64,000 bases of DNA from NCBI GenBank assembly GCA_020073485.1, contig JAIQFB010000003.1:1-64000 (forward strand), in the 5' to 3' direction. Positions 1 to 64,000 of this stretch are shown here, in pieces. Position numbers and translations under genes: made by a program. Under the pieces are notes generated by a model. That model was not told where the DNA came from. It did no database searches and worked only from the letters and a program-made list of their open reading frames with translations. Positions within the stretch are counted from its first letter, which is position 1. The number at the start of each line of letters is the position of its first letter. This DNA is from Terriglobia bacterium. GTDB lineage: Bacteria > Acidobacteriota > Terriglobia > Acidiferrales > UBA7541.

Positions 1-97
1 TGGAATCCGTTTCTCCGGCGATATCACCAAGGCGCTGGCGGCGGGTGCGACCAGCGTGATGATTGGCTCGCTGTTCGCGGGCACCGAGGAGAGCCCG
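1..97 (+). pseudogene. guaB: IMP dehydrogenase fragment (guaB), interrupted
   Basis: The frame beginning at base 2 reads [20 protein letters not shown] and then [12 protein letters not shown], which matches the conserved phosphate-binding and flap-proximal stretch of IMP dehydrogenase. That enzyme oxidises IMP to XMP in guanine nucleotide synthesis. In the family this stretch lies at roughly three quarters of a protein of about 490 residues. After the Pro at 95-97 the sequence stops resembling IMPDH and continues without a stop codon into a transposase. The C-terminal hundred or so residues, which carry active-site elements, are missing and were not seen downstream. The 5' part lies outside the window. 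As IMPDH is normally needed, an intact copy probably exists elsewhere; an assembly join is the alternative. Confidence 0.75.
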
Positions 98-1003
98 GCA
101 CACAAAACCTCTGCCGAGATCGAGCAGCAGGTCTTGGCCCTGCGCCAGAAGCTGCCCACGTTTGGAGCGGCCCGTCTGAAACGAGAATTCGATCTCACCG
201 TTTCGCACATGGCCATCCAGCGCATCTGGCGCGAGCACGGACTGATTCGCAAACGCAGAAAGAAATATCAGCGCAAACAGGACCTGGCTTCGGTGAAAGC
301 CACCTGGCGCCTGTTCCAACAAATCTCCGCTGACACCAAGGATCTATGCGATATTCCGCAGTTCTGGCCCCAGGCCCAGAGCCTGCGTCTGCCACTGGTC
401 GAATACACGGCGCGGGAAGTGCGCAGCGGTCTGCTCTTCTGGGCCTTCGCCCAGAAACGCTCGGCGGCGGCCAGCGCCGTCTTCGCCGCTCGCATTCAGC
501 AGCACCCGGATCGCTGGGGCGTGAACCTGCGCGATCTGGCCTGGCAAACCGACAAGGGCAGCGAATTCATCGGCGGTCACGATCCTCTTGGCCATTGCAC
601 CGGCTTCCCCGCCGCTCTGGGCGATAGCCAGCATCTGCGCATCCCGCCCGCCGCGCACACCTTCCAGAGCGATGTCGAAACCGTCCATCGCCTGGTCGAA
701 GATAAGTTTTTCGATCTGGAAACGTTCTCCAGTCGCGGCGAATTCCTGTCCTAAGCACAAACCTATCAGCTCTATTTCAATCTCGCGCGACCCAACTTGC
801 ACAAGGAATTTCAAACTCCATGGCAAATCATCAAGCGACTCGCTCCTCGCTCGCCCTTTCAACTCTGCTTGCTTCCACCCGTGTTCTTGGATTATTACCT
901 CAACGACCCAGGGGGATACGATGTACCTAGCTATCCCTACACATTCCCAATTCTGGAATCTGCAAGAGTTAATCGTTTCCCGGATGGCGCGCGGAAATCT
1001 TGA
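98..1003 (+). pseudogene. degraded DDE (rve-type) transposase joined to the guaB fragment
   Basis: The frame continuing from the guaB fragment encodes a helix-turn-helix region (about bases 110-270) followed by an integrase-core catalytic domain. Candidate DDE residues are Asp in ISADTKDL, Asp in WQTDKGSEF and Glu in [18 protein letters not shown] stop at 752-754 breaks the frame, but the same frame resumes at once with transposase-like sequence (AQTYQLYFNLARPN, HKEFQTPWQIIKRL), so the stop looks like a nonsense mutation. The start codon has been replaced by fusion to guaB. The family is IS481/IS3-like by general organisation; I could not assign a named IS. No terminal inverted repeats were found. 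The product is almost certainly non-functional. Confidence 0.75.
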
Positions 1004-1107
1004 AGCTGGTCTCGGCAACGGTAGCGGCTTGGCCTGCAACGGCAGATCCGTTCTTTTGCGTCGAGTTGTTGCATTGCGAAGTCTTCCGCGGCAACCCGGA
1101 ACGCGCA

Positions 1108-2253
1108 TTACATGGCGGATGCCAGACGCGCAATGGCCGTGTCGAACGAAATTCGTCCATCCAGGTACGGCATCCAGTACAGATCCAGCAGCCCGCGAAA
1201 GCGCACCCATGACCCGGAATAAAGGCCGAATCGCGTGGCATAAGTTTGGTAAGGCGCCGACGCGCTGTCTTGCAAATCCGCCGCCGGCATATTTCCATAC
1301 AAGACATCGCGGCGGACGATCTCGCCGGTGGTGTAAAACAGCAGCGCATGCCAGAGATCGCGGGGGATTGGCTTGTCCCGGTCGCGGAATTCCTTGGCGA
1401 TGGCCTGCATCACGGCCCCTGCCAGGGCGTGCGAGGATTCGTGAAACAGCACCTCAAAGCCATAAATGCCGCGATTGCGCGCGTCGTGGCTCGAGATCGT
1501 GACATGCGTGGGATTCAGCGACGTGTACGCCCCGAACGGCCCTCCATACCACACCACGTCCACTCGCAGACGGTTCGACGGCCACGGCCTTTGATAAATA
1601 TCCGCAAGCTGCCCGGATAATTCCACCCCCATCTGCCGCACCATCGGCGCAACCTGGGCAATCCATTCGCGGTTGGCGCGATCCTGCTCCGGCCACCAGT
1701 GCGCGCGGTACACTGGAGCGGCTCGTTGCAGCGCTTCGACCAAGTCCGGGCCCAAACCGGATTTACACGAGGGAGAACTGCTTCCATCCAGGTCGGGACA
1801 TGTTTCCATGTCGGCCAGACGGTTGTTGATATTTTCCATGTCGCCGTTCAGCAGCAAATCGCGCTTGGCCAGGTCTTTGGCATAAAACGCGACGGCATCC
1901 TGCCAAGCCTGAATTTCCTTTTCGGGAAATTCCAGCAAGGAAACTGGAGGTTCGCTGGGAAGCGCCTGCCCCCTTCCATTGTCCGAGGAGGCTGGATTGC
2001 CCGCCGTCAACCTCGCCTGCAGATAGAGAAAATGATGCAGGTTGATCCAGAATCCGCTGTGCAATTCAAATACGGGCAGCGGCGAATCCGTGCCCGAATT
2101 TTGCTGGAGGGACGTTTGCGCGACGGCTTTCGGAATTTCCGCCGCGAGGGACACAGCGGTCCAGCGCATCGCTGCAAGGCACACCAGGGCCGCGATCCGC
2201 ACAACTTGCAAGCGCCCACGATGAAAGGGAGAAATCATTTGCCGGCTCGCCAT
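1108..2253 (-). CDS. exported protein with HExxH metallopeptidase-like motif
   Basis: The protein has 381 residues from an ATG at 2253, chosen because it is followed by a basic segment and a hydrophobic stretch (IAALVCLAAMRWTAVSLAAE) typical of a signal peptide. An in-frame GTG at 2403 would give 431 residues, but its extra N-terminus looks non-coding. The middle is rich in Cys, Pro and Trp. Near the C-terminus is VLFHESSHALAGAV, an HExxH motif as in zinc gluzincin peptidases, so a periplasmic metallopeptidase role is possible. No further family could be recognised. It lies just downstream of the transposase remnant and is transcribed towards it, with no close partner gene. Confidence 0.65.
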   Translation of the reverse strand: MASRQMISPFHRGRLQVVRIAALVCLAAMRWTAVSLAAEIPKAVAQTSLQQNSGTDSPLPVFELHSGFWINLHHFLYLQARLTAGNPASSDNGRGQALPSEPPVSLLEFPEKEIQAWQDAVAFYAKDLAKRDLLLNGDMENINNRLADMETCPDLDGSSSPSCKSGLGPDLVEALQRAAPVYRAHWWPEQDRANREWIAQVAPMVRQMGVELSGQLADIYQRPWPSNRLRVDVVWYGGPFGAYTSLNPTHVTISSHDARNRGIYGFEVLFHESSHALAGAVMQAIAKEFRDRDKPIPRDLWHALLFYTTGEIVRRDVLYGNMPAADLQDSASAPYQTYATRFGLYSGSWVRFRGLLDLYWMPYLDGRISFDTAIARLASAM

Positions 2254-2444
2254 CTTATCGCCAAATTCGCCGTCCGTGCTAGGACGTAACTTTTTCTTTC
2301 GCGAAGCGAAATAAAAAGTCGCCTCAAGAATCTGCCCGGCAGGATGAAGAGCCGCTTTTCCATTTTCAGCCAGTCCCGTTAGGGACGACACAAAGTAGCT
2401 CACCAGGGGAGCGGTGGGTATATGCGAGTGCGGAAGAAGAAGCC

Positions 2445-2486
2445 CCGGAGGGGCGGCACAGATATGACATTGTGCCGCCCCTCCGG
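2445..2486. repeat. 16-bp-stem inverted repeat, terminator-like or intergenic repeat
   Basis: The arms CCGGAGGGGCGGCACA (2445-2460) and TGTGCCGCCCCTCCGG (2471-2486) are perfectly complementary around a 10-base loop. It sits between two minus-strand genes. No T-run follows in either direction, so it is more likely a repeated intergenic palindrome than a classical intrinsic terminator. Confidence 0.7.
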
Positions 2487-2589
2487 AACTTGGGCGAACA
2501 AAATCACGTAATCATGGTGGAATTTATCTGGAGGAAAAATCTCAAAACCGGAAAAGTTTGTTCGCAATCCCCATCCGGAAGCCGCGCGT

Positions 2590-3186
2590 TCAGCGATACA
2601 TCTGGCGCAATAACGCCGCGGCTTCTCCTTCGTTAATGAGTCTTTTGCGGACCATCAGATTAATCAATTCATTCAAGACCTGGCGGTTGCTTGCAGCCGT
2701 AGCCGCCGGGCCCGATTCCGGGGAAGGATCGAGATCATGCAAAATCGCCGCCTGTATTTCTTGTTCCGGGGCTGGCGGGGCATCTTCGATGATCGCCGGT
2801 TTCTCGCCGCTGAGTTCGGCAATCCATGCTTTCAGAACGGCTTGATGTTCCGGTTTGATTTCGGTAAACGACAGACCCATGCCCATCGACACCAGGGCGT
2901 AGGTGACCACTCCGGTTGCTTCCATTTCGCGCTTGTCCCGTTCCAGGCGAATTTGCACGGTAGCGCCAACGGCAAACGGAGCCAGCGTGTCCACGTAGCA
3001 TCCGCCGAGACCCAGGTCGGTGCTTCGCCCGGTCACGCGCGCCTTGGACTTGAGATCAATGACTTCGGCAGCCGCGGTACATGGAAAGCGTTGCGCGATT
3101 CTGCGTTCAGGCACGCCCGCCTCCGTCGATTCCTTGGAAACAGGTCCCGGCCATATCGTCGGGGACTTGTCTACATACTTGGACAT
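2590..3186 (-). CDS. PilZ domain protein (c-di-GMP receptor candidate)
   Basis: This 198-residue soluble protein carries the PilZ signature: R29xxxR33 in ERRIAQRF, and D57 in TDLGLGGCYV matching the (D/N)xSxxG loop with Leu in place of Ser. PilZ domains bind cyclic di-GMP and pass the signal to motility, exopolysaccharide or secretion machinery. The PilZ part covers about residues 25-130. The tail (residues 135-198) is Ala/Pro-rich and ends in a helical segment (VLNELINLMVRKRLINEGEA) that could mediate contacts. The ligand arginines are present, so binding is plausible. The output partner is not indicated by the neighbours. A diguanylate cyclase and a second PilZ protein lie about 8 kb away. 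Confidence 0.85.
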   Translation of the reverse strand: MSKYVDKSPTIWPGPVSKESTEAGVPERRIAQRFPCTAAAEVIDLKSKARVTGRSTDLGLGGCYVDTLAPFAVGATVQIRLERDKREMEATGVVTYALVSMGMGLSFTEIKPEHQAVLKAWIAELSGEKPAIIEDAPPAPEQEIQAAILHDLDPSPESGPAATAASNRQVLNELINLMVRKRLINEGEAAALLRQMYR

Positions 3187-3321
3187 ATTGGTATTTCCAA
3201 CTCATCCGTGCGCAATCGTGGATTTATAGTGCGGAAGGGGGAAACTCCATCTTCCACCGGGCTCGGGGCGCTGGCAAGAAAAACCTTGGGTGTTTGTGAT
3301 GCAAGCGCACAGGGGGCGGGA

Positions 3322-4272
3322 TTACTGTTCCGCGGGGCCTATCCGGGGATCGGCGGAGTTCGCCAGGCCGCCTTGCTTATCGGCGCCGTGCAGGACCCCG
3401 GCGGAGTCCAGAAAAAAAGATCGCCGCCCGGACTTTCCGTATTCGCCGGGGGAGGCCGCCAGGACGAATGTTTCCGGTTTACTTGACTCGCCGGCTGCCG
3501 CATTGCCGCCGGCCGGCACGATGCTGTACCGGATGGCGTAGCCGTCCTTGGCGCCCGCGGCCAGATCCGCGTCGATCAGCCCCGCGGCCTGCGGAGAAAC
3601 CCCGCCCGGGGGCGCCGGCCCCAGCAGCGCCAGCGATTCCGGCCAGTCGCCGTAGGCGCGGCGGTAAGTCTCCAGCGCGGCGGCCACCGCGCGCAAATTG
3701 GCGATGGCATTGTCCTCGCGCGCGTCCAGGTCGGCCTGCTCCCATTGCTTGGCCATCGAAGGGATATCGAGCAGGATCAATCCCACCGAAAGCAGCTTCC
3801 AGTTTCCGCCTTCGCGGACCAGGCCGAACGTGATGGACCTGGTACCTTCCCCGGGAAGGGGGATGTCCATGGGGATGAATGCGAGATTTTCGCGCAGACG
3901 CGTTTCGCCGAAACGCATTTCCGTCGTGAAGCCGGGAGTTTCGCAGCGCAGCACCGTGCGGCCGCTGGCGCTGCTCGAGAGCAGGGTACGCCCGGGCTCA
4001 TCGAGCAGCACGAATCGTTTCATCAGGGCGGTGCGCTGCGGGCCGGGCAGCGCGCGGTAGGCCGCGGCGTTGTCCGAGGTAAGCGCATCCGCGAACGTCG
4101 CGGCGTCCTGCTTGCATGCAGCCGAAAGCGCGCTGGAGAGCGCCGTCGCCGGGCCTTCCGCCGCCGGTTGCTGCGCGCCTGCGAGCGAAGGGAGGCACAC
4201 ACCCGCGAGCAGGCAGAATGCCGCAATGCGAATTCGTCTTGAGGGCCGTCGCGGGCGGTTCCGGAATTTCAC
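3322..4272 (-). CDS. exported pseudopilin-like protein
   Basis: The 316-residue product starts at a GTG (4270-4272) that overlaps the TGA stop of the upstream receiver-domain gene as GTGA, a sign of translational coupling. The N-terminus has basic residues and a hydrophobic stretch ending near SLAGAQQ, consistent with a signal peptide. The central segment AIANLRAVAAALETYRRAYG and the following DWPESLALLGP resemble the helix-to-globular transition of type II/IV pseudopilins, where a Tyr-rich helix precedes a small beta domain, but here the segment is internal and not at a prepilin cleavage site. A function cannot be assigned. An in-frame ATG at 4341 would overlap the neighbour by 70 bases and is less likely. 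Confidence 0.6.
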   Translation of the reverse strand: MKFRNRPRRPSRRIRIAAFCLLAGVCLPSLAGAQQPAAEGPATALSSALSAACKQDAATFADALTSDNAAAYRALPGPQRTALMKRFVLLDEPGRTLLSSSASGRTVLRCETPGFTTEMRFGETRLRENLAFIPMDIPLPGEGTRSITFGLVREGGNWKLLSVGLILLDIPSMAKQWEQADLDAREDNAIANLRAVAAALETYRRAYGDWPESLALLGPAPPGGVSPQAAGLIDADLAAGAKDGYAIRYSIVPAGGNAAAGESSKPETFVLAASPGEYGKSGRRSFFLDSAGVLHGADKQGGLANSADPRIGPAEQ

Positions 4273-4631
4273 GACTTCGCCCCGCGCAAAATTGCGGCCA
4301 GATTTTGAGTGAACTTCGATCTCGGCATCACTTCCTGGCATCCCGCCGCCCGCGCTCTTTCCGCCAAATCCGTTTGCACATGAGATAGAAAGGCAATCAC
4401 CCGCCGCGGGTTGCCCGGCTCGTCGGATGTACCGAGGCGTTCAATGGCTTCCATCGCTCCTTGCCGGGCATTCAGGTCCACAATGATCAGCGCCGCGGGG
4501 TTTGCCGCGGCCGATTTCACCAACTGCTCGCCCGTGGTCACCGTTTCCAGCGTCACTCCCGTGTGTTTCGCTGTCTCCTGCAACTTTGCCTGAAAAAAAA
4601 GATCCTCGATCAATACAATCGCATCAGCCAT
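4269..4631 (-). CDS. stand-alone receiver-like (CheY-fold) protein
   Basis: This 120-residue protein looks like a single response-regulator receiver domain: a first strand (AIVLIED), a phospho-acceptor strand (ALIIVDLNA, Asp about residue 52), the beta-4 strand VIAFLSHV with Ser in the conserved Ser/Thr position, and a late Lys in PRSKF. The acidic pair near the N-terminus is reduced to ED, so phosphorylation may be atypical. No output domain follows. It is translationally coupled to the exported pseudopilin-like gene downstream. No histidine kinase is nearby, so it may act as a phosphate-independent adaptor or respond to a kinase encoded elsewhere. Confidence 0.75.
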   Translation of the reverse strand: MADAIVLIEDLFFQAKLQETAKHTGVTLETVTTGEQLVKSAAANPAALIIVDLNARQGAMEAIERLGTSDEPGNPRRVIAFLSHVQTDLAERARAAGCQEVMPRSKFTQNLAAILRGAKS

Positions 4632-4649
4632 GAATATCGTTTCTTTCTA

Positions 4650-4709
4650 GGTGGGCTCCATGCTTCGCTTGAAGCGGTCAGCGTAAAAGTAAAGCCCGCA
4701 CCCTGAATA
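4650..4709 (-). repeat. dispersed 55-60 bp palindromic element, copy 1
   Basis: Read on the minus strand this intergenic stretch runs GGGTGCGGGCTTTACTTTTA, CGCTGACCGCTTCAAGCGAA and GCATGGAGCCCACC. It matches copies at 11936 and 41258 at most positions. The core CGCTTCAAGCGAAGC is itself near-palindromic, and the outer GCGGGCT and GGAGCCC segments can pair, so the element could form a nested hairpin. Confidence 0.8.
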
Positions 4710-4779
4710 ACTTCACCTATCGGATGTACCACGCGCACCGCCGCAACACAAGCCAAACAGCGCCCACGTGCGACCCGCA

Positions 4780-4870
4780 TTTCTCCGTGCCCTCTATGGC
4801 TTTTCTTCGTGTCCTCTGTGCTAAAGCTTTTCCGGATTTAACACGGATGAAGATAGAGGCCACGGAGAAA
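4780..4870. repeat. long-spaced 18-bp inverted repeat
   Basis: The left arm TTTCTCCGTGCCCTCTAT (4780-4797) pairs with ATAGAGGCCACGGAGAAA (4853-4870) with one mismatch. The spacer contains GTGTCCTCTGTGCTAAAG and TTTAACACGG. A related sequence, TTTAACACAGAGGACGCAG, occurs near 50852. This marks a degenerate intergenic repeat family and argues that the region upstream of 4928 is not coding. Confidence 0.65.
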
Positions 4871-4927
4871 AAACCGATGCGCAGGCCCGCTTCCGCCCGC
4901 AACGAAAATACGATACAACTTCACATC

Positions 4928-5374
4928 ATGCTGGACCCGCTCGAACGGAAAATCCTGTCTGCCTTTGACCGCCCCGGCGCGGCCGCATTACGCATGGAAG
5001 AACTGGGATATCTCTCGGAAATCCGCGGCGTCGTCGAGCGGTTGGTGGAGCGAGGATGGTTGCGCGCCTCCGCAAGTCCGGAAACCTACGCACGAACCGA
5101 GAACGGCCGCCTCCAACTCGCCGGCCCGCGCGACGTCACCATTTATTCCCGCCCCGGCTGCCACCTGTGCGAGGAGGCAAAATCCCAGATCGCCCCCCTA
5201 CTGATAGAATTCAACGCGCGCCTCACTGAAATCAACATCGATGAAGATCCGGACCTTCGCGCGCTTTACGACTACGATGTCCCCGTAATTTTCATGGGTG
5301 CGCGCAAGGCCGCCAAGCATCGCGTGGATCTGGCCCAGTTCCGCCGCCAGTTGCGCGACGCCTCCGCCGTCTAA
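4928..5374 (+). CDS. glutaredoxin-like (DUF836) protein with N-terminal winged-helix-like region
   Basis: The C-terminal half (about residues 75-148) is a small thioredoxin-fold domain beginning VTIYSRPGCHLCEEAK, with a CxxC redox pair, and later VPVIFMG containing the cis-Pro, as in the DUF836/glutaredoxin-like family. The N-terminal half (LERKILSAF to ARTENGRLQL) resembles a winged-helix segment. The ATG at 4928 was chosen because the upstream open frame runs through a repeat-like intergenic sequence; an ATG at 4877 is possible. The redox function is inferred from the CxxC motif; the substrate is unknown. It stands alone on the plus strand. Confidence 0.75.
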   Translation: MLDPLERKILSAFDRPGAAALRMEELGYLSEIRGVVERLVERGWLRASASPETYARTENGRLQLAGPRDVTIYSRPGCHLCEEAKSQIAPLLIEFNARLTEINIDEDPDLRALYDYDVPVIFMGARKAAKHRVDLAQFRRQLRDASAV

Positions 5375-5387
5375 CGAAGCATTCTAT

Positions 5388-5843
5388 TCACTTGACTGGC
5401 GGCGCTTGGGGCCGAAGAATCTCGCTCAGATAATCTGGGTGGCTCGGATCACGCACCAGATGCGGAAACCGCAACCCGCCGTGATAATCGAGCGAGGTCA
5501 CACCCTGCGGCACGTCCAGATGAAACGCGAACATGTCCACCAGATCGCGCCGCCACGCAAGCGCCTTTCCCCCTCCCGTGATTTTCAGACCGGCCAGATT
5601 AGCGATGGGCCCGTCCGACATGTGCTCGCCGGGAATCCACTCCGGGTAATACAAGTCGAGCGGCCCCGGCTTCACCGGCATCTGCAGATGCGCGTGCAGA
5701 ATTTTTTGAGGCGCGCGCGTTGTGTCGACTTCGATGCGGATGGGCCCTGGGAACGTTTGTGCGTAAGTCCGCCCTGCAGAAGAAGAAATCGCAGCAATAA
5801 AAGTGATGAACAGCAGCGGACGGTTGCGGAGAATGGCTTTCAT
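5388..5843 (-). pseudogene. truncated M61-type peptidase N-terminal domain
   Basis: The 151-residue product begins with a signal peptide (MKAILRNRPLLFITFIAAIS) and then has the N-terminal beta domain typical of M61 glycyl aminopeptidases, including KPGPLDLYYPEWIPGEH and WRRDLVDMFAFHLDVP. Family members have about 550-650 residues and a zinc HExxH domain, which is absent here. After about residue 125 the sequence stops resembling the family and ends in PDYLSEILRPQAPPVK. The gene is therefore either a 3'-truncated remnant with an unrelated tail or a short domain-only protein. The ATG at 5843 was chosen for the signal peptide. Confidence 0.6.
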
Positions 5844-6039
5844 TATTCCCCCCTCATGAGAGACCGCGCACGGGGGAATGATATCACTCAAGCACGTTAA
5901 TGCCGAAGCACACGAGGTGTATTTCGAGTTTTTGCGAAACAGGAGAGCTCAACGGAAGTAGCAGCCAGAGCGCCGTCGGAGTAGACATTAATTCAGCGGC
6001 CGGGCCAAGTGAACAAATCACGAACTTTCGAGATGCGGC

Positions 6040-6489
6040 TCAGTGCCCGCCGTTGCCCGTCTTCACTCCCACGGTCTGATCGGGATTGTCTCCCTTGCGG
6101 CCTTTGAGGCGGTCGTAGACCGAAACCAGGGAAGTCGAACCAAGGGCCTCGTTGTAATACGTCGGGACGCCGAGCGCGGTGCGCAGCTCCTCGTTGAACC
6201 GACGCATGCGCGTGAGCTGGTCGGCATTCGCGGGAAATTTGCGGCCGTCGTCGGTGAGCAGGAATTTCTGGTAGCCGGCATCCCACAGCCGTGTGAACTG
6301 GCCGTTCATCAATATCGTCGGCAGGATGGTCATGGTGTAATGGTCGTCCGAGGTGCGGCGGAATTCGGAGCCGCAGCCGTATTTTTCCACGCGCGTCACG
6401 CCGCCGGTGCTGCTTACGATGAAGCCTTGGTTCGGCAACGATTCCATCAGCTTTGCAGGAAATCGATCGTCAACATTCCACATAAGCAT
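6040..6489 (-). CDS. conserved-looking hypothetical protein
   Basis: The 149-residue open frame starts at an ATG preceded directly by an in-frame TGA. It has no signal peptide or membrane segment. The composition is protein-like, with segments such as TRVEKYGCGSEFRRTSDDHY and LTRMRRFNEELRTALGVP, but I recognise no family. The absence of a leader and the abrupt start suggest it could be the 3' part of a larger, degraded gene. It is adjacent to the truncated M61-type gene, so this 1-kb stretch may be decaying as a unit. Confidence 0.45.
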   Translation of the reverse strand: MLMWNVDDRFPAKLMESLPNQGFIVSSTGGVTRVEKYGCGSEFRRTSDDHYTMTILPTILMNGQFTRLWDAGYQKFLLTDDGRKFPANADQLTRMRRFNEELRTALGVPTYYNEALGSTSLVSVYDRLKGRKGDNPDQTVGVKTGNGGH

Positions 6490-6796
6490 TCAGGATACGG
6501 AGTGAGCGGGGTCGTGTAAAGTCCAAAAGATGGGTTTCGTGCGTCAAAAAGCCGTATTCCCAACAAAAGAAGCGGGATATGCCATAACGGGAGGGCGGCG
6601 TACTAGGCCGCTTCAGCCTGCTTCTCGCTTATCTCAAGCAGACTTTCGTGCCTCGGGCCGGATGAAATCCGCTAAGTTATGTTAAATTATGCGAATACAT
6701 CTGAACCAGTACGGCATCTATTATCGGGCGGTTATAGGGGTTACTCGAAGATTGCTTCGAGAGCCTTTCAGAAAAGGGCAAGGAAGGCCAGGAATC

Positions 6797-7762
6797 GTGC
6801 ATACGGCGAAAAATCCCCTCTGGACGGCCACGGCAACGGCCAAGGGCGCAATCGGCAAGTCCCTGCTCGACTGCATTGGGAACACGCCTTTGCTGCGCCT
6901 GGAGCGGGTTGGTCCGAACTACCCGAACGTCGAGTTTTACGGCAAGGCCGAGTGGCTGAACCCGGGCGGCTCCGTGAAGGATCGCCCCGCGCTGGAAATG
7001 ATCCGGGAGGCGGAGCGCTCCGGGGCCCTGAAGCCGGGCCAGACGATTCTGGACGCCACCAGCGGCAACACCGGGATCGCCTATGCCATGATCGCCGCCG
7101 CGCTGGGATATCGCGTGAAGCTCTGCCTGCCGACCAGCGCGAGCGAGGAGCGCAAGAAAATTCTGGCGGCCTTTGGCGCCGAACTTGTATTCACGCCCGG
7201 CGACGAAGGTTCCGACGGGGCCATCCTGCGGGCGCGGGAAATCATCGCCGCCGAGCCCGGAAAATTTTTTTATCCCGACCAGTACGGCAACGATTCCAAC
7301 TGGCGCGCGCATTACAAGACCACGGCGAAGGAAATCTGGGAGCAGACGGCCGGGCGAATCACGCATTTCGTGGCGGGGCTCGGCACCAGCGGCACTTTTG
7401 TGGGCACGTCGCGCCGGTTGAAGGAATTGAACCCCGCGATCCGCTGCATCAGCCTGCAGCCGGACGCGGCGTTTCACGGCCTCGAAGGATGGAAGCACAT
7501 GGCCACGGCGATTGTCCCGGCCATCTATGATGCCACGCTGGCCGACGCGAACCTTACGGTGAGCACCGAGCGGGCGTATCGCCTGGTCAAGCAGGCCGCG
7601 CGGGAAGAAGGGTTGCTTCTGAGTCCGAGCGCGGCAGCGGCGCTGGACGGATGTTTTCAGGTGGCCGCGTCGCTGCCGCCGGACGAACGCGCCGTGATCG
7701 TGACCGTGTTTCCGGATTCCGGCACGAAGTATTTGAGCGAGCGTTTTTGGGGCGAAGTTTAG
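6797..7762 (+). CDS. cysM: PLP-dependent cysteine synthase, CysM type (carrier-protein pathway)
   Basis: This 321-residue fold-type II PLP enzyme has the Schiff-base lysine K61 in NPGGSVKDRP, the substrate loop TSGNTGIA and the phosphate-binding GLGTSGT. It forms cysteine from an activated serine; the neighbouring JAMM peptidase, sulfur-carrier and E1 genes point to the mycobacterial-type route, in which thiocarboxylated CysO donates sulfur to O-phosphoserine. The GTG at 6797 has an AGGAAGG-like ribosome site about 12 bases upstream and yields a normal N-terminus. The longer frame from 6689 adds residues unlike the family. Substrate preference (O-phosphoserine or O-acetylserine) is inferred from context only. 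Confidence 0.9.
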   Translation: MHTAKNPLWTATATAKGAIGKSLLDCIGNTPLLRLERVGPNYPNVEFYGKAEWLNPGGSVKDRPALEMIREAERSGALKPGQTILDATSGNTGIAYAMIAAALGYRVKLCLPTSASEERKKILAAFGAELVFTPGDEGSDGAILRAREIIAAEPGKFFYPDQYGNDSNWRAHYKTTAKEIWEQTAGRITHFVAGLGTSGTFVGTSRRLKELNPAIRCISLQPDAAFHGLEGWKHMATAIVPAIYDATLADANLTVSTERAYRLVKQAAREEGLLLSPSAAAALDGCFQVAASLPPDERAVIVTVFPDSGTKYLSERFWGEV

Positions 7763-7843
7763 GCGGGCTCCAGTGTTCGGCGAAATTTCCGGCGATCGGC
7801 ATTTTGGGCGATTGCTGGAGCGTTTTCAGGGGAGAATCGAACC

Positions 7844-8284
7844 ATGCTTCGGCTGGCTGGCCAAATCGATAAACAAATTCGCGAGCACGGCGCAAAGGAT
7901 TATCCATACGAGTGCTGCGGCGCGATGCTGGGAACCGACGGAGGCGCGGGGCGGGAAGTCCGCGCGTTGTTTCCACTGATCAATCGCCGGGACGACTCGC
8001 CGCGCAACCGCTTTTCGATTACTCCCGAGGATTTTCGCGCCGCCGAGCGCGCCGCAGCCGAGCGTGGACTCGACCTGCTGGGGTGGTATCATTCCCACCC
8101 GGACCATCCGGCGCGGCCCAGCGAATTCGATCGGGAGCATGCCTGGCCGTGGTACAGCTATGTGATTGTGAGCGTCGAAGCGGGCGCGCCGAAGGATTTG
8201 ACGTCCTGGCGGCTGGAGGATGATCGTTCAAAATTTGAGCCCGAGGACGTCACCTCCGCGCAGGCGTCCAGCCAGGGAACATAG
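7844..8284 (+). CDS. mec: JAMM/MPN metallopeptidase, Mec-like
   Basis: The 146-residue protein carries the full JAMM zinc signature: E23 in YPYECCG and then H83-x-H85, S93 and D96 in HSHPDHPARPSEFD. In Mycobacterium the homologue Mec releases cysteine from the CysO-cysteine adduct by hydrolysing the new amide bond. Here it lies between cysM and the carrier gene. The carrier in this genome has residues after its Gly-Gly, so this peptidase may also mature the carrier, as QbsD does for QbsE in the thioquinolobactin pathway. That second role is an inference. Confidence 0.88.
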   Translation: MLRLAGQIDKQIREHGAKDYPYECCGAMLGTDGGAGREVRALFPLINRRDDSPRNRFSITPEDFRAAERAAAERGLDLLGWYHSHPDHPARPSEFDREHAWPWYSYVIVSVEAGAPKDLTSWRLEDDRSKFEPEDVTSAQASSQGT

Positions 8285-8362
8285 GGTTGGCCCTGGCAGG
8301 CTGAAACTTCCGTTGAGGTTGCGGCATCCGATTTAGAGATGATTCAAGGGGGATATTTCCGT

Positions 8363-8656
8363 ATGGTCGTAAAGGTAATGGTTCCAACACCGCTGCGCCA
8401 ATTCACCGGGAAACAGGCGAGCATCGAGTGTACGGCCGCCACGGTGGGCGAGGCGCTGGGCCATTTGACGTCCACCTTTGGCGAGTTGCGCAAGCACCTG
8501 TTTACCGATGACGGCAGGCTTCGCAGCTTTGTGAACGTTTACCTGAACGACGAGGACATCCGCTTCCTGCAAAAGGAAAATACGCAAACCAAGGACGGCG
8601 ACACCATTAGCATCGTGCCATCGATCGCCGGCGGGTCCTGCAGGGAACGAAATTAA
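8363..8656 (+). CDS. cysO: ubiquitin-like sulfur carrier (CysO/MoaD/ThiS family) with C-terminal extension
   Basis: This 97-residue beta-grasp protein contains the family core (VNVYLNDEDIRF and KDGDTISIVPSIAGG). Most carriers end at the Gly-Gly, whose terminal carboxylate is adenylated and converted to thiocarboxylate. Here G90-G91 is followed by SCRERN, so the carrier must be trimmed before activation if it works in the usual way. The ATG at 8363 is preferred over 8339 because AAGGGGGAT lies 10 bases upstream. The flanking genes supply a JAMM peptidase, an E1-rhodanese protein and a cysteine synthase. Confidence 0.88.
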   Translation: MVVKVMVPTPLRQFTGKQASIECTAATVGEALGHLTSTFGELRKHLFTDDGRLRSFVNVYLNDEDIRFLQKENTQTKDGDTISIVPSIAGGSCRERN

Positions 8657-8696
8657 TTTCGAATATTGAGCGAAAAGGGATCACAGGAGAACGTCC

Positions 8697-9875
8697 GTGG
8701 CAATTCCTACAGTGGCACTATCGCAGCAGGATGTGAAACTTTCCAGGGAAGAGATCCAGCGCTATAGCCGGCATCTCATCATGCCCGAAGTGGGCATGGA
8801 GGGGCAGCTGAAGCTGAAGCGCTCCCGCGTGCTGATGATCGGCGCGGGAGGTCTGGGCGCGCCGCTGGGATTGTATCTGGCAGCCGCCGGCGTCGGGCAT
8901 CTGGGCGTGCTGGACTTCGACGTGGTCGATAACTCGAACCTTCAGCGGCAGGTTACGTTCACGACCGCCGATGTGGGAAAGCTCAAGTCCGAAGCCGCCA
9001 AAGCGCGCCTCTCGGCTCTGAATCCGTCGATTGAAATTCAATCGTACGAGACGCGCCTGACCAGCGAAAACGCCCTCGAACTGTTCAAGGACTACGACAT
9101 CATCGTCGACGGTACGGATAATTTCCCCACGCGTTTTCTGGTGAACGACGCCTGCGTGCTGCTCGGAAAGCCGAACGTGTACGGCTCGATCTTTCGGTTC
9201 GAGGGGCAAGCCACCGTGTTCGGATACCCGGGCGGGCCATGCTACCGCTGCTTGTATCCCGAGCCGCCTCCGCCGGGGCTGGTGCCATCGTGCGCCGAAG
9301 GCGGCGTGCTGGGCGTGCTGCCGGGAATCGTTGGCTCGATCCAGGCCATGGAAACAATCAAGCTGATTCTGGGCGCCGGCGATCCGCTAGTCGGGCGGCT
9401 CCTGCTGTTCGACGCTCTGGCCATGCGCTTCCGTGAACTCAAGCTACGGAAAAATCCGGAGTGCCCGGTGTGCGGCAACCACCCGACGGTTACCAAATTG
9501 ATCGATTATGAGGAATTTTGCGGAATTCGTGGCGAGGAGACTCTTCCAATGACGGACGGGATACCGGAAATTACACCGAAGGAAATGAAGGCCCGGCAGG
9601 ACCGCGGCGACGATCTGTTCATCCTGGACGTGCGTGAGGTGCACGAATACCAGATCTGCAATTTGAACGGGAAACTCATTCCGCTCGGAGAGCTTCCGCG
9701 CCGCGTCAGCGAACTGGACAGCTCGAAGGAAATGATTGTCCATTGCCGCAGCGGAAAGCGCTCGGCCGACGCCATTTTCTTCCTGCAAAAGGCCGGATTC
9801 AAGAAGCTCTGGAACCTGAAGGGCGGCATTCTTGCCTGGTCGGATGAAGTCGATCCCACCGTGCCGAAGTATTAA
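8697..9875 (+). CDS. moeZ: E1-like adenylyltransferase with C-terminal rhodanese, MoeZ type
   Basis: The 392-residue protein has an N-terminal ThiF/MoeB domain with the ATP loop GAGGLG (49-54), zinc-ligand pairs C182/C185 and C256/C259 and a candidate catalytic Cys at 199 in PSCAEGG. A rhodanese domain from about residue 290 has active-site C350 in VHCRSGKRS. Such proteins adenylate the carrier C-terminus and transfer sulfur from a persulfide to make the thiocarboxylate. The start is GTG with AGGAGA upstream. It follows the carrier gene by 40 bases, completing the pathway in one operon. Confidence 0.92.
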   Translation: MAIPTVALSQQDVKLSREEIQRYSRHLIMPEVGMEGQLKLKRSRVLMIGAGGLGAPLGLYLAAAGVGHLGVLDFDVVDNSNLQRQVTFTTADVGKLKSEAAKARLSALNPSIEIQSYETRLTSENALELFKDYDIIVDGTDNFPTRFLVNDACVLLGKPNVYGSIFRFEGQATVFGYPGGPCYRCLYPEPPPPGLVPSCAEGGVLGVLPGIVGSIQAMETIKLILGAGDPLVGRLLLFDALAMRFRELKLRKNPECPVCGNHPTVTKLIDYEEFCGIRGEETLPMTDGIPEITPKEMKARQDRGDDLFILDVREVHEYQICNLNGKLIPLGELPRRVSELDSSKEMIVHCRSGKRSADAIFFLQKAGFKKLWNLKGGILAWSDEVDPTVPKY

Positions 9876-9943
9876 GAAATATTTCTTTCGCGCAGCACGG
9901 TGCGTCTTGTTTAAGTTGTGGAGCTGCCCCAAAGGGAGCCGGA

Positions 9944-10171
9944 ATGCCACCTACGAAGATTACGGTACGCAATGATGGGCCGCTGCGCGTCGAAGGCGAA
10001 GTGGAGTTGGTCGACATGGAAGGTCGCCCCTATGGTCTCGGCGGGCGGACGGCCATCTCATTGTGCCGGTGCGGGCATTCCGCCAATAAACCATTCTGCG
10101 ACGGCGCTCACAGGACCGCGGGTTTTCAAGATCAGCAGCAGGCGCGCGAGCTTCCCCCGCCGAAAGTTTAA
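9944..10171 (+). CDS. CDGSH iron-sulfur domain protein
   Basis: The 75-residue protein contains the mitoNEET-type motif CRCGHSANKPFCDGAH, giving three Cys and one His to bind a [2Fe-2S] cluster. Bacterial members are small soluble cluster-transfer or redox proteins. It follows the cysteine-synthesis operon by about 70 bases, and AAAGGGA lies upstream of its ATG, so it may be co-transcribed and linked to sulfur metabolism, although that link is inferred. The N-terminal 40 residues (ITVRNDGPLRVEGEVELVD) are the usual pre-cluster beta segment. Confidence 0.88.
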   Translation: MPPTKITVRNDGPLRVEGEVELVDMEGRPYGLGGRTAISLCRCGHSANKPFCDGAHRTAGFQDQQQARELPPPKV

Positions 10172-10634
10172 TTGAGTCCAAGCGAGAGCCTGGCTCTGGG
10201 TTTTGTAGCACCCACCTTCAGGCGGGCATTGTGCTTGACTCCAAAGTGCCCGCCTGAAGGCAGGCGCTACAACTGCTTGCCAATTCTTCGCTTTTTGTCA
10301 GAATTTTTTATCCTTTTGCACACCTTGCCTGGATCGCATCCTCCCCAAGGGCCATTTTCCGGGCCATCTTTATAGATTCGCCACTCCCTAGTGTCAAACT
10401 TATTAACAGCCAGCACCAGATTGGGAAGCGCAGGGACGTACCCGTAACATTCCTACCCAATTCTAAGAAACTCCTAATTCTACGGATTCCTCCGCCGAGC
10501 CGCCCTGCTCCATAAACCCTTGCCGTTCAGTGAATTATAAAATTGCTCTCACATTGAACCAAAAGGTTCTGAACTTGCACTCCTAGTTGCGTCGTTCGAA
10601 CTGAGGCCAAAGAGACTGCTCAACTGGGGGAGCG
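10172..10634. other. intergenic region of about 460 bp
   Basis: No gene longer than a few dozen codons is convincing here. The region holds the inverted repeat listed at 10205-10270 and then lower-G+C sequence that probably carries the promoter of the GGDEF gene. No clear -35/-10 pair could be singled out. Confidence 0.6.
10205..10270. repeat. intergenic inverted repeat (GTAGC...GCTAC type)
   Basis: The arms GTAGCACCCACCTTCAGGCG (from 10205) and CGCCTGAAGGCAGGCGCTAC (to 10270) pair with few mismatches around a loop of about 18 bases. It lies 35 bases after the CDSGH-protein stop region and could end that transcript, but no T-run follows. Confidence 0.7.
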
Positions 10635-11933
10635 GTGGGTGTGCTGACTCAAATTCGAAATTGGTGCTGGCATCTCCGATGGTTCCTCGGAATCCTCGGC
10701 GTGGCCGCATCGATTGCAGGAGCCTCCTGGCTTCGCCAGCAGCCGTTTTCCTCCGAACCCATTCTCTATTCCTACCTTCAGATTGTCGGCAGCCTGTTGT
10801 GCTTCACGTATGCGGCAAACGCCATGGTGCGATTCCGCGGCACGCACGACCGGCTCACGCTGATTCTGGCCTTCGGCTTCGTGCTTTCGGGCGTGATTGA
10901 AACCGTCGCGACATTCAATTTCTACGATACGCTAGCCGCGGGCGCTTCCATGCAGACGCATGTTCCGCTGTCCTGGATGGTCAGCCGGACCCTGCTGGCT
11001 CTGGTGCTGATCGCGGCGCTGGTGGTGGAGCGCCGGGTGCCTAATTCGCGGGAGCCCGGGCGGGAAATTGCCGTCGCGCTCTTTGTCGTGGTGGTGGTGG
11101 CTTACCTGACCAGCGCGGCGTACCTTGGCTCTCCCTTGGAGCCGGCCATGCATCCCGGTGACCTGTTTTCCCGGACCGGGGACATCCTGCCGGCTGTTCT
11201 GTTCGCGGTGGCCGCACTTGGATTCGGACGCAGGGTGCGCCGCGGAACGTCTTCAGTGGACCGGACATTTTGCGCGGCGCTGTGGATGAACGTGCTGTGC
11301 CACCTGGTGGCCACGCAATCCGAACGGTTGCTGGACGCGCCCTTTACCCTTGCCCAGCTCCTGAAAGTCACCAGTTACGCGGTGGTGCTGGGCGGCGCGC
11401 TGCTCGATAACGCCCGGCTGTTTGACCAGGTCCGGCAGCTTGCCGTCACCGATCCTCTGACCGGGCTGTCCAATTACCGCACGCTCATCAATGTCATGGA
11501 ATCGGAAATTCAGCGCTCGCGCAGAACAGGGCGGCCGTTCTCCGTTCTCCTGCTGGACCTCGACAAACTGAAGGCTATTAACGACGAGCACGGGCATCTG
11601 GTCGGCAGCCGCGCTATTTGCCGGCTGGCGAGCGTGCTGCGCGTGCACTCCCGCGCGATGGATACCGCCGCGCGCTATGGCGGCGACGAATTTGCCGTGG
11701 TGCTGCCGGAAGCCGGCGAGGAAGCGGCCAGTTCCGTCGGCCGGCGCATCTGCGAACGCCTGGCAAAGGACGGCGAATTTCCGCAGGTTTCAGTGAGTGT
11801 CGGCGCCGCGATTTTTCCCCGTGACGGGGAAACCATTGACGCGCTGTTCAACGCGGCCGACCGCGCCTTGTACAGCATGAAGGGCCGCTCCAGCGGCATT
11901 CAGACTTTGGCGCGGATTGCGGCCTGTCTCTAA
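10635..11933 (+). CDS. membrane-bound diguanylate cyclase (GGDEF)
   Basis: The 432-residue protein has about eight predicted transmembrane segments in the first 270 residues (for example YLQIVGSLLCFTYAANAMV and LALVLIAALVV), forming a MASE-like sensor region. A GGDEF domain follows from about residue 275. The catalytic signature GGDEF is intact at 349-353, and the inhibitory I-site RxxD (RAMD, 340-343) has the usual spacing, so it should make cyclic di-GMP under product feedback. The GTG start at 10635 has GGGGGAG upstream. A PilZ-type receptor gene lies 78 bases downstream and may respond to the product. The ligand of the membrane domain is unknown. Confidence 0.92.
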   Translation: MGVLTQIRNWCWHLRWFLGILGVAASIAGASWLRQQPFSSEPILYSYLQIVGSLLCFTYAANAMVRFRGTHDRLTLILAFGFVLSGVIETVATFNFYDTLAAGASMQTHVPLSWMVSRTLLALVLIAALVVERRVPNSREPGREIAVALFVVVVVAYLTSAAYLGSPLEPAMHPGDLFSRTGDILPAVLFAVAALGFGRRVRRGTSSVDRTFCAALWMNVLCHLVATQSERLLDAPFTLAQLLKVTSYAVVLGGALLDNARLFDQVRQLAVTDPLTGLSNYRTLINVMESEIQRSRRTGRPFSVLLLDLDKLKAINDEHGHLVGSRAICRLASVLRVHSRAMDTAARYGGDEFAVVLPEAGEEAASSVGRRICERLAKDGEFPQVSVSVGAAIFPRDGETIDALFNAADRALYSMKGRSSGIQTLARIAACL

Positions 11934-11935
11934 GC

Positions 11936-11997
11936 GGGTGCGGGCTCAACTTTTACGCTGAACGCTTCAACTGAAGCGTGGACCCCGACGTGAATAA
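11936..11997 (+). repeat. dispersed 55-60 bp palindromic element, copy 2
   Basis: The sequence runs GGGTGCGGGCTCAACTTTTA, CGCTGAACGCTTCAACTGAA and GCGTGGACCCCGACGTGAAT. It begins 3 bases after the GGDEF stop codon and ends just upstream of the PilZ gene. The core CGCTTCAACTGAAGCG is a near-perfect palindrome. Confidence 0.85.
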
Positions 11998-12011
11998 GAC
12001 TGAGGGAATTG

Positions 12012-12344
12012 ATGCCGAACGCATTCGATGTCGAGCGTCTTGAGAAAAGAATTCCGATGACGGTGGCGGTCCACATTACCGGCCGAGAACGCGTGGCCGG
12101 AGTGGAGACCTCGTTCACCGAGAACGTCAGCTCGCGCGGCGCGCGCGTGTCCAGCATTCGCCGCTGGCGGCGCAACGAAAAAGTGGAAATTGAATCGTTG
12201 CCCGGCGATTTCCGCGCCCTGGCCCGCGTGGCCTACTGCCGCCCGCAAAGCTCCGGCTTTGTCATCGGACTTGAGTTCCTAGAACCCACCGGCAGGTGGG
12301 TAGTGAACACCCCAGTTGGTTCAGGGAAACCGCTGCAAGGATAG
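12012..12344 (+). CDS. PilZ domain protein
   Basis: This small (110-residue) protein matches PilZ: an N-terminal basic segment (ERLEKRIPMTVAV) at the RxxxR position, and ENVSSRGARV matching the (D/N)xSxxG loop exactly. PilZ proteins bind cyclic di-GMP. The preceding gene is a diguanylate cyclase, with only the palindromic repeat between, so the pair may form a local signalling module. The ATG at 12012 follows a GAGGGA; an adjacent TTG at 12009 is less likely. The RxxxR motif is imperfect, so nucleotide binding should not be assumed. Confidence 0.75.
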   Translation: MPNAFDVERLEKRIPMTVAVHITGRERVAGVETSFTENVSSRGARVSSIRRWRRNEKVEIESLPGDFRALARVAYCRPQSSGFVIGLEFLEPTGRWVVNTPVGSGKPLQG

Positions 12345-12449
12345 GAGGAACACGCGAAGGCAAAAAACTGGCGTAATGAATCAGTATCCAAAAGCGCTTG
12401 GCATTCCGCGGGAACGGGATGTCCGGCGCTTTTGGCGTTTTGGGGGCGT

Positions 12450-12535
12450 GACTGGCGACCGGTGACCGGTCAACCCGGGACTTCGACGGTTGCGGTTTTC
12501 AGCAGTCACCGGTCACTGGTCACCAGTCACTTTTT
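12450..12535. repeat. GGTCAC/GTGACC-rich short repeats
   Basis: The segment contains repeated GTGACTGG, GACCGGTGACCGGTC and TCACCGGTCACTGGTCACC units in both orientations. A similar run, CACCAGTCACCAATCACCAA, lies at 49588. It separates the PilZ gene from the convergent glycosyltransferase. Confidence 0.6.
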
Positions 12536-13634
12536 CGTACAACTGCAACGTCGCTTCCACCATGCGATCCGCGGAAAAACTCGCGGCGACAGCGGCACGA
12601 GCGGCCTTGCCGATTCGGAGCGCGTATTCCGGATCGGTCTGCAGGCGCGCGAGGCCTGCGGCGAATGCGGCGGGATCGAGGTTATGAACTAGCAATCCAT
12701 TCTCTGTATCTTCGATGATCTCGGGCACGCCTCCGCGGGCCAGCGCCACGCAAGGAATACCGTGCGCCATGGCCGCAAGCAGCGCGCTGCCCAGGGGTTC
12801 GGCGTGCGATGGGAATGCGAACAGATCCATGGCGGCGAATATCGTTTCGATATCAGCGGTTGGCGGCAGGAATCGGACGTCGTTCTGAATTTCAAGTTCG
12901 CGAGCCAACTTCCGGAGCGCAGCTTGTTCGGGGCCTTCGCCGCGGAGGAGCAGCACACATGCGGGAACCATTTCCCGCGATTGCTTCCGCGGCTCAGGTC
13001 TGAATCTCTTCCTCAACTCGGCAAAAGCGTGGAGCAGCAGCGCGTGCCCCTTTTCCGGCACGAAGGCGGCGACGTTTCCGATGCAGAAGGTGTCCGGTGA
13101 AATCGCGAAGTGGCCGCGCGCGCCATCGCGAATCGCGGGAGTAGCCTCAGAAGGAATCGCCACGCCGTCGTAGATTACCTCGACTTTTTGAGCGGGCAAA
13201 CCGCTGGCGATCACGGATCGCTCGACGAACCGGGACACTGCGACAATACGCGCGGCGGCCCGATATCGTGCCTGCGCAAAAGAACCAGTGGAGAGAGGGA
13301 GTGCGATGCGCCGCGCGGCAATCACGGGAACCGAGCGATGGGCGCGCGCGAGCCACGCGGCGCTCAGCGCATGAGGTTCATTGGCATGAACCACGTCCAC
13401 ATGATTGCCGAGCACGAGGCGCCGGATATTCCACGCGGCTGCAAGCCGACGGCTGCCGGGAGAAACTTCGTGGACGGAGATGCCCGCGTCTTTCGCTCGT
13501 CGCGCCATCTGGGAATCACGGATGGCAATGAATTCCGGAACGTGGTGACGCGCGCGCAGACCCTGCAGGAGAAGCAACGCCTGATGTTGCCCTCCGCGAA
13601 AATCCTTGCCGAGGTCGACGATGAGAGGGCGCAC
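12513..13634 (-). CDS. GT4-family glycosyltransferase
   Basis: The 373-residue GT-B protein has an N-terminal glycine loop (DLGKDFRGGQHQALL) and a C-terminal nucleotide-sugar domain with FVPEKGHALLLHAFAEL, MDLFAFPSHAEPLGSALLAA and the retaining-GT4 ExxxxxG(S/T)xxLEAMA-like region, followed by GGVPEIIED. It transfers a sugar from an activated donor, probably onto lipopolysaccharide or exopolysaccharide. The GTG at 13634 is two bases after the stop of the upstream GT2 gene, so the pair is co-translated; the much longer open frame to 14192 is out-of-frame GT2 sequence. The acceptor cannot be read from the sequence. Confidence 0.88.
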   Translation of the reverse strand: MRPLIVDLGKDFRGGQHQALLLLQGLRARHHVPEFIAIRDSQMARRAKDAGISVHEVSPGSRRLAAAWNIRRLVLGNHVDVVHANEPHALSAAWLARAHRSVPVIAARRIALPLSTGSFAQARYRAAARIVAVSRFVERSVIASGLPAQKVEVIYDGVAIPSEATPAIRDGARGHFAISPDTFCIGNVAAFVPEKGHALLLHAFAELRKRFRPEPRKQSREMVPACVLLLRGEGPEQAALRKLARELEIQNDVRFLPPTADIETIFAAMDLFAFPSHAEPLGSALLAAMAHGIPCVALARGGVPEIIEDTENGLLVHNLDPAAFAAGLARLQTDPEYALRIGKAARAAVAASFSADRMVEATLQLYEKVTGDQ

Positions 13635-13636
13635 GC

Positions 13637-14425
13637 TCAGGCCTCGCCGGGGTTGGGCCAGGAGCGGCGCGTGAGTGTTTCTCCCGCCAGCAGACGGCCC
13701 AGCTTGCGGTACTTGAAATAGATATAGATTCCGGAGAGCCAGGCGATCATCCAGCCGCGCCAACCGTCCAGCACGCCCAGCTGAAAAATGAGCCGCTGAA
13801 AAAATGTCCAGGGAGGAGCGAAAATCATGGCCGCGCGCCATTGTTTGCGGCCGCGCGAAAACATGTCCTGGGCCGCCATGGTGGTAAGAAAATCCATTTT
13901 GGCGCGATGTTCCGCATAGGAGCGAATCGTATAGTGGAGCAGGTGGCCGGCGAGGCGCCCGGCCGGGCCGTCCAGCTGCACGGCTTCGTGCAGGACGTTT
14001 ACGTAGCGGGCCTGGTCGCGCCGGTAAAGCTTCACTTTGTAATCCGGATGCCAGCCGGAGTGCCGGATCCATCCGTCGAGATAGTTCGTCAGCAGGGAAA
14101 TTTCGTACCCGGCCTTGTCGGGGGCTGTCTGTTTCCAGGCCAGGATGGACGCTCGCAACTCGGGATCGAGTTCCTCGTCGCAATCGATGCACAACACCCA
14201 GTCGTTGGAGGAGAAGGAAGCCGCGAAATTTTTCTGCTCGGCCAGGCTGTCCAGCTGGCGGGTGTACACGCGAACGCTGCGCGCGCGGGCTATCTCGCAG
14301 GTGCGGTCGGTGGAACCGGAATCGACCAGAATGATTTCGTCGGCCACTCCCTCCAGTGAGGCGAGCGCGCGAGGCAAATCACGTTCCTCGTTATAAGCGA
14401 TCAGAGTCGCGGTCAGCGCGGGCAT
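13637..14425 (-). CDS. GT2-family glycosyltransferase, WaaE/KdtX-like
   Basis: The 262-residue GT-A protein opens with LTATLIAYNEERDLPRALAS, then ILVDSGSTDRT and a metal-binding acidic motif, CIDCDEE. It ends in a hydrophobic, membrane-associating segment (LDGWRGWMIAWLSGIYIYFKY). This matches the LPS-core beta-glucosyltransferase WaaE/KdtX group. The ATG at 14425 was chosen because it begins the family N-terminus; the open frame extends upstream to 14590 into a repeat. It is followed directly by the GT4 gene, suggesting a small cell-envelope glycan operon. Confidence 0.88.
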   Translation of the reverse strand: MPALTATLIAYNEERDLPRALASLEGVADEIILVDSGSTDRTCEIARARSVRVYTRQLDSLAEQKNFAASFSSNDWVLCIDCDEELDPELRASILAWKQTAPDKAGYEISLLTNYLDGWIRHSGWHPDYKVKLYRRDQARYVNVLHEAVQLDGPAGRLAGHLLHYTIRSYAEHRAKMDFLTTMAAQDMFSRGRKQWRAAMIFAPPWTFFQRLIFQLGVLDGWRGWMIAWLSGIYIYFKYRKLGRLLAGETLTRRSWPNPGEA

Positions 14426-14503
14426 CGGAAATCCAAATGTGTACGGTAACACGAAATGCGATGGCGTTATCTCGGTTGTGGGGAAGACGGCGGGTAACAG
14501 GTA

Positions 14504-14572
14504 GGACAGGCACTCTTGCCCGTCGCGCGAAATTTCGGCAGGGCTGAGAAGGACAGGCAAGAGTGCCCGTCC
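14504..14572. repeat. inverted repeat GGACAGGCA(C/A)...
   Basis: GGACAGGCACTCTTGCCCGTC (14504-14524, first 20 bases paired) and GGACAGGCAAGAGTGCCCGT (14551-14570) are reverse complements with about two mismatches, about 26 bases apart. It lies upstream of the GT2 gene and downstream of the FHA gene, both on the minus strand. Confidence 0.6.
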
Positions 14573-14636
14573 GATTTGAACCTCGACCACATGCCAGTGG
14601 GAACACTATTTCTGAATGGAACAGCGAATCTCGCAG

Positions 14637-15188
14637 TTACCGGACGGCGGCGAGCTTTGGCGTGACGCTCAGCAGAATGATGGTCGAGCCGATGCGGAAT
14701 TCGGAAAGGTGCTTTAATTCGGCGACGCGCACGCGCTCGTCTCCAAAAAAAGTGCCGTTGGTGGATTCCAGGTCGCGCAGGCGGATGACGTCCTCGTTGA
14801 TTTCGATGGAGCAATGCCAGCGGGAGATTTCCTTGTCGTTGATGGTGATGTCGGCGTCGGCGCGCCCCAGCACGATGCGGGGTTTTTCCACGTTGTAGAC
14901 AAGCCCGCGGGCCGGGCCGGCAATGACCGAAAGCGCGACGCTTTTTCCCGTGGGCAGCCGCAGCAGGCTCGCTGCGTCGGCCGCGCCGGCGGCAAGCCGC
15001 GGCGCTCCCGCGCTGCGCGCAAATCCGGGGAGCGGAGAAAGGATTTGGGTCGCGTCGGGATTCTGCGCGATGTCCACCACGGAGCTTTTCCCGCACTTCG
15101 CGCAGCGAAATTGCACACGGGCGTGCCCCACCAGCCGCGCGTCGGGAAGCTGGTGCTGGGCGCCACAACTTGAACAAGCTACTTTCAT
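14637..15188 (-). CDS. zinc-ribbon plus FHA domain protein
   Basis: The 183-residue protein has an MJ0042-type zinc finger at the N-terminus (C5, C8, C29, C32 in CSSCGA and CAKCGK) and a C-terminal forkhead-associated domain (about residues 90-170) with the conserved GR, SRWHC and STNGTFFGDERV motifs. FHA domains bind phosphothreonine peptides. The linker (residues 45-85) is low complexity. No Ser/Thr kinase gene is nearby, so the partner is unknown. The ATG at 15188 is the only reasonable start. Confidence 0.88.
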   Translation of the reverse strand: MKVACSSCGAQHQLPDARLVGHARVQFRCAKCGKSSVVDIAQNPDATQILSPLPGFARSAGAPRLAAGAADAASLLRLPTGKSVALSVIAGPARGLVYNVEKPRIVLGRADADITINDKEISRWHCSIEINEDVIRLRDLESTNGTFFGDERVRVAELKHLSEFRIGSTIILLSVTPKLAAVR

Positions 15189-15306
15189 CGGATCCTGCGG
15201 TTCCTCACCTAATTTAACACCCCCTATTCAAGCGGGTAGCAGGCCTTGCAAGGGATGTTCCTTCATAAAGAACTGTCCTTTCGTACAGGTCGCGCGCCTG
15301 GCAACG

Positions 15307-16173
15307 CTACGGGCGCGGGGCCTGTCTGCGCTTGAGCTGCGGCAGGCCGCCGTTTTGCGCATCCGGTTCCGGCGGCGATGGCCGCGGTTGCTTGCCGAAT
15401 TTTTCCTGTGCGGCGTGCACGGCCGCGCCGCTCAGATACGCCGGCTGGTCGAGAATGACCGCGAAGCGCATGCCCTGTTCGAGATAGACGTCCTGTCCGC
15501 GAGGCGATTTCAGGATGAGCACGGCCAGGGCGGCGCCCGTTCCCGCGCCAATCGCCGCGCCGCTCGCTCCGCCTCCGGCCGCGCCCGCGAGGGCACCTCC
15601 GGCGGAGTCCACCGCCACCGGGTGCAGATCGCTTGAGTGAGGGGCGTCGTTTGTGAATCGGCCTGGGCCCTTCATTTCGTCCGAGTCCAGGCGTGCCGCG
15701 AGAATTGCGCCGCCGTCAGGTTCCAGGCGAATCCGATCGACGGCTAGGTGAAGTTCTCCCTCGCGGCCGAAATGGGCGGGGCGCATTACGTCCACGACAT
15801 GGCCAAGGATTTCGGTTCCGGGAGGAATTTCCAGGCCTGCGTCGAGCGGAGTGGAGTAAAGGGTGCGAAATATCACGATTTGTCCCCGCTTGGCGTTGAC
15901 TGTGGAAAGCGTGGTGTCCAGAGCGACGGGAATCGGTTTATTCGCGGGAATCGCAACCTGCGCGGGCAAATCCGGCATGGAAGGCTCGGGCATCGGGGCC
16001 GCGCTGCGCGCGTCGCTTGCCTGGGTTTGTGCGCTTGCGGTCGCCGCGATGAAAATCAGGGAGAACAAAATGGGCGAGGCAGGCCCGCTTCGCAGCACGA
16101 AATAGGAAAAGCATTTTTTTACCCGGTGCAAAGCGCGGGGGAGGATTGCTTTCGCGGAATCTTGAATTTGCAT
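15307..16173 (-). CDS. exported glycine-rich hypothetical protein
   Basis: The 288-residue product has a hydrophobic export segment (SPILFSLIFIAATASAQ). The first part of the mature protein resembles a small beta domain: VALDTTLSTVNAKRGQIVIF, then PPGTEILGHVVDV, with conduit-protein-like wording seen in VirB10/TrbI-related and acidobacterial hypothetical proteins. A Gly/Ala-rich stretch (AGGALAGAAGGGASGAAIGA) resembles glycine-zipper segments. No specific family was recognised. The ATG at 16173 was selected over 16329 because residues before it look non-coding. It is divergent from the FkbM methyltransferase gene. Confidence 0.6.
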   Translation of the reverse strand: MQIQDSAKAILPRALHRVKKCFSYFVLRSGPASPILFSLIFIAATASAQTQASDARSAAPMPEPSMPDLPAQVAIPANKPIPVALDTTLSTVNAKRGQIVIFRTLYSTPLDAGLEIPPGTEILGHVVDVMRPAHFGREGELHLAVDRIRLEPDGGAILAARLDSDEMKGPGRFTNDAPHSSDLHPVAVDSAGGALAGAAGGGASGAAIGAGTGAALAVLILKSPRGQDVYLEQGMRFAVILDQPAYLSGAAVHAAQEKFGKQPRPSPPEPDAQNGGLPQLKRRQAPRP

Positions 16174-16358
16174 CGCGCCACTTCCCGACCAACGCATTTT
16201 AGCAGAGGAACAGCGATCCGGAACATAGCGACGCGGGGCGCAGTTCCATGCCGGAGCAGGGTGCAGCATCGCTCGGCCAAGCCATGACGCGTCATGCGAG
16301 TTGAATCTTGCGCGTAGTGCGTAGATCATAGCAGGGCACCGCCAGCGGGGGTCTCGAA

Positions 16359-17171
16359 TTGAAGCTCAAGGAATTGCCGTATCTGCTCGGACTGCAGCCC
16401 GGCCCGAAAACGTATGGATTCAAGGTCAAGAGTTTTGACCTTCCGAAGGACGGGACCATCGAGTATGCGCAGTGGCTTCACCCCAAGGAGCGCGGCACGG
16501 AAATCAAGCAGTCCACGGTGGATGCGCTGCGTAAATTTCTTTCGCCGGAGGATGTGGCTATCGATATCGGGGCGCACTCGGGCGATTCGACAATTCCCAT
16601 CGCGCTGGCCGTGGGAAAATCGGGATGCGTTTTGGCCCTGGAACCCAACCGGTACGTTTTTCCCGTGCTGAAGAAAAACTCCGAATTGAACACCGCGAAG
16701 ACAAACATTATTCCGCTGATGTTCGCGGCCACTCCGGAAGACGCGGACTTGGAGTTTCAGTACTCCGACTCCGGTTTTTGCAACGGCGGGCGCTTCCAGG
16801 GAATGAGCCGGTGGATTCATGGGCACGCCTTCCGGCTGCAAGTGCAGGGAAGAAACCTGCATGCGCTGCTCCGGAAGCAATATCCGGAACTGCTGCCGCG
16901 GATTCGATTCATCAAGATGGATACGGAAGGGTACGAATCCGAGGTCTTGCGAAGCCTCGACAGTTTGCTGACGGAATGCAAACCGTTTCTCAAGGTCGAG
17001 GTCTATCGAAAACTGGACGACGCGCAGCGCCGCGAATTATTCCGCTTGATTGCCGCGCACGGGTACGTCATCCACAAAATTGCGGACGACGGTTACGAGG
17101 TGGGAGAAACGCTCGCCGAACAGGATCTGGGCAAGTGGCGGCACTTCGATATTTTTTGTGTGCCGGCCTGA
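16359..17171 (+). CDS. FkbM-family SAM-dependent methyltransferase
   Basis: This 270-residue protein contains the SAM-binding motif VAIDIGAHSGDSTIPIALA, the acidic loop LALEPNRYVFPVL and the family-typical FIKMDTEGYESEVLRSL. FkbM-type enzymes usually O-methylate sugars or polyketides; the nearby glycosyltransferases make a glycan substrate plausible. The only reasonable start is TTG at 16359 with GGGGGT about 6 bases upstream, because the frame is closed by TAG at 16329. A close homologue could show whether an upstream start was lost. Confidence 0.82.
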   Translation: MKLKELPYLLGLQPGPKTYGFKVKSFDLPKDGTIEYAQWLHPKERGTEIKQSTVDALRKFLSPEDVAIDIGAHSGDSTIPIALAVGKSGCVLALEPNRYVFPVLKKNSELNTAKTNIIPLMFAATPEDADLEFQYSDSGFCNGGRFQGMSRWIHGHAFRLQVQGRNLHALLRKQYPELLPRIRFIKMDTEGYESEVLRSLDSLLTECKPFLKVEVYRKLDDAQRRELFRLIAAHGYVIHKIADDGYEVGETLAEQDLGKWRHFDIFCVPA

Positions 17172-17492
17172 AGGCTATCTCAAAATTGCTCCTACCCGGC
17201 GGATACGAAAACAATCACGGAACGCATTGTCCGATGGGCAAGCATTCGGCCAGTCTCCAGCGCTGAAAGTGCCGGAGGCAGCCAGTCCAGGGCAATGCCC
17301 TAGGTCCCGGCATCCATTGATCGTGGGGCGCCCTGAAGGGGCGCGCGAGTCCTCCGCCCTTTCAGGGTGGGCGATCTCGGAAATCCAACCCCTAGGGCGT
17401 TGCCCTGGGCTAGTCACCTCCGCGCCGTTGCCGCGGCGATGTCGCCCCGTTTTCACGCTAAAGAGAAATATCGAATGGCTACTACCGATTAG
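17172..17492. other. intergenic region of about 320 bp with repeats
   Basis: No gene is supported here. The stretch is mostly made of the palindromic repeats listed at 17286-17460, followed by 32 bases before the stop codon of the DUF3467 gene. Confidence 0.6.
17286..17460. repeat. GC-rich intergenic repeat cluster (CCAGGGCAAYGCCCT type), copy 1
   Basis: The stretch contains TCCAGGGCAATGCCCTAGG, GCGCCCTGAAGGGGCGCGCG, CCGCCCTTTCAGGG, and CTAGGGCGTTGCCCTGGG, all palindromic or mutually inverted. A second cluster with the same units is at 50979-51115. Each pair can fold into strong hairpins. Confidence 0.7.
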
Positions 17493-17798
17493 CTACTGCA
17501 CAAAACCCACGTTGGGGACTGGCGTCGGCTCGGGGACTTCGCGGATGGGCCCGTATTGCGCTTCGTAGCGGCTGATATTTTCCGCGAGGGCGCGCAAAAT
17601 GCGTTTTGCGTGCGCGGGGGCCACGATCACGCTCGAGGCCAGCTTGCCCTGCGGCACATTCGGGAAAACGTAAATGAAATGCATGGTGAATTCCTCCGCG
17701 TTGTGGTGGAACATCACCAGATTGCAGAATTGCCCGACCAATTCTTTTTCGTCCGCCTTGATCTGAACCTGCACCTGCTCGCCGACTGGTTGCGCCAT
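17493..17798 (-). CDS. DUF3467 domain protein
   Basis: The 101-residue protein matches DUF3467 throughout, including FCNLVMFHHNAEEFTMHFIYV, KLASSVIVAPAHAKRILRAL and ENISRYEAQYG. Members are small cytosolic proteins found near varied genes, and their role is not established. The ATG at 17798 follows GGAGGGAAAT, a good ribosome site. It is separated from the divergent metal transporter by about 180 bases. Confidence 0.85.
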   Translation of the reverse strand: MAQPVGEQVQVQIKADEKELVGQFCNLVMFHHNAEEFTMHFIYVFPNVPQGKLASSVIVAPAHAKRILRALAENISRYEAQYGPIREVPEPTPVPNVGFVQ

Positions 17799-18011
17799 AT
17801 TTCCCTCCGATCACGGGGAATGCTCTCGGTGATCCGCTCCATTTCGACACTACCATATTCTTCGCGAGCGCGGCAGCGGCATTGCGCCGCAATTTGCCGC
17901 GGTTTTCCATTAGAAACACGGGCGTGCCGTTTTCGCGCCATTTCGGCAAGCGCGCATTGACTCGCCCGGGCATTAATGCTAGTTTATAAGAGGTCTTTAT
18001 CTAAGTTAACT

Positions 18012-19379
18012 ATGGACGTGCCCACACATTCCACCGCCTCGCGTGTCCTGGTTTCAAGCGGCGATGTGCGCCAAACGCAATTTTCCCCGTCGCTTCCCGA
18101 GTCCTACCGCAGCGTACCGATCGTGCACGGGGCTTCCTTTTTCAGAAAGATGATTGCATTCGCCGGGCCGGGCTACCTGGTGGCCGTGGGCTACATGGAT
18201 CCCGGCAACTGGGCGACCGACCTGGGCGGAGGCTCGCGGTTCGGCTACACGCTGCTCAGTGCGGTGCTCATTTCCAGCCTTATGGCCATTTTTCTGCAGG
18301 CCCTTTCCGCGAAGCTCGGCATCGCCACCGGCCGCGATCTCGCGCAGGCCTGCCGCGAACATTATTCGCGCCGCACCACGGCGTTTCTCTGGGTAGTTTG
18401 CGAACTTGCCATTGCCGCGTGCGATCTGGCGGAAGTTCTGGGGTCGGCGATCGCGCTGAAACTTTTGTTTGGTTTGCCGCTGCTGCCCGGCGTCCTGCTC
18501 ACCGGCCTCGACGTCTTGCTGGTGCTGGCCTTGCAGGGGCGAGGTTTCCGCGTTCTGGAGACACTGGTGATCACGCTGATTGCGACCATTGCCGCGTGCT
18601 TCGCCTATGAAATATTCTTTGCGCGCCCGCTGTGGCTGGAGGCTGCTCGCGGTTTCATGCCCACGATGGAAATCCTGCGGAATCGCGAAATGCTTTACCT
18701 GGCGATCGGCATTCTCGGCGCCACGGTGATGCCGCATAATTTGTACCTTCACTCCAGCATTGTCCAGACGCGGGCGTTCACCCAGACCGAAGGCGGAAAG
18801 CGGGAAGCGATCCGCTTTGCCACGCTGGATTCCACGTTGGCGCTCGGTTTTTCTCTTTTTATCAACGCGGCGATTCTAGTGTTGGGAGCGGCGGCGTTTC
18901 ACACCCGCGGCATGACGGGCGTGGCGGACATCAGCCAGGCCTATCAACTGCTGACCCCGGTGCTGGGCGTGAGCTTCGCCAGCGTGCTGTTTGCCGCTGC
19001 GTTGCTGTGTTCCGGGCAGAATTCCACGCTCACCGGGACGCTGGCCGGCCAGATTGTCATGGAAGGATTTTTGCACTGGCGGATGAAGCCCTGGCTGCGG
19101 CGGCTCATCACCCGGTCGCTGGCAATCATTCCCGCTGCAATCGTGATTGGCGTGATGGGAGAGGGGCACGTCACCGCGCTGCTTATCCTGAGCCAGGTGA
19201 TCTTGAGTTTTCAGCTTCCATTTGCCGTCGTGCCCTTGATTCAATTTACCGGCGACCGCGGAAAAATGGGCGAATTCGTGAACAGCCGGCTGACCTCGAT
19301 TTTCGGCTGGGCCATGGCCGCGGCCATCATCGTGCTGAACGCCGCGCTGCTCTGGCTTACCTTTGGCGGGAAGATTTAG
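18012..19379 (+). CDS. mntH: Nramp-family divalent metal transporter (MntH-like)
   Basis: The protein has about 455 residues and 11 predicted membrane helices. The diagnostic Nramp motifs are present: MDPGNWATDLGGGSRFG in TM1 and MPHNLYLHSSI in TM6, with metal-binding Asp, Asn and Met residues conserved. These transporters import Mn2+ or Fe2+ with protons across the inner membrane. The start is uncertain: ATG at 18012 gives a cytosolic tail of about 50 residues before TM1, while ATG at 17976 adds 12 more. No ribosome site favours either. The upstream sequence contains AAGAGGTCTT but no convincing MntR or Fur box. Confidence 0.9.
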   Translation: MDVPTHSTASRVLVSSGDVRQTQFSPSLPESYRSVPIVHGASFFRKMIAFAGPGYLVAVGYMDPGNWATDLGGGSRFGYTLLSAVLISSLMAIFLQALSAKLGIATGRDLAQACREHYSRRTTAFLWVVCELAIAACDLAEVLGSAIALKLLFGLPLLPGVLLTGLDVLLVLALQGRGFRVLETLVITLIATIAACFAYEIFFARPLWLEAARGFMPTMEILRNREMLYLAIGILGATVMPHNLYLHSSIVQTRAFTQTEGGKREAIRFATLDSTLALGFSLFINAAILVLGAAAFHTRGMTGVADISQAYQLLTPVLGVSFASVLFAAALLCSGQNSTLTGTLAGQIVMEGFLHWRMKPWLRRLITRSLAIIPAAIVIGVMGEGHVTALLILSQVILSFQLPFAVVPLIQFTGDRGKMGEFVNSRLTSIFGWAMAAAIIVLNAALLWLTFGGKI

Positions 19380-19532
19380 CGGGGCGAACTTATTTTTGCG
19401 GCACCCGCGCCGCAAAACCCTCGTGACGCGTCGGGCATCCAATTACTGGCCTGGATTTACAGGTGAAAATCAGCCTTTCTTATGGCAAAATTTAGTGCCT
19501 CAAAAAATTTCTCACTCAACGGAGCCATCGGA

Positions 19533-19985
19533 ATGATGGGACGAAATAAGGGAACTTCGCTACGGATTGCTCGCACGTTCGGAATCTTCGCGGTTTTTGC
19601 AGGCCTGGCATTGGCCGGAGGGCGCGTCGCGGCCGATGACGCCCCGAAACCCTGGGTCGCTCCCGATGACGCACGGAAGGTGAAAAACCCCATTCCCGCG
19701 ACGCCGGAAAATCTGGCTGCCGCCGAAACGCTGTTCATGGACAATTGCCAGCTTTGCCACGGCGAGAAGGGCATGGGAGACGGCCCCGGCGCCAAGACCA
19801 TCAAGGTGAAACCCGCGAACTTCACCGACAAGCAGTTGATGAGCACCGAGACCGACGGCTCGCTGTTCTGGAAAATGTCCACTGGCCGTGGCCCCATGCC
19901 GCCCTGGAAGGACGATCTGACCGAGAAGGAACGCTGGCAGCTCGTCAACTACATTCGCAAACTGGGCAAAGACGCAGCGAAGTAA
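19533..19985 (+). CDS. periplasmic monoheme cytochrome c
   Basis: The 150-residue product has a signal peptide (RTFGIFAVFAGLALAGGRVA) and one heme-attachment motif CQLCH (C72, C75, H76), with a candidate axial Met in GPMPPW. This is the class I cytochrome c fold and is expected to carry electrons in the periplasm. ATG 19533 begins a double ATG (19533/19536) preceded by GGAGCC; the frame extends back to 19482. It stands alone between the metal transporter and the convergent peroxiredoxin gene. Confidence 0.87.
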   Translation: MMGRNKGTSLRIARTFGIFAVFAGLALAGGRVAADDAPKPWVAPDDARKVKNPIPATPENLAAAETLFMDNCQLCHGEKGMGDGPGAKTIKVKPANFTDKQLMSTETDGSLFWKMSTGRGPMPPWKDDLTEKERWQLVNYIRKLGKDAAK

Positions 19986-20079
19986 TTCCAAAAGTAAAGG
20001 GCGCGGCGCCCGATTCTATTGTCGTGATCGGCCGCCGCGCCCAGATTGCTCCTTAACTTCCTTTACGTCCTCTATTTCC

Positions 20080-20541
20080 TTACTTCACTGCCGCCAGCGC
20101 CTGCGCCACCTCATTCATATCCGGCACAACGGGAATATCGTAATTCTTGAACCAGGCAATTTTCCCCGCTTTGTTGATGATGGCGATCGCGCGTCCGGTG
20201 ATGCCTTTTTCCGACAGGTACATGCCGAATTTATCGGCCACGGCGCCCTTCGGGTGAAAATCGGCCAGCAGCGGGTAGCTGATGCCCATTTTTTCGGCGA
20301 ACGCTTTGTGCGCCCAGACGCTATCGACGCTCAGGCCGAGGACTTGCGCGTCCAGCTTCTCGAATTGCTTCAGGTCGTTCACGAAGCAGGCGTGTTCATT
20401 GGTGCAGATGGGGCTGAAGTCGAGCGGGTAAAACATCAGGACGACATTGCGCTTGCCGGCAAAATCTGTAAGCTTGATTTCTTTTTGCGACTGGTCCTTC
20501 AGCGTGAAGTCGGGAGCAGTTTGTCCAACGGCGATGGGCAT
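20080..20541 (-). CDS. peroxiredoxin (AhpC/TSA, Bcp/AhpE-like)
   Basis: The 153-residue thioredoxin-fold protein has the peroxidatic site YPLDFSPICTNEH, with Cys46 and Thr and Arg-type surroundings. A second Cys (C52) lies on the same helix, as in one-domain 2-Cys (PrxQ-like) enzymes, although the spacing (C-x5-C) differs from the common C-x4-C. It reduces hydrogen peroxide and alkyl hydroperoxides with a thiol partner. The start ATG at 20541 has AGGAGG-like sequence upstream (GGAGGC). No thioredoxin is adjacent. Confidence 0.88.
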   Translation of the reverse strand: MPIAVGQTAPDFTLKDQSQKEIKLTDFAGKRNVVLMFYPLDFSPICTNEHACFVNDLKQFEKLDAQVLGLSVDSVWAHKAFAEKMGISYPLLADFHPKGAVADKFGMYLSEKGITGRAIAIINKAGKIAWFKNYDIPVVPDMNEVAQALAAVK

Positions 20542-20678
20542 GAAGCCTCCTGGGATGATTTGTGATAAGTGCGGGAATTTCTTCCGTGCTGAGCGCCTTG
20601 AATCGACCGGCGCAATATGCCCGCGGAATTATGATAACGGATTTTACCGAGCGAAGAAGTGCATTCTAAGAGGGCTAC

Positions 20679-20716
20679 CCTTCCTGCGTCAGGGCAAGCC
20701 TTCCTGCGTCAGGGCA
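20679..20716. repeat. tandem duplication of an 18-bp unit (period 20)
   Basis: CCTTCCTGCGTCAGGGCA occurs at 20679-20696 and again at 20699-20716, just upstream of the gene starting at 20731. It looks like a short slippage duplication in the leader. Confidence 0.8.
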
Positions 20717-20730
20717 GGCAGGTAGAGCCC

Positions 20731-21381
20731 ATGCACGCAATCTGGTACCATCCCCGCGACATGGCGCGTCTGGCACTGGACCAAGCGTATCCCGGAATTT
20801 CCTTCCGCCCGCGTTCGCGCAGCTGGCTGGCGCGGCTGATGCGCTGGCCCGCCGAATGCATCCACCTGGAAGCGGGGCACTCGTGGATGGCCACGTTCAT
20901 TCCCGATACGCTGTACCTGCGCGGCAAACCTTCTCCGCGCCGCGTCGATGCGCGCCCGGAAGTGTCCATCTGCCTGGAATGCCTGACCGGCGTGCTCGAG
21001 CCGGAAGTTGCGGCATATGCCGGCCGCGCCGTCGCCTTCGAGCCGGACGGCGAGAGCTTTACGCAATATTTTTTTGTCGGCAGCGAGGATTTCGCGGCCG
21101 CTGGCTTGCGCCCCGAGGTGGCCGCGGCGATCGAAAAGCGCGCGAACGAAATCAACGGGGCATGCAGCGAGTGCGGCGCTGCCGCCACGTGGCTCTGGAT
21201 CTCCCGGCGCGAAGTATCCAGCCTCGACCAGACCGAGCGCATCGAAAATTCTTCCGGCGCGCTGTTTTGCGCGCGGCACGGCGCCGCGAAATTATGCGAC
21301 GCGCTTGGCAAGGTGACGGAAGCGAATTTGTTTTATGTCAACGCGCCGTACGGAGATTCCGGCGCGTACCTGTGGATCTGA
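20731..21381 (+). CDS. cysteine-motif hypothetical protein
   Basis: The 216-residue protein has no signal peptide. It carries CxxC pairs (CLECL, CSECG) and CARH, which could bind zinc as a ribbon-like module. The rest (for example HLEAGHSWMATFIPDTLYL) is not recognisable. ATG 20731 was chosen because the upstream frame consists of the tandem repeat. Its stop is 4 bases before the start of the next gene, so the two are probably co-translated, and a CPXCG-type protein follows. A role in metal or nucleic acid binding is only a guess. Confidence 0.65.
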   Translation: MHAIWYHPRDMARLALDQAYPGISFRPRSRSWLARLMRWPAECIHLEAGHSWMATFIPDTLYLRGKPSPRRVDARPEVSICLECLTGVLEPEVAAYAGRAVAFEPDGESFTQYFFVGSEDFAAAGLRPEVAAAIEKRANEINGACSECGAAATWLWISRREVSSLDQTERIENSSGALFCARHGAAKLCDALGKVTEANLFYVNAPYGDSGAYLWI

Positions 21382-21385
21382 CGCC

Positions 21386-21628
21386 ATGACCTTGCGCCAA
21401 ATCGTCGAAAAATACTTGGCCATCGCCGGCGGCTTTGGATTTCTCGCGGCGCTCGCGGATTTCGGCTTGGAGCGCAGCGAAGTCGAGCGCATCTTCGGCG
21501 CATTCGACGAGGACTACCACATCAGCCGCTACCTTCATTTTTCGCAGGTGTCCGGGCAGGCCTATGCCATCAACGGGTTCGACCAGACGCACGTCACGAT
21601 TGACTTCGAGATCGAATCCATTCTCTAA
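21386..21628 (+). CDS. small hypothetical protein
   Basis: The 80-residue product (MTLRQIVEKYLAIAGGFGFL...) has no recognised domain. It is predicted to be soluble, with an alpha-beta pattern (helical first half; YAINGFDQTHVTIDF at the end). The ATG lies 4 bases after the preceding stop codon, which supports co-translation with the cysteine-motif gene. Confidence 0.6.
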   Translation: MTLRQIVEKYLAIAGGFGFLAALADFGLERSEVERIFGAFDEDYHISRYLHFSQVSGQAYAINGFDQTHVTIDFEIESIL

Positions 21629-21654
21629 GACGGGGTGAGCGAGGCTTATTCCAC

Positions 21655-21831
21655 GTGGAACATTTTTTCGATTGTCCGTATTGCGGGCAACAGATTTCGA
21701 TGGTCCTGGATCTTTCGGTCCGGCGGCAAATTTATATTGAAGACTGCGAGGTTTGCTGCAAACCCATCGAGGTCGATTGCAGCGTGGAAGACGGCGAGAT
21801 CGCCGCCTTCCACGCCAAAACCCTGGAATAA
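21655..21831 (+). CDS. CPXCG-motif cysteine-rich protein
   Basis: The 58-residue protein begins MEHFFDCPYCGQQISMVLDL (GTG start) and continues with ECVCCK-like wording, DCEVCCKPIEVDCSV. This is the CPXCG cysteine-rich protein family, a compact zinc-binding protein of unknown role found in many Proteobacteria and Acidobacteria. GAGCGAGG lies about 11 bases upstream of the GTG. It follows the previous small gene by 26 bases and seems to be the third gene of one transcription unit. The stop TAA is at 21829-21831, just before the convergent NHL gene. Confidence 0.82.
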   Translation: MEHFFDCPYCGQQISMVLDLSVRRQIYIEDCEVCCKPIEVDCSVEDGEIAAFHAKTLE

Positions 21832-21838
21832 ATCCGAG

Positions 21839-23119
21839 CTAAACGGGCTTGACCGCCGGGCCGATCAGCATGGCCGGGTTCGCGCCCTTCCGGGGCATGA
21901 ATTTCTGTGCTCGCCCGTTGTCCACTTCCGCGACGTACAGATTTCCGTCCTGGTCGACGTCCATTCCATGCACGCCCCAGAATCCGCCCGGAAAATCTCC
22001 GAACGTGCCGAAGGCGTACAGGAAGTTGCCCTCCAGGTCGTACTTGATCATTTTGTTGGTGCCGCGATCGAAGAGCCAGAGATGGCGGTCGGCGGCGGCG
22101 AGGTGCAGGCAGTGGACGTCGGAAGGCGGATCGCCCACTTTCCACATGTTGACGAATTTTCCGTTGACGTCGAACACCTGCACACGGTGGTTGTACCGGT
22201 CGTTGACGAACACGCGGCCGCTGGGAACGTCCACGGCAACACCGTGCACGCCGTTGATGTAGCCGGGACGCGTCTCGTTTGGAGGCGTGCCCTTTTGGCC
22301 GAATTCGCCGATGAATTTGCCGTCTTTGTCGAACTTCGCGACGCGCGTGCCGGTGTATCCGTCGGCCACGAACATGGTGCTGTCGGGCAGCCAGGCGAGA
22401 TACGTCGGCCGGGAGAAGTGCGTGGCGTCGGCGCCGGATACATTGGGCGTGCCGAGCGTCTGCAGCAGCTTCTTCATGTCATGCGAGAATTTGAAGATGG
22501 CGTGGCGGTAGTCGTCCACCAGCCAGACGTTTTTGTCCTTGTCATACGGGTTGATGTAAATCGCATGAGGCCGGCGCAGCATGCTGTCCCACTCAGGCCA
22601 GGTTTCCTTGATTTCTCCTTTGGCGTTCACGCCGACGATGCAATGCTGCCAGCGCCAGTCGACATTTTCGGTTCCGCGGTTCGGGCCGTCGAGCTGTCCC
22701 GGAGGGCTTGCCGACGTGGCGTCGCGCCACGGCAGGCGGCCGATGGGAAAGCCGAGGCTCGGCCCTAGTTGGGGAAGGTCAATTTCCTTCGGGCGTTTGA
22801 TGTTCGGCAGTTCGCCGCGCTGCAGGATGAAGACGCGGTCGGGGCTCTCGGCGAAAACTCCTTCGCCTGATCCCCAGGTCCACGCCTCGTTTCCCGGCAA
22901 ACCCGACAAGGGCTGCGGCCAATTCGGGTCCACATCGTAGGCCCCGAAGACGTCCTGAACGCCCTTCTGCCCCGGGATGGCGGCGAAGGAGGTTTCCGGT
23001 TTCGCCTGCGCTTGGGCCGTGGCGGGCGAAGCAATTAGCCCGGAAACTGCGGGAATCGCCGCCGAGGCCAGGCCGCACTTGATCAAATCTCTTCTGCTTA
23101 CTTTTGAATTTGAACTCAT
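21839..23119 (-). CDS. Tat-exported NHL/beta-propeller protein, peptidylamidoglycolate-lyase-like
   Basis: The 426-residue protein begins with a twin-arginine signal (VSRRDLIKCGLASAAIPAV). The rest is built of NHL-type repeats, recognisable in YTGTRVAKFDKDGKFIGEFG and YNHRVQVFDVNGKFVNMWKVG. NHL beta-propellers in this context occur in copper- or calcium-binding lyases of the peptidyl-alpha-hydroxyglycine alpha-amidating type; catalytic residues cannot be assigned from the sequence alone. Export through Tat implies folding in the cytoplasm, possibly with a cofactor. AAGGAGTCC precedes its ATG. It is convergent with the CPXCG gene. Confidence 0.8.
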   Translation of the reverse strand: MSSNSKVSRRDLIKCGLASAAIPAVSGLIASPATAQAQAKPETSFAAIPGQKGVQDVFGAYDVDPNWPQPLSGLPGNEAWTWGSGEGVFAESPDRVFILQRGELPNIKRPKEIDLPQLGPSLGFPIGRLPWRDATSASPPGQLDGPNRGTENVDWRWQHCIVGVNAKGEIKETWPEWDSMLRRPHAIYINPYDKDKNVWLVDDYRHAIFKFSHDMKKLLQTLGTPNVSGADATHFSRPTYLAWLPDSTMFVADGYTGTRVAKFDKDGKFIGEFGQKGTPPNETRPGYINGVHGVAVDVPSGRVFVNDRYNHRVQVFDVNGKFVNMWKVGDPPSDVHCLHLAAADRHLWLFDRGTNKMIKYDLEGNFLYAFGTFGDFPGGFWGVHGMDVDQDGNLYVAEVDNGRAQKFMPRKGANPAMLIGPAVKPV

Positions 23120-23520
23120 GCTCTTGGACTCCTTGTTGAATACAATCCAGGTGAATGGGATTTCCGATAGGGGCCGCTCGTGCGCGCATCGTACGCTTGT
23201 CCTGTCCGGGGCGCAACGACTTTGCCAATTTGGCAGACGTGCACGGGGGGCTCACAGGTTTCTGGCGGCTGACTCCAGGCAAACGCGTTTTTCAGACTGC
23301 GAAAAAAAGATTATTACGTGTCATTCCGAGCACAGCGAGGAATCCCTCTTCGGTTTTGATCCAAGAAAAGAGGGATTCCTCACCCGCAGGAGCGGGTTCG
23401 GAATGATGGTCGTTTAGTTCTTCCGAAACCCATCGAAGAAACCTGGTCAATTCCCCACAACGAGAAGAAATAACGTGCAGATATGTGCTCGTGAGACCTT
23501 GACTGCGAGCAGATCGCGCG
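23120..23520. other. intergenic region of about 400 bp
   Basis: No gene is supported. It contains the degenerate inverted repeat at 23321-23406; the remainder is presumably the promoter of the NHL gene and the 3' region of the lectin-LssY gene. Confidence 0.6.
23321..23406. repeat. inverted repeat of the TCATTCCGAG...CTCGGAATGA family, degenerate copy
   Basis: Left arm TCATTCCGAGCACAGCGAGG and AATCCCTCTT pair with AAGAGGGATTCCTCACCCGC and GGTTCGGAATGA with several mismatches. The same family, with perfect pairing, is at 43803-43880. Confidence 0.75.
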
Positions 23521-24753
23521 CTAGTTCGCCGCGCTGGCCGTGTCCTTGAGGACGAGGATGAGGATGCGGCCGTCGGAATGAAATTCGCCGCCGGTAGCCG
23601 TCTTGGCCGTGGTGAGCGCGTTGGGCGGGGCGATGTGCGTACGCTGAACGACGAGACCCGTGCCCGAAAGAGTGTCATTCACATATTCGCGCTCGCCGTC
23701 GATGGCCGGATCGATTTTGTGGGTGAGGCCGTTGTTGCGCTGGTCGCGCTCGAAGCCGATGTCATGCGTGGCGGCGATGCACCAGACGGGGCGCCCGGCC
23801 GCTTCGTACGGAGATTTCCAGGCGCGGAGATGGTTGCGCGATTCGACCACTTTCACGGGCTCGGCATGCGCGAAGCCGTAGTCCTGCGGCCGGTCGAAAA
23901 GAAAGAGCTGGCTCATGGGCATGGTCAGGTAGGCCTCTTTGGAAAACGTGGCCAGCGCGCCGTTCAGAATGGTGCCGCTCACCGAGCGATCCACCTGCAC
24001 CCAACCGGCGGCTTTGAATACTGCGGTCACGTCGTCCTGCGATCCGATGAGAAGAATGTTGACCATATCGCCGGGATTGCCGGAAGGATCCGAGACGCGG
24101 CGCGGAATTTTTCCGAGCAGATCAGACGTTACGCTGCTGACAGGAGTATCCGGCAGAAACGGCGCGCTCGCCGAGCCCGCGCCGGCGTTAAGGACCGCGA
24201 TGGTGACATGAAACGAGCCCTGCGCGGTGGCGGCTTCGCGCATGCCCTGATTGATGCCCAGAAAAAGCCGGCCGGGCGCGGGAATGTCCGACTTCTGGGA
24301 CTGGCCGATGGCGAAGGGCTGGGCGCCGTCGCTGGAGCCGACGCGCCCGATCAGCGCTCCGTGTCCTGAATTTGCGACAGGATATTGATGGACCAGGTCG
24401 CGCCATCCACGGGGGAGACCTGCGGCGCCGAAGGATTGTGATTTCGACTGTCCTTGCGAATCGGTGGAAGGATACGAGGCCGTGCCGCTGGCCGTGAACT
24501 GGATCTGCGCGCCCGCGAGCAGGTCGATCTTCGTATCCAGCCACATGGTCGTGGCGGGGACGTCCAATTCGTAGGTCTTTCCGGCGGCTGCGGTGGCGCC
24601 GGGAGCCGTGGCCGTTGCGCTCGTCGCCGCCGGGCTTGCGGCCGGAGCCGCGGGGCTCGCCCCCCAGTTCGTCTGTGCGCGCAGGGAATGGGAGAAAGCC
24701 AGGAGGCACAAGATTGCGGCTGCTGAGAAAAGGATTCGGCAGGGCCTGTCCAC
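23521..24753 (-). CDS. exported LecA-like lectin domain plus LssY C-terminal domain protein
   Basis: The 410-residue product has an export signal (LFSAAAILCLLAFSHSLRAQ), an Ala/Pro/Thr linker, then a beta domain from about residue 58 (YELDVPATTMWLDTKIDLLA) resembling PA-I galactophilic lectin. The C-terminal part (about residues 215-380) matches the LssY C-terminal domain, with DMVNILLIGSQDDVTAVFKA and WCIAATHDIGFERDQRNNGL. The LssY domain is usually at the cytoplasmic or periplasmic end of PAP2-type proteins; here it is exported without PAP2. A carbohydrate-linked envelope role is inferred. The minus-strand ATG at 24753 is unambiguous. Confidence 0.75.
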   Translation of the reverse strand: MDRPCRILFSAAAILCLLAFSHSLRAQTNWGASPAAPAASPAATSATATAPGATAAAGKTYELDVPATTMWLDTKIDLLAGAQIQFTASGTASYPSTDSQGQSKSQSFGAAGLPRGWRDLVHQYPVANSGHGALIGRVGSSDGAQPFAIGQSQKSDIPAPGRLFLGINQGMREAATAQGSFHVTIAVLNAGAGSASAPFLPDTPVSSVTSDLLGKIPRRVSDPSGNPGDMVNILLIGSQDDVTAVFKAAGWVQVDRSVSGTILNGALATFSKEAYLTMPMSQLFLFDRPQDYGFAHAEPVKVVESRNHLRAWKSPYEAAGRPVWCIAATHDIGFERDQRNNGLTHKIDPAIDGEREYVNDTLSGTGLVVQRTHIAPPNALTTAKTATGGEFHSDGRILILVLKDTASAAN

Positions 24754-25133
24754 GATGCACCTCGAATTAGAAAAATATAATTCAGCGAAGGCCGTTGTTC
24801 AACTGGGAGAAATGCGAGGGCCCCGGCGGTGCGTTCTTCCGAGTTTGCCTAGCTCCGTTTGCCGCCGTGCGATCAGCCTCTCAGACACCGCTCCAACACT
24901 GCCCGATTCCACACATTTTCCGGGATGAATGATGCAAAGCCTCAAAGCAAAACGGTACACATACGCTTCCGAAGTGTCCTAAACTTCTGGACAGTGCCGA
25001 GGTTTGCGTGTATATCTACGCACAATGATTTGTGCGTGTCCTTGATATAGAGTGCGCGGAGACTGTCGTACTTGAAGTACATCAAGCCGAGTGGTCCGAG
25101 GTGAGTCTTACCATATTCAAAGGAGATGTACTA
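24754..25133. other. intergenic region of about 380 bp upstream of the TonB receptor
   Basis: No gene is supported. The last 130 bases are A/T-richer than the flanks and probably hold the receptor promoter, but no clear motif or operator was identified. The sequence AAGGAGATGTACTA just before 25134 is the ribosome site of the receptor. Confidence 0.6.
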
Positions 25134-28100
25134 ATGACCCTGAGGGGCTGTAGCGTCCAGAAGTGCGCAATTAGTCTAGCTATATTTCTGACTCTGTCAT
25201 TCTGCTTATTTTCTTCCTTTCCCGCCTCGGCACAGGTAACTGGAGCGACGCTTTCGGGAACCGTGACCGACCCTTCCGGCTCAGTCATTGCCGGAGCTGA
25301 AGTTGCTATCAAAAATGTGGGGACGGGTATCGTGCGAACCGTAACCACCGACTCCGCCGGCCTCTATTCGGCTCCCAATCTGATTCCAGGGACCTATGAG
25401 GTTACGGTTACTGCCACTGGATTTTCAAAGTCCGTGCAGTCCAACCTCACTCTTTCCGTCGGCCAGCAACAATCCTTGAACATGACCATGAAGGTTGGTG
25501 AATCGACACAAACGGTTACCGTGGAGGGGTCGGCGCCGACGGTTGAACTGACCTCCGCGACGCTGAGCGCGCAGGTGAACGCTACCACCGTGCGCGAACT
25601 GCCCTTGAACGGGCGCGACTGGACGCAGTTGGCTACTCTTCAGCCGGGAGTCAACACGGTGCGCACGCAGGCGAGCACAAGTTCGCCAACCACGAACCGC
25701 GCAAACCGCGGATTCGGAAACCAACTGACGGACTCCGGCCACAGCCCTTATGAAAACAGCTACCGCGTGAACGGAATCAATATCAACGACTATACTAACG
25801 GATCGCCGGGGAGCGTGATCGGCGCCAACCTCGGCACCGACGCCATTCAGGAATTTTCCGTCCTCACCACCGACTACACGGCCGAGTACGGGCGCACCTC
25901 TGGCGCGGTGATCAACTCCATTACCAAGTCGGGCACCAATGATTTTCACGGAACGGCTTTCGGATTCCTGCGCAACGCGAGCCTCGACGCCAAGAATTAT
26001 TTCGACAGCAAGAGCAAGCCGATCCCGCCGTTTGAGCGTTACCAATATGGCGGCGCGATCGGGGGGCCGATCATAAAGGACAAGACCTTTTTCTTCGCCG
26101 CCTATGAAGGCGTGGAGCAGCATCGGAGCAACACGACGACGGTCGTCGTTCCATCCGCGAACGCGGAATCGGGGTTTCTCTGTTCGCTATGCCCGCTAGC
26201 CCAGCAGGTTCATCTCACGCCCGGGGCGAATACGGATGCGAACGGAGTATCGCTCTTCGTGAAGCCGTACCTTGGTTTCTGGCCGACGCCGCCTTCCACG
26301 GGTTCAACCGTCTCGTCGACGGGTGACACGGTATCCTTCCCCACGAACGGCCTGTTGAACCTCAAAGAGAACTATGCGTCCGCCAGAGTGGACCATCACT
26401 TTTCGGACAACGATACGCTAAGCGGCAGTTGGATGTTTGACCGCGGCCCCTATACACAGCCCGACGCGCTATTGAACGTCACCTCGTCGCTCTTCAGCTT
26501 CCGCCAAATGTACGGCGTCGAGGAAACCCATGTGTTTAGCTCTACCCTTGTAAATACCGCGCGATTCGGTTACAACCGGTCGCACGGAATCAACGGCGGA
26601 ATTGTCGGGGCCATCAATCCGATCGCCGCGGACACCACACTCGGTGTCAGGCCTGGAATTGCCTCGCCCATCGTTGCCTTTGGATCGGGGGGCATCACGC
26701 CCATCGCCTCGGTTGGCAGCGCATCTCAAAACCTTCTTGTTTCCAATTCGTTCCAATTCTACGACGACGCCTTCTGGACGAAAGGTACGCACGCCTTTAA
26801 GTTTGGAATTGCGGTGGAGCGCATTCAATTCAATGCGACCACGCGCCAGCGTCCGAATGGACAATTCACTTTCAGCAACCTGCAAGCGTTCCTCACCGAC
26901 GTGCCGAGCAAAGTTCAGGAATTGCAGCCTGGCAACGCCTATGAAGTGGGTTCGCGAAACACGGCGTTCGGATTCTACGCGCAAGACGATTGGAAGGCGA
27001 AACCGAACCTCTCGATCAATATAGGACTTCGCTACGAGCCGGTCACCCTTCCTTCCGAGGCTTCCAATCGCTTTGCGGTCCTGACGAGTCTCAGCCCCAG
27101 CGTCATCTCCAATGAAACGGTGACGCCGGTGCAGCACCTCTGGTCGGGGAATTCAACCCTGAAGAATTTCGAGCCGAGGATCGGGTTCTCCTGGGATCCG
27201 TTTAAAGACGGAAAGACCGCCATTCGCGGCGGGTTCGGAATGTTTGACATATTGCCGATCCCGTGGACTTATACGCAAACGCTGCCTGCACAGATCCCAT
27301 TCACGCTCCAAGTGACCGCCAGCGGGCTCTCGGGACCATCTTCCACCTGCCCCAACGGTGATTTCCCAGTGGTGTGCTCGAAGACATTCGGTCCTACGAG
27401 CTTGAATGTTGTGTACGTGCCTCAAAACCCCGGCCGCTCCTACGCGATGAATTGGAATTTGAACATTCAGCGCCAAGTCACCTCCAACTTGACGGTGACA
27501 CTGGGCTATGTCGGATCGCGGAGCATTCATCTTCCCGATTTGCCGGATAATATCAACTATCAATTGCCGACATTAACGTCAGCGGGCTACCTTTTCCCGG
27601 CAAACAGCGTCGGGAAGCTTGATACGGCTGTCGGCAGCATGCGCGCGCGCCTCTGGGACAACGAAGGCTGGTACCACGGTTTTCAGTTGGGCGTCACGAA
27701 GCAGTTGAGCCACGGTTTGCAGCTTCAGGGCAGCTATACGTGGTCCAAGTGCGAAGATACGGGCTCGAACATGGCGTTCAACGACCCGTTCCAGAATTCC
27801 CTTCCCGACTACTTCTACTTTGACCACCGCCTCACAAAAGGGCTCTGTGATTACAATATTTCTCAAAACGGCGTAGTCAGCTTCATCTATAACATTCCTG
27901 GCATCGGCAGCAAGACCGGGTTTACCTCCAAAGTCCTGGGCGGGTGGCAGGTAGGAACGATTATCACCGTCCAGTCCGGTTCACCCTTCACTCCCGTGAT
28001 CGGGAACGATCCGTATCTGCGGTCACAGGGTGATACGAATCAGGGCTATGTGGACATCATCTCCGGATGCAATCCCATCAACGCAAATTGGAAATCGGCG

Positions 28101-28526
28101 GGTCCCGGTGGACTGCATTACCTCAATATGAACTGCTTTACACTTCCAAGCGTTCCGACGTCCATGACCGCTCAGTGTACTCCTCTCGTGCCTAAAGGCC
28201 CGTTTGTGGCTACCCTCCTGACGCCTCCGGCGGGACAAACCTTCTGCCCGAACGCGATCGGCGATCTCGGACGAAACCAGATCGTTGGCCCGGGCCTTTT
28301 CGACATGGACTTCTCGGTGTTCAAGAACATTCGTATTACCGAGCGGATCACCACGCAATTCCGAGTCGAGATGTTCAACGTTCTCAATCATCCCAGCTTC
28401 CTTCCCCCGCTCAACAACGAGGCGATTTTCAACTTCGATGGAAGCGTTGCCAACAACCCGGCCGTGGTGGACACCACTTCCACCGATCCACGGCAAATCC
28501 AGTTTGGGTTGAAGGTGAATTTCTAA
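25134..28526 (+). CDS. TonB-dependent receptor, Oar type with carboxypeptidase-regulatory domain
   Basis: The 1130-residue outer-membrane protein has a signal peptide (LAIFLTLSFCLFSSFPASAQ), then a carboxypeptidase D regulatory-like domain (ATLSGTVTDPSGSVIAGAEV), a plug (ELPLNGRDWTQLATLQPGVN, with GGPIIKDKTFFF further on) and a C-terminal beta-barrel ending in Phe (QFGLKVNF). This layout is the one expanded in Acidobacteriota for uptake of carbohydrates or peptides. No SusD-like partner or polysaccharide enzyme is adjacent, so the substrate is unknown. ATG 25134 has AAGGAG upstream; an earlier in-frame start at 25032 has no signal peptide context. Confidence 0.92.
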   Translation: MTLRGCSVQKCAISLAIFLTLSFCLFSSFPASAQVTGATLSGTVTDPSGSVIAGAEVAIKNVGTGIVRTVTTDSAGLYSAPNLIPGTYEVTVTATGFSKSVQSNLTLSVGQQQSLNMTMKVGESTQTVTVEGSAPTVELTSATLSAQVNATTVRELPLNGRDWTQLATLQPGVNTVRTQASTSSPTTNRANRGFGNQLTDSGHSPYENSYRVNGININDYTNGSPGSVIGANLGTDAIQEFSVLTTDYTAEYGRTSGAVINSITKSGTNDFHGTAFGFLRNASLDAKNYFDSKSKPIPPFERYQYGGAIGGPIIKDKTFFFAAYEGVEQHRSNTTTVVVPSANAESGFLCSLCPLAQQVHLTPGANTDANGVSLFVKPYLGFWPTPPSTGSTVSSTGDTVSFPTNGLLNLKENYASARVDHHFSDNDTLSGSWMFDRGPYTQPDALLNVTSSLFSFRQMYGVEETHVFSSTLVNTARFGYNRSHGINGGIVGAINPIAADTTLGVRPGIASPIVAFGSGGITPIASVGSASQNLLVSNSFQFYDDAFWTKGTHAFKFGIAVERIQFNATTRQRPNGQFTFSNLQAFLTDVPSKVQELQPGNAYEVGSRNTAFGFYAQDDWKAKPNLSINIGLRYEPVTLPSEASNRFAVLTSLSPSVISNETVTPVQHLWSGNSTLKNFEPRIGFSWDPFKDGKTAIRGGFGMFDILPIPWTYTQTLPAQIPFTLQVTASGLSGPSSTCPNGDFPVVCSKTFGPTSLNVVYVPQNPGRSYAMNWNLNIQRQVTSNLTVTLGYVGSRSIHLPDLPDNINYQLPTLTSAGYLFPANSVGKLDTAVGSMRARLWDNEGWYHGFQLGVTKQLSHGLQLQGSYTWSKCEDTGSNMAFNDPFQNSLPDYFYFDHRLTKGLCDYNISQNGVVSFIYNIPGIGSKTGFTSKVLGGWQVGTIITVQSGSPFTPVIGNDPYLRSQGDTNQGYVDIISGCNPINANWKSAGPGGLHYLNMNCFTLPSVPTSMTAQCTPLVPKGPFVATLLTPPAGQTFCPNAIGDLGRNQIVGPGLFDMDFSVFKNIRITERITTQFRVEMFNVLNHPSFLPPLNNEAIFNFDGSVANNPAVVDTTSTDPRQIQFGLKVNF

Positions 28527-28546
28527 CAATTGGAACAAAGTCCGAG

Positions 28547-28577
28547 AAAAAAGCCGGGCCTCGCGCCCGGCTTTTTT
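28547..28577 (+). terminator. intrinsic terminator of the TonB receptor gene
   Basis: A hairpin with arms AAAAAAGCCGGGC (28547-28559) and GCCCGGCTTTTTT (28565-28577) ends in a T-run, 20 bases after the stop codon. This is a textbook Rho-independent terminator, active on the plus strand and possibly on both. Confidence 0.9.
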
Positions 28578-29076
28578 ATTTCCGTCAGTTGTTGCTTTGT
28601 TGTCTCTTCCATTGCGCATGTACTCGATGACCATCATTTGGCCGTCACGGAGAACGATCGTTCCCCTAGCCCCTTAGTGGCGCTCCCTGCCGTCCGTGGC
28701 GCGCGCCCGCAGCCGGCGCGAGATGCATTCGAATTCTTGCCCCCCAGATCGCGCACCACGCATCGCCTTCCTCTTGCCGTTGGGCCCTTCCAAAGGACCC
28801 GCGTCTCCTCGACGGCAATTCGATCTATGTAATTGATAAATTCGGCGAAGGTAATTGCAGTTTCTATCATGGAATGTGTCCATACCTGTACCAGAACGGG
28901 CCATCCGGACAGTTGGTGTGTCTAATTCGTAGTAATAGCCTCTAACGATCCTGGAATAGAAAGCCGATCAATTCAATGTCGCTTTTGGGGACGCCCAGTC
29001 CGAAATCGCAGGTATTTTTGCGCGCTTCGCGCATGGATCCAAACCACGCCGCTTCGCGCCACGTGATGGAGGAGTG
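28578..29076. other. intergenic region of about 500 bp
   Basis: No gene could be supported. A small minus-strand frame at 28634-28870 begins MIETAITFAEFINYIDRIA and has no recognisable homologue type. The sequence GATGGAGGAGTG just before 29077 is the ribosome site of the next gene. Confidence 0.5.
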
Positions 29077-30339
29077 ATGACTCACAAAAAACGCAACTTC
29101 CTGGCGGTAGTAAGCACGGCAACCCTGGCGCTGCTTGCGCTGGGCATGGTCATCAGCGCCGATACGATTCCGGAAGCCCCGGCGGGGTTCGATGGTTTGA
29201 CCAACGGCTTTGTGGCACAAAATGTAATGAACGATGCAATCGACGCGTTTAGCGAAGCAGAAACTCCTGACACGGGAGTGGGACCGACCTACAACGACGT
29301 CTCCTGCGTGAACTGCCATCAGAACCAGGCGGTTGGCGGCGCCGCGCAGGTGCTGGAATTGCGCGCGGGCCACTACGAAGGTGGCCGGCAGCATTGGACA
29401 CGGGATGCGCGCCACCGCTTCGATACCAACGGTTCGAGCGGCACATTTGTGGCGGCGACCGCCATCCTGGCCAATGGCACGCCTGTTCCCAATCGCTCCC
29501 TGATCAACCAGCGGGCCACATGCCGCGATGCGCAGGAGCACCTGACCGATGTGGATAACATCCGGGCCACGAGGCTCGCGCTTCCGCTTTTCGGCGATGG
29601 ATTCGTGGAGGCGGTGCCGGACGCAACGCTGCTGGCCATGGCGAAACAGAATGGCGGGGAAGCGATCGAGGTTCCCGTCGTTGAGCTCAACGGCATTACG
29701 GCCATCGGGCGATTTGGCTGGAAGGACCAGCACGCTTCTCTGCTTTCCTTTTCCGGCGACGCGTACATCAATGAGATGGGCTTCACCAACGCATTGTTCC
29801 CCGATGAGGCGGTGACCGGCGTTTGCACGGACCCGAATGCTCCCGAGCCCAACGACACGCAGGATGACGTCCACACCTTTGCCGTCTTCATGAGGTCGCT
29901 GAAGGTGCCGCCGCGCGGCACGATCACTCCGCAGGTCACCGCGGGGCAGGCGATCTTCGAGTCGCTCGGCTGCAATTCCTGCCACGTCGAAACGCTTGTG
30001 ACAGCCCCCTCCGGAACCTCCATTCTTGGCGGGTCGCTCATTGTCGGCGACGCCATCGGCGGAAAGCAGTTCCATCCGTTCGGCGATTTCCTGCTGCACA
30101 ACGTCGGCACCGGCGACGGCATCGTTCAGAACGGCCCGGACGACACCGCGCAGAAGGTTCGCACGATGCCGCTCTGGGGGCTCGGGACGCGCACGCAACT
30201 CATGCACGACGCGCAGTCGACGACTTACTCGGATGCCATCGAACGCCATCGCGGGGAAGCGGCCGACGAAGAGCGCAGATTTGAGCGGTTAACTCCCGCG
30301 CAAAAGAGCCTGCTGTATCAGTTCCTGGGCTCGCTATAG
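29077..30339 (+). CDS. di-heme oxidoreductase (DHOR, DUF1111 family)
   Basis: The 420-residue exported protein (signal LAVVSTATLALLALGMVISA) has two c-heme sites, CVNCH and CNSCH, and the family features RTMPLWGLGTRTQLMHD and EAADEERRFERLTPAQK. DHOR proteins are distant relatives of di-heme peroxidases and MauG and act in periplasmic electron transfer or thiol oxidation; the exact substrate is not known. GTG at 29074 precedes the ATG, both after GGAGGA. It lies immediately before the convergent oxidase operon, with 155 bases between the stop codons. Confidence 0.88.
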   Translation: MTHKKRNFLAVVSTATLALLALGMVISADTIPEAPAGFDGLTNGFVAQNVMNDAIDAFSEAETPDTGVGPTYNDVSCVNCHQNQAVGGAAQVLELRAGHYEGGRQHWTRDARHRFDTNGSSGTFVAATAILANGTPVPNRSLINQRATCRDAQEHLTDVDNIRATRLALPLFGDGFVEAVPDATLLAMAKQNGGEAIEVPVVELNGITAIGRFGWKDQHASLLSFSGDAYINEMGFTNALFPDEAVTGVCTDPNAPEPNDTQDDVHTFAVFMRSLKVPPRGTITPQVTAGQAIFESLGCNSCHVETLVTAPSGTSILGGSLIVGDAIGGKQFHPFGDFLLHNVGTGDGIVQNGPDDTAQKVRTMPLWGLGTRTQLMHDAQSTTYSDAIERHRGEAADEERRFERLTPAQKSLLYQFLGSL

Positions 30340-30494
30340 CTGCGCCAGGATTCGGAGCAAGGAGTACGGAGAGGCAGGCGGACCCAGTTATGATAGGGCA
30401 AGATCGTCCCCCTGCCGTCCGGCCGGTGTGCTGGGGGGGTGTGAGCAGACACTCGCTTGGTACACGATGGGCTGTCCTTGGCGCGAAGGAGAAT

Positions 30495-30686
30495 CTAGGA
30501 TTGCCGGCGGTAAAACCAGTAGCCCAGGCCGCCGATCAGCAGCAGCGGCAGGGCGCTCATAATGAGAGTCATTCCGAGGTAGGTGCTGGCCGTCTTGGGA
30601 TCGTTCACCATGCACGCGGGGCAGGACCAGCCCGCGGCGGGGATGAGGGAAAGCGCGGCGGCAGCGGCGATCGTTCGGATTCTCAT
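30495..30686 (-). CDS. small exported membrane protein at the end of the cox operon
   Basis: The 63-residue product has a signal-like start (MRIRTIAAAAALSLIPAAGW), a CPAC motif and a C-terminal membrane segment (LIMSALPLLLIGGLGYWFYR). Its ATG overlaps the TGA of the second subunit III gene as ATGA, so it is translationally coupled. A role as an accessory or assembly protein of the oxidase is inferred from position; the CxxC pair could bind copper or act as a thiol pair. Confidence 0.7.
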   Translation of the reverse strand: MRIRTIAAAAALSLIPAAGWSCPACMVNDPKTASTYLGMTLIMSALPLLLIGGLGYWFYRRQS

Positions 30687-31285
30687 AGATACACCCGCAA
30701 ATAAATCACGGGCCACACAACCACCACAAAATACCAAAAGATTTGCGTGGCCGCAAACCTGGACGGCACGAATTTCCCTGCGCGCATCATGACGTAAACC
30801 CAGGTCAGCGCGATAATCGCGGCGACGGCGTGCAGCGCATGCGCTCCCACGATGAGGTAGAAGAACGCGCCGTGGCTGCTAGACGTCATGGTCAGCCCTT
30901 CGCGCAGCAGCGCCACCCATTCCACGCCCTGCAGCGAGACAAACGCAATTCCGCAGGCGATCGCCGCGGCTATATACCGCAGCGCGCTTTCGCGGTCCGT
31001 GCGCATGCGGCGATTGCCGATCAACAGCAAAATCGCGCTCAGCAGCAAAATCGTCGTATTGATCGCGGTGCGCTCCACAGGCAAGCGCGGCTGGCCCGCG
31101 GGAGGCCACACGCCTCCGAGGACCGTGGCTTTGGCGATCGTGTGCGCGCTCATCAGGCCCGCGAAAAACATGATTTCCGTGGCCACAAAAATAATCATGC
31201 CCAGAACGGAATTGGGCACTCGCTTCGCGGAAGTCTTGGCGGCGAGCGCCACTCGCGAATCCGTGATGGATGTCTGACTGCTCAT
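30683..31285 (-). CDS. cytochrome c oxidase subunit III (second copy)
   Basis: This 200-residue polytopic membrane protein matches heme-copper oxidase subunit III, with LGMIIFVATEIMFFAGLMSA in the first helix and SSSHGAFFYLIVGAHALHAV later. Subunit III stabilises the oxidase and lies beside subunit I. The operon has another, divergent subunit III gene at 31641. Its start overlaps the subunit IV stop as ATGA (31282-31285). Confidence 0.87.
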   Translation of the reverse strand: MSSQTSITDSRVALAAKTSAKRVPNSVLGMIIFVATEIMFFAGLMSAHTIAKATVLGGVWPPAGQPRLPVERTAINTTILLLSAILLLIGNRRMRTDRESALRYIAAAIACGIAFVSLQGVEWVALLREGLTMTSSSHGAFFYLIVGAHALHAVAAIIALTWVYVMMRAGKFVPSRFAATQIFWYFVVVVWPVIYLRVYL

Positions 31286-31632
31286 TGTTTTGGCGCTGCC
31301 TTCATTCCCGTCTCGACAGTTTGCTTCGCCGCGTCATTGCTCCAGTGCAAGCCGTCATGCCTCATGACGTCGGGCGCCACTCCCGCGAACAGGATGACCA
31401 CGAAAGCGATCATCACTACCAGGAGATAAGGAACCCAGCGTTTTTCCACCGTCACGTGCATGAAATTCTTGGCCACAAGATACGCTTTCACAATCGCGAC
31501 GCCAAAAGCCGCGACCAGAATCACGCCGCGGATGCTGGAAAGCGAGCCCAACACGCTGACGATCAGCAGCGCGACAAGGATCGCCCAGATCTTGACGTAA
31601 TTGGGATGGTGGACGTGGGATTCGGTAGTCAT
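31282..31632 (-). CDS. cytochrome c oxidase subunit IV (prokaryotic type)
   Basis: The 116-residue protein has three predicted membrane helices (VKIWAILVALLIVSVLGSL, GVILVAAFGVAIVKAYLVA and YLLVVMIAFVVILFAGVA) and the KAYLVAKNFMHV segment typical of the prokaryotic COX4 family. It is an accessory subunit of the oxidase. The ATG at 31632 starts 8 bases after the stop of the first subunit III gene; its own stop overlaps the next start. Confidence 0.85.
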   Translation of the reverse strand: MTTESHVHHPNYVKIWAILVALLIVSVLGSLSSIRGVILVAAFGVAIVKAYLVAKNFMHVTVEKRWVPYLLVVMIAFVVILFAGVAPDVMRHDGLHWSNDAAKQTVETGMKAAPKQ

Positions 31633-31640
31633 AGTCTCTC

Positions 31641-32222
31641 TCACCGCGCGATGTACAGCAGCGGGAACAGAAAAATCCAAACGATATCGACAAAGTGCCA
31701 GTACAGTCCGATGCACTCCACGCGCTGCAACTCCCGGTTTTTCGCTGCGTCCGAGGCCACGATCAGCATGATCACCGCTCCGGCCAGCACGTGCAGGCCG
31801 TGCAGCCCGGCCAGCGTGTAGTAGTAAGACCAGAAGCCGCCGGAGGAAATCACGAACCCTTCACGAATATCGGTGGTCCATTCAAATCCCTTGACCGTCA
31901 GGAAGATCACTCCGCCCAGAGCTGTCAGGCGCAGCAATCGCGCGGCGCGAGGCCCGTCCAGGGCGTCCGCCGCTTTATGCGCCAGCACGGCGCACAAACT
32001 CGAAGTGAGGAGCACGAAAGTATTGAACGCGCCAGCCCAGGTGTTGGTGTGCGAAGCCGAGGCCGCCCATTCCGGGTGACCTAAGCGATGCATGAGATAA
32101 GCGGCCAGCAACCCGCCGAAGATCACGATTTCCGAGGCGATCACCCACCAGGTAATCAGGCGCGCGGTGGGAATGCCCGTGACGCTGCGTGTATTGGCAA
32201 TGGGTTTGGCGGTGGCGCTCAT
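31641..32222 (-). CDS. cytochrome c oxidase subunit III (first copy)
   Basis: The 193-residue protein has five predicted helices and matches heme-copper oxidase subunit III, with ITWWVIASEIVIFGGLLAAY and YYTLAGLHGLHVLAGAVIML. The last part, VECIGLYWHFVDIVWIFLFP, is the characteristic C-terminal WHFVDxVW stretch. It starts 22 bases after the subunit I stop. The presence of two short subunit III proteins, which may form a heterodimer-like arrangement, is common in this kind of operon. Confidence 0.88.
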   Translation of the reverse strand: MSATAKPIANTRSVTGIPTARLITWWVIASEIVIFGGLLAAYLMHRLGHPEWAASASHTNTWAGAFNTFVLLTSSLCAVLAHKAADALDGPRAARLLRLTALGGVIFLTVKGFEWTTDIREGFVISSGGFWSYYYTLAGLHGLHVLAGAVIMLIVASDAAKNRELQRVECIGLYWHFVDIVWIFLFPLLYIAR

Positions 32223-32244
32223 TGTCGTCGGTCTCTCCGCGGGC

Positions 32245-33936
32245 CTAATTGGGCGCGTTCTGGGGCCAGTAGTCGTCGGCGCGGCCCGGCAGTCCGTACT
32301 CGTAGGGACCCCGGTACACGGTGGGCAACTCTGCAAAATTGCCGTGCGGCGGCGGCGAGGGCACGGTCCATTCCAGCGTGGTGGACCTCCACGGATTGGC
32401 CTCGGCGCGCTTGCCGTTGCGCATGCTCCAGAAGAAATTGAAAATGAAAATCAATTGGAACGACAGCATGACTAGCAGCCCGATCGTGGACGTGGTCCGC
32501 AAATGTTGCAGCGCCGGCCGCGACTGCTCGGCAAACTGCGCGTAGCTGTAAATGCGGCGCTGGTCGCCGGCCATGCCGGTCATGAACAGCGGGATGAAAA
32601 TCACGTTGAAGGGGATCACCGTGCCCCAGAAGTGAATCTTTCCCAGAGTTTCGTTCATCATGCGGCCGAACATTTTGGGATACCAGAAAGTGATGCCAGC
32701 AAAGACGGAAATGATAGCAATGGGCACGAACGTGTAATGAAAATGCGCGATCAGGAAATACGTGTCGTGCAGGTAGATGTCCGTGCCGGAAGAGCCAAGA
32801 AAAATTCCGGTCACGCCGCCGATCAGAAATTCCGCCAGGAACCCCAGCGCCCAGAGCATGGGCGTATCGAGGCGGATCGAACCGCCGTAGAGCGTGGCGA
32901 TATACAGAAACACCAATTCGGCGACGGGGATCGAAATGAGCAGCGTGGTGACCGTGAATACGTTGGCCATGCGCGGATCGATTCCGGCGACAAACTGATG
33001 GTGCGCCCAGACCACAAAGCTCAGGATGCCGACTCCCCAGGTTGAATACAGCATCGATTTGTAGCCGAACAATTTCTTGCGCGCGAACACCGCAATGATT
33101 TCGGCCACGATGCCCATCGCTGGCAACAGCACGACGTACACTTCCGGATGGCCGAAAAACCAGAACAGGTGTTGCCACAGCAACGGATCGCCGCCGCGCA
33201 CCGGATCGTAAAATCCGGTGGCCATGGTTTGATCGAACAGCAGCATGACCGCGCCGGCTATCAACGGCCCTGCCGAAGCCATGAAAATCACCGTGGCCAG
33301 CACGATCATCCAGATCAGGATGGGGATGTCGAACATCTTCATTCCCGGAGCGCGGCTGTTCATGACCGTCACGGTGAAGTTGATGCCGCCCAGCAGGAAC
33401 GCCACAAATTCCAGCGCCACCGCCAGCAGCCAGAGCGTGGCACCGATCGGCGTCAAGTTGTAAGCGCCGCTAGCGGAGAGCGGAGGATATGCCGTCCAGG
33501 CGCCGCCGAACGCGCCGCCCTTCACCAGAAACGATCCCAGCAGCACGATGGCGCTCAGCAGAAAAATCTGATACGAGAGGCGATTAATTCGCGGAAACGC
33601 CATGTCGTCGCAACCGATCATCAGCGGGATCAAATAATTTCCGAAGGCCGCGATGAGCACCGGCATGGCCACCCAGAAAATCATGATGGTGCCGTGCATG
33701 GTGACCACTTCGTTGTATCTTCCCGGCGTCACCAAGCCGAACCCCGGCACATAGTGGTTCGGAAATCCTTGCTGCATGCGGAACACATAGGCCAGAAAGC
33801 CGCCAATCATGGCCATGGCCATGCCGGTGAACAAATACTGCATGGCAATCATTTTGTGGTCGGTGGACCAGCAATATTTCAGAAAAAATCCTGGTTCGGG
33901 GTGATCGTGTCCCGCGTGCTGAACCTGCTCGCTCAT
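32245..33936 (-). CDS. cytochrome c oxidase subunit I (heme-copper, A-type)
   Basis: The 563-residue catalytic subunit has 12 or more membrane helices. It carries the cross-linked His-Tyr and gate Glu in FFGHPEVYVVLLPAMG, the CuB pair in VVWAHHQFVAG, and the heme ligands in HDTYFLIAHFHYTFVP. The D-channel Asp is present in MIGCDDMAFPRINRLS. At the K-channel position, where A-type enzymes read PTGVKVF or PTGIKVF, this protein reads PVAELVF, so the usual Lys is replaced. It reduces O2 to water and pumps protons. The ATG at 33936 overlaps the subunit II stop (33933). Confidence 0.95.
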   Translation of the reverse strand: MSEQVQHAGHDHPEPGFFLKYCWSTDHKMIAMQYLFTGMAMAMIGGFLAYVFRMQQGFPNHYVPGFGLVTPGRYNEVVTMHGTIMIFWVAMPVLIAAFGNYLIPLMIGCDDMAFPRINRLSYQIFLLSAIVLLGSFLVKGGAFGGAWTAYPPLSASGAYNLTPIGATLWLLAVALEFVAFLLGGINFTVTVMNSRAPGMKMFDIPILIWMIVLATVIFMASAGPLIAGAVMLLFDQTMATGFYDPVRGGDPLLWQHLFWFFGHPEVYVVLLPAMGIVAEIIAVFARKKLFGYKSMLYSTWGVGILSFVVWAHHQFVAGIDPRMANVFTVTTLLISIPVAELVFLYIATLYGGSIRLDTPMLWALGFLAEFLIGGVTGIFLGSSGTDIYLHDTYFLIAHFHYTFVPIAIISVFAGITFWYPKMFGRMMNETLGKIHFWGTVIPFNVIFIPLFMTGMAGDQRRIYSYAQFAEQSRPALQHLRTTSTIGLLVMLSFQLIFIFNFFWSMRNGKRAEANPWRSTTLEWTVPSPPPHGNFAELPTVYRGPYEYGLPGRADDYWPQNAPN

Positions 33937-34670
33937 CGCCGCACCTCCGCCATCGTGGTGCTCTCGGGCGCGGGTGCCGGGGCCGCCGGCTGTGCGGCCA
34001 GCGACGGATTCGAGTTGCGCATCAGCCACGCGGCATGGTCCTGCTGAGTTTCGACGATCACGCGTCCGGCCATCAACGCGTGGCCGAGTCCGCACATCTG
34101 CGTGCATTGAATGTCATAGGTTCCCACGCGGTTCGGTCGAAACCAGCCCGTGATGGTGCGGCCGGGCAGGGCGTCCTGCTTCAGCCGGAACGATGGAATG
34201 GCGAAGCTGTGCACCACGTCGCGCGACATCAGCTCAAAATGGTACGTCGTATTCACAGTCACGTGCAGTTCGCCCACGGTGCGGACATCATCGTCCGTGT
34301 CCAGTTTTCCGTCTGGGCCGGGCTCCTGGAAACTCCAGGCCCACTGCTGCGCATATACGCGCACGGTTCGGTCCGCAGGCGGCTGCGCCTGCTTGATGTT
34401 GTACCAGACGAGGATGGCCGGAACGATGATGACGATGTCGCACAGGATCACCAGCATATGTGGAATCGTGATCCACCTGTGCAGCTCTTTTTCCTCTCCG
34501 GTAATGTATCGCGTCGACTGGCCTTCCTTCTCGCGAAACTTGAAGACCAGCGCAAAAAGGACCACTTCCGCGACGATCAGCCAGAATCCGACCAGCGCGG
34601 CGATCAGCAGGAATAAATGATCGATGCTATGCGCGTACGTGGAAGCTGCTGTGATATAGCGCTCATACAT
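33933..34670 (-). CDS. cytochrome c oxidase subunit II
   Basis: The 245-residue protein has two N-terminal helices (IDHLFLLIAALVGFWLIVAE and ILCDIVIIVPAILVWYNI) and a periplasmic cupredoxin domain with the CuA ligands H in VVHSFAIPSFRLK and CTQMCGLGHALM. In CTQMC, Gln replaces the Glu of the usual CxExC; this residue binds through the main chain, so function is probably kept. It accepts electrons from a cytochrome c. The ATG at 34670 comes 11 bases after the 35-residue gene; an in-frame ATG at 34700 would overlap it. The stop overlaps the subunit I start. Confidence 0.92.
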   Translation of the reverse strand: MYERYITAASTYAHSIDHLFLLIAALVGFWLIVAEVVLFALVFKFREKEGQSTRYITGEEKELHRWITIPHMLVILCDIVIIVPAILVWYNIKQAQPPADRTVRVYAQQWAWSFQEPGPDGKLDTDDDVRTVGELHVTVNTTYHFELMSRDVVHSFAIPSFRLKQDALPGRTITGWFRPNRVGTYDIQCTQMCGLGHALMAGRVIVETQQDHAAWLMRNSNPSLAAQPAAPAPAPESTTMAEVRR

Positions 34671-34681
34671 GACGGCTTCGG

Positions 34682-34789
34682 TTACCTCACCAAAATCCAT
34701 GCCGCGGCGACAAAAGCTACGGCGGAGAACATCACAATCCAAAAAACCTTTTTGGCCATCTGATCCGCGGGCGAATTGGCTTGTTCCAT
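34682..34789 (-). CDS. 35-residue single-span membrane peptide in the cox operon
   Basis: This short frame, MEQANSPADQMAKKVFWIVM followed by FSAVAFVAAAWILVR, has a polar N-terminus and one membrane helix (about residues 14-33). TTAAGGAC is 4 bases upstream of its ATG, and it ends 11 bases before subunit II. It is similar in design to the small subunits that stabilise heme-copper oxidases, although I recognise no named family. The tight placement between a cytochrome c and coxB strongly supports translation. Confidence 0.7.
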   Translation of the reverse strand: MEQANSPADQMAKKVFWIVMFSAVAFVAAAWILVR

Positions 34790-34818
34790 GTCCTTAAATA
34801 GTCTCCGGGCGCGCCAGC

Positions 34819-35484
34819 CTATGGTTTGAGCGTATCGAGGTACGCCATTACATTCCGGATCGCGTCTTCATCGGTCAGAATTCGCGCCATGGGGCGCATC
34901 AACCGGCCTTCGATATCCTTGGAATTATTGCCGCGAATCCCAGCCTTGAATTTTCTCAGCTGCGTGGCCAGATACCAGTCATCCACTCCAGCCAGACGAG
35001 GAGCCTTAACGTCGGCATTGCCCTCGCCGTTTGTTCCGTGGCAGGAGGCGCATACGAGATGGAATTGATTATCCCCCGCATGAGCATCGCCCGTAAGCGT
35101 GGGCGCATGTTTTACCGGAGGCAGCGTTTCCACATACGCGGACACGGCTGTCACGTCGCCATCCGTGATGAGGCTCAACGCCATCGGCCTCATGCGCATG
35201 CCTTCCACATCGCTAAAGTGCATGCCGCGCGTGCCGGCTCGGAATTTTTGGAGTTGCGCTTGCACATACCAGGCTTTCATCCCGGCGATATTCGGCGCCC
35301 CAACCTGTGGATTGCCTGATCCATCCACCTGGTGGCACGGCACGCAGTTTTGAAAAAGTTGCTGACCGCGCATCGCGGCGCTGGTCGAGCCCAGACCGCA
35401 TCCCGAAAGGCCCCACCCAAAAAGGATGAGAAACGAAGTCCACAAAGCGATTTGGCGGGGAGCGAGTTTTTTATATTCGCGCAT
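34819..35484 (-). CDS. diheme cytochrome c lipoprotein (c4-like)
   Basis: The 221-residue protein has a lipoprotein signal (LFGWGLSGCGLG, lipobox Cys) and two c-type heme sites, CVPCH and CASCH, each followed by a similar domain, including RGMHFSDVEGMRMRPMALSL and RGNNSKDIEGRLMRPMARIL. This internal duplication is like cytochrome c4. Anchored in the inner membrane, it should deliver electrons to subunit II, whose gene follows. The ATG at 35484 was chosen for the lipobox. The operon order c4-like, small peptide, coxB, coxA resembles the iron-oxidation rus operon in outline only. Confidence 0.9.
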   Translation of the reverse strand: MREYKKLAPRQIALWTSFLILFGWGLSGCGLGSTSAAMRGQQLFQNCVPCHQVDGSGNPQVGAPNIAGMKAWYVQAQLQKFRAGTRGMHFSDVEGMRMRPMALSLITDGDVTAVSAYVETLPPVKHAPTLTGDAHAGDNQFHLVCASCHGTNGEGNADVKAPRLAGVDDWYLATQLRKFKAGIRGNNSKDIEGRLMRPMARILTDEDAIRNVMAYLDTLKP

Positions 35485-35719
35485 GTTCAATCGTAGAAGG
35501 TGTGTGAAGTTGCGGATGTTACCAGCGCGCAAAAACGAACACAAGCTGAACTTACGTTCCAGCGCGAATTAACAGGGGGTTAAATTTTGGGAGTAACTGT
35601 ACTAATTCCCATATTGGAATTGGGCGTGGCAACGCTCGCCGATGGGGTCATCATTGATGACACTACCTTCATCGGGGTAGCGTCACGGAGGCGAGTATTG
35701 CAAGGGTGGAGGAGTGTCA

Positions 35720-35742
35720 TGGCGCCGGCCTTGCCGGCGCCA
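35720..35742. terminator. palindromic hairpin between pckG and the cox operon
   Basis: TGGCGCCGGC (35720-35729) and GCCGGCGCCA (35733-35742) form a perfect 10-bp stem with a 3-base loop. It is 37 bases past the pckG stop codon, but no T-run follows, so its role as terminator is likely but not certain. Confidence 0.55.
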
Positions 35743-35778
35743 CCTTGCGAGGTATGATTGCGAACCTGTGGACCGGAA

Positions 35779-37539
35779 CTATTGGGAGCCCGCGGGTACG
35801 TGCTGGAGCCGCTCGCCGAGGCGCCGGTGCTCGTCGCGAATTTCGTCGGGCAGGCGATCGCCGAATTCCTGGAGGAATCGCGCGACGTCTGCGTGCTCCT
35901 TCGTCCATGCGGCGGGATCCACACTGAGCAGTTCCTGCATGGTTTTGCGTGTGACGTTGATCCCGTCGAGAGTCAACGCATCGGGCGTGGGCACAATGCC
36001 GATGGGGGTTTCGGTGGCCGCGGCCTTTCCTTCGATTCTTTCCAGCATCCACTTCAGCACGCGGACATTGTCGCCGTAGCCGGGCCAGAGAAATTTTCCG
36101 TCATCGCCTTTACGGAACCAGTTCACGTGGAAAATCTTGGGCGGGTGGGGAATATTGCGGCCCATTTCCAGCCAGTGTCCGAAATAATCGGCCATGTTGT
36201 AGCCGCAGAAGGGAAGCATGGCCATGGGGTCGCGCCGCGTGACTCCCACGGCGCCGGTAATGGCCGCGGTGGTTTCCGAAGCCATGGTCGCGGCCACATA
36301 CACACCGTGCTGCCAGTTGGTGGCTTCGTAGACCAGCGGAGCCAGGCGGGCGCGGCGGCCTCCGAAAATAAACGCGGAAATCGGAACGCCTCCCGGATCC
36401 TCCCAGCGGGGAGAGATCGATGGCGATTGAACGGCCGGCACCGTATACCTGGAATTCGCCTGCGCCGCGGGGCCCTTGGAGGAATCCCACTGCCGTCCCT
36501 GCCAGTCCAGCAGGTCGGTAGGCGGATTGCCGTCCATTCCCTCCCACCAGGGTTCCTGCCGCGAGGTCATGGCCGTATTCGTGAAAATGGAATTCTTGCG
36601 AATTGCGGTCATTACATTCGGATTCGTTTTTTCGTTCGTACCCGGCGCGACGCCGAAAAATCCGGCTTCCGGATTGATGGCGTGCAGGTAGCCATCCGGG
36701 CCGACTTGCAGCCAGGCGATGTCGTCGCCAATGGTCCACACCCGATAGCCTTCGTTTTCCAGCGCCGAAACCATCATGGCCAGATTGGTCTTCCCGCAGG
36801 CGCTGGGGAACGCAGCCGCCATGTAGGTCACTTTTCCGCCGGGCGATTCGAGGCCCAGGATCAGCATGTGCTCGGCCATCCAGCCCTGCTCGCGCGCCAT
36901 CCAGCTGGCAATTCGCAGCGCGAAACATTTTTTCCCCAGCAGCGCGTTTCCGCCATATCCCGAGCCAATGCTCCAGATCAAATTTTCCTCGGGGAAGTGC
37001 GCGATGTAGCGGCGGTCCGGATGCAGATCGCCCAGTGAATGCAGGCCGGGAACAAAATCGGAGGAACTGCCTAGGCGGTCCAGCGCCACTTTGCCCATGC
37101 GGGACATGATTTTCATGCTGGAGACCACGTACGCGCTGTCGGTCACTTCGACGCCGATGCGGCTCTGCGGCGAAGCCGCCGGACCCAGGATGTAGGGCAC
37201 CACGTACATGGTGCGGTCCTTCATCGACCCATCGAACAAACGGCTCAGCGTCTGCTTGGCTTCCGCGGGCGCCATCCAGTTATTGGTGGGGCCGGCATTT
37301 TCGCGGTCGTGCGTACAGATAAAAGTGACTTTTTCGGTGCGCGCTACGTCGGTGGGGTCGCTGCGATGCAGGTAGCAATTCGGGTAGGTTTTATCGTTCA
37401 GGCGAACCGTCTGGCCCTCGCGTATCAATTGTTCCTGCATGCGGGCCGCTTCGTCCTCTGAGCCGTCGCACCACGTAATCTTTGCGGGGCGCGTCAAGCG
37501 GGCAACGGATTCCACCCATTGTTCCAGGGGCGTGGACAC
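35779..37539 (-). CDS. pckG: GTP-dependent phosphoenolpyruvate carboxykinase
   Basis: The 586-residue enzyme matches GTP-type PEPCK over its full length: the P-loop kinase-1a motif AAFPSACGKTN, the metal-binding and kinase-2 region RVWTIGDDIAW, and the active-site stretch GYGGNALLGKKCFALRIAS. It converts oxaloacetate and GTP to PEP, CO2 and GDP, the entry to gluconeogenesis. The GTG at 37539 is preferred because AGGAGG lies 5 bases upstream and the protein start (STPLEQWVESV) fits the family. It lies between the cox operon and a cytochrome c pair on the other strand. Confidence 0.95.
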   Translation of the reverse strand: MSTPLEQWVESVARLTRPAKITWCDGSEDEAARMQEQLIREGQTVRLNDKTYPNCYLHRSDPTDVARTEKVTFICTHDRENAGPTNNWMAPAEAKQTLSRLFDGSMKDRTMYVVPYILGPAASPQSRIGVEVTDSAYVVSSMKIMSRMGKVALDRLGSSSDFVPGLHSLGDLHPDRRYIAHFPEENLIWSIGSGYGGNALLGKKCFALRIASWMAREQGWMAEHMLILGLESPGGKVTYMAAAFPSACGKTNLAMMVSALENEGYRVWTIGDDIAWLQVGPDGYLHAINPEAGFFGVAPGTNEKTNPNVMTAIRKNSIFTNTAMTSRQEPWWEGMDGNPPTDLLDWQGRQWDSSKGPAAQANSRYTVPAVQSPSISPRWEDPGGVPISAFIFGGRRARLAPLVYEATNWQHGVYVAATMASETTAAITGAVGVTRRDPMAMLPFCGYNMADYFGHWLEMGRNIPHPPKIFHVNWFRKGDDGKFLWPGYGDNVRVLKWMLERIEGKAAATETPIGIVPTPDALTLDGINVTRKTMQELLSVDPAAWTKEHADVARFLQEFGDRLPDEIRDEHRRLGERLQHVPAGSQ

Positions 37540-38053
37540 GAAACCTCCTCCAATGATTTTTTCGCTATGCCGGCGGGGACTCAGGGATGGGAAGACCCTG
37601 CGAAACGCGTCTGGCACCAAATAAGTTCCTAAAATTAAAGTTTAGGTCAGGGCTGAGTCAAACGCAAGACGCTGGCAAAATTATTTGTCGGAGAATATCA
37701 CCCCGTGTTGCTTACGTCACACGAGCCGCGATGGGTAAAGCGTTCACCATGAAAGTCCGATAAGTAATGATACAGGCACGGAACGCGCGATTTGCGTTCC
37801 CTTGTTGCCAGGATATGGCATGCGCCGTGGGGGCATAAGTTCAGGGCGCGCCGGAACTTGCGGGAAAGGGATTCGCTTGCCGGAAGATTTGGTTCGAGAA
37901 CCCGGTCACAAGTTCCGTCTGGCGGCCTGAGATCCATTGTGACGCCCATCACAGACGTCCGTGCGTGTCGTCACAGATCATGAATGAGTCGTTGTGGCAC
38001 GCTTTGTTTGAAGGTAATTTGATCTGCATTCTCCATAATCCTTCGGAGGGAAG
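37540..38053. other. intergenic region of about 510 bp with a CRP-like site
   Basis: This divergent region between pckG and the cytochrome c gene holds no supported gene. It should contain both promoters. The CRP-like palindrome at 37938-37953 is the only clear motif; no -35/-10 pair could be fixed. Confidence 0.6.
37938..37953. promoter_or_regulatory. CRP/FNR-family operator candidate (TGTGA-N6-TCACA)
   Basis: TGTGACGCCCATCACA is a perfect match to the TGTGA-N6-TCACA consensus of CRP-family regulators. A second half-site, GTCACA, follows 20 bases later. It lies about 100 bases before the cytochrome c gene at 38054 and 400 bases before pckG in the divergent direction, so it may regulate one or both. 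The regulator was not seen in the window, and chance occurrence is possible. Confidence 0.55.
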
Positions 38054-38431
38054 ATGCTAGCGAGAATTATTAGGAAATACAAAATCGGGGCCATGGCCGT
38101 TCTTCCGCTGTTCCTGTTCGTCTTTGTCCACTCCGCCGCGGCTCAGGCGGGCAAGGCCGAGGAAGGGCAGAAGCTGTTCGATACCAATTGTGCCAAGTGC
38201 CACGGGCCCGATGGAAGTGGGGATACGGCCATCGGCAAAGCCGTCGGAGCCAAGGACCTGCGCTCCGCCGAGGCCTTAAAGCTTACCGACGCTCAAATCT
38301 TCACGCAAATCGATCAGGGAAAAAACAACATGCCTCCGTTTGGCGGCACGCTGGACAAGGCGAAGATCGAAGATCTGGTCGCCTATGTCCGCGCGTTGGG
38401 GAAGAAAAAAGCCCCTGCCAAAAAAGGATAA
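38054..38431 (+). CDS. small periplasmic monoheme cytochrome c
   Basis: The 125-residue protein has a signal peptide (AVLPLFLFVFVHSAAAQAGK) and a class I cytochrome c domain with CAKCH, then NMPPFGG with the axial Met. GGAGGG is 4 bases before its ATG. It is followed in the same direction by the Cyc2-like porin-cytochrome gene (about 180 bases later), so they may be expressed together. It could shuttle electrons between the outer membrane and the terminal oxidase, an inference from proximity. Confidence 0.9.
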   Translation: MLARIIRKYKIGAMAVLPLFLFVFVHSAAAQAGKAEEGQKLFDTNCAKCHGPDGSGDTAIGKAVGAKDLRSAEALKLTDAQIFTQIDQGKNNMPPFGGTLDKAKIEDLVAYVRALGKKKAPAKKG

Positions 38432-38614
38432 GTTCGGACCCTGAGGCCACTGCATTTTCGCCCATAGTTGTCATCATTGGGGTAGGGGACCCACAGCCAG
38501 GACGTAAGCAAGGACAGGACGCTGCGGGGCGTCCTGAAGAACGATCCTTGCGTTCCTGCGTCGGGGATGTGTCTTGAATCAGAACTTAGAGTGATCGAGA
38601 GAAAGGGAAAAAGC

Positions 38615-40000
38615 ATGAATACAGAAAAGCTTAATCTCCGTGGGACCGTAATTTTCTGCGCACTCTTCACGCTGTTCGTGAGCTTGTTCTTCCAGGTGCC
38701 GACTGCTTCCGCGATTCCGAGTTACGCGCGGCAGACCGGCTTCCCGTGCAAGTCCTGCCACATGACGCCGCCGGAACTGACCGCTCTTGGCCGGGCGTTC
38801 AAATTGAATGGCTACACCATGACCGGAAAGCCAACGGTGACCTCGAAGGGCTCGGGAAATCAAGGCGGGCTCAACTTATTGGAATCATTCCCGCTTTCAG
38901 TGTTGTTCGATACCGCGTTTACCTCGCTGAAGTCCCCGCAACCGGGCACCCAGAATGGCAGCTTTCAGTTTCCCGAGGACGCTTCGCTCTTTCTCGCCGG
39001 CGCATGGGCCACGCACGTTGGCAGCTTCATACAGGTGACCTACGACGCCCAGAGCGACCATTTCTCCTGGGACAATTCCGACGTCCGCTATGCCAACTCC
39101 ACAAAGCTTTTTGGCAAGGATATGACCTACGGAATCACGCTGAATAACAATCCGACGGTGCAAGACCTTTGGAACAGTACCCCGGCTTGGGGTTATCCCT
39201 GGGTAGGCAGCAACTGGGCTCCTACGCCCATGGCTGCATCCCTCATTGACGGCGGCTTGGCCATGGATGTGGGAGGGGTCGGCGCATATACCATGCTGGC
39301 GAATCACCTCTATTTGGAGGGAACGGTGTACCGTTCCATGCACATCGGGGCCGCTCAGCCATTTACTGGATTGGAAGCTACCAACACCATTCGGGGGGTT
39401 GCGCCGTATTGGCGTGTCGCCTGGCAGCAGACGATGAAAAACAATTACCTGGAAGTGGGAACCTACGGGATGCATACGAAGTTTACTCCGGGAACCGTAG
39501 GCATTACGCCGTCTAATTTTAGAGACTCCTACACGGACTGGGCCGTTGATTTTCAGGACGATATCACCATTCCCAAGCTTCACGGCGACATCCTCTCGCT
39601 CCGCGGGACATATATTCGGGAAAACTCCTCACTGGACTTGACGGGTTTCGAGAATGATAGTCTGGTGCCGCATCACCTCAACACCGTAAGGCTGAACGCG
39701 GAGTATCACTTCGGGGACCGAGTTTCGGCCACCATGGGCTGGTTCAATATCGATGGAACGACCGATCCGGTGGTCTTCGGGCCGGCCCCCATAATCGGCA
39801 GCGCCAATGGCGATCCCAAGAACGCCGGCTACATCGGGAACGTTTCCTGGTGGCCGGTTCAGAACATCAGCCTGACGTTCCAATACACGGGCTACACGCG
39901 GTTCAACGGCGGGTCCACCAGTTATGATGATCCTGGCGGTCTTGGCCGCAACGCAACGCAAAACAACACCATGTATCTGCTCGCGCGATTCGTTTTCTGA
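38615..40000 (+). CDS. Cyc2-like fused monoheme cytochrome-porin
   Basis: The 461-residue protein has a signal peptide (FCALFTLFVSLFFQVPTASA) and, at the mature N-terminus, IPSYARQTGFPCKSCH followed by LTALGRAFKLNGYTMTGK. This is the layout of Cyc2, the outer-membrane cytochrome of iron oxidisers, where one heme (C45xxCH49) plugs a beta-barrel. The remaining 400 residues are rich in alternating polar and aromatic strands and end in LLARFVF, the C-terminal Phe of outer-membrane barrels. GAAAGGGAAAAAGC precedes its ATG. Function in Fe(II) oxidation is not shown; many Cyc2-like homologues are uncharacterised. Confidence 0.78.
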   Translation: MNTEKLNLRGTVIFCALFTLFVSLFFQVPTASAIPSYARQTGFPCKSCHMTPPELTALGRAFKLNGYTMTGKPTVTSKGSGNQGGLNLLESFPLSVLFDTAFTSLKSPQPGTQNGSFQFPEDASLFLAGAWATHVGSFIQVTYDAQSDHFSWDNSDVRYANSTKLFGKDMTYGITLNNNPTVQDLWNSTPAWGYPWVGSNWAPTPMAASLIDGGLAMDVGGVGAYTMLANHLYLEGTVYRSMHIGAAQPFTGLEATNTIRGVAPYWRVAWQQTMKNNYLEVGTYGMHTKFTPGTVGITPSNFRDSYTDWAVDFQDDITIPKLHGDILSLRGTYIRENSSLDLTGFENDSLVPHHLNTVRLNAEYHFGDRVSATMGWFNIDGTTDPVVFGPAPIIGSANGDPKNAGYIGNVSWWPVQNISLTFQYTGYTRFNGGSTSYDDPGGLGRNATQNNTMYLLARFVF

Positions 40001-40050
40001 TCGTGCGGGAAGGTGACGTGCAGTTTTCCTGAGGGGCAACGAAATAAGGC

Positions 40051-40091
40051 GGCGGCGGGATCCGGTGAAGTGAATGCCGGATCCCGCCGCC
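40051..40091. terminator. strong hairpin after the Cyc2-like gene
   Basis: The arms GGCGGCGGGATCCGG (40051-40065) and CCGGATCCCGCCGCC (40077-40091) are perfectly complementary with an 11-base loop, followed by GTAATCTTTTC. It lies between two convergent genes (stop codons near 40000 and 40221) and may stop transcription from the left. Confidence 0.75.
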
Positions 40092-40220
40092 GTAATCTTT
40101 TCCCGCGCGCACAGATTCCGGACCAGGCGCCATGCCTTCCCTCGCGGAAAATATGGGATGCTCCACTGTTGAGGGTTGTACGGGCCTTCGTAGCACATCC
40201 TTCAGATTGCGCGGAAAATC

Positions 40221-41144
40221 CTATTTCCTGGTCCGGGTCTTCTGCGATAGCGGTTCGATGGGCGGCTCGGCAACCTGCCGGGCTTCGATCGCCAGGCGGA
40301 TATTCGGCACCGCGGCCCGCGCCGCCTCTTCCCCCGCGGCCATGAGTTCCGGCGTTCTCTCGAAATCGTCCCAGAGAAAATCCTTCACCACCGGCTCGAT
40401 AATTATATTGGCGTCACGCCGCCATTCCAGGTCGGCGTGCCGCTGCAGAATCGCGAACGACAGGCCGATAACATCGACGATGCTGGAAGGTTTGCGATTT
40501 GCGGCAGCCTCCAAAAACACGGCGATGACGATATCGGCGCCCATCACGCGCAGGGCGTTCACCGGTACCGGCGCGGCCAGAAACCCGTCCACCAACATGC
40601 GGCCCTCGATTTCCACGGGCACAAACATTCCGGGATACGCGCAGGAGGCTCGCAGCGCCGGCCCCAGCGGCCCGCGCCTGAAATAGACAGCTTCCCCGGT
40701 GCCCAGATCGCTCGCCGCGATGGCCAGCGGAATTTTTAATTCCTCAAACGTGCTGACGCCGAGATACTTCCGCGGATAGTGCTCCAGCTTTTGATTGGAG
40801 GCCAGGCCCATCCAGGAAAGTTTCCAGTTGCCGAAATCCCGGAAGCGCGTGGCCTTGGCCTGGCGCTCGATTTCCGGAATCGTGTGGCCGCTGGCAAACG
40901 CGATGGCGAGCATGGATCCGGCGCTGGTCCCGGCCAGGAAATCGATGGGAATCTTTTCCTTCTGCAGCACGCGCAGCACGCCCAGGTGCGCGATGCCCCT
41001 GGCGAAACCTCCGCCGAGCGCCACCCCGATGCGCGGGCGCCCCGGCGGTTCCCCGGCGGGCTGCGCGTAGGCGAATTGGCGCACGCGTTCGACGGCTTTC
41101 TGGAGCCGGTCCAGAACTTTCTTCTTGTTCTTGGGTAGCTTCAT
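40221..41144 (-). CDS. patatin-like phospholipase (RssA type)
   Basis: The 307-residue protein has the patatin oxyanion glycines GGGFARG (44-50), the nucleophile elbow GTSAG (Ser74) and the catalytic dyad Asp in LVDGFLAAPV. Bacterial RssA-type enzymes are cytoplasmic esterases or phospholipases. There is no signal peptide; the basic N-terminus (KKKVLDRLQKAVERVRQF) could bind membranes. It is convergent with the Cyc2-like gene and divergent from the fadN gene, with no operon partner. Confidence 0.9.
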   Translation of the reverse strand: MKLPKNKKKVLDRLQKAVERVRQFAYAQPAGEPPGRPRIGVALGGGFARGIAHLGVLRVLQKEKIPIDFLAGTSAGSMLAIAFASGHTIPEIERQAKATRFRDFGNWKLSWMGLASNQKLEHYPRKYLGVSTFEELKIPLAIAASDLGTGEAVYFRRGPLGPALRASCAYPGMFVPVEIEGRMLVDGFLAAPVPVNALRVMGADIVIAVFLEAAANRKPSSIVDVIGLSFAILQRHADLEWRRDANIIIEPVVKDFLWDDFERTPELMAAGEEAARAAVPNIRLAIEARQVAEPPIEPLSQKTRTRK

Positions 41145-41257
41145 CAGTGCTATCTAATTAAGGTAACTGGAAATCTCCATTTTGGCGTTTCTCGTTGACC
41201 CGGGTTTGTCGCTTCTGTAACCTGCACTGGCGCCTGAAATTCATCCCAGTTCAGTAC

Positions 41258-41318
41258 GGGTGCGGGCTCTACTTTTACGCTGAACGCTTCAAGTGAAGCG
41301 TGGAGCCCGCCTGAATAA
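41258..41318 (+). repeat. dispersed 55-60 bp palindromic element, copy 3
   Basis: The sequence runs GGGTGCGGGCTCTACTTTTA, CGCTGAACGCTTCAAGTGAA and GCGTGGAGCCCGCCTGAAT. The outer GCGGGCT and AGCCCGC segments pair exactly, and the core CGCTTCAAGTGAAGCG is palindromic, so this is probably the most intact copy. It sits 35 bases upstream of the fadN start. Confidence 0.9.
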
Positions 41319-41352
41319 AAAAAGGCATAACCATGCCGCCGAAAGCCGCCCT

Positions 41353-43791
41353 ATGAAACGGTCCATCGAAAAAGTCGTCGTGCTGGGCGCAGGCACCATG
41401 GGCGCGCGCATTGCCGCGCACGTGGCCAACGCCGGAGTCTGGTGCGCCCTGCTCGATATCGTTCCCGCCGAGCCGAATGCCGAAGAGAAAAAACGCGGTT
41501 TGACCAACGCCAGCCCCGAAGTTCGCAACCGCATCGTGCGCGCGGGCCTGGCGGCGGCCGTGAAATCCAAGCCCGCCGCGTTCTTTACGCGCGGCCTGGA
41601 AAATCGCATCGTCATCGGGAACCTGGAAGATGATTTGAAACTCTGCGCCGAGGCCGACTGGATCGTCGAAGTCGTCGCCGAAAATCTCGAGATCAAGCGC
41701 GCGCTGCTCTCGCGCGTCGCCGCCGTGCGCAAGCCGGGCACGATCGTCACCACGAATACCTCCGGCCTTCCGGTCGGCCGCATCGCCGAGGGCCTGCCCG
41801 AGGAATGGCAGCAGCACTGGGCCGGTACGCATTTCTTTAATCCGCCGCGCTACCTGAAACTGGTCGAAATCATTCCCGGGCCCGCGACGCGCCCCGAAGT
41901 CATCGAAGCGCTCACCCAATTCTGCGATCACACCCTGGGCAAGGGCGTGGTCGTGGCCAAGGATACCCCAAATTTCATTGCCAACCGCATCGGCACCTAT
42001 TCGATGCTGAACGCGATCCGCCTGATGGGCGAACTGGGCATGACTTTCGAGGAAGTGGACGCCTGCACAGGGCGCGCACTCGGCTGGCCAAAGTCGGCGA
42101 CTTTTCGCCTCGCCGATATCGTCGGCATTGACGTCCTTCTGCACGTCGTCCGCAATATTTACGACAACATTCCCGGCGATGAATCGCGCGAGCTCTACCG
42201 CGTGCCACCCCTGGTCGAGGAAATGGCGCGCCGCGGCTGGCTCGGCGACAAAACCCGCGGCGGCTTTTACAAGCGCGTGAAAAAATCCGGCGGCGAATCC
42301 GAAATTCTCACGCTCGATCCCGCGAAAATGGAATACCGGCCGCAGCAGAAGGCGAAGTTTGCGTCCATCGAGGCGGGAAAATCCGTCGAGGACACGCGCG
42401 AGCGCTTGCGCGCGCTGGTTGCTCCGTCGTTTGAAGGAAAAGGCGGCGACAACGCGCAGAAATTTGTCTGGGGCATGCTTTCCGAAATGTGCCTATACGC
42501 CGCGCGCCGCGTTCCGGAAATTTCCGATTCCATCGTGGACGTGGACCGCGCCATGCGCTGGGGATTCGGCTGGGAACTCGGCCCGTTCGAGACCTGGGAC
42601 GCGATTGGCGTCGAGCCCATGGCCCAGCAACTGGGAAAAGAGGGCAAGGCGCTGCCGCCGCTTATCACCGGCGTGCTTTCCTCCGGGAAAAAATCGTTTT
42701 ACGAATCCGCGCAGGGCGAGACGTCGTATTTCGATCTCGCCGGCAAGAATTACAAGCCCGCGCCGCAACTTCCCGGAGTGATTCTTCTGAAATCCTTGAA
42801 GGAGCGCGCGAAGGAAATCGAGAAGAATTCCGGCGCCAGCCTGATCGACCTGGGCGACGGCGTCATCTGCTGTGAATTTCATTCCAAGATGAACGCCATC
42901 GGCGGCGACTTGATCGCCATGATCAACAAGGGCCTGGCGCGCCTGTGCACCGATTTCGACGCCATGGTCATCGCCAATCAGGCCGTGAACTTTTCCGCTG
43001 GCGCGAACCTCATGCTCATCCTGATGACTGCGCAGGAACAGGAGTGGGACGACCTGCATCTGATGGTCCGGCAATTCCAGAACGCCACGCTGGCGATCAA
43101 GCACTCGCCCAAGCCCGTGGTCGTCGCGCCGCAGGGACTTGCCCTCGGCGGCGGCTGCGAAATCGTCCTGCACGCCACGCGCATTCACGCCGCGGCGGAA
43201 ACCTACATGGGCCTGGTCGAAACCGGCGTCGGACTGATCCCGGGCGGCGGCGGCACCAAGGAGATGCTGATCCGCGCGAACGAACGCGCCGAAGGCGAGG
43301 AAAATCTCGACCTCTTCCACGCGCTCAAACCTGTTTTTGAAAACATCGCTATGGCCAAAGTCTCGACCAGCGGGGAAGAGGCGCGCGAGCTGGGCTACCT
43401 GCGCCGCGCTGACCTCGTGGCCATGAATCTCGACCGCCAGGTCGCCGACGCCAAGCAAACCGCGCTGGGCCTCGCCCGTGGCGAATGGCGCCAGACGGCC
43501 CCCGCGCCCACCGAGCCCTCGATTCGCGTGTTGGGCGAGGAATTCAGCGCTGCGGCAAAGCTCGCCGTCTACATGATGCTGCGCGGCGAATATATATCGG
43601 AATACGATGCATTGGTCGCCCGCAAACTCGGCCATGTCCTGGCCGGCGGCGCGCTCACCTCATCGCAACTGGTCAGCGAGCAGTACATCCTCGACTTGGA
43701 ACGCGAAGCCTTCGTCTCCCTCTGCGGCGAGCGCAAGACCCAGGAGCGCATCGCGCACACGCTGAAGACGGGGAAGCCGCTTAGGAACTAG
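41353..43791 (+). CDS. fadN: 3-hydroxyacyl-CoA dehydrogenase / enoyl-CoA hydratase fusion (FadN-like)
   Basis: The 812-residue protein has an N-terminal NAD-binding dehydrogenase domain (GAGTMG at 12-17), a helical C-terminal dehydrogenase half, with HFFNPPRYLKLVEIIPG, and an enoyl-CoA hydratase domain from about residue 540, with ANLMLILMTAQ, ALGGGCEIVLHATRI and VETGVGLIPGGGGTKE. The order (dehydrogenase first) is that of Bacillus FadN. It performs the two middle steps of fatty-acid beta-oxidation. A thiolase (49633) and an acyl-CoA dehydrogenase (56960) lie downstream on the same strand but not in one operon. The ATG at 41353 starts the family N-terminus. Confidence 0.93.
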   Translation: MKRSIEKVVVLGAGTMGARIAAHVANAGVWCALLDIVPAEPNAEEKKRGLTNASPEVRNRIVRAGLAAAVKSKPAAFFTRGLENRIVIGNLEDDLKLCAEADWIVEVVAENLEIKRALLSRVAAVRKPGTIVTTNTSGLPVGRIAEGLPEEWQQHWAGTHFFNPPRYLKLVEIIPGPATRPEVIEALTQFCDHTLGKGVVVAKDTPNFIANRIGTYSMLNAIRLMGELGMTFEEVDACTGRALGWPKSATFRLADIVGIDVLLHVVRNIYDNIPGDESRELYRVPPLVEEMARRGWLGDKTRGGFYKRVKKSGGESEILTLDPAKMEYRPQQKAKFASIEAGKSVEDTRERLRALVAPSFEGKGGDNAQKFVWGMLSEMCLYAARRVPEISDSIVDVDRAMRWGFGWELGPFETWDAIGVEPMAQQLGKEGKALPPLITGVLSSGKKSFYESAQGETSYFDLAGKNYKPAPQLPGVILLKSLKERAKEIEKNSGASLIDLGDGVICCEFHSKMNAIGGDLIAMINKGLARLCTDFDAMVIANQAVNFSAGANLMLILMTAQEQEWDDLHLMVRQFQNATLAIKHSPKPVVVAPQGLALGGGCEIVLHATRIHAAAETYMGLVETGVGLIPGGGGTKEMLIRANERAEGEENLDLFHALKPVFENIAMAKVSTSGEEARELGYLRRADLVAMNLDRQVADAKQTALGLARGEWRQTAPAPTEPSIRVLGEEFSAAAKLAVYMMLRGEYISEYDALVARKLGHVLAGGALTSSQLVSEQYILDLEREAFVSLCGERKTQERIAHTLKTGKPLRN

Positions 43792-43802
43792 GAACTGGCG
43801 TC

Positions 43803-43880
43803 GTCATTCCGAGCGAAGCGAGGAATCCCTCCGTGCCACGGTCAACAACAAGAGGGATTCCTCGCTTCGCTCGGAATGAC
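43803..43880. repeat. perfect 29-bp inverted repeat (TCATTCCGAGCGAAGCGAGG family)
   Basis: The arms are 43803-43831 and 43852-43880, perfectly complementary over 29 bases around a 20-base loop. The arms read GTCATTCCGAGCGAAGCGAG and onwards. It lies between convergent fadN and the ERCC4 nuclease. Degenerate copies are at 23321 and 53968. Confidence 0.9.
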
Positions 43881-43908
43881 GTCATGTTCGGGGCAAGCAT
43901 TCCTGATA

Positions 43909-44517
43909 TTACAAATCATCATCGCCCAGGCGGCGTCCATGCCCGTTCGCTTCGAGCCAATGGTAGAGGTGAACCTGGTACAAATACGACGCCACGATCT
44001 CTTCGCCCATTTCATGCGTTTCCACGCACAGGAACGGCACGCGCAGGCCCGCCAGCGTTGCAATCAGGGATTGCGTGATCTGGTTCGGGTTCGCTGAGCT
44101 ATGTTCGTAGCGCGATTTCACCTGGCTGAGCGCCGCCGTGACGACCAGCAGGCGGTCGGGAAATGCGCTCATGCGACGCAGTCGCTCGATGAAAACCGGG
44201 CGCTCCACGGTGAAGGAGCGGACCAGATCGCTAAGATCCTTGCGTTCGACGACGCATGAGTCCTCATGCCCCGCGACCGAGTAGTCGCCAAGTTCCAGCG
44301 CCCGTTTCTCAACGCCCGAAAACCATCCGTGGAAGCGCGCGAAGGAGAACGGATTCTGCTCGCGCGTGTCCACCACGATCACGGGACGCGGCGTGCGCAG
44401 TTGCGTGCCGCCGCGTTCGGCCGCAACAGGCAGCGCCGGATGCGCCACCGGGAGCGCGGTCATTTGCCACTTGAGCGGGGAAGTAATCAGTGTACGGCGG
44501 CGTTGCATCGGGTTCAC
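43909..44517 (-). CDS. ERCC4 (XPF/MUS81-type) nuclease domain protein
   Basis: The 202-residue protein has the ERCC4 catalytic core: VIVVDTREQNPFSF (with the catalytic Asp and Glu), LELGDYSVAG and VVERKDLSDLV (the ERKxxxD motif). Such nucleases cut branched or flap DNA, usually with a helicase or an HhH partner. Here neither domain is attached: after the nuclease the protein ends with LYHWLEANGHGRRLGDDDL. It is not next to other repair genes. It could be a repair enzyme or a recently acquired gene; similar short forms are known from phages and bacteria. Confidence 0.82.
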   Translation of the reverse strand: MNPMQRRRTLITSPLKWQMTALPVAHPALPVAAERGGTQLRTPRPVIVVDTREQNPFSFARFHGWFSGVEKRALELGDYSVAGHEDSCVVERKDLSDLVRSFTVERPVFIERLRRMSAFPDRLLVVTAALSQVKSRYEHSSANPNQITQSLIATLAGLRVPFLCVETHEMGEEIVASYLYQVHLYHWLEANGHGRRLGDDDL

Positions 44518-44543
44518 CGCAAGAGGATAGCACGAGGCTTTTA

Positions 44544-44631
44544 AGTGGCGCAGGGTTCAGCCTGTGGGGGTTAGTCCGAGCAAGATCGATCTTGCCGCAA
44601 CCAACCCCCACAGGCTGAAGCCTGCGCCACT
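44544..44631. repeat. long inverted repeat (GTGGCGCAGG...CCTGCGCCAC type)
   Basis: The arms 44544-44572 and 44603-44631 pair nearly perfectly (AGTGGCGCAGG.. with ..CCTGCGCCACT) around a loop holding the palindrome CAAGATCGATCTTG. Fragments of the same unit are at 48178-48224 and 49428-49452. Confidence 0.85.
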
Positions 44632-44734
44632 GAAAGCATTTCCAATATAACAGCTTTGCCCGCCGCGTACGCCTTGTGTCACCTGTGGCCCATCACGTCC
44701 TGGGTGATTCCGCTGTCAGGCCAGTTCGCGCTGC

Positions 44735-46111
44735 TTACTTCGACGCGCGCGGCGCCATCTCGTTCTTGATGATCTTCCCGCCCTTCATCACGAATTTCAC
44801 GCGCTGCAATTCCGTGATGTCGGCCAGCGGGTCGCCCGAGACGGCGATCAAATCGGCGTATTTTCCTTTGTCGATCGACCCGATCTGGTCCTGCCATCCG
44901 AGCGCTTCCGCGTTGATCATGGTGGCGGACTGAAGCGCCCGCAGTGGAGTAAATCCGCCAAATTTCACCATCATCTCATGGTCCAGAGCCTCGGTCCCGT
45001 GCACGTAGGTTTCGCCATCGACTCCGCTGCCAATCATGATTTTCATTCCCTTGGTGGCGGCCGCGAGCTGCACGGCGTGCTCGAAGATGGGGATCATGCG
45101 GAATTTCTCTCCGGTATTTTTGGCGTCGTTATCGTCCATGTAGGGTTCGATGTAACGCTGCAAGGTCGGTTCATAGTAAAGATGCTTGGCGACAATCATG
45201 TCGGCTTGTTCCTGGTCGAGTCCGAATGCGTGCTCGATGGTGTCGCATCCCGCAATGATCGCATTCCTTTGCCCTTCGCCACCGTAATTGTGGCAGCCCG
45301 CTTTTTTGCCGAGGCGATGCGTTTCGTCGATCATCGCTTGCAACACAGGCAGCGGATAGGTCAGCATGTACTGAGCTTCTCCCGTGGGGCTGAAGGAATA
45401 CGCGCCCGCGGGGTAGAGCTTGATCCAATCGGCGCCGTGGGCGATCTGGTCGCGCACGGCCGCGCGGCCTTCCTCGGCATTGCGGATCACGGTGCTCGCC
45501 AGCGGATTGTCCAGATGGGCGGGATCGGCCGGCGTGGCTCCCCAAACGATCCCGAGAGTCGAGACTTGATAACGCGGGCCGTCAATGCGGCCTTCGTTGA
45601 TCGCATTGCGAATGGCGACGTCGCCATAGCCGTTCCCGTGCGAGGTCATGTCGCGCGCCGCGGTGAAACCCGCGCGCAAAATATTCTGCACATTCTGGAC
45701 GGCGATCAGCATGTAGTCTTCGGTCGTTCCGCCGGGCTTGCGCGCGTTGAACATGTGCGTGTGCCCGTCGATCAGTCCCGGCAGGACCGTGGCCTGGCTG
45801 AGGTCAATCACTTCCGCGCCCGCTGGAATCTTGACTTGCGCTTCCGGCCCGACCGCCGTGATTCGTTCGCCGTTTAGAACGATCACTTGCTTCATCAGCA
45901 TCTGGCCGGTCGTGCTGTTAAACATCCGCCCGGCGCGAACCGCGACCACCCGCGGAGCCGGCGGGCATGGCTCGACGCCGCCATCGGATCCCACGCACGG
46001 CACCGCACCGGCTCCCCGCCACGGCGTGGATGGATGCTGCCCCTGGGCAAAAAGCGAACCGGCGCTCAGTAAGATCCCGCACGCCAATACCAGCAAAGAT
46101 TTGCATCGCAT
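44735..46111 (-). CDS. exported amidohydrolase (imidazolonepropionase/prolidase-like)
   Basis: The 458-residue protein has a signal peptide (MRCKSLLVLACGILLSAGSL) and the metal-dependent hydrolase fold, with GLIDGHTHMFN (HxH) and later a His-rich and Asp-containing region (GCDTIEHAFG and IMIGSGVDGETYVHG). It closes with GKYADLIAVSGDPL, typical of the imidazolonepropionase-like and prolidase group. It hydrolyses C-N bonds of peptides or cyclic amides in the periplasm; the substrate is unknown. GAGGAG lies before the ATG at 46111. A longer open frame (to 46294) has no signal peptide. Confidence 0.88.
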   Translation of the reverse strand: MRCKSLLVLACGILLSAGSLFAQGQHPSTPWRGAGAVPCVGSDGGVEPCPPAPRVVAVRAGRMFNSTTGQMLMKQVIVLNGERITAVGPEAQVKIPAGAEVIDLSQATVLPGLIDGHTHMFNARKPGGTTEDYMLIAVQNVQNILRAGFTAARDMTSHGNGYGDVAIRNAINEGRIDGPRYQVSTLGIVWGATPADPAHLDNPLASTVIRNAEEGRAAVRDQIAHGADWIKLYPAGAYSFSPTGEAQYMLTYPLPVLQAMIDETHRLGKKAGCHNYGGEGQRNAIIAGCDTIEHAFGLDQEQADMIVAKHLYYEPTLQRYIEPYMDDNDAKNTGEKFRMIPIFEHAVQLAAATKGMKIMIGSGVDGETYVHGTEALDHEMMVKFGGFTPLRALQSATMINAEALGWQDQIGSIDKGKYADLIAVSGDPLADITELQRVKFVMKGGKIIKNEMAPRASK

Positions 46112-46220
46112 GGCTGATCTTCTCCTCAATAAAGTAGGGTCGCTGACTTCAGCGTCGTTCGTCTCACGCTTGTCGGTATTCCGAATCGGGGAACACAACA
46201 TCCGTTGCTTACATGGCCGG

Positions 46221-46712
46221 TTACTTCCAGCCGTCCATCGCTTTTCGCTGCAGAGATTCCGGCGGGTAGGAGAGTAATTCCAGGCGCACGCCATTGGGAT
46301 CGAGTGTGTTGGAAATCAGGGCTTTGGTACCGCCGAGATGCACGTCTTCCGCCTTCTGCCCTTTTTTCTGCAGCGCGGAAACCGTGGACGCCACGTCGTC
46401 CGACAGAATGCCGGCGTGCGAGAATCCGGGCGCATGATCCTTGTCGGCCGGCGTCATTTCCAGGAACGTGTCGTGATCGATCTGGAGATACACAATGGGA
46501 TTGCCCGCGCCGTCCTTGAACCGGAACGCTTCGCGAAAGCCCATCTTTCCCGTGTAGAACTTCACGGACTCGTCCATATCCTTCACATAAATTCCGAAAT
46601 GATTCAGCGTGAGGCCGGCCATCTTCTTTTGTGGCGAGGCCGCCGGCGTCATGAGGAAAATCCCAACAAGCGTTCCTGCCATAAACAGTGCCGATCCGCG
46701 AATCCAGCGCAT
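46221..46712 (-). CDS. exported VOC (glyoxalase-fold) protein
   Basis: The 163-residue protein has a leader (SALFMAGTLVGIFLMTPAAS) followed by one vicinal-oxygen-chelate domain: LNHFGIYVKDMDESVKFYTG with the first metal His, then YLQIDHDTFLEMTP with the usual Glu. The fold serves in glyoxalases, dioxygenases and resistance proteins; no single activity can be deduced. GGAGG is 5 bases before the ATG at 46712. It is in the same direction as the amidohydrolase and the amidase, with gaps of about 110 and 65 bases, so co-transcription is possible. Confidence 0.85.
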   Translation of the reverse strand: MRWIRGSALFMAGTLVGIFLMTPAASPQKKMAGLTLNHFGIYVKDMDESVKFYTGKMGFREAFRFKDGAGNPIVYLQIDHDTFLEMTPADKDHAPGFSHAGILSDDVASTVSALQKKGQKAEDVHLGGTKALISNTLDPNGVRLELLSYPPESLQRKAMDGWK

Positions 46713-46776
46713 GGTGCCTCCATGGAACACCGATTTCATTTCATTAAATTCGTTTGCTTTGCAGTTTACTTTCGGC

Positions 46777-48132
46777 TCAGGCCGGCGAAATTTTAGGTCC
46801 GGCATTGAATCGCTCCTGCAATCGGATCGCAGCGTGGAGCACTCGGGAATCCTGCCGAAGATCGGCGGTCAATTGCAACCCGAGGGGAAGCCCGCCCGCG
46901 ACCGGCATGGGAATCGTGATGGCCGGAGTCCCCAGCGCGGTCCACGGCGCGTTCATTGCCGGATCGCCGGTGGTGGATAGGCCCAAGGGCGCCGGTCCCG
47001 TTGCGGCGGGCGTGAGAATTACGGGTGTGGATTTAAAAAATTCCGACATTCGCGCCCTGCCATCGGAAACCGTGCGCATGGTCTCATTGTATTTTTCCGC
47101 CGGGATCTTCAATCCATCGCGAACCAGGGCCGCGATCGGTTGGTCCAACCGGTCCCCAAACTCTTTGAGGCGCGCTTCGTGGACACGAGCGCCTTCGTAG
47201 AACGTGATGAGGTCGTTTGCCGCCTCGACCTTCTTAAGTATTTCTTTGATATCAATCGTCTGGATGTTTATGCCCGCGCGGCGCAACAGGGCGACACTTT
47301 GCCGAAAGGCGTTCGCCATTTCCGGCTCGCAATCGGGGATCGGTTCGGGCGCTCCAATCGCAAATTGCTCCTCGCTGCCTTCCGGGTATCCCAGCGCTTT
47401 CCAGAGCGCGAGCATATCCGCGGGCGTGTGCGTGTAAAGCCCCAGCGTGTCCTGGGTCTTGGCAAGAGGCAACACACCTTCCATCGGGAGAAGATCGTGT
47501 GTCGGCTTGAATCCGGTAATGCCGCAATACGACGCCGGCCGGATCATCGAGCCGCGCGTCTGCTCACCAATCGTGAACGGCACCATGCCCGCGGCAACCG
47601 CCGCCGCCGAACCGCTGGAGCTACCACCTGGCGTGTGCTCCAGATTCCGCGGGTTCCGCGTGGGCCCCGGGGTCCGGTAGGCGAACGCCGTGGTCACAGT
47701 CTTGCCGAGCATGATCGCGCCGCGGCTGCGCATCAGGTGGATGATCGCCGCATCTTTCGTGCCGACGCGCCCTTTGTAGAGCGGCGACCCATATTCGGTC
47801 GCCATACCCTGCGATTCGATGATGTCTTTCGCGCCAAAAGGAATTTCGGAAAGCGGTCCGTCCGCCGTGGGCCTCTCGGGCTGCACTTGCACCCAGGCAT
47901 GAATGGATGGGTCGAGTTCGCGGATGCGCTGCAGGCACTGCTCTAGTCCGCGTTTCCTGGAATCGCGATCCGCTTTCAGCCAATCGCTGAATGTTTCCAG
48001 GCGAGGCGAATCTGCCGCAGCCGCGTGGCTCGAATGCAGCGCCGCAAATTCCGAAATCCCGGCAACTGCGCCCACAGCGGCACTGGTCTTAATGAAATCG
48101 CGTCTTGTGTATTTCATGGTTTGAGTGGCCAC
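46777..48132 (-). CDS. Tat-exported amidase (amidase signature family)
   Basis: The 451-residue protein has a twin-arginine signal (YTRRDFIKTSAAVGAVAG) and the amidase-signature core: catalytic Lys in PFGAKDIIES, and the Gly/Ser-rich motif HTPGGSSSGSAAAVAAGM with the cis-Ser and nucleophile Ser further on in IGEQTRGSMIRPA. Members hydrolyse amides; substrates range from peptide amides to nitrile products. The export signal means it acts outside the cytoplasm. It heads a minus-strand trio with the VOC and amidohydrolase genes. The ATG at 48132 is followed by a second Met in the leader. Confidence 0.92.
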   Translation of the reverse strand: MATQTMKYTRRDFIKTSAAVGAVAGISEFAALHSSHAAAADSPRLETFSDWLKADRDSRKRGLEQCLQRIRELDPSIHAWVQVQPERPTADGPLSEIPFGAKDIIESQGMATEYGSPLYKGRVGTKDAAIIHLMRSRGAIMLGKTVTTAFAYRTPGPTRNPRNLEHTPGGSSSGSAAAVAAGMVPFTIGEQTRGSMIRPASYCGITGFKPTHDLLPMEGVLPLAKTQDTLGLYTHTPADMLALWKALGYPEGSEEQFAIGAPEPIPDCEPEMANAFRQSVALLRRAGINIQTIDIKEILKKVEAANDLITFYEGARVHEARLKEFGDRLDQPIAALVRDGLKIPAEKYNETMRTVSDGRARMSEFFKSTPVILTPAATGPAPLGLSTTGDPAMNAPWTALGTPAITIPMPVAGGLPLGLQLTADLRQDSRVLHAAIRLQERFNAGPKISPA

Positions 48133-48454
48133 ATCTTACGCTTTACACGCGGCTCGCACAACACGGTGATTTTGGTGGCGCGGGTTTTAGCCTGCGGGGG
48201 TTGGTGCTGGCACGATCTTGCGAATACACAATTCACGCAGCAAGGGAGACCTTGATAAGATCACCCAAGTGGCTGTCAGTATGGGAAATTGCGATACCTG
48301 TGGAAATTCCTTCGAATTTGATATATCGTAAAAAACGCCTTGGAGGGCAACGGTATGCCGCACGCGTCAGCAGATTTCCGATGCTACCGTCTTGTCCCCA
48401 TTACCCATTATTTCTAAGCGGCGGTCGCGATGGCGAATCGCAGAGGATATTACT
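48133..48454. other. intergenic region of about 320 bp
   Basis: No gene is supported. It includes a partial copy of the repeat described at 44544 (GGTGGCGCGGGTTTTAGCCT at 48178 and GGTGCTGGCACGATCTTGCG after it). The last part, CAGAGGATATTACT, is the ribosome site of the next gene. Confidence 0.5.
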
Positions 48455-48661
48455 ATGAGTTTTGAAGAAGCCATGCGCAAGGCATCTAGAGATGAGGCTT
48501 TCAAGGCGACTGTGTACGCCATGAATACTCTTCTAATTCACAGGGGAATTTACACTCAACAAGAATTTCAAGACCTTTTCGCGGAATGGATGCGGAAAGA
48601 GGATAGAAAGAAACAGCGCGAGACACCTTCTACTACGCATTCCGAATCGGCTTTGGCTTAG
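48455..48661 (+). CDS. small hypothetical protein
   Basis: The 68-residue product (MSFEEAMRKASRDEAFKATV...) is helical and charged, with ATVYAMNTLLIHRGIYTQQE and FQDLFAEWMRKEDRKKQRE. No family was recognised. AGAGGA is 8 bases upstream of its ATG, and base composition and codon use are A/T-richer than those of its neighbours. It is followed by another small A/T-rich gene, so this 800-bp stretch may be acquired. Confidence 0.5.
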   Translation: MSFEEAMRKASRDEAFKATVYAMNTLLIHRGIYTQQEFQDLFAEWMRKEDRKKQRETPSTTHSESALA

Positions 48662-48797
48662 TTCGCAGATCATCCCAGCTTGGTTGCTGGCACATTGGCC
48701 TTTCCGCGCAATGATGGCCAATGTCGCAGTACGGGCATTCGCAATCACACCTCGGAGCCGGTAAAACCTTTTCAGATTTTTTCTTTCTGGGCCACAT
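48633..48797 (-). CDS. possible cysteine-rich small protein
   Basis: A 54-residue frame reads MWPRKKKSEKVLPAPRCDCE and CPYCDIGHHCAERP, with four clustered Cys and paired His able to bind zinc. GGGGTGG lies before the ATG. It overlaps the end of the plus-strand gene by 29 bases. Composition looks protein-like, but no homologue type is known to me, so this remains tentative. Confidence 0.35.
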   Translation of the reverse strand: MWPRKKKSEKVLPAPRCDCECPYCDIGHHCAERPMCQQPSWDDLRTKPKPIRNA

Positions 48798-48905
48798 CCA
48801 AGCCACCCCGCCTTTCTGCTTAATCGCGCAAATGATACACCTAAATCTGTCGCATTTGAAGCGTTTTCTGAAGCAATCAAAGAGTCCAATAAATCTCTTG
48901 CCCCA

Positions 48906-49271
48906 ATGCAACACCTATGCTTCAATATGCTCATGGACTTGGATGACGATCTGTTAATTGAGCAGCTGCAAGAAGAAATCCGAGAGACCGAAGAGTGGCT
49001 TCGTCGCAGGAAGGCGGCGCTTGCAGCCTTAAAGGGCAAGGGGACGAAGAATGCACGCGCACGTGGGTTCAGGCCTGGAAGCATCCCCGCTTTAGCGCAA
49101 GCGACACTTAAGGGTTTAAAGCAACCTGTCTCTCTTGATGAGCTAACAAACCTTTTGAAGAAGTCGAATGGTTCTTTGGACGCACGAAAGGTTTCTCTTG
49201 CCCTGAGCAGATATGTGCGCCTGGGGCAGCACTTCGCAATTGATGCAGAGGGGAAATACAGTCTTAAATGA
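48906..49271 (+). CDS. hypothetical protein with coiled-coil and wHTH-like region
   Basis: The 121-residue product has a heptad-like acidic helix (DDDLLIEQLQEEIRETEEWL) then a basic segment and a C-terminal region (SLDELTNLLKKSNG and SLALSRYVRLGQHFAIDAEG) resembling a winged helix. A DNA-binding regulator is possible. The start is uncertain: 48906 has no good ribosome site, and ATGs at 48927 and 48933 are alternatives. G+C is lower than in the flanking genes. Confidence 0.5.
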   Translation: MQHLCFNMLMDLDDDLLIEQLQEEIRETEEWLRRRKAALAALKGKGTKNARARGFRPGSIPALAQATLKGLKQPVSLDELTNLLKKSNGSLDARKVSLALSRYVRLGQHFAIDAEGKYSLK

Positions 49272-49632
49272 AGAGTTCGGGGCCGTGGCAGAGCGCCTCA
49301 ATGCGGGCGATTAATGATGGCTAGAACGTGTTCGCAAACGTTCAGAAGTCAGAATCCTTCCGGAACGAAGCCTCGTCTGTATCAAGCATAAAATCGCCGT
49401 CGATCTTACTTGCTACCAAAATCCAAAGGTTGAAGCCTGCGCCTACTATAAGAGCACTTTCGGAGCGACTGCTTCACCCGCTACTCAAGGGTTGTGTTAA
49501 CGTGGCCTTGTCACGGCCTGTTTCTTTTTCTTACGGAAGAGCAACGAATAGCGTGAACGGGTGGCACGAAGGACAATCGCGAATCACCAGTCACCAATCA
49601 CCAATCACTATTCGCCAATCATAGGTAACCCC
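49272..49632. other. intergenic region of about 360 bp
   Basis: No gene is supported. The region includes a fragment of the 44544-type repeat (AGGTTGAAGCCTGCGCCTAC at 49428) and short CACCAGTCACCAATCACCAA repeats next to the thiolase gene. Confidence 0.55.
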
Positions 49633-50829
49633 ATGAGAGAAGCCGTCATCGTAAGCGCAGTTCGCACGCCAGTCGGAAAAGCGGGCAAGGGCACTCTGCG
49701 CGCCACGCGGCCCGACGACCTTGCGGCCATCGCGTTTCTGGAAGCGATTCGCCGTGTCCCGGGCCTGGATCCGAAGGATATCGAAGACGTAATCCTCGGC
49801 TGCGCCATGCCGGAAGGGGAAGCTGGGAATAACATCGCGCGCATCGCGTCCCAGCGGGCGGGTCTGCCGGTGGAAGTTCCGGCCATCACCATCAACCGGT
49901 TTTGTTCTTCCGGCCTGCAGTCGATCGCCATGGCGGCCGAGCGCATCATGGTCGGCCATGCTGACGTGATTCTTGCGGGCGGCGCGGAATCCATGAGCAT
50001 GATTCCCATGGGCGGCAACAAAATCGCCCCCAATCCCTGGCTGATGGACCACTATCCGGACGCGTACCTCAGCATGGGCCTTACCGCGGAAAACGTAGCC
50101 AAGAAGTACGGCATCACGCGCGAGATGGCCGACGAATTTTCGCTCGCGAGCCACCAGAAAGCCCTCGCCGCAATCGCCGCCGGAAAATTCAAGGATGAAA
50201 TCGTGCCGGTGGCAGTGCAGACGACCGTCGTCGCAAACGGCGCTAACGGGCACGCCGCAAAACCCAAAACAACGACGAAACTATTCGACATGGACGAAGG
50301 CCCGCGCGCCGATACGTCCCTGGAAGCCCTCGCGAAACTCAAGCCCGCCTTTCACGCGCGCGGCACAACCACGGCCGGAAACAGTTCGCAGACCAGCGAT
50401 GGCGCCGCCGCGGCGATTGTCATGAGCGCCGAAAAGGCTCGTGTGCTGGGCGCAAAGCCCCTGGCGCGTTTTCTCGGCTTTGCCACTGCCGGAGTGCCCG
50501 CCGAAATCATGGGCATCGGCCCGGCCTATGCGATCCCCAAAGTCCTGAAGATGACAGGCTTGACGCTCGATCAAATCGACGTGATCGAACTCAACGAGGC
50601 GTTCGCCGTGCAGGCGCTTTCCGTGATCCAGGAAACTGGGCTCGACCCGGCGCGCGTGAATCCCAATGGCGGCGCAATCGCCCTCGGCCATCCGCTCGGC
50701 TGCACCGGCGCGAAGCTGACAGCCTCAATCCTGCGCGAACTCGAGCGCCGCAACGGTCGCTACGGCATGGTCACGATGTGCATCGGCGGAGGAATGGGCG
50801 CGGCGGGGATTTTTGAGCGCTTGGCGTAA
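49633..50829 (+). CDS. fadA: acetyl-CoA C-acyltransferase (thiolase, FadA-like)
   Basis: The 398-residue thiolase has nucleophile Cys91 in [15 protein letters not shown], the conserved NEAFAVQAL, the His motif [17 protein letters not shown] and the C-terminal catalytic Cys in [17 protein letters not shown]. It cleaves 3-ketoacyl-CoA in beta-oxidation or condenses acetyl-CoA. With the fadN-like gene 6 kb upstream it would complete the cycle. ATG 49633 begins the family start [18 protein letters not shown]; the upstream frame is a repeat. Confidence 0.93.
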
Positions 50830-51157
50830 GCGGCCAAGTCAAAGGCATTTAACACAGAGGACGCAGAGTACGAAAAAGAGAGGCTTGTTCCCGCTTCACG
50901 GTATTCTTCTGATCGATCCGCAGGGATCTCCCCTATTGGAAGTCATGCGCAGGTTGCCCCGCCAACGGCGCGAATGTAACTAGCCCAGGGCAACGCCCTG
51001 GGTATTGTGGCCAGACGTCGTTGTCCGCCCTGAATGGGCGGATGGTCTCCGTGCGCCCTTTCAGGGCGCGCGATGATCGTGTGATTCCGGTCCCGGGTGT
51101 CGCCCCGGGCTAGCCAACTGCGGCGCTTTCAGCGCCGACCCATTTGCAAGGCTGAAT
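50830..51157. other. intergenic region of about 330 bp
   Basis: No gene is supported. It contains the repeat cluster at 50979-51115, an element like that near 4852 (TTAACACAGAGGACGCAG, 50852) and the hairpin GGCGCTTTCAGCGCC near 51122, which may serve the convergent genes as a terminator. Confidence 0.6.
50979..51115. repeat. GC-rich intergenic repeat cluster, copy 2
   Basis: AGCCCAGGGCAACGCCCTGG, GTCCGCCCTGAATGGGCGGA, GTGCGCCCTTTCAGGGCGC and GTCCCGGGTGTCGCCCCGGG are palindromic units like those at 17286-17460. They lie just after the thiolase gene. Confidence 0.7.
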
Positions 51158-51694
51158 TTACCGGAACAGCAAATACGACCCGTAACCCAAGCCGATTCCC
51201 AGCAACGAACCCACCACCACATCGCTGACGAAGTGCATGCCGAGGATCACGCGCGAAACGGCGATGCTCACGGACAGCACGAGCAAAGGCGCCTGCAGCT
51301 CCGGATAGAAAATGCACAGCGGAATGGCGATGGCGAATGCGCTCATCGAATGGCCGGAGGGAAAGGAGAATTGATCGGGCGGAAGGACCTTCGACCAGCA
51401 ATGCGCTTCGAGCTGGCAAGGACGTTTCCGTTTGCTGGTATTTTTCACAATGCGGAACAAAGCGACCGCGGCGGCTTCCGCCGAGGCGCTGGCCGCGATG
51501 GCCACAAATCGCAGGTCGCCTCCAAAGAGCAGCAGGGCGATCCCCACCGAATACCAGATCCAGCCGTCTCCCAGCCGCGTGGCGGAAATCATCCACACCC
51601 GAAGCCATCGTGGAGCGCGCCAATGATGCACGCGGCGCATGACGTCATGGTCGCGCGCCTCGATAAATTGCCAAACCATTCGTTTCGCTGACAT
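51158..51694 (-). CDS. PAP2-family membrane phosphatase
   Basis: The 178-residue protein has the three PAP2 motifs: KNTSKRKRP, FPSGHS and SRVILGMHFVSDVVVG, with the catalytic His in PSGHS and the nucleophile His in GMHF. It has about five membrane helices. PAP2 enzymes dephosphorylate lipid phosphates such as undecaprenyl pyrophosphate or phosphatidic acid at the outer face of the inner membrane. It is followed on the same strand by nothing close; the PHP gene lies 55 bases upstream. Confidence 0.9.
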   Translation of the reverse strand: MSAKRMVWQFIEARDHDVMRRVHHWRAPRWLRVWMISATRLGDGWIWYSVGIALLLFGGDLRFVAIAASASAEAAAVALFRIVKNTSKRKRPCQLEAHCWSKVLPPDQFSFPSGHSMSAFAIAIPLCIFYPELQAPLLVLSVSIAVSRVILGMHFVSDVVVGSLLGIGLGYGSYLLFR

Positions 51695-51749
51695 GGCGAT
51701 TCACCTCGAACTTATGACCGACAGCACGGACTGCCCCTCCGTCACGGGG

Positions 51750-52631
51750 CTACGCCGGCTGCTTCTCTCGCGCCGGCATGGCACGCAGCAGGGCGTTTGG
51801 CGCCGGCTTTGGAAGATTGATGGCGGAGCCCCAGCGGCGGATGAAGAAACGATCCACCAGATAGTCAACGGCCACTCCGGCCGGAACCAACGCGACGGCC
51901 GGCGCCAGCAGCAGCGTCCAGCGGTCCTCGCGCATCATCTCCAGGCAGAGCTGCAGAATGTCGCGCGTCAGCTTCCAGTAGCCGCCCGATTCACCCTGCA
52001 GGCGCCCGTAGCCGGCGCGAAGCCCGGCGAAAAACTCATCCTTGTTTCGCGCGCCGGGAACTTCCGTATAGGTCGTGCCCACCGAAGCCAGCGCGTGCGC
52101 GTCACTCCCTGCCACCTGCACCTTGCAGCGGCGCCAGGCAAAGTCCGCCGCGTGCTGATTGGCGGCGGGCAGCATCTGGCCGTTGCGCGCCTCCACGCCC
52201 GGGAAATATCCGGCAAACCATTCAAAATCATCGGCGTCGCGCCGCCCGGTCACGGCCGCGAAAATGTGATTGATGGTGAAAAACAGGCGTTGCTCGGAAA
52301 GATAGGCCAGCAGGCGGATCATATCGTCTCGCCGGCGGGCGATCTCGACGTGCTGGCGTTCGGTCAGGTCGTAGACGCCCACGTGCACGTGCGTCCCGCT
52401 GGGCATAGTGCAGGAAACTTCTTCGCTGACAAAGAAGTCCGGATAGCGGCGCAATTCCTCCGCGCCGGCGATGGAGTCGTGGTCGGTCAGGGTGAACAGG
52501 TCCATGCCGCGGCTGCGCAGCGTGGAGTAGACGTCGGTCGGGGCGCTGTGGCTCTCCAGAAAAAAATGCCGCAGGACAGCCACAGGCAGGGTACCTGAGT
52601 GACGCGAGTGGACGTGCAGGTCACATTTCAT
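51750..52631 (-). CDS. PHP-domain metal-dependent phosphoesterase
   Basis: The 293-residue protein begins MKCDLHVHSRHSGTLPVAVL, the first PHP metal motif (HxH), then FTLTDHDSIAGAEEL and further His/Asp sites (GSDAHALASVGT). This family hydrolyses phosphoester or 3'-5' phosphodiester bonds. A C-terminal hydrophobic stretch (LLLAPAVALVPAGVAVDYLV) may anchor it. It is divergent from the glycosyltransferase with about 120 bases between. The ATG at 52631 was preferred over 52676 as it starts the motif. Confidence 0.88.
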   Translation of the reverse strand: MKCDLHVHSRHSGTLPVAVLRHFFLESHSAPTDVYSTLRSRGMDLFTLTDHDSIAGAEELRRYPDFFVSEEVSCTMPSGTHVHVGVYDLTERQHVEIARRRDDMIRLLAYLSEQRLFFTINHIFAAVTGRRDADDFEWFAGYFPGVEARNGQMLPAANQHAADFAWRRCKVQVAGSDAHALASVGTTYTEVPGARNKDEFFAGLRAGYGRLQGESGGYWKLTRDILQLCLEMMREDRWTLLLAPAVALVPAGVAVDYLVDRFFIRRWGSAINLPKPAPNALLRAMPAREKQPA

Positions 52632-52751
52632 CGTGTGGAAATCTTCGCAAATGAACTTTGCTAACTTGTTACGCAATGTTGAACAAATCGTAAGAATTGT
52701 TTGTTACTGATTGAACACAAATAAGTTACCGCCAGGGAGGATCGACTATAG

Positions 52752-53930
52752 ATGGCAGACGGAATGCCCGGGCAGCAATCTTCCAACCGCCGCATCCAGC
52801 TTGTTTTCTTTGACGCCGGGGGCGGCCACCGCAACGCCGCTACCGCCCTGCAGGTGCAAATCGAGCGCCAGGGCCTTCCCCTGGACGTATCGCTGGTCAA
52901 CCTTCAAGAAGTACTTGATCCCCTGGACATTTTGCGGAAATACGCGGGCATTCGAATTCAGGACATGTACAACAAGATGCTGCGCAACGGCTGGACGCTG
53001 GGCAGCCCACAGCTGATGCGCGTGCTGCAGCTGGTGGTGCGAATGTACCACGCGCCGTCCGTGAAAGTGCTGGAAAAGTTCTGGCAGCAGGGCGCGCCGG
53101 ACATGGTGGTCTCGCTGGTGCCGCATTTTAACCGCGCGATGAGAGAGAGTTTTGATCGGGCGTTTCCGGGCCGTCCCTTCGTCACCGTGCTGACCGACCT
53201 GGCCGATTATCCGAAGCATTTTTGGATCGAGAGCCAGCCGCAATATCTGGTCTGCGGGACCGATCGCGCGGTCAAACAGGCGCGCGAACTGGGGCATCTG
53301 GACGGCACCGTGTTTCAGACTTCAGGAATGATCCTGCATCCGCGGTTTTACGAGCCGGGCCCCGCCGACCGGATTGCAGAGCGGAAAAAACTTGGGCTTG
53401 ATCCCGATCTTCCCACCGGCATCGTGCTGTTCGGCGGGTACGGCACGTCGAAGATGCTGCACATCTTGCGGCAAATCAATCAGTCGTCGCTGCAGGTGCA
53501 GCTTATTTTGATTTGCGGGAAGAATGAAAAATTGGCGGCGGCCCTGCGACGCGAGCCCAGCAGAATTCCGATCCACGTGGAGGGATTCACCACGCAAATT
53601 CCTTACTTCATGGCGCTGTCCGACTTTTTTATCGGCAAGCCCGGCCCGGGCAGCATCAGCGAAGCGCTTTCCAAACAGTTGCCGGTAATCATCGACTGCA
53701 ATGCATGGACGCTGCCGCAGGAGCGTTACAACGCGCAGTGGGTGCGCGAAAAAGCGGTGGGCGTGGTCGTGAAACATCACCGCCAGGTGGCGGGAGCCGT
53801 CGCGGAACTCTTGCAGCCGGGGGAACTGGCCCGCTACCGTGGCCGCGCGGCCGCAATGTGCAACGAGGCCATTTTTGAGATTCCTAAAATCTTCGAGACA
53901 ATCCTCAAAAATGGGTGCGGGTCCAAGTAG
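52752..53930 (+). CDS. MGDG-synthase-like (GT28) glycosyltransferase
   Basis: The 392-residue GT-B protein has the MurG-type glycine loop FFDAGGGHRNAATAL near the N-terminus and GKPGPGSISEALSKQLPVII near the C-terminus, as in diacylglycerol glycosyltransferases of the monogalactosyldiacylglycerol synthase group. It probably builds a glycolipid at the inner membrane. The ATG at 52752 lies 12 bases after AGGGAGG. The divergent PHP gene and the PAP2 gene, a lipid phosphatase, fit a lipid-head-group locus, though this is inference. Confidence 0.85.
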   Translation: MADGMPGQQSSNRRIQLVFFDAGGGHRNAATALQVQIERQGLPLDVSLVNLQEVLDPLDILRKYAGIRIQDMYNKMLRNGWTLGSPQLMRVLQLVVRMYHAPSVKVLEKFWQQGAPDMVVSLVPHFNRAMRESFDRAFPGRPFVTVLTDLADYPKHFWIESQPQYLVCGTDRAVKQARELGHLDGTVFQTSGMILHPRFYEPGPADRIAERKKLGLDPDLPTGIVLFGGYGTSKMLHILRQINQSSLQVQLILICGKNEKLAAALRREPSRIPIHVEGFTTQIPYFMALSDFFIGKPGPGSISEALSKQLPVIIDCNAWTLPQERYNAQWVREKAVGVVVKHHRQVAGAVAELLQPGELARYRGRAAAMCNEAIFEIPKIFETILKNGCGSK

Positions 53931-53967
53931 CACAGTCTTCACGGGTTGTGGAAAGACCCAAAATTTC

Positions 53968-54055
53968 GTCATTCCGAGGCATGATTTTTTGCCGAAGAAT
54001 GCCTCTTTCTTTGGACTTAAATCGAAGAGAGATTCCTCGCTTCGCCTGGAATGAC
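53968..54055. repeat. inverted repeat of the TCATTCCGAG...GGAATGAC family, degenerate copy
   Basis: GTCATTCCGAGGCATG at the left pairs in part with CGCCTGGAATGAC at the right, and GATTCCTCGCTTCGC matches the perfect copy at 43803-43880. The middle is degraded. Confidence 0.7.
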
Positions 54056-54099
54056 GGGAATTTATTTGCAGCAACAGTGACGCACGAGCTTCTCGAAAC

Positions 54100-56184
54100 C
54101 TACTTCTTCGGCAGTAAGTTGTTGGTCGATACTTCAAGAAGGTCCTTGCTCAGCTCGCGTTCCGCATCGGACGGCAGCAAATACCCCGCCCGCACAAGAT
54201 CGTCGATCGCCTTATGCAGCAGCGCGGAGTAGGTATCGATATTTCCGTAATGCTCTTCGATCGACAGACGCGGATCGCCGCTGGCAAGGCGGTCTGCTTT
54301 GGTTTTTGGGAACGGGATGTATTGGCCCGAGCCTTCGCAACCGTCGTCGTTTTGCGGCGCTGCCCGGACCGCCCAACCTGTGTACGTCGCGAGCGGCACC
54401 TGAACTTCGGGCAGTCGAAGGCCGGCGATATCATTGCCATCCGCATCCGTCTTGGGTACCAAGCTCGGGTAGATCGCGCCGTTTGCCGGGTTGTCCTGGT
54501 AGGGCGGCGCGAATTTTGGTGGATTCAACGTTGGAATTCCCGTTGCGTAAAAATTCGGGCCGTAATCCAGCAAATACCGCGTGGTTTTGAAGCCCGTATA
54601 GGCGACCCCCGGAATGCGGGGAAATCCGGTCGAGGCCCGATCGGGTTTCACCAGCGTTCCATCCGAGAGTTTCGGAAAGCGGCTCGGCGGCGGGGGCGTT
54701 CCGGCGGTGACCCACTTATCCATGGCCGTGAAGAGCGCGCGCTGCACGGCTTGCGAATCGAGGGGATTCAGAAGCTGCTGGCAGGCGCCGCGCGATGCGC
54801 CGTTTCCGGTTCCGTGCTGCATGCTGGACATGAAATAAATGCGCGTGAATGGAGAGTCCGGCAAATCTTCCTTGCCCGTGGGATCGGTGGTCATCAGCGA
54901 CGCGGCCTTCACCCAATATTCGTTCGCTGAAAAAATCTCCATGGCGAAGGGACACGTGTGAGTTCGCTCGCACTTTGCATAGCGGCTGTCCGTGCTGCCA
55001 GTGATCGGGTCGTTGGTGGCCACGTCCGCGAACGGGAAACGGCCTTCGATATACAGATGATCCTGGCGATTGCGCTCGGTTCGTCCGGGTTGCGACCAGC
55101 GGTAATTCATGCTGATGCCGTCGCCCGCGGCGATCCACTGCATCATGCCGTCGAAGACCTGCTTGCCATTTTCAGCCTGGTTGAAGCCCAGATAACGGAA
55201 GTCGTTCAGGAAGCGGCCGGGCTGCGAAACGACTTCGGTGTAGATGCGCGTGATGTCGCCCGCGAGGGGATTGGCGTTGCCCATGTCGTCCTTGGTTTCG
55301 TAGCGGAGCCAGGCGTTCCAATCGCGAACCGCGGCAAACCCCACGCCGTTCACCGTGGGATCTTTCGCCGTGTAACTGAATTCATAAATATCGTTGCGCT
55401 TGAATGGCGTTCCCGCGGGGAGCAATGTAATTGCGGTGCCATCCGAATTATATTGCCAGCCGGAGGCGGGGATTTTCTCGGGCTCGTCATTCAGATGAAC
55501 CCGGTGTGTGAGCGTCGCTTTCGATCGATCGAGCGTTGCGGCCGGATACGTGAGCGCGTAGGACGTTCCGACGTTCACGATATATTCGTAGGAAGGTCCG
55601 GTGATGGGCGAGCCATCGGGATTTTTTGCGACCGGCAACGTGATGGTTGTATTGAAATCCGCTGAACTGGTTCCCGCCGAGGCATCCCAGCCGCTGAATA
55701 CGATCGAGTAGCCTTGCGGCATCAGGAATGAGTTCGCGAGAAGCGACGGGTCGCTTACGGAACCCGGATCGTCGCCGCCGACGCCCCGGTTGAACGCGAG
55801 GATTGTTTTCCGGCCGCGGTTTGGCGCTTCGTACAACATTTTGTGATTGCCCTTGGCGAGGTCCATGGGCTTCAGAATATAAAAGTCGAACGAATATTCC
55901 ACTTTGCCGGCGGCATTTCGCGGCGCAAGCTGCAAATCAACGATGACCGCATTTTTCGGATCCTTCGGATCGAGCTCGCCAAATACTTTGCCAGTGATTT
56001 TTTCGTATTGCCCGACGCCAGGCCAGGAATAGCCGCCGAATGCCGGTGATTCTTTCGCCGTGATTTGAATTTTTTTAATGCGCGCGTGGGCGGGGACCTG
56101 CGCGAGGACCGCGGCCGATGCCAGGGCGAAGGCAATGGTGAAGCGCAACAACGTACCGGAACGCGCTGCAGCGATAGCGATCAT
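54100..56184 (-). CDS. exported alpha/beta-hydrolase-domain protein (large)
   Basis: The 694-residue product has a signal peptide (LRFTIAFALASAAVLAQVPA) and matches the large alpha/beta-hydrolase domain family seen in Acidobacteria and Proteobacteria, with YKLYEAPNRGRKTILAFNRG-like wording (KMLYEAPNRG), FSGWDASAG and SMQHGTGNGAS. Catalytic residues could not be placed with confidence. The role is probably hydrolysis of an ester or amide in the periplasm. ATG 56184 gives the cleanest leader. It is separated by 250 bases from the divergent gamma-glutamylcyclotransferase-like gene. Confidence 0.75.
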   Translation of the reverse strand: MIAIAAARSGTLLRFTIAFALASAAVLAQVPAHARIKKIQITAKESPAFGGYSWPGVGQYEKITGKVFGELDPKDPKNAVIVDLQLAPRNAAGKVEYSFDFYILKPMDLAKGNHKMLYEAPNRGRKTILAFNRGVGGDDPGSVSDPSLLANSFLMPQGYSIVFSGWDASAGTSSADFNTTITLPVAKNPDGSPITGPSYEYIVNVGTSYALTYPAATLDRSKATLTHRVHLNDEPEKIPASGWQYNSDGTAITLLPAGTPFKRNDIYEFSYTAKDPTVNGVGFAAVRDWNAWLRYETKDDMGNANPLAGDITRIYTEVVSQPGRFLNDFRYLGFNQAENGKQVFDGMMQWIAAGDGISMNYRWSQPGRTERNRQDHLYIEGRFPFADVATNDPITGSTDSRYAKCERTHTCPFAMEIFSANEYWVKAASLMTTDPTGKEDLPDSPFTRIYFMSSMQHGTGNGASRGACQQLLNPLDSQAVQRALFTAMDKWVTAGTPPPPSRFPKLSDGTLVKPDRASTGFPRIPGVAYTGFKTTRYLLDYGPNFYATGIPTLNPPKFAPPYQDNPANGAIYPSLVPKTDADGNDIAGLRLPEVQVPLATYTGWAVRAAPQNDDGCEGSGQYIPFPKTKADRLASGDPRLSIEEHYGNIDTYSALLHKAIDDLVRAGYLLPSDAERELSKDLLEVSTNNLLPKK

Positions 56185-56438
56185 CGATATTTCGCTCAAC
56201 CCATGGAACCGCTGGATGGAACGCGCGCCAATAATACACCTGTCTGCAGTCTCCACAAGGCAATCCGAGATGCGCCGGACCTAGCCACTCCAGCCTTACC
56301 AAGATCGCGGGGTTGTTCAAATGGAAATGGATTAGCCGACCGGGGGTTTGCTCTCCTGCTCTAACCCCTATACAATAGAGCTTCACACCGCAGCATTTCT
56401 AATCGTCTCAACCCGTTCCGCTTATCGTGAAAGGAAAT

Positions 56439-56894
56439 ATGGCTTCCAGAACTGTCTGGCATTTTGCGTATGGCAGTAACATGAACCGGGCGCAAATGCT
56501 TTCGCGCGTCGGCAATATTCTTGAGGAGCACAACGCGCACTTGGATAATTACGAATTGCGCTTCAACAAAAAAGTGCGCGGCGGCACGGCTGGCGCCAAC
56601 GTGCAGCCCGCCCCTGGGAAAACCGTGTATGGCGTGCTGTATAAGATCGAAGAAAACAGTTTTCGGAGCCTGGACCGCTACGAGGGCGTTCCCGAGCACT
56701 ACCGGCGCATCGAAATTCGCGTGAAGCCCGATGACGGAGAGCCGGTTCCGGCGCAGGTTTACATTGCGTCGAAAATCGAAAAGGGCCTGCGCCCGGCGGC
56801 GCACTATTTGCAGCTGATCCTCGACGGCGCGGGGGAACACAGTTTTCCAGCATCGTACATTGGAGAGATCAAGACCGCGGCCGGGGCGGCCTGA
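56439..56894 (+). CDS. gamma-glutamylcyclotransferase-like protein
   Basis: The 151-residue protein has the GGCT signature FAYGSNMNRAQM at the N-terminus and the catalytic-Glu region SFRSLDRYEGVPEHYRR. Enzymes of this fold cyclise gamma-glutamyl amines to 5-oxoproline. AAAGGAAAT precedes the ATG at 56439; a GTG at 56427 is possible. The gene stands just upstream of the acyl-CoA dehydrogenase. Confidence 0.87.
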   Translation: MASRTVWHFAYGSNMNRAQMLSRVGNILEEHNAHLDNYELRFNKKVRGGTAGANVQPAPGKTVYGVLYKIEENSFRSLDRYEGVPEHYRRIEIRVKPDDGEPVPAQVYIASKIEKGLRPAAHYLQLILDGAGEHSFPASYIGEIKTAAGAA

Positions 56895-56959
56895 AAAACC
56901 AGAGAAACTTAGGCCGCCGCCAGCCGCATCTCACATGCAGTAGGCAACCAGGAGGCACC

Positions 56960-58759
56960 ATGGCCACGACGTCATTGCCGCGCTCCGCATCCCGCGGTGG
57001 AAGTTTTCTGGTCGAGTCCTGCACCCCGGAAGATGTCTTCTCGCCCGCTGAACTCACCGACGATCAAAAGCTCATCGGCCAGACTGCTGAGGAGTTCATC
57101 CGCAACGAAGTCGTCCCAATCATCCCCGATCTCGAACAGCACAAGCCCGGCCTGCTGGCGCAATTGCTGAAAAAGGCGGGTGAAATCGGCCTGCTCGGCG
57201 GGGGCGTGCCCGAGGAGTACGGCGGCGCGGGGTTGGACAAAGTTTCGAGCGTGCAGCTGGCCGAAAAATTGTCGGCCTACGCTTCGTTCGGCGTCAGCCA
57301 TGGCGGCCACTCCGGCATCGGCACGCTTCCCATTGTCTTCTTCGGCTCGCCCGAACAGAAAAAAAAGTATCTCCCGCTGCTGGCCACCGGCGAAAAGCTG
57401 GCCGCGTATTGCCTGTCGGAGCCGCAGGCGGGTTCGGACGCGCAGAACTCGCGCACGCGCGCCGTGCTTTCGCCCGACGGCCGCTCGTGGATCCTGAACG
57501 GGCAGAAAATGTGGATCACGAACGGCGGATTCGCCGACGTCTACATCGTCTTCGCGAAAGTGGATGGCGAAAAATTTTCCTGCTTCATCGTCGAGCGCGG
57601 ATTTCCGGGCTTTTCGTCCGGCGCGGAAGAAAAAAAGATGGGCCTGAAAGGCAGCTCGACCACGGCGCTGTTTTTCGAGAATTGCCAGGTGCCCAAGGAA
57701 AATCTGCTGCACGAAATCGGACGCGGCCACATCGTGGCATTCAATATCCTGAACGCGGGAAGGTTCAGCTTGGGCGCCTACTGTGCGGGCGGAGCCAAAG
57801 GCACGCTGGAAATCGCGTCAAAATACGCGAAGGAACGCACGGCGTTCGGCAAGCCCATTGGCGATTTCGGGCTTATCCGCGCGAAGCTGGCGGAAATGGC
57901 CATCCGCATTTTCACGGTCGAGTCCATGATGTACCGCTCGGCCGGGTTGATGGACCGCGCCATCCTGGCAGCCGGCGAGGGCGCCGATAAATCGCAGCAG
58001 TCCATGAAAGTGTTCGAGGAATACGCCATCGAAAGCTCCATCAGCAAGGTGAACGGCTCGGAATTGCTCGATTTCGTGGTGGATGAAGCCGTGCAGATTT
58101 TCGGCGGCTACGGATTCCACGAAGACTATCCGGTCGCGCGCGGCTATCGCGACTCCCGCGTCAACCGCATCTTCGAGGGCACCAACGAAATCAACCGCCT
58201 GCTCATCATCCAGATGCTGATGAAGCGCGCTACTTCCGGGGCCCTGCCGCTGATGCAGGCCGGCGCGAAACTCCGCGAGGAAATCATGGCCGGCCCGTCC
58301 TTCGAGGAACCTGCGTCGGGCCCGTGGGCCGATGAGGAACGCATTCTGGCCGGAGTGAAGAAGGCGTTTCTGCTCACGGCCGGAGCGGCGCTGGAAAAAT
58401 ACCGCGACCGCCTGGCAGACCAGCAGGAGGTCGTGGCTGAATTGTCCGATATCGTCATGGCGTGTTATGCCATCGAATCTTCCCTGCGCCGCGTGCAGAA
58501 AGCCGAGGCGGCGAAAGGAGCCGCAGCCGTCGCGGTCATGGCCGACGCGGCCCGCGTTTTCCTTCATGATGCCGCCGACCGCGTCGAAATCGGAGCGCGC
58601 AAAGCGCTGGCCGCCGTCCTTGAGGGCGACATGCTGCGCACCCAACTGGCGGTTCTGCGCCGATTTCTGAAGCGCGAGCCGGCCGATACCGTGGCCATGC
58701 GGCAGCGCGTCGCCGCCGCCGTCCAGTCAGGGGACCGATATCCCTTCGAGGGCCGCTGA
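56960..58759 (+). CDS. fadE: acyl-CoA dehydrogenase (FadE-like)
   Basis: The 599-residue flavoprotein has the acyl-CoA dehydrogenase fold, with AYCLSEPQAGSDAQNSRTRA, KMWITNGGFADVYIVF, ERTAFGKPIGDFGLIRAKLA and RIFEGTNEINRLLIIQML. The C-terminal 170 residues are an extra helical domain as in the long-chain group. It carries out the first, FAD-dependent step of beta-oxidation. AGGAGG is 7 bases before the ATG. It is the third member of the fadN-fadA-fadE set in this window, each in its own transcription unit. Confidence 0.93.
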   Translation: MATTSLPRSASRGGSFLVESCTPEDVFSPAELTDDQKLIGQTAEEFIRNEVVPIIPDLEQHKPGLLAQLLKKAGEIGLLGGGVPEEYGGAGLDKVSSVQLAEKLSAYASFGVSHGGHSGIGTLPIVFFGSPEQKKKYLPLLATGEKLAAYCLSEPQAGSDAQNSRTRAVLSPDGRSWILNGQKMWITNGGFADVYIVFAKVDGEKFSCFIVERGFPGFSSGAEEKKMGLKGSSTTALFFENCQVPKENLLHEIGRGHIVAFNILNAGRFSLGAYCAGGAKGTLEIASKYAKERTAFGKPIGDFGLIRAKLAEMAIRIFTVESMMYRSAGLMDRAILAAGEGADKSQQSMKVFEEYAIESSISKVNGSELLDFVVDEAVQIFGGYGFHEDYPVARGYRDSRVNRIFEGTNEINRLLIIQMLMKRATSGALPLMQAGAKLREEIMAGPSFEEPASGPWADEERILAGVKKAFLLTAGAALEKYRDRLADQQEVVAELSDIVMACYAIESSLRRVQKAEAAKGAAAVAVMADAARVFLHDAADRVEIGARKALAAVLEGDMLRTQLAVLRRFLKREPADTVAMRQRVAAAVQSGDRYPFEGR

Positions 58760-59183
58760 GGCGTATTCTCCCCAGGGCCCCTATTCCAGATTAAGCGATG
58801 CCATTTGGCGGTGCCTCAGTTGTAGGGGCATCCGCTGCAGCGGACCGTGCCCCTGCGACCAACGCGCGAACGGATTCCCCCGAACAGGCACCTTTCCGGT
58901 TCAAGAACTAAGGCTGTCTCTCTTAGAAGACACAGGCTCAACTCGCATCTGCGGCATCATTCCTGAAAACTCGCGCATTCCTACAGAAAACAGGAAAGTT
59001 AAATTCTGATTTTCATAGAAATATCTCGATTCTTGCGTACTGGTACGGGTGTATCCCAGGGGCTAAAGATTTCCACACCGCCGTACCATGGGATTAGAGG
59101 CCACTTATGGTTTAATGTCGGCTTGCGTCATTTGGATAGTGACTTGCATCAAAAGTAAGTGTACGGGGGAAAGGACCTCTCAG
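58760..59183. other. intergenic region of about 420 bp
   Basis: No gene is supported. The segment is lower in G+C near 58970-59040 and may contain the promoter of the next gene, but no motif stands out. GGGGGAAAGGA before 59184 is a ribosome site. Confidence 0.55.
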
Positions 59184-59477
59184 GTGAATGCGAGCAAGGT
59201 GTGGAGTGAGAAAAAGGCCCGGAAGTGGATGTGGCTTGGGCTGGCGGCGTTTGTCGCCCTGCAAATTTACTTTGTACAGGAAATGCTGGCTGCTTTGATC
59301 CTGTTTACAGGCGTTTTTGTGATCTTCGCGGTGATTGCTCTTGTGTTGTACCTGGTGGACCGCGCCGGCCAGTGGGGACTCGGCTGGGCCGGGCATCAGG
59401 CGCGCCGGGGGATGGCCCTGGCCGAGGATCTCAGTAAAAAGCAGCTCCGCCGTCCACGTTCAGAGACTGCCCAGTAA
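59184..59477 (+). CDS. small membrane protein
   Basis: The 97-residue product has a basic N-terminus (SEKKARKWMW) and two predicted helices (LGLAAFVALQIYFVQEMLAA and LILFTGVFVIFAVIALVLYL) plus a basic tail. GTG 59184, after GGGGGAAAGGA, is the preferred start; the open frame extends back to 59088. No family is recognised. The 3' end overlaps the convergent SDR gene by 47 bases. Confidence 0.6.
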   Translation: MNASKVWSEKKARKWMWLGLAAFVALQIYFVQEMLAALILFTGVFVIFAVIALVLYLVDRAGQWGLGWAGHQARRGMALAEDLSKKQLRRPRSETAQ

Positions 59478-60213
59478 TCGCGCTGGATTGATCCGAACAC
59501 AGGAAGAGCGCGGTCGCGGCAACCTCGTTCGCGGTTTGCCCTCTTCCTTGCAGGATTGTGTTCAAGAATCCCTTTAGCTGGTCTTCTTCGGAAACCCCCA
59601 GCCGTTCCGCGAGCACGTGGCCCAGATCCTTGGACATCCGGGTTTCGGTTACCGGACCCGGGCAGATGGCGTTTACCCGGACGCCCTTGCGCGCCGCCTC
59701 GGCGGCAACCACGCGCGTGAGCCCCAGCATGCCAGCCTTCGCCGCCGCATAGGGTGAACCCCAGGCAAAGGCGGACTTGGCCGAAAGGCTGGAAATGTTC
59801 AGGATGGTCCCGAAGCCGCGCGCGTACATCGCGGGAAGCACCAGGCGCGTAAGCAGGTAGGCGCCGCGCAAGTGCACCGCGACCACGCGGTCCCATTCCA
59901 CCGGAGTGATTTCCTCCACAGGCTTTACCGGGCCGTACTCTCCCGCATTATTCACCAGGATATCGACGCGGCCGAATTCCGCCGTGGCGGTATGGATGAG
60001 ATGCTCGCATTGCTTTTCGTCCGCCACGTCGGCGGCCACAGCCGCGGCACGGCCTCCCGCATCACGGACTTCCTTCGCCACCCATTCGATCTCTGTTTTT
60101 GTCCGCGCCGCCACCACGACCGTCGCGCCTTCCCCAGCGAACTTCAAGGCAATAGCTCGCCCGATCCCGCGGCCTCCGCCAGTAATCACCGCAATTTTGG
60201 ACTCCAGCAGCAT
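59431..60213 (-). CDS. short-chain dehydrogenase/reductase (FabG-like)
   Basis: The 260-residue SDR has the cofactor motif TGGGRGIGRAIAL, the structural NNAG (VDILVNNAGEYG) and the active site NISSLSAKSAFAWGSPYAAAK (Ser and YxxxK). The Arg after the glycine loop (AARTKTE) suggests NADP(H). It may reduce a 3-oxoacyl group, sugar or steroid; the substrate cannot be read off. The ATG at 60213 starts MLLESKIAVITGG. It is divergent from ispH with 150 bases between. Confidence 0.92.
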   Translation of the reverse strand: MLLESKIAVITGGGRGIGRAIALKFAGEGATVVVAARTKTEIEWVAKEVRDAGGRAAAVAADVADEKQCEHLIHTATAEFGRVDILVNNAGEYGPVKPVEEITPVEWDRVVAVHLRGAYLLTRLVLPAMYARGFGTILNISSLSAKSAFAWGSPYAAAKAGMLGLTRVVAAEAARKGVRVNAICPGPVTETRMSKDLGHVLAERLGVSEEDQLKGFLNTILQGRGQTANEVAATALFLCSDQSSAITGQSLNVDGGAAFY

Positions 60214-60364
60214 TTGCGCCTCCCGAATTGGATTTGCAGGATAGCACTCCAGGCGCGCGTGCCCAAACTGGAGCTGTCGGTATCGAGGCACGTTGCTCTT
60301 CCCAAGAGGTCGCCTAACCCTTCCCGGCCGTGATAATCTATTACGGAATTTCCGAGGTTGTTGA

Positions 60365-61339
60365 ATGAGTGATCAGACCCAATCGTCGAATGCGGAAAAG
60401 AGTTTAATTCGCGTGCGCCCGCGCGGATTTTGCGCGGGAGTGGTGCGCGCGGTGGACATCGTGGACCTGGCGTTGCAAGCCTATGGGCCGCCGGTGTACG
60501 TCCACCATGAAATCGTGCACAACCGCTACGTGGTGGAGCAGCTTCGCCAGAACGGCGCCATTTTTGTGGAAACCGTCGAGGAAGTTCCGCTCGGCGCGGT
60601 GCTGGTTTTCAGCGCGCACGGAGTGCCGCCCACCACACGCGAAGAGGCCCGCCTGCGCGAATTGCGCGTGATCGACGCCACCTGCCCGCTGGTCACCAAA
60701 GTGCACCTGGAGGCGCTGAAGTTTGCGCGCGAGAACCGCACTATCATTCTGATCGGGCATCGCGACCACCAGGAAATCGTGGGCACCTCGGGAGAGGCGC
60801 CGCGACAGACCGTGGTAGTCGATAGCGTCGAGGCCGTGGACGCGCTGGAAGTAGCCGACCCCAGCCGCCTCTCATTTCTGACGCAGACGACGCTGAGCCT
60901 TTACGATACCCAGGAAATTGTCGCGCGGCTCCGGGAGCGCTTCCCCTTGATCGAAGGCCCCGCATCCGACGATATCTGCTACGCCACGCAGAACCGGCAG
61001 GAAGCGGTCGAGCAACTGGCGCGCGAAGTGGACTTGATTCTTGTGGTCGGCTCGCCCAATAGTTCGAATTCGAATCGCCTGGTGGAGGTCGCCAAGCGCT
61101 CGGGAGTTCCCGCGGAACTCATCGACGCCGCCAGCGACATTAACCCGAAGTGGCTCGAGGGAATTCGCCGCGTGGGTTTGACGGCGGGGGCGTCCGCGCC
61201 GGAAGTATTGGTCGAGCAAGTGAGCGAGCATCTGGCCGGGCAGGGCTTCACCAATCAGCGCGATCTCGACCTGATCCGCGAGGATGTGCGCTTCACGCTG
61301 CCCGCGGAACTTACCAATATCGCCCCGATGTCGAAGTAA
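60365..61339 (+). CDS. ispH: 4-hydroxy-3-methylbut-2-enyl diphosphate reductase
   Basis: The 324-residue protein is IspH (LytB), the last enzyme of the MEP isoprenoid pathway, which makes IPP and DMAPP with a [4Fe-4S] cluster. The three cluster Cys are C23 (RGFCAGVVRAV), C107 (DATCPLVTKVH) and C205 (DICYATQNRQ). AATGAGTGATCAG starts the gene, and VGSPNSSNSNRLVEVA is the substrate-binding stretch. It stands alone on the plus strand, which is the common situation for ispH. Confidence 0.95.
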   Translation: MSDQTQSSNAEKSLIRVRPRGFCAGVVRAVDIVDLALQAYGPPVYVHHEIVHNRYVVEQLRQNGAIFVETVEEVPLGAVLVFSAHGVPPTTREEARLRELRVIDATCPLVTKVHLEALKFARENRTIILIGHRDHQEIVGTSGEAPRQTVVVDSVEAVDALEVADPSRLSFLTQTTLSLYDTQEIVARLRERFPLIEGPASDDICYATQNRQEAVEQLAREVDLILVVGSPNSSNSNRLVEVAKRSGVPAELIDAASDINPKWLEGIRRVGLTAGASAPEVLVEQVSEHLAGQGFTNQRDLDLIREDVRFTLPAELTNIAPMSK

Positions 61340-61493
61340 GTTTCACAGGGGTGGATTGCGCAATACGCTTTGGACAAGTCAGCCATGCGGTCAGCGGTCA
61401 CCCAGGGGATTCGAGCTCCAATGTTGCAGCGGGCATTTCTTCTCTCGTCAGGAAAAGCAAGCGAAGCCCGCACCCGTTTTCAGGAGGGCGATT

Positions 61494-62537
61494 TTGGCGG
61501 TCAAGATCATCCGTCAGCCGAAGAAAATTGCCTTGGTGGGTTCGGCGACCAGCGCGGCGGCGCTGCGCGCCGGCCACGAGCGAGCGTCCGCGGCCTTGCG
61601 TGCCGCCGGACTGGTGGACCGCTTAAAGTCCCGGGGTTTTGACGTTGCCGACCTGGGCGACACTGCCACCTACGTGTTTCAGCCGGACGACGAATTTCCC
61701 CGAGCCAGAAACGTTTCCGCGGTTCTAAAGTCCCTTAATGATTTACGGCCGCGCGTCGAAGTCGCGGTGAAATCCGGCGCGCTTCCTCTGGTTCTCACCG
61801 GGGATTGCATTTCCGTGATGGCCGTCATCGCGGCCGCCCGCCGTTATCATCGAAACGTGAGCCTGATTTATATGGACCGCGACGCCGACCTCAACGTGCC
61901 GGCGACCACGCCCTCCGGCTGCGTCGACGGGATGGTCATCTCCCAAGTCATCGGGCGAGGCGCGCCCGAACTGGTCCGTTTCTGGGGCGAGCCGCCGCTG
62001 GTCCGCGAACACGACGTAGCCCTGTTCGGATTTGAGCGCCTGGATTTGCCGGAGGAACAATTTCTGGCCAACTCCCTGTTGCGGCGCCACCCGGCGCTCG
62101 AGGTCTCGACGGTGGGAGCTGTCGCGGCCGCGCACGCAGCGGTGGAACGCGTGCATGCGGCCCAGCATGAATTCGTCCTCCACTTCGACGTCGACGTCAT
62201 CAATAGCGAGGAATTTCCCTGGACCAATTTTCCCGGTTCCGGCGGGCTTTCCTTGAACGAGGTCCGCGATGCGCTTCGTGTGTTTACCGCCCAGCCCAAT
62301 CTGGTTGCGATCGAAGTCGCCGCCTACAATCCGGACCTCGATCCCGACGGCCAGGGTGCCCGGAAACTTATCGATCTGCTTGCCGATGTGCTTTCGATTC
62401 GACTGGAAGCCGCACCAAGTCCATCTGTGAGCAGCGAGCAAGTTGTCTCCGATGGGCCTGTCGCAGTCGCGGAATCTCCCGCCGCGCCTTCCGCCGATCC
62501 GCAAGAACCGCCCGCGCCCGATTCCGTCAATTCCTAG
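61494..62537 (+). CDS. arginase/agmatinase-fold protein with altered metal ligands
   Basis: The 347-residue protein follows the ureohydrolase fold: TGDCISVMAVIAAARR at the position of GGDHS (Cys for His), YMDRDADLNVPATTPSG at the position of the DAHxD motif (Asp for His), and HFDVDVINSEEF for the DxDxxDP motif. It therefore keeps most of the Asp ligands of the two-metal site but not both His. It may bind a different metal or act on another substrate. TTG 61494 is preferred because AGGAGGG lies 6 bases upstream. The last 45 residues are low-complexity (Pro, Ala, Ser). Confidence 0.78.
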   Translation: MAVKIIRQPKKIALVGSATSAAALRAGHERASAALRAAGLVDRLKSRGFDVADLGDTATYVFQPDDEFPRARNVSAVLKSLNDLRPRVEVAVKSGALPLVLTGDCISVMAVIAAARRYHRNVSLIYMDRDADLNVPATTPSGCVDGMVISQVIGRGAPELVRFWGEPPLVREHDVALFGFERLDLPEEQFLANSLLRRHPALEVSTVGAVAAAHAAVERVHAAQHEFVLHFDVDVINSEEFPWTNFPGSGGLSLNEVRDALRVFTAQPNLVAIEVAAYNPDLDPDGQGARKLIDLLADVLSIRLEAAPSPSVSSEQVVSDGPVAVAESPAAPSADPQEPPAPDSVNS

Positions 62538-62654
62538 CGGCGCCTTTTTCGCTCGCCCGCATGATTCGATCCTTAGTGGCGGATTCGCCCCGGACTCGGT
62601 TGCACGGAACTTCCGAATGCGCTACCGTTTCCCTATACGCTGGAGGTTACCGCC

Positions 62655-63161
62655 TTGATCGGAAAACAGCTTGCCGTCGCCGTGATGTTCAGCTTTATCC
62701 TGGTGGGTTCGGGATTGGCCAGGCTTCGCCCGGCGCTGCTCTCTGAATCGGCCGGCGCCTCCGCGGGGATGCAAATGAACATGAGCGGCCCGGCGGACGA
62801 AGGCGTGCCCTCCTACCATGCCTACGAATTGAAGCCGCCATTTCCGGCCACGCTCGATCCAAAGCAGTTTCCCGATGCCATCATTCGGAACGTCTATGCC
62901 CTCGCCGGAAAAATCAAGCCGGTACTTTACCAGCAGCCATGCTACTGCTATTGCGACAGGCACCAGGGGCACAAGAGCCTGCTGGATTGTTTTGCCAGCA
63001 AGCACGGGTCGGAGTGCGACGTCTGCCTCAAGGAAGCCGTCCTTTCTTATCAATTGACGAAAAAGGGAAAAACGCCCGCGCAGATTCGGGCGGCGATCAT
63101 TCACGGGGATTGGCAATCCGTGGACATGAGTCCCTACGCCACGGAAACTATCGTCCCCTAG
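62655..63161 (+). CDS. PCYCGC-motif-like exported protein
   Basis: The 168-residue protein has a leader (VAVMFSFILVGSGLARL) and then QQPCYCYCDRHQGHKSLLDC, followed by HGSECDVCLKEAVLSY. This Cys-rich pattern matches the PCYCGC-motif family of exported or lipid-anchored proteins of unknown role, probably metal-binding. The start is TTG at 62655 with TGGAGG upstream. It lies upstream of doxX and chrA on the same strand, suggesting a metal or redox-stress cluster, which is inference. Confidence 0.75.
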   Translation: MIGKQLAVAVMFSFILVGSGLARLRPALLSESAGASAGMQMNMSGPADEGVPSYHAYELKPPFPATLDPKQFPDAIIRNVYALAGKIKPVLYQQPCYCYCDRHQGHKSLLDCFASKHGSECDVCLKEAVLSYQLTKKGKTPAQIRAAIIHGDWQSVDMSPYATETIVP

Positions 63162-63321
63162 TTTTTCCTCTGCAATCATCCCAATTTTCGTGTATTGAAA
63201 GTGTCCGCGTTCCTATTTTCTTCAATACCGAAGTAGAATTGTCCATCCACCCGCCGAGTGCGTTACACTCCTGCCGAAATGGAAAGCATTCCTGAGACGC
63301 GCGTTGAAAGGAGGGCCTGAG

Positions 63322-63762
63322 ATGTCCAATGGCGGCAATTCGGGATCCGATAAGACGCAGGCGGCGATCCTGGCGGTTCGCCTGCTTGTGGGCGCTGTAT
63401 TTTTCCTGGAAGGAATCAAGAAATTTCTGTTTCCCGAGCAGTGGGGGGCGGGAAGGTTCGCGGGGATCGGTATTCCCGCGCCGCATGTGATGGGCCCGTT
63501 CGTTGGCACGGTGGAAACGATTTGCGGGCTGCTGGTGATGCTCGGATTCCGCACCAGTCTTGCCGCAGCGCCGTTGCTGGTCGTGATTTGTACGGCGATT
63601 GCCACCACGAAAATTCCGATCCTGCTCAAATCCGGTTTCTGGCGCATGGAGGATGCCGCCCGCACCGATTACTCCATGCTTATGGGACTGATCTTCCTGT
63701 TGTTCGCTGGCTCGGGCAGCCTGTCGCTGGACGCGCGCACCGCGAACCGGAAGACACCGTAG
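63322..63762 (+). CDS. DoxX-family membrane protein
   Basis: The 146-residue protein has four predicted membrane helices and the DoxX features AVRLLVGAVFFLEGIKKFLF and GTVETICGLLVMLGFRTSLA. DoxX relatives include thiosulfate:quinone oxidoreductase subunits and stress-related proteins. ATG 63322 follows GGAGGG. Its stop codon is 1 base before the ATG of the chromate transporter gene, so the two are co-translated. Confidence 0.85.
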   Translation: MSNGGNSGSDKTQAAILAVRLLVGAVFFLEGIKKFLFPEQWGAGRFAGIGIPAPHVMGPFVGTVETICGLLVMLGFRTSLAAAPLLVVICTAIATTKIPILLKSGFWRMEDAARTDYSMLMGLIFLLFAGSGSLSLDARTANRKTP

Positions 63763-63763
63763 G

Positions 63764-64000
63764 ATGGCGGACCTCGCACAATCTGAACCAGACGGGCCGA
63801 CCCTTGATGAGAAGAGTTCTCTCAAGGAACTCGCTCTCTTTTTCCTGCGGCTGGGAACCACTGCTTTTGGCGGCCCGGCCGCGCATATCGCCATCATGGA
63901 AGACGAGTTGGTCCGCCGCAGAAAATGGCTTACGCGGGAAAAATTTCTCGATCTGCTGGGCGCAAGCAATTTGATTCCCGGCCCCAGTTCGAGCGAACTG
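63764..64000 (+). CDS. chrA: chromate transporter ChrA, N-terminal part (cut by window end)
   Basis: The open frame starts MADLAQSEPDGPTLDEK and reads LRLGTTAFGGPAAHIAIMED and RKWLTREKFLDLLGASNLIPGP, the conserved opening of the CHR family (CDxxGPAAH-like, GATNLIPGP-like). Members export chromate or related oxyanions. Only the first 79 codons are in the window. AGG of the preceding stop region provides the ribosome site; the start is immediately after doxX. Confidence 0.88.
   Translation, partial: MADLAQSEPDGPTLDEKSSLKELALFFLRLGTTAFGGPAAHIAIMEDELVRRRKWLTREKFLDLLGASNLIPGPSSSEL

Follow-up and report, generated by a model that had tools for sequence, protein, structure and literature searches.

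The locus described here raises the question of whether a cytochrome-porin carrying a single heme could link a member of the Acidobacteriota to electrons outside its cell. Acidobacteriota rank among the most abundant bacteria of soils and, to our knowledge, are not usually regarded as iron oxidisers. The window, by which we mean the whole 64,000-nucleotide stretch of DNA that was analysed, comes from a Terriglobia bacterium, and an earlier note on its sequence had proposed that a Cyc2-like porin, together with nearby cytochrome and oxidase genes, may form an extracellular electron-uptake route.

The porin gene, referred to as cyc2 herein (38615..40000, plus strand), was assigned as a Cyc2-type fused cytochrome-porin of 461 aa on the basis of its open reading frame, homology, motif and predicted fold. 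The protein can be divided into a signal peptide (approximately residues 1-32), a heme plug (approximately 33-67), a 16-strand barrel (94-460) and the C-terminal Phe461. Its mature part starts AIPSYARQTGFPCKSCHMTPPELTALGRAFKLNGYTM, its end reads YLLARFVF, and its sole CXXCH, C45-x-x-C48-H49, is N-terminal and lies within AIPSYARQTGFPCKSCHMTPPEL; the reading frame, heme motif and terminal Phe are present as the earlier note had described them. An in-frame ATG at 38567, upstream of the start at 38615, would give a protein of 477 aa, and the second of these two candidate starts has a purine-rich stretch upstream and a more usual signal peptide. Directly 3' of cyc2 is a terminator-like 19-bp stem (40049..40093, plus strand), identified by consensus match only, and a terminator scan of the region found such sites to be no commoner than in shuffles. 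An Rfam search of the window returned no RNA family, and the porin had no match by sequence in Pfam, NCBIfam or PDB.

A Cyc2 protein has been defined as a 16-strand porin of no fewer than 365 aa that has AXPXFAR[Q/K][T/Y] ahead of a single CXXCH and PXL behind it (Keffer 2021, PMC8406198). The window protein exceeds this minimum length, and its motif, AIPSYARQT, has all fixed positions of the published one except Tyr37, which is Phe in the motif. Among 96 relatives the variants PSFARQTG (41), PSYARQTG (27), PSYSRQTG (10) and PSFSRQTG (5) were found; since Phe and Tyr switch at this position, the letter does not separate families, and a strict application of the published filter would lose much of the Acidobacteriota clade, the window protein included. 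The PXL element is P53-E54-L55, four residues past the CXXCH, with P and L invariant in the 96 sequences, as is the CXXCH itself; the R/Q/T, PxL, GR and FK positions are nearly or fully so. In the same alignment no Met or second His is conserved as a second axial heme ligand, H49 being the sole conserved His. Asp residues 153, 156, 184, 308, 312, 384 and 438 in the barrel are nearly invariant and may guide cations.

Using tblastn, we found that the porin aligns with proteobacterial plasmid proteins at 31-38% identity over 70-100% of its length, from Caballeronia, Paraburkholderia, Methylocystis, Acidithiobacillus ferrooxidans, Acidiphilium, Polymorphobacter and Ideonella. The alignment holds 42 invariant columns, which are spread across both plug and barrel. 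A small c-type cytochrome lies near cyc2 in all six plasmid loci read, a HiPIP gene in one, and homologs of the diheme c4-like cytochrome described below adjoin proteobacterial plasmid cyc2 genes. An AlphaFold2 model built with 37 aligned sequences (pLDDT 76, pTM 0.76) has a signal helix, three short helices round the heme site and exactly 16 beta strands between residues 94 and 460, two three-residue elements being left uncounted. The best Foldseek and VIA-align matches of the model are 16-strand porins, namely OmpF/OmpC, OprB, OprO (4rjw) and OprP (2o4v), with Z of 21-22; OprO and OprP are the porins that Keffer et al. named for Cyc2 (PMC8406198). The structure prediction proposed as a check in the earlier note thus gave a modelled heme plug and 16-strand barrel, and not a fold lacking a barrel.

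These data support membership of the Cyc2 family, the homologs compared being proteobacterial plasmid proteins of no assigned cluster, and the description Cyc2-like is borne out by motif, full-length homology, length, single heme and barrel model. Likeness to the characterised A. ferrooxidans Cyc2, Mariprofundus Cyc2PV-1 and Leptospirillum Cyt572 is drawn from published features and the plasmid homologs: it comprises a signal peptide, a single N-terminal CXXCH, PXL, a length over 365 aa, a predicted 16-strand porin and full-length homology via the Cyc2-type plasmid proteins. The window protein differs in having Tyr for Phe in PXFAR[QK][TY], in belonging to an Acidobacteriota clade and in its gene partners. 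It also resembles the MtrB/PioB and MtoAB conduits in being a predicted outer-membrane barrel with heme, putatively for extracellular electron transfer, but it would be one polypeptide with one heme and 16 strands, whereas those conduits have 26 strands with a decaheme.

A contig search of genomes found at least 586 relatives of the porin. The best 80 of these are mostly from Acidobacteriota metagenome-assembled genomes, some of which have palsa or bog in their titles, together with the isolate Acidipila rosea; Bacteroidetes, Gammaproteobacteria and others follow, and none of the 80 is from a known iron oxidiser. These relatives agree with the earlier description of the organism as Acidobacteriota-like. 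In a quick tree with SH-aLRT support, no bootstrap and several long branches, the window protein groups with its genus (support 96) within a 34-row Acidobacteriota clade (support 100). The porin is present in four of five other genomes of the genus and is patchy across the family.

Next to the porin, and as the earlier note had it, is a gene for a soluble monoheme class I cytochrome c (38054..38431, plus strand; 125 aa with a signal peptide and one CXXCH), confirmed by a Cytochrome_CBB3 match at 2.5e-17. It is separated from cyc2 by 183 bp, and the order of the two is kept in the genus. The diheme lipoprotein cytochrome and oxidase genes reported to the left were found at 30683-35544 on the minus strand. 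The c4-like lipoprotein (34819..35544, minus) has a lipobox-like LSGC and two CXXCH motifs and is likely a periplasmic carrier to the oxidase. It is followed by coxB for oxidase subunit II (33933..34670, minus), coxA for heme-copper oxidase subunit I (32245..33939, minus; a strong COX1 match), coxC for subunit III (31641..32237, minus), coxD for prokaryotic subunit IV (31282..31650, minus) and a second coxC-like gene for a subunit III-like protein (30683..31285, minus). As CoxB carries the CuA-type motif CTQMCGLGH, a cytochrome c is expected to be the electron donor of the oxidase. Elsewhere in the window, a DHOR-family diheme protein with two CXXCH motifs is encoded at 29074-30339, divergent from the cox cluster, and a further monoheme cytochrome c at 19482-19985, away from the cox and cyc2 genes.

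This gene content recalls the Acidithiobacillus rus operon, cyc2-cyc1-cup-coxBACD-rus (PMC10654088), in that a 10-kb span holds cyc2, a gene for a c4-type diheme cytochrome and coxBACD. Unlike the rus operon, the window genes do not form one operon, and they encode a monoheme cytochrome c in addition; cyc2 lies on the plus strand and the oxidase genes on the minus strand, and a GTP-type PEPCK-like gene, named from sequence, stands between them (35779-37620, strand opposite cyc2), an arrangement that counts against the reading proposed below. No rusticyanin gene was recognised among the cyc2 neighbours in the window. Within the genus, the order cyc2-cytc-PEPCK-c4-coxB-coxA-coxC-coxD-coxC2 was found in three further loci (L150, L151 and L153), with patatin and fadB on the other flank of the cluster in L150 and L153. 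Between L150 and the window, cyc2 is 70% identical and the neighbouring genes 86-95%; the lower identity of cyc2 could reflect fast evolution or replacement of the porin. Homologs, kept gene order and the predicted 16-strand fold together argue that the cyc2 locus is not a chance occurrence.

We propose, at a probability of roughly 0.57, that the porin takes electrons from dissolved Fe(II) and hands them on to cytochromes of the periplasm and to the aa3 oxidase encoded nearby; the outer-membrane location, electron direction, donor and carrier order are all inferred. The porin would sit in the outer membrane, with the single c-type heme of its N-terminal plug in or under the 16-strand pore. Dissolved Fe(II) would enter the pore and give one electron to the plug heme, which would reduce periplasmic cytochromes, either the monoheme cytochrome c encoded upstream, the c4-like diheme lipoprotein or both. 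From one or both of these carriers electrons would reach the CuA-bearing aa3-type oxidase encoded by coxBACD.

In the wider clade, a Rieske/cytochrome b complex, an alternative complex III (ACIII) or a terminal oxidase was found within 9 kb in 53 of 64 named Acidobacteriota cyc2 loci, and where at least 5 kb was available on both sides, a bc complex, ACIII or cox genes lay near cyc2 in 28 of 32. By the same criteria, none of 20 stretches of 19.3 kb taken at arbitrary places in seven Acidobacteriota genomes had such genes; this control is small, and the 64 loci are related by descent, so that the counts are not independent. Two arrangements prevail, with a third group holding ACIII. The first, type A, is an eight-gene operon with cyc2 at one end, followed by genes for a cupredoxin-like protein, an FAD/4Fe-4S pyridine-nucleotide oxidoreductase (best NCBIfam match PRK12771, under its cut-off), a Rieske protein, cytochrome b N and C, an octaheme cytochrome of approximately 690 aa and a monoheme cytochrome c. 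At L034:1687-3657 and in its homologs, the PRK12771-like oxidoreductase is kept between the cupredoxin and the bc complex. In the second, type B, cyc2 is accompanied by genes for a Rieske protein and for a cytochrome b that carries four fused cytochrome c domains, with a homolog of the window's cytochrome c between cyc2 and the complex in L055, L059 and L075. In the third group (L073, L077, L078, L082 and L087), NrfD, ActD, molybdopterin subunits and a pentaheme cytochrome (ActA-D like) are encoded beside cyc2. These neighbourhoods support a predicted coupling of the porin to the respiratory chain, and their strong conservation agrees with the link that the earlier note had drawn. In the relatives, octaheme or tetraheme bc complexes or ACIII would replace the oxidase as the partner of the porin, probably for uphill quinone reduction and, in one operon type, that of NAD(P) too.

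Linkage to a bc complex would equally suit electron export and counts against the inward reading. Tyr37, the lack of a conserved second axial heme ligand and the failure to find RuBisCO also weigh against Fe(II) uptake, and cluster 3 is the Cyc2 cluster whose function Keffer et al. call most uncertain (PMC8406198). The main and serious rival to Fe(II) uptake, though we judge it unlikely, is that electrons leave the cell instead, from quinol by way of the bc-type complexes and the cytochrome-porin, to reduce Fe(III) complexes or humic quinones at low oxygen. In favour of export, the complexes in the operons of most relatives are linked to quinone and are not oxidases. Fe(III) reduction is known in Acidobacteria, for instance in Acidobacterium and Acidicapsa, and a role as terminal Fe(III) reductase has been suggested for Cyc2 of A. 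ferrooxidans (PMC8790237). Against this, what is conserved next to the porin in the window's genus is an oxidase that reduces oxygen, along with c4 and cytochrome c, which fits inward flow, and the three characterised Cyc2 proteins, which are diverse, are all Fe(II) oxidases (PMC8406198).

Uptake of electrons by the mechanism proposed for Fe(II), but with Mn(II), reduced humics, phenolics or the like as the soluble donor, appears less probable still. Cyc2 has been discussed for Mn(II) lithotrophy in Ca. Manganitrophaceae (PMC9040806), one relative (L117) is in a Melioribacter metagenome-assembled genome labelled MnB_16/Mn-Melioribacter, and several hosts are from humic peat and soil, but neither a residue or neighbour specific for such a donor nor direct evidence for one was found. 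That the protein is a substrate porin whose heme is structural, gating or sensing, without net electron transfer, we consider very improbable: the barrel does resemble ordinary trimeric porins and no distal heme ligand is conserved in the 96 sequences, but the plug motif is nearly invariant in that set and respiratory carriers neighbour the porin in most loci.

At 1e-20, octaheme matches were found in 125 of 396 Acidobacteriota genomes, a count that includes weaker matches to paralogs. We picked 17 octaheme loci because a full-length Cyc2-type protein had not been found there, and in 15 of them the head of the operon encodes a divergent protein, cytochrome-porin-like, in which P-x-[FW]-[AS]-R-[KQR]-Y precedes the CXXCH; in the remaining two the stretch stops at or near a contig edge ahead of the operon head. 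These FARKY/FARQY-type proteins (445-570 aa; L161-L170, L172-L175 and L177) resemble the window protein in their N-terminal CXXCH plug, PXL, long C-terminal part and operon position. They differ in forming a separate long-branch clade, set apart in the tree from the Acidobacteriota Cyc2-type clade, and in being alignable mainly over the first 60-160 residues. A cytochrome-porin-like gene is retained in the operon even as its type varies, an argument for both types exchanging electrons with the same partners. We tentatively suggest, at slightly less than even odds, that Acidobacteriota own a modular extracellular electron circuit in which an exchangeable Cyc2- or FARKY-type cytochrome-porin heads the operon of a quinone-linked complex, whether an octaheme bc complex with cupredoxin and FAD/4Fe-4S oxidoreductase, a tetraheme cytochrome b fusion or ACIII, with an aa3 oxidase instead in the window's genus.

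COX1 was matched strongly at three places in the host genome, the window's coxA being one. A search of the genome for MtrB/PioB gave one weak match of 20.1 bits versus a cut-off of 240.05. RuBisCO was not found in the genome, so the host is probably a heterotroph with iron as an auxiliary electron donor; a heterotrophic or mixotrophic host is likely. Contig C24 of the same genome (L135:4112-11050) carries a related bc cluster, unlinked to cyc2, in which a 1088-aa octaheme subunit is encoded together with a carboxypeptidase-regulatory-like lipoprotein. An octaheme bc operon linked to cyc2 in this genome was considered and dropped, as the C24 cluster has no fused cytochrome-porin in the stretch read.

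Cyc2 homologs were already known in many phyla, including organisms not known as iron oxidisers (Keffer 2021, PMC8406198), homologs of Cyc572 in Acidobacteria have been listed (PMC10654088), and a study of a humic bog found Cyc2-like genes to be common there (PMC6344600). The route that the earlier note called unrecognised is therefore not so with respect to the kind of protein; the description holds for the association of the porin with bc complexes or ACIII within Acidobacteriota, of which we found no account in openly licensed full texts, most matches being judged by title or abstract. What is new here is the Acidobacteriota clade and its gene partnerships.

Owing to Phe-to-Tyr and Ala-to-Ser changes, many Acidobacteriota homologs would escape the published motif filter, and linkage to a bc complex or ACIII provides a further line of evidence on Cyc2 homologs that are uncharacterised. 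In relatives across the phylum, cyc2 almost always adjoins respiratory-chain genes, which, as far as gene content can indicate, suggests a possible and widespread route by which soil Acidobacteriota might trade electrons with dissolved extracellular iron. The presence of a Cyc2-type porin near respiratory complexes in many members, and in the cultured carrier Acidipila rosea, makes this question testable, and it is the phylum-wide module of cytochrome-porin and respiratory complex, beyond the single window gene, that is worth following. If the modular circuit proposed above is real, quinone and NAD(P) reduction would be hard-wired to an outer-membrane entry point, and the phylum would be a large group of electron exchangers, linked to iron and for the most part heterotrophic, that has gone unrecognised.
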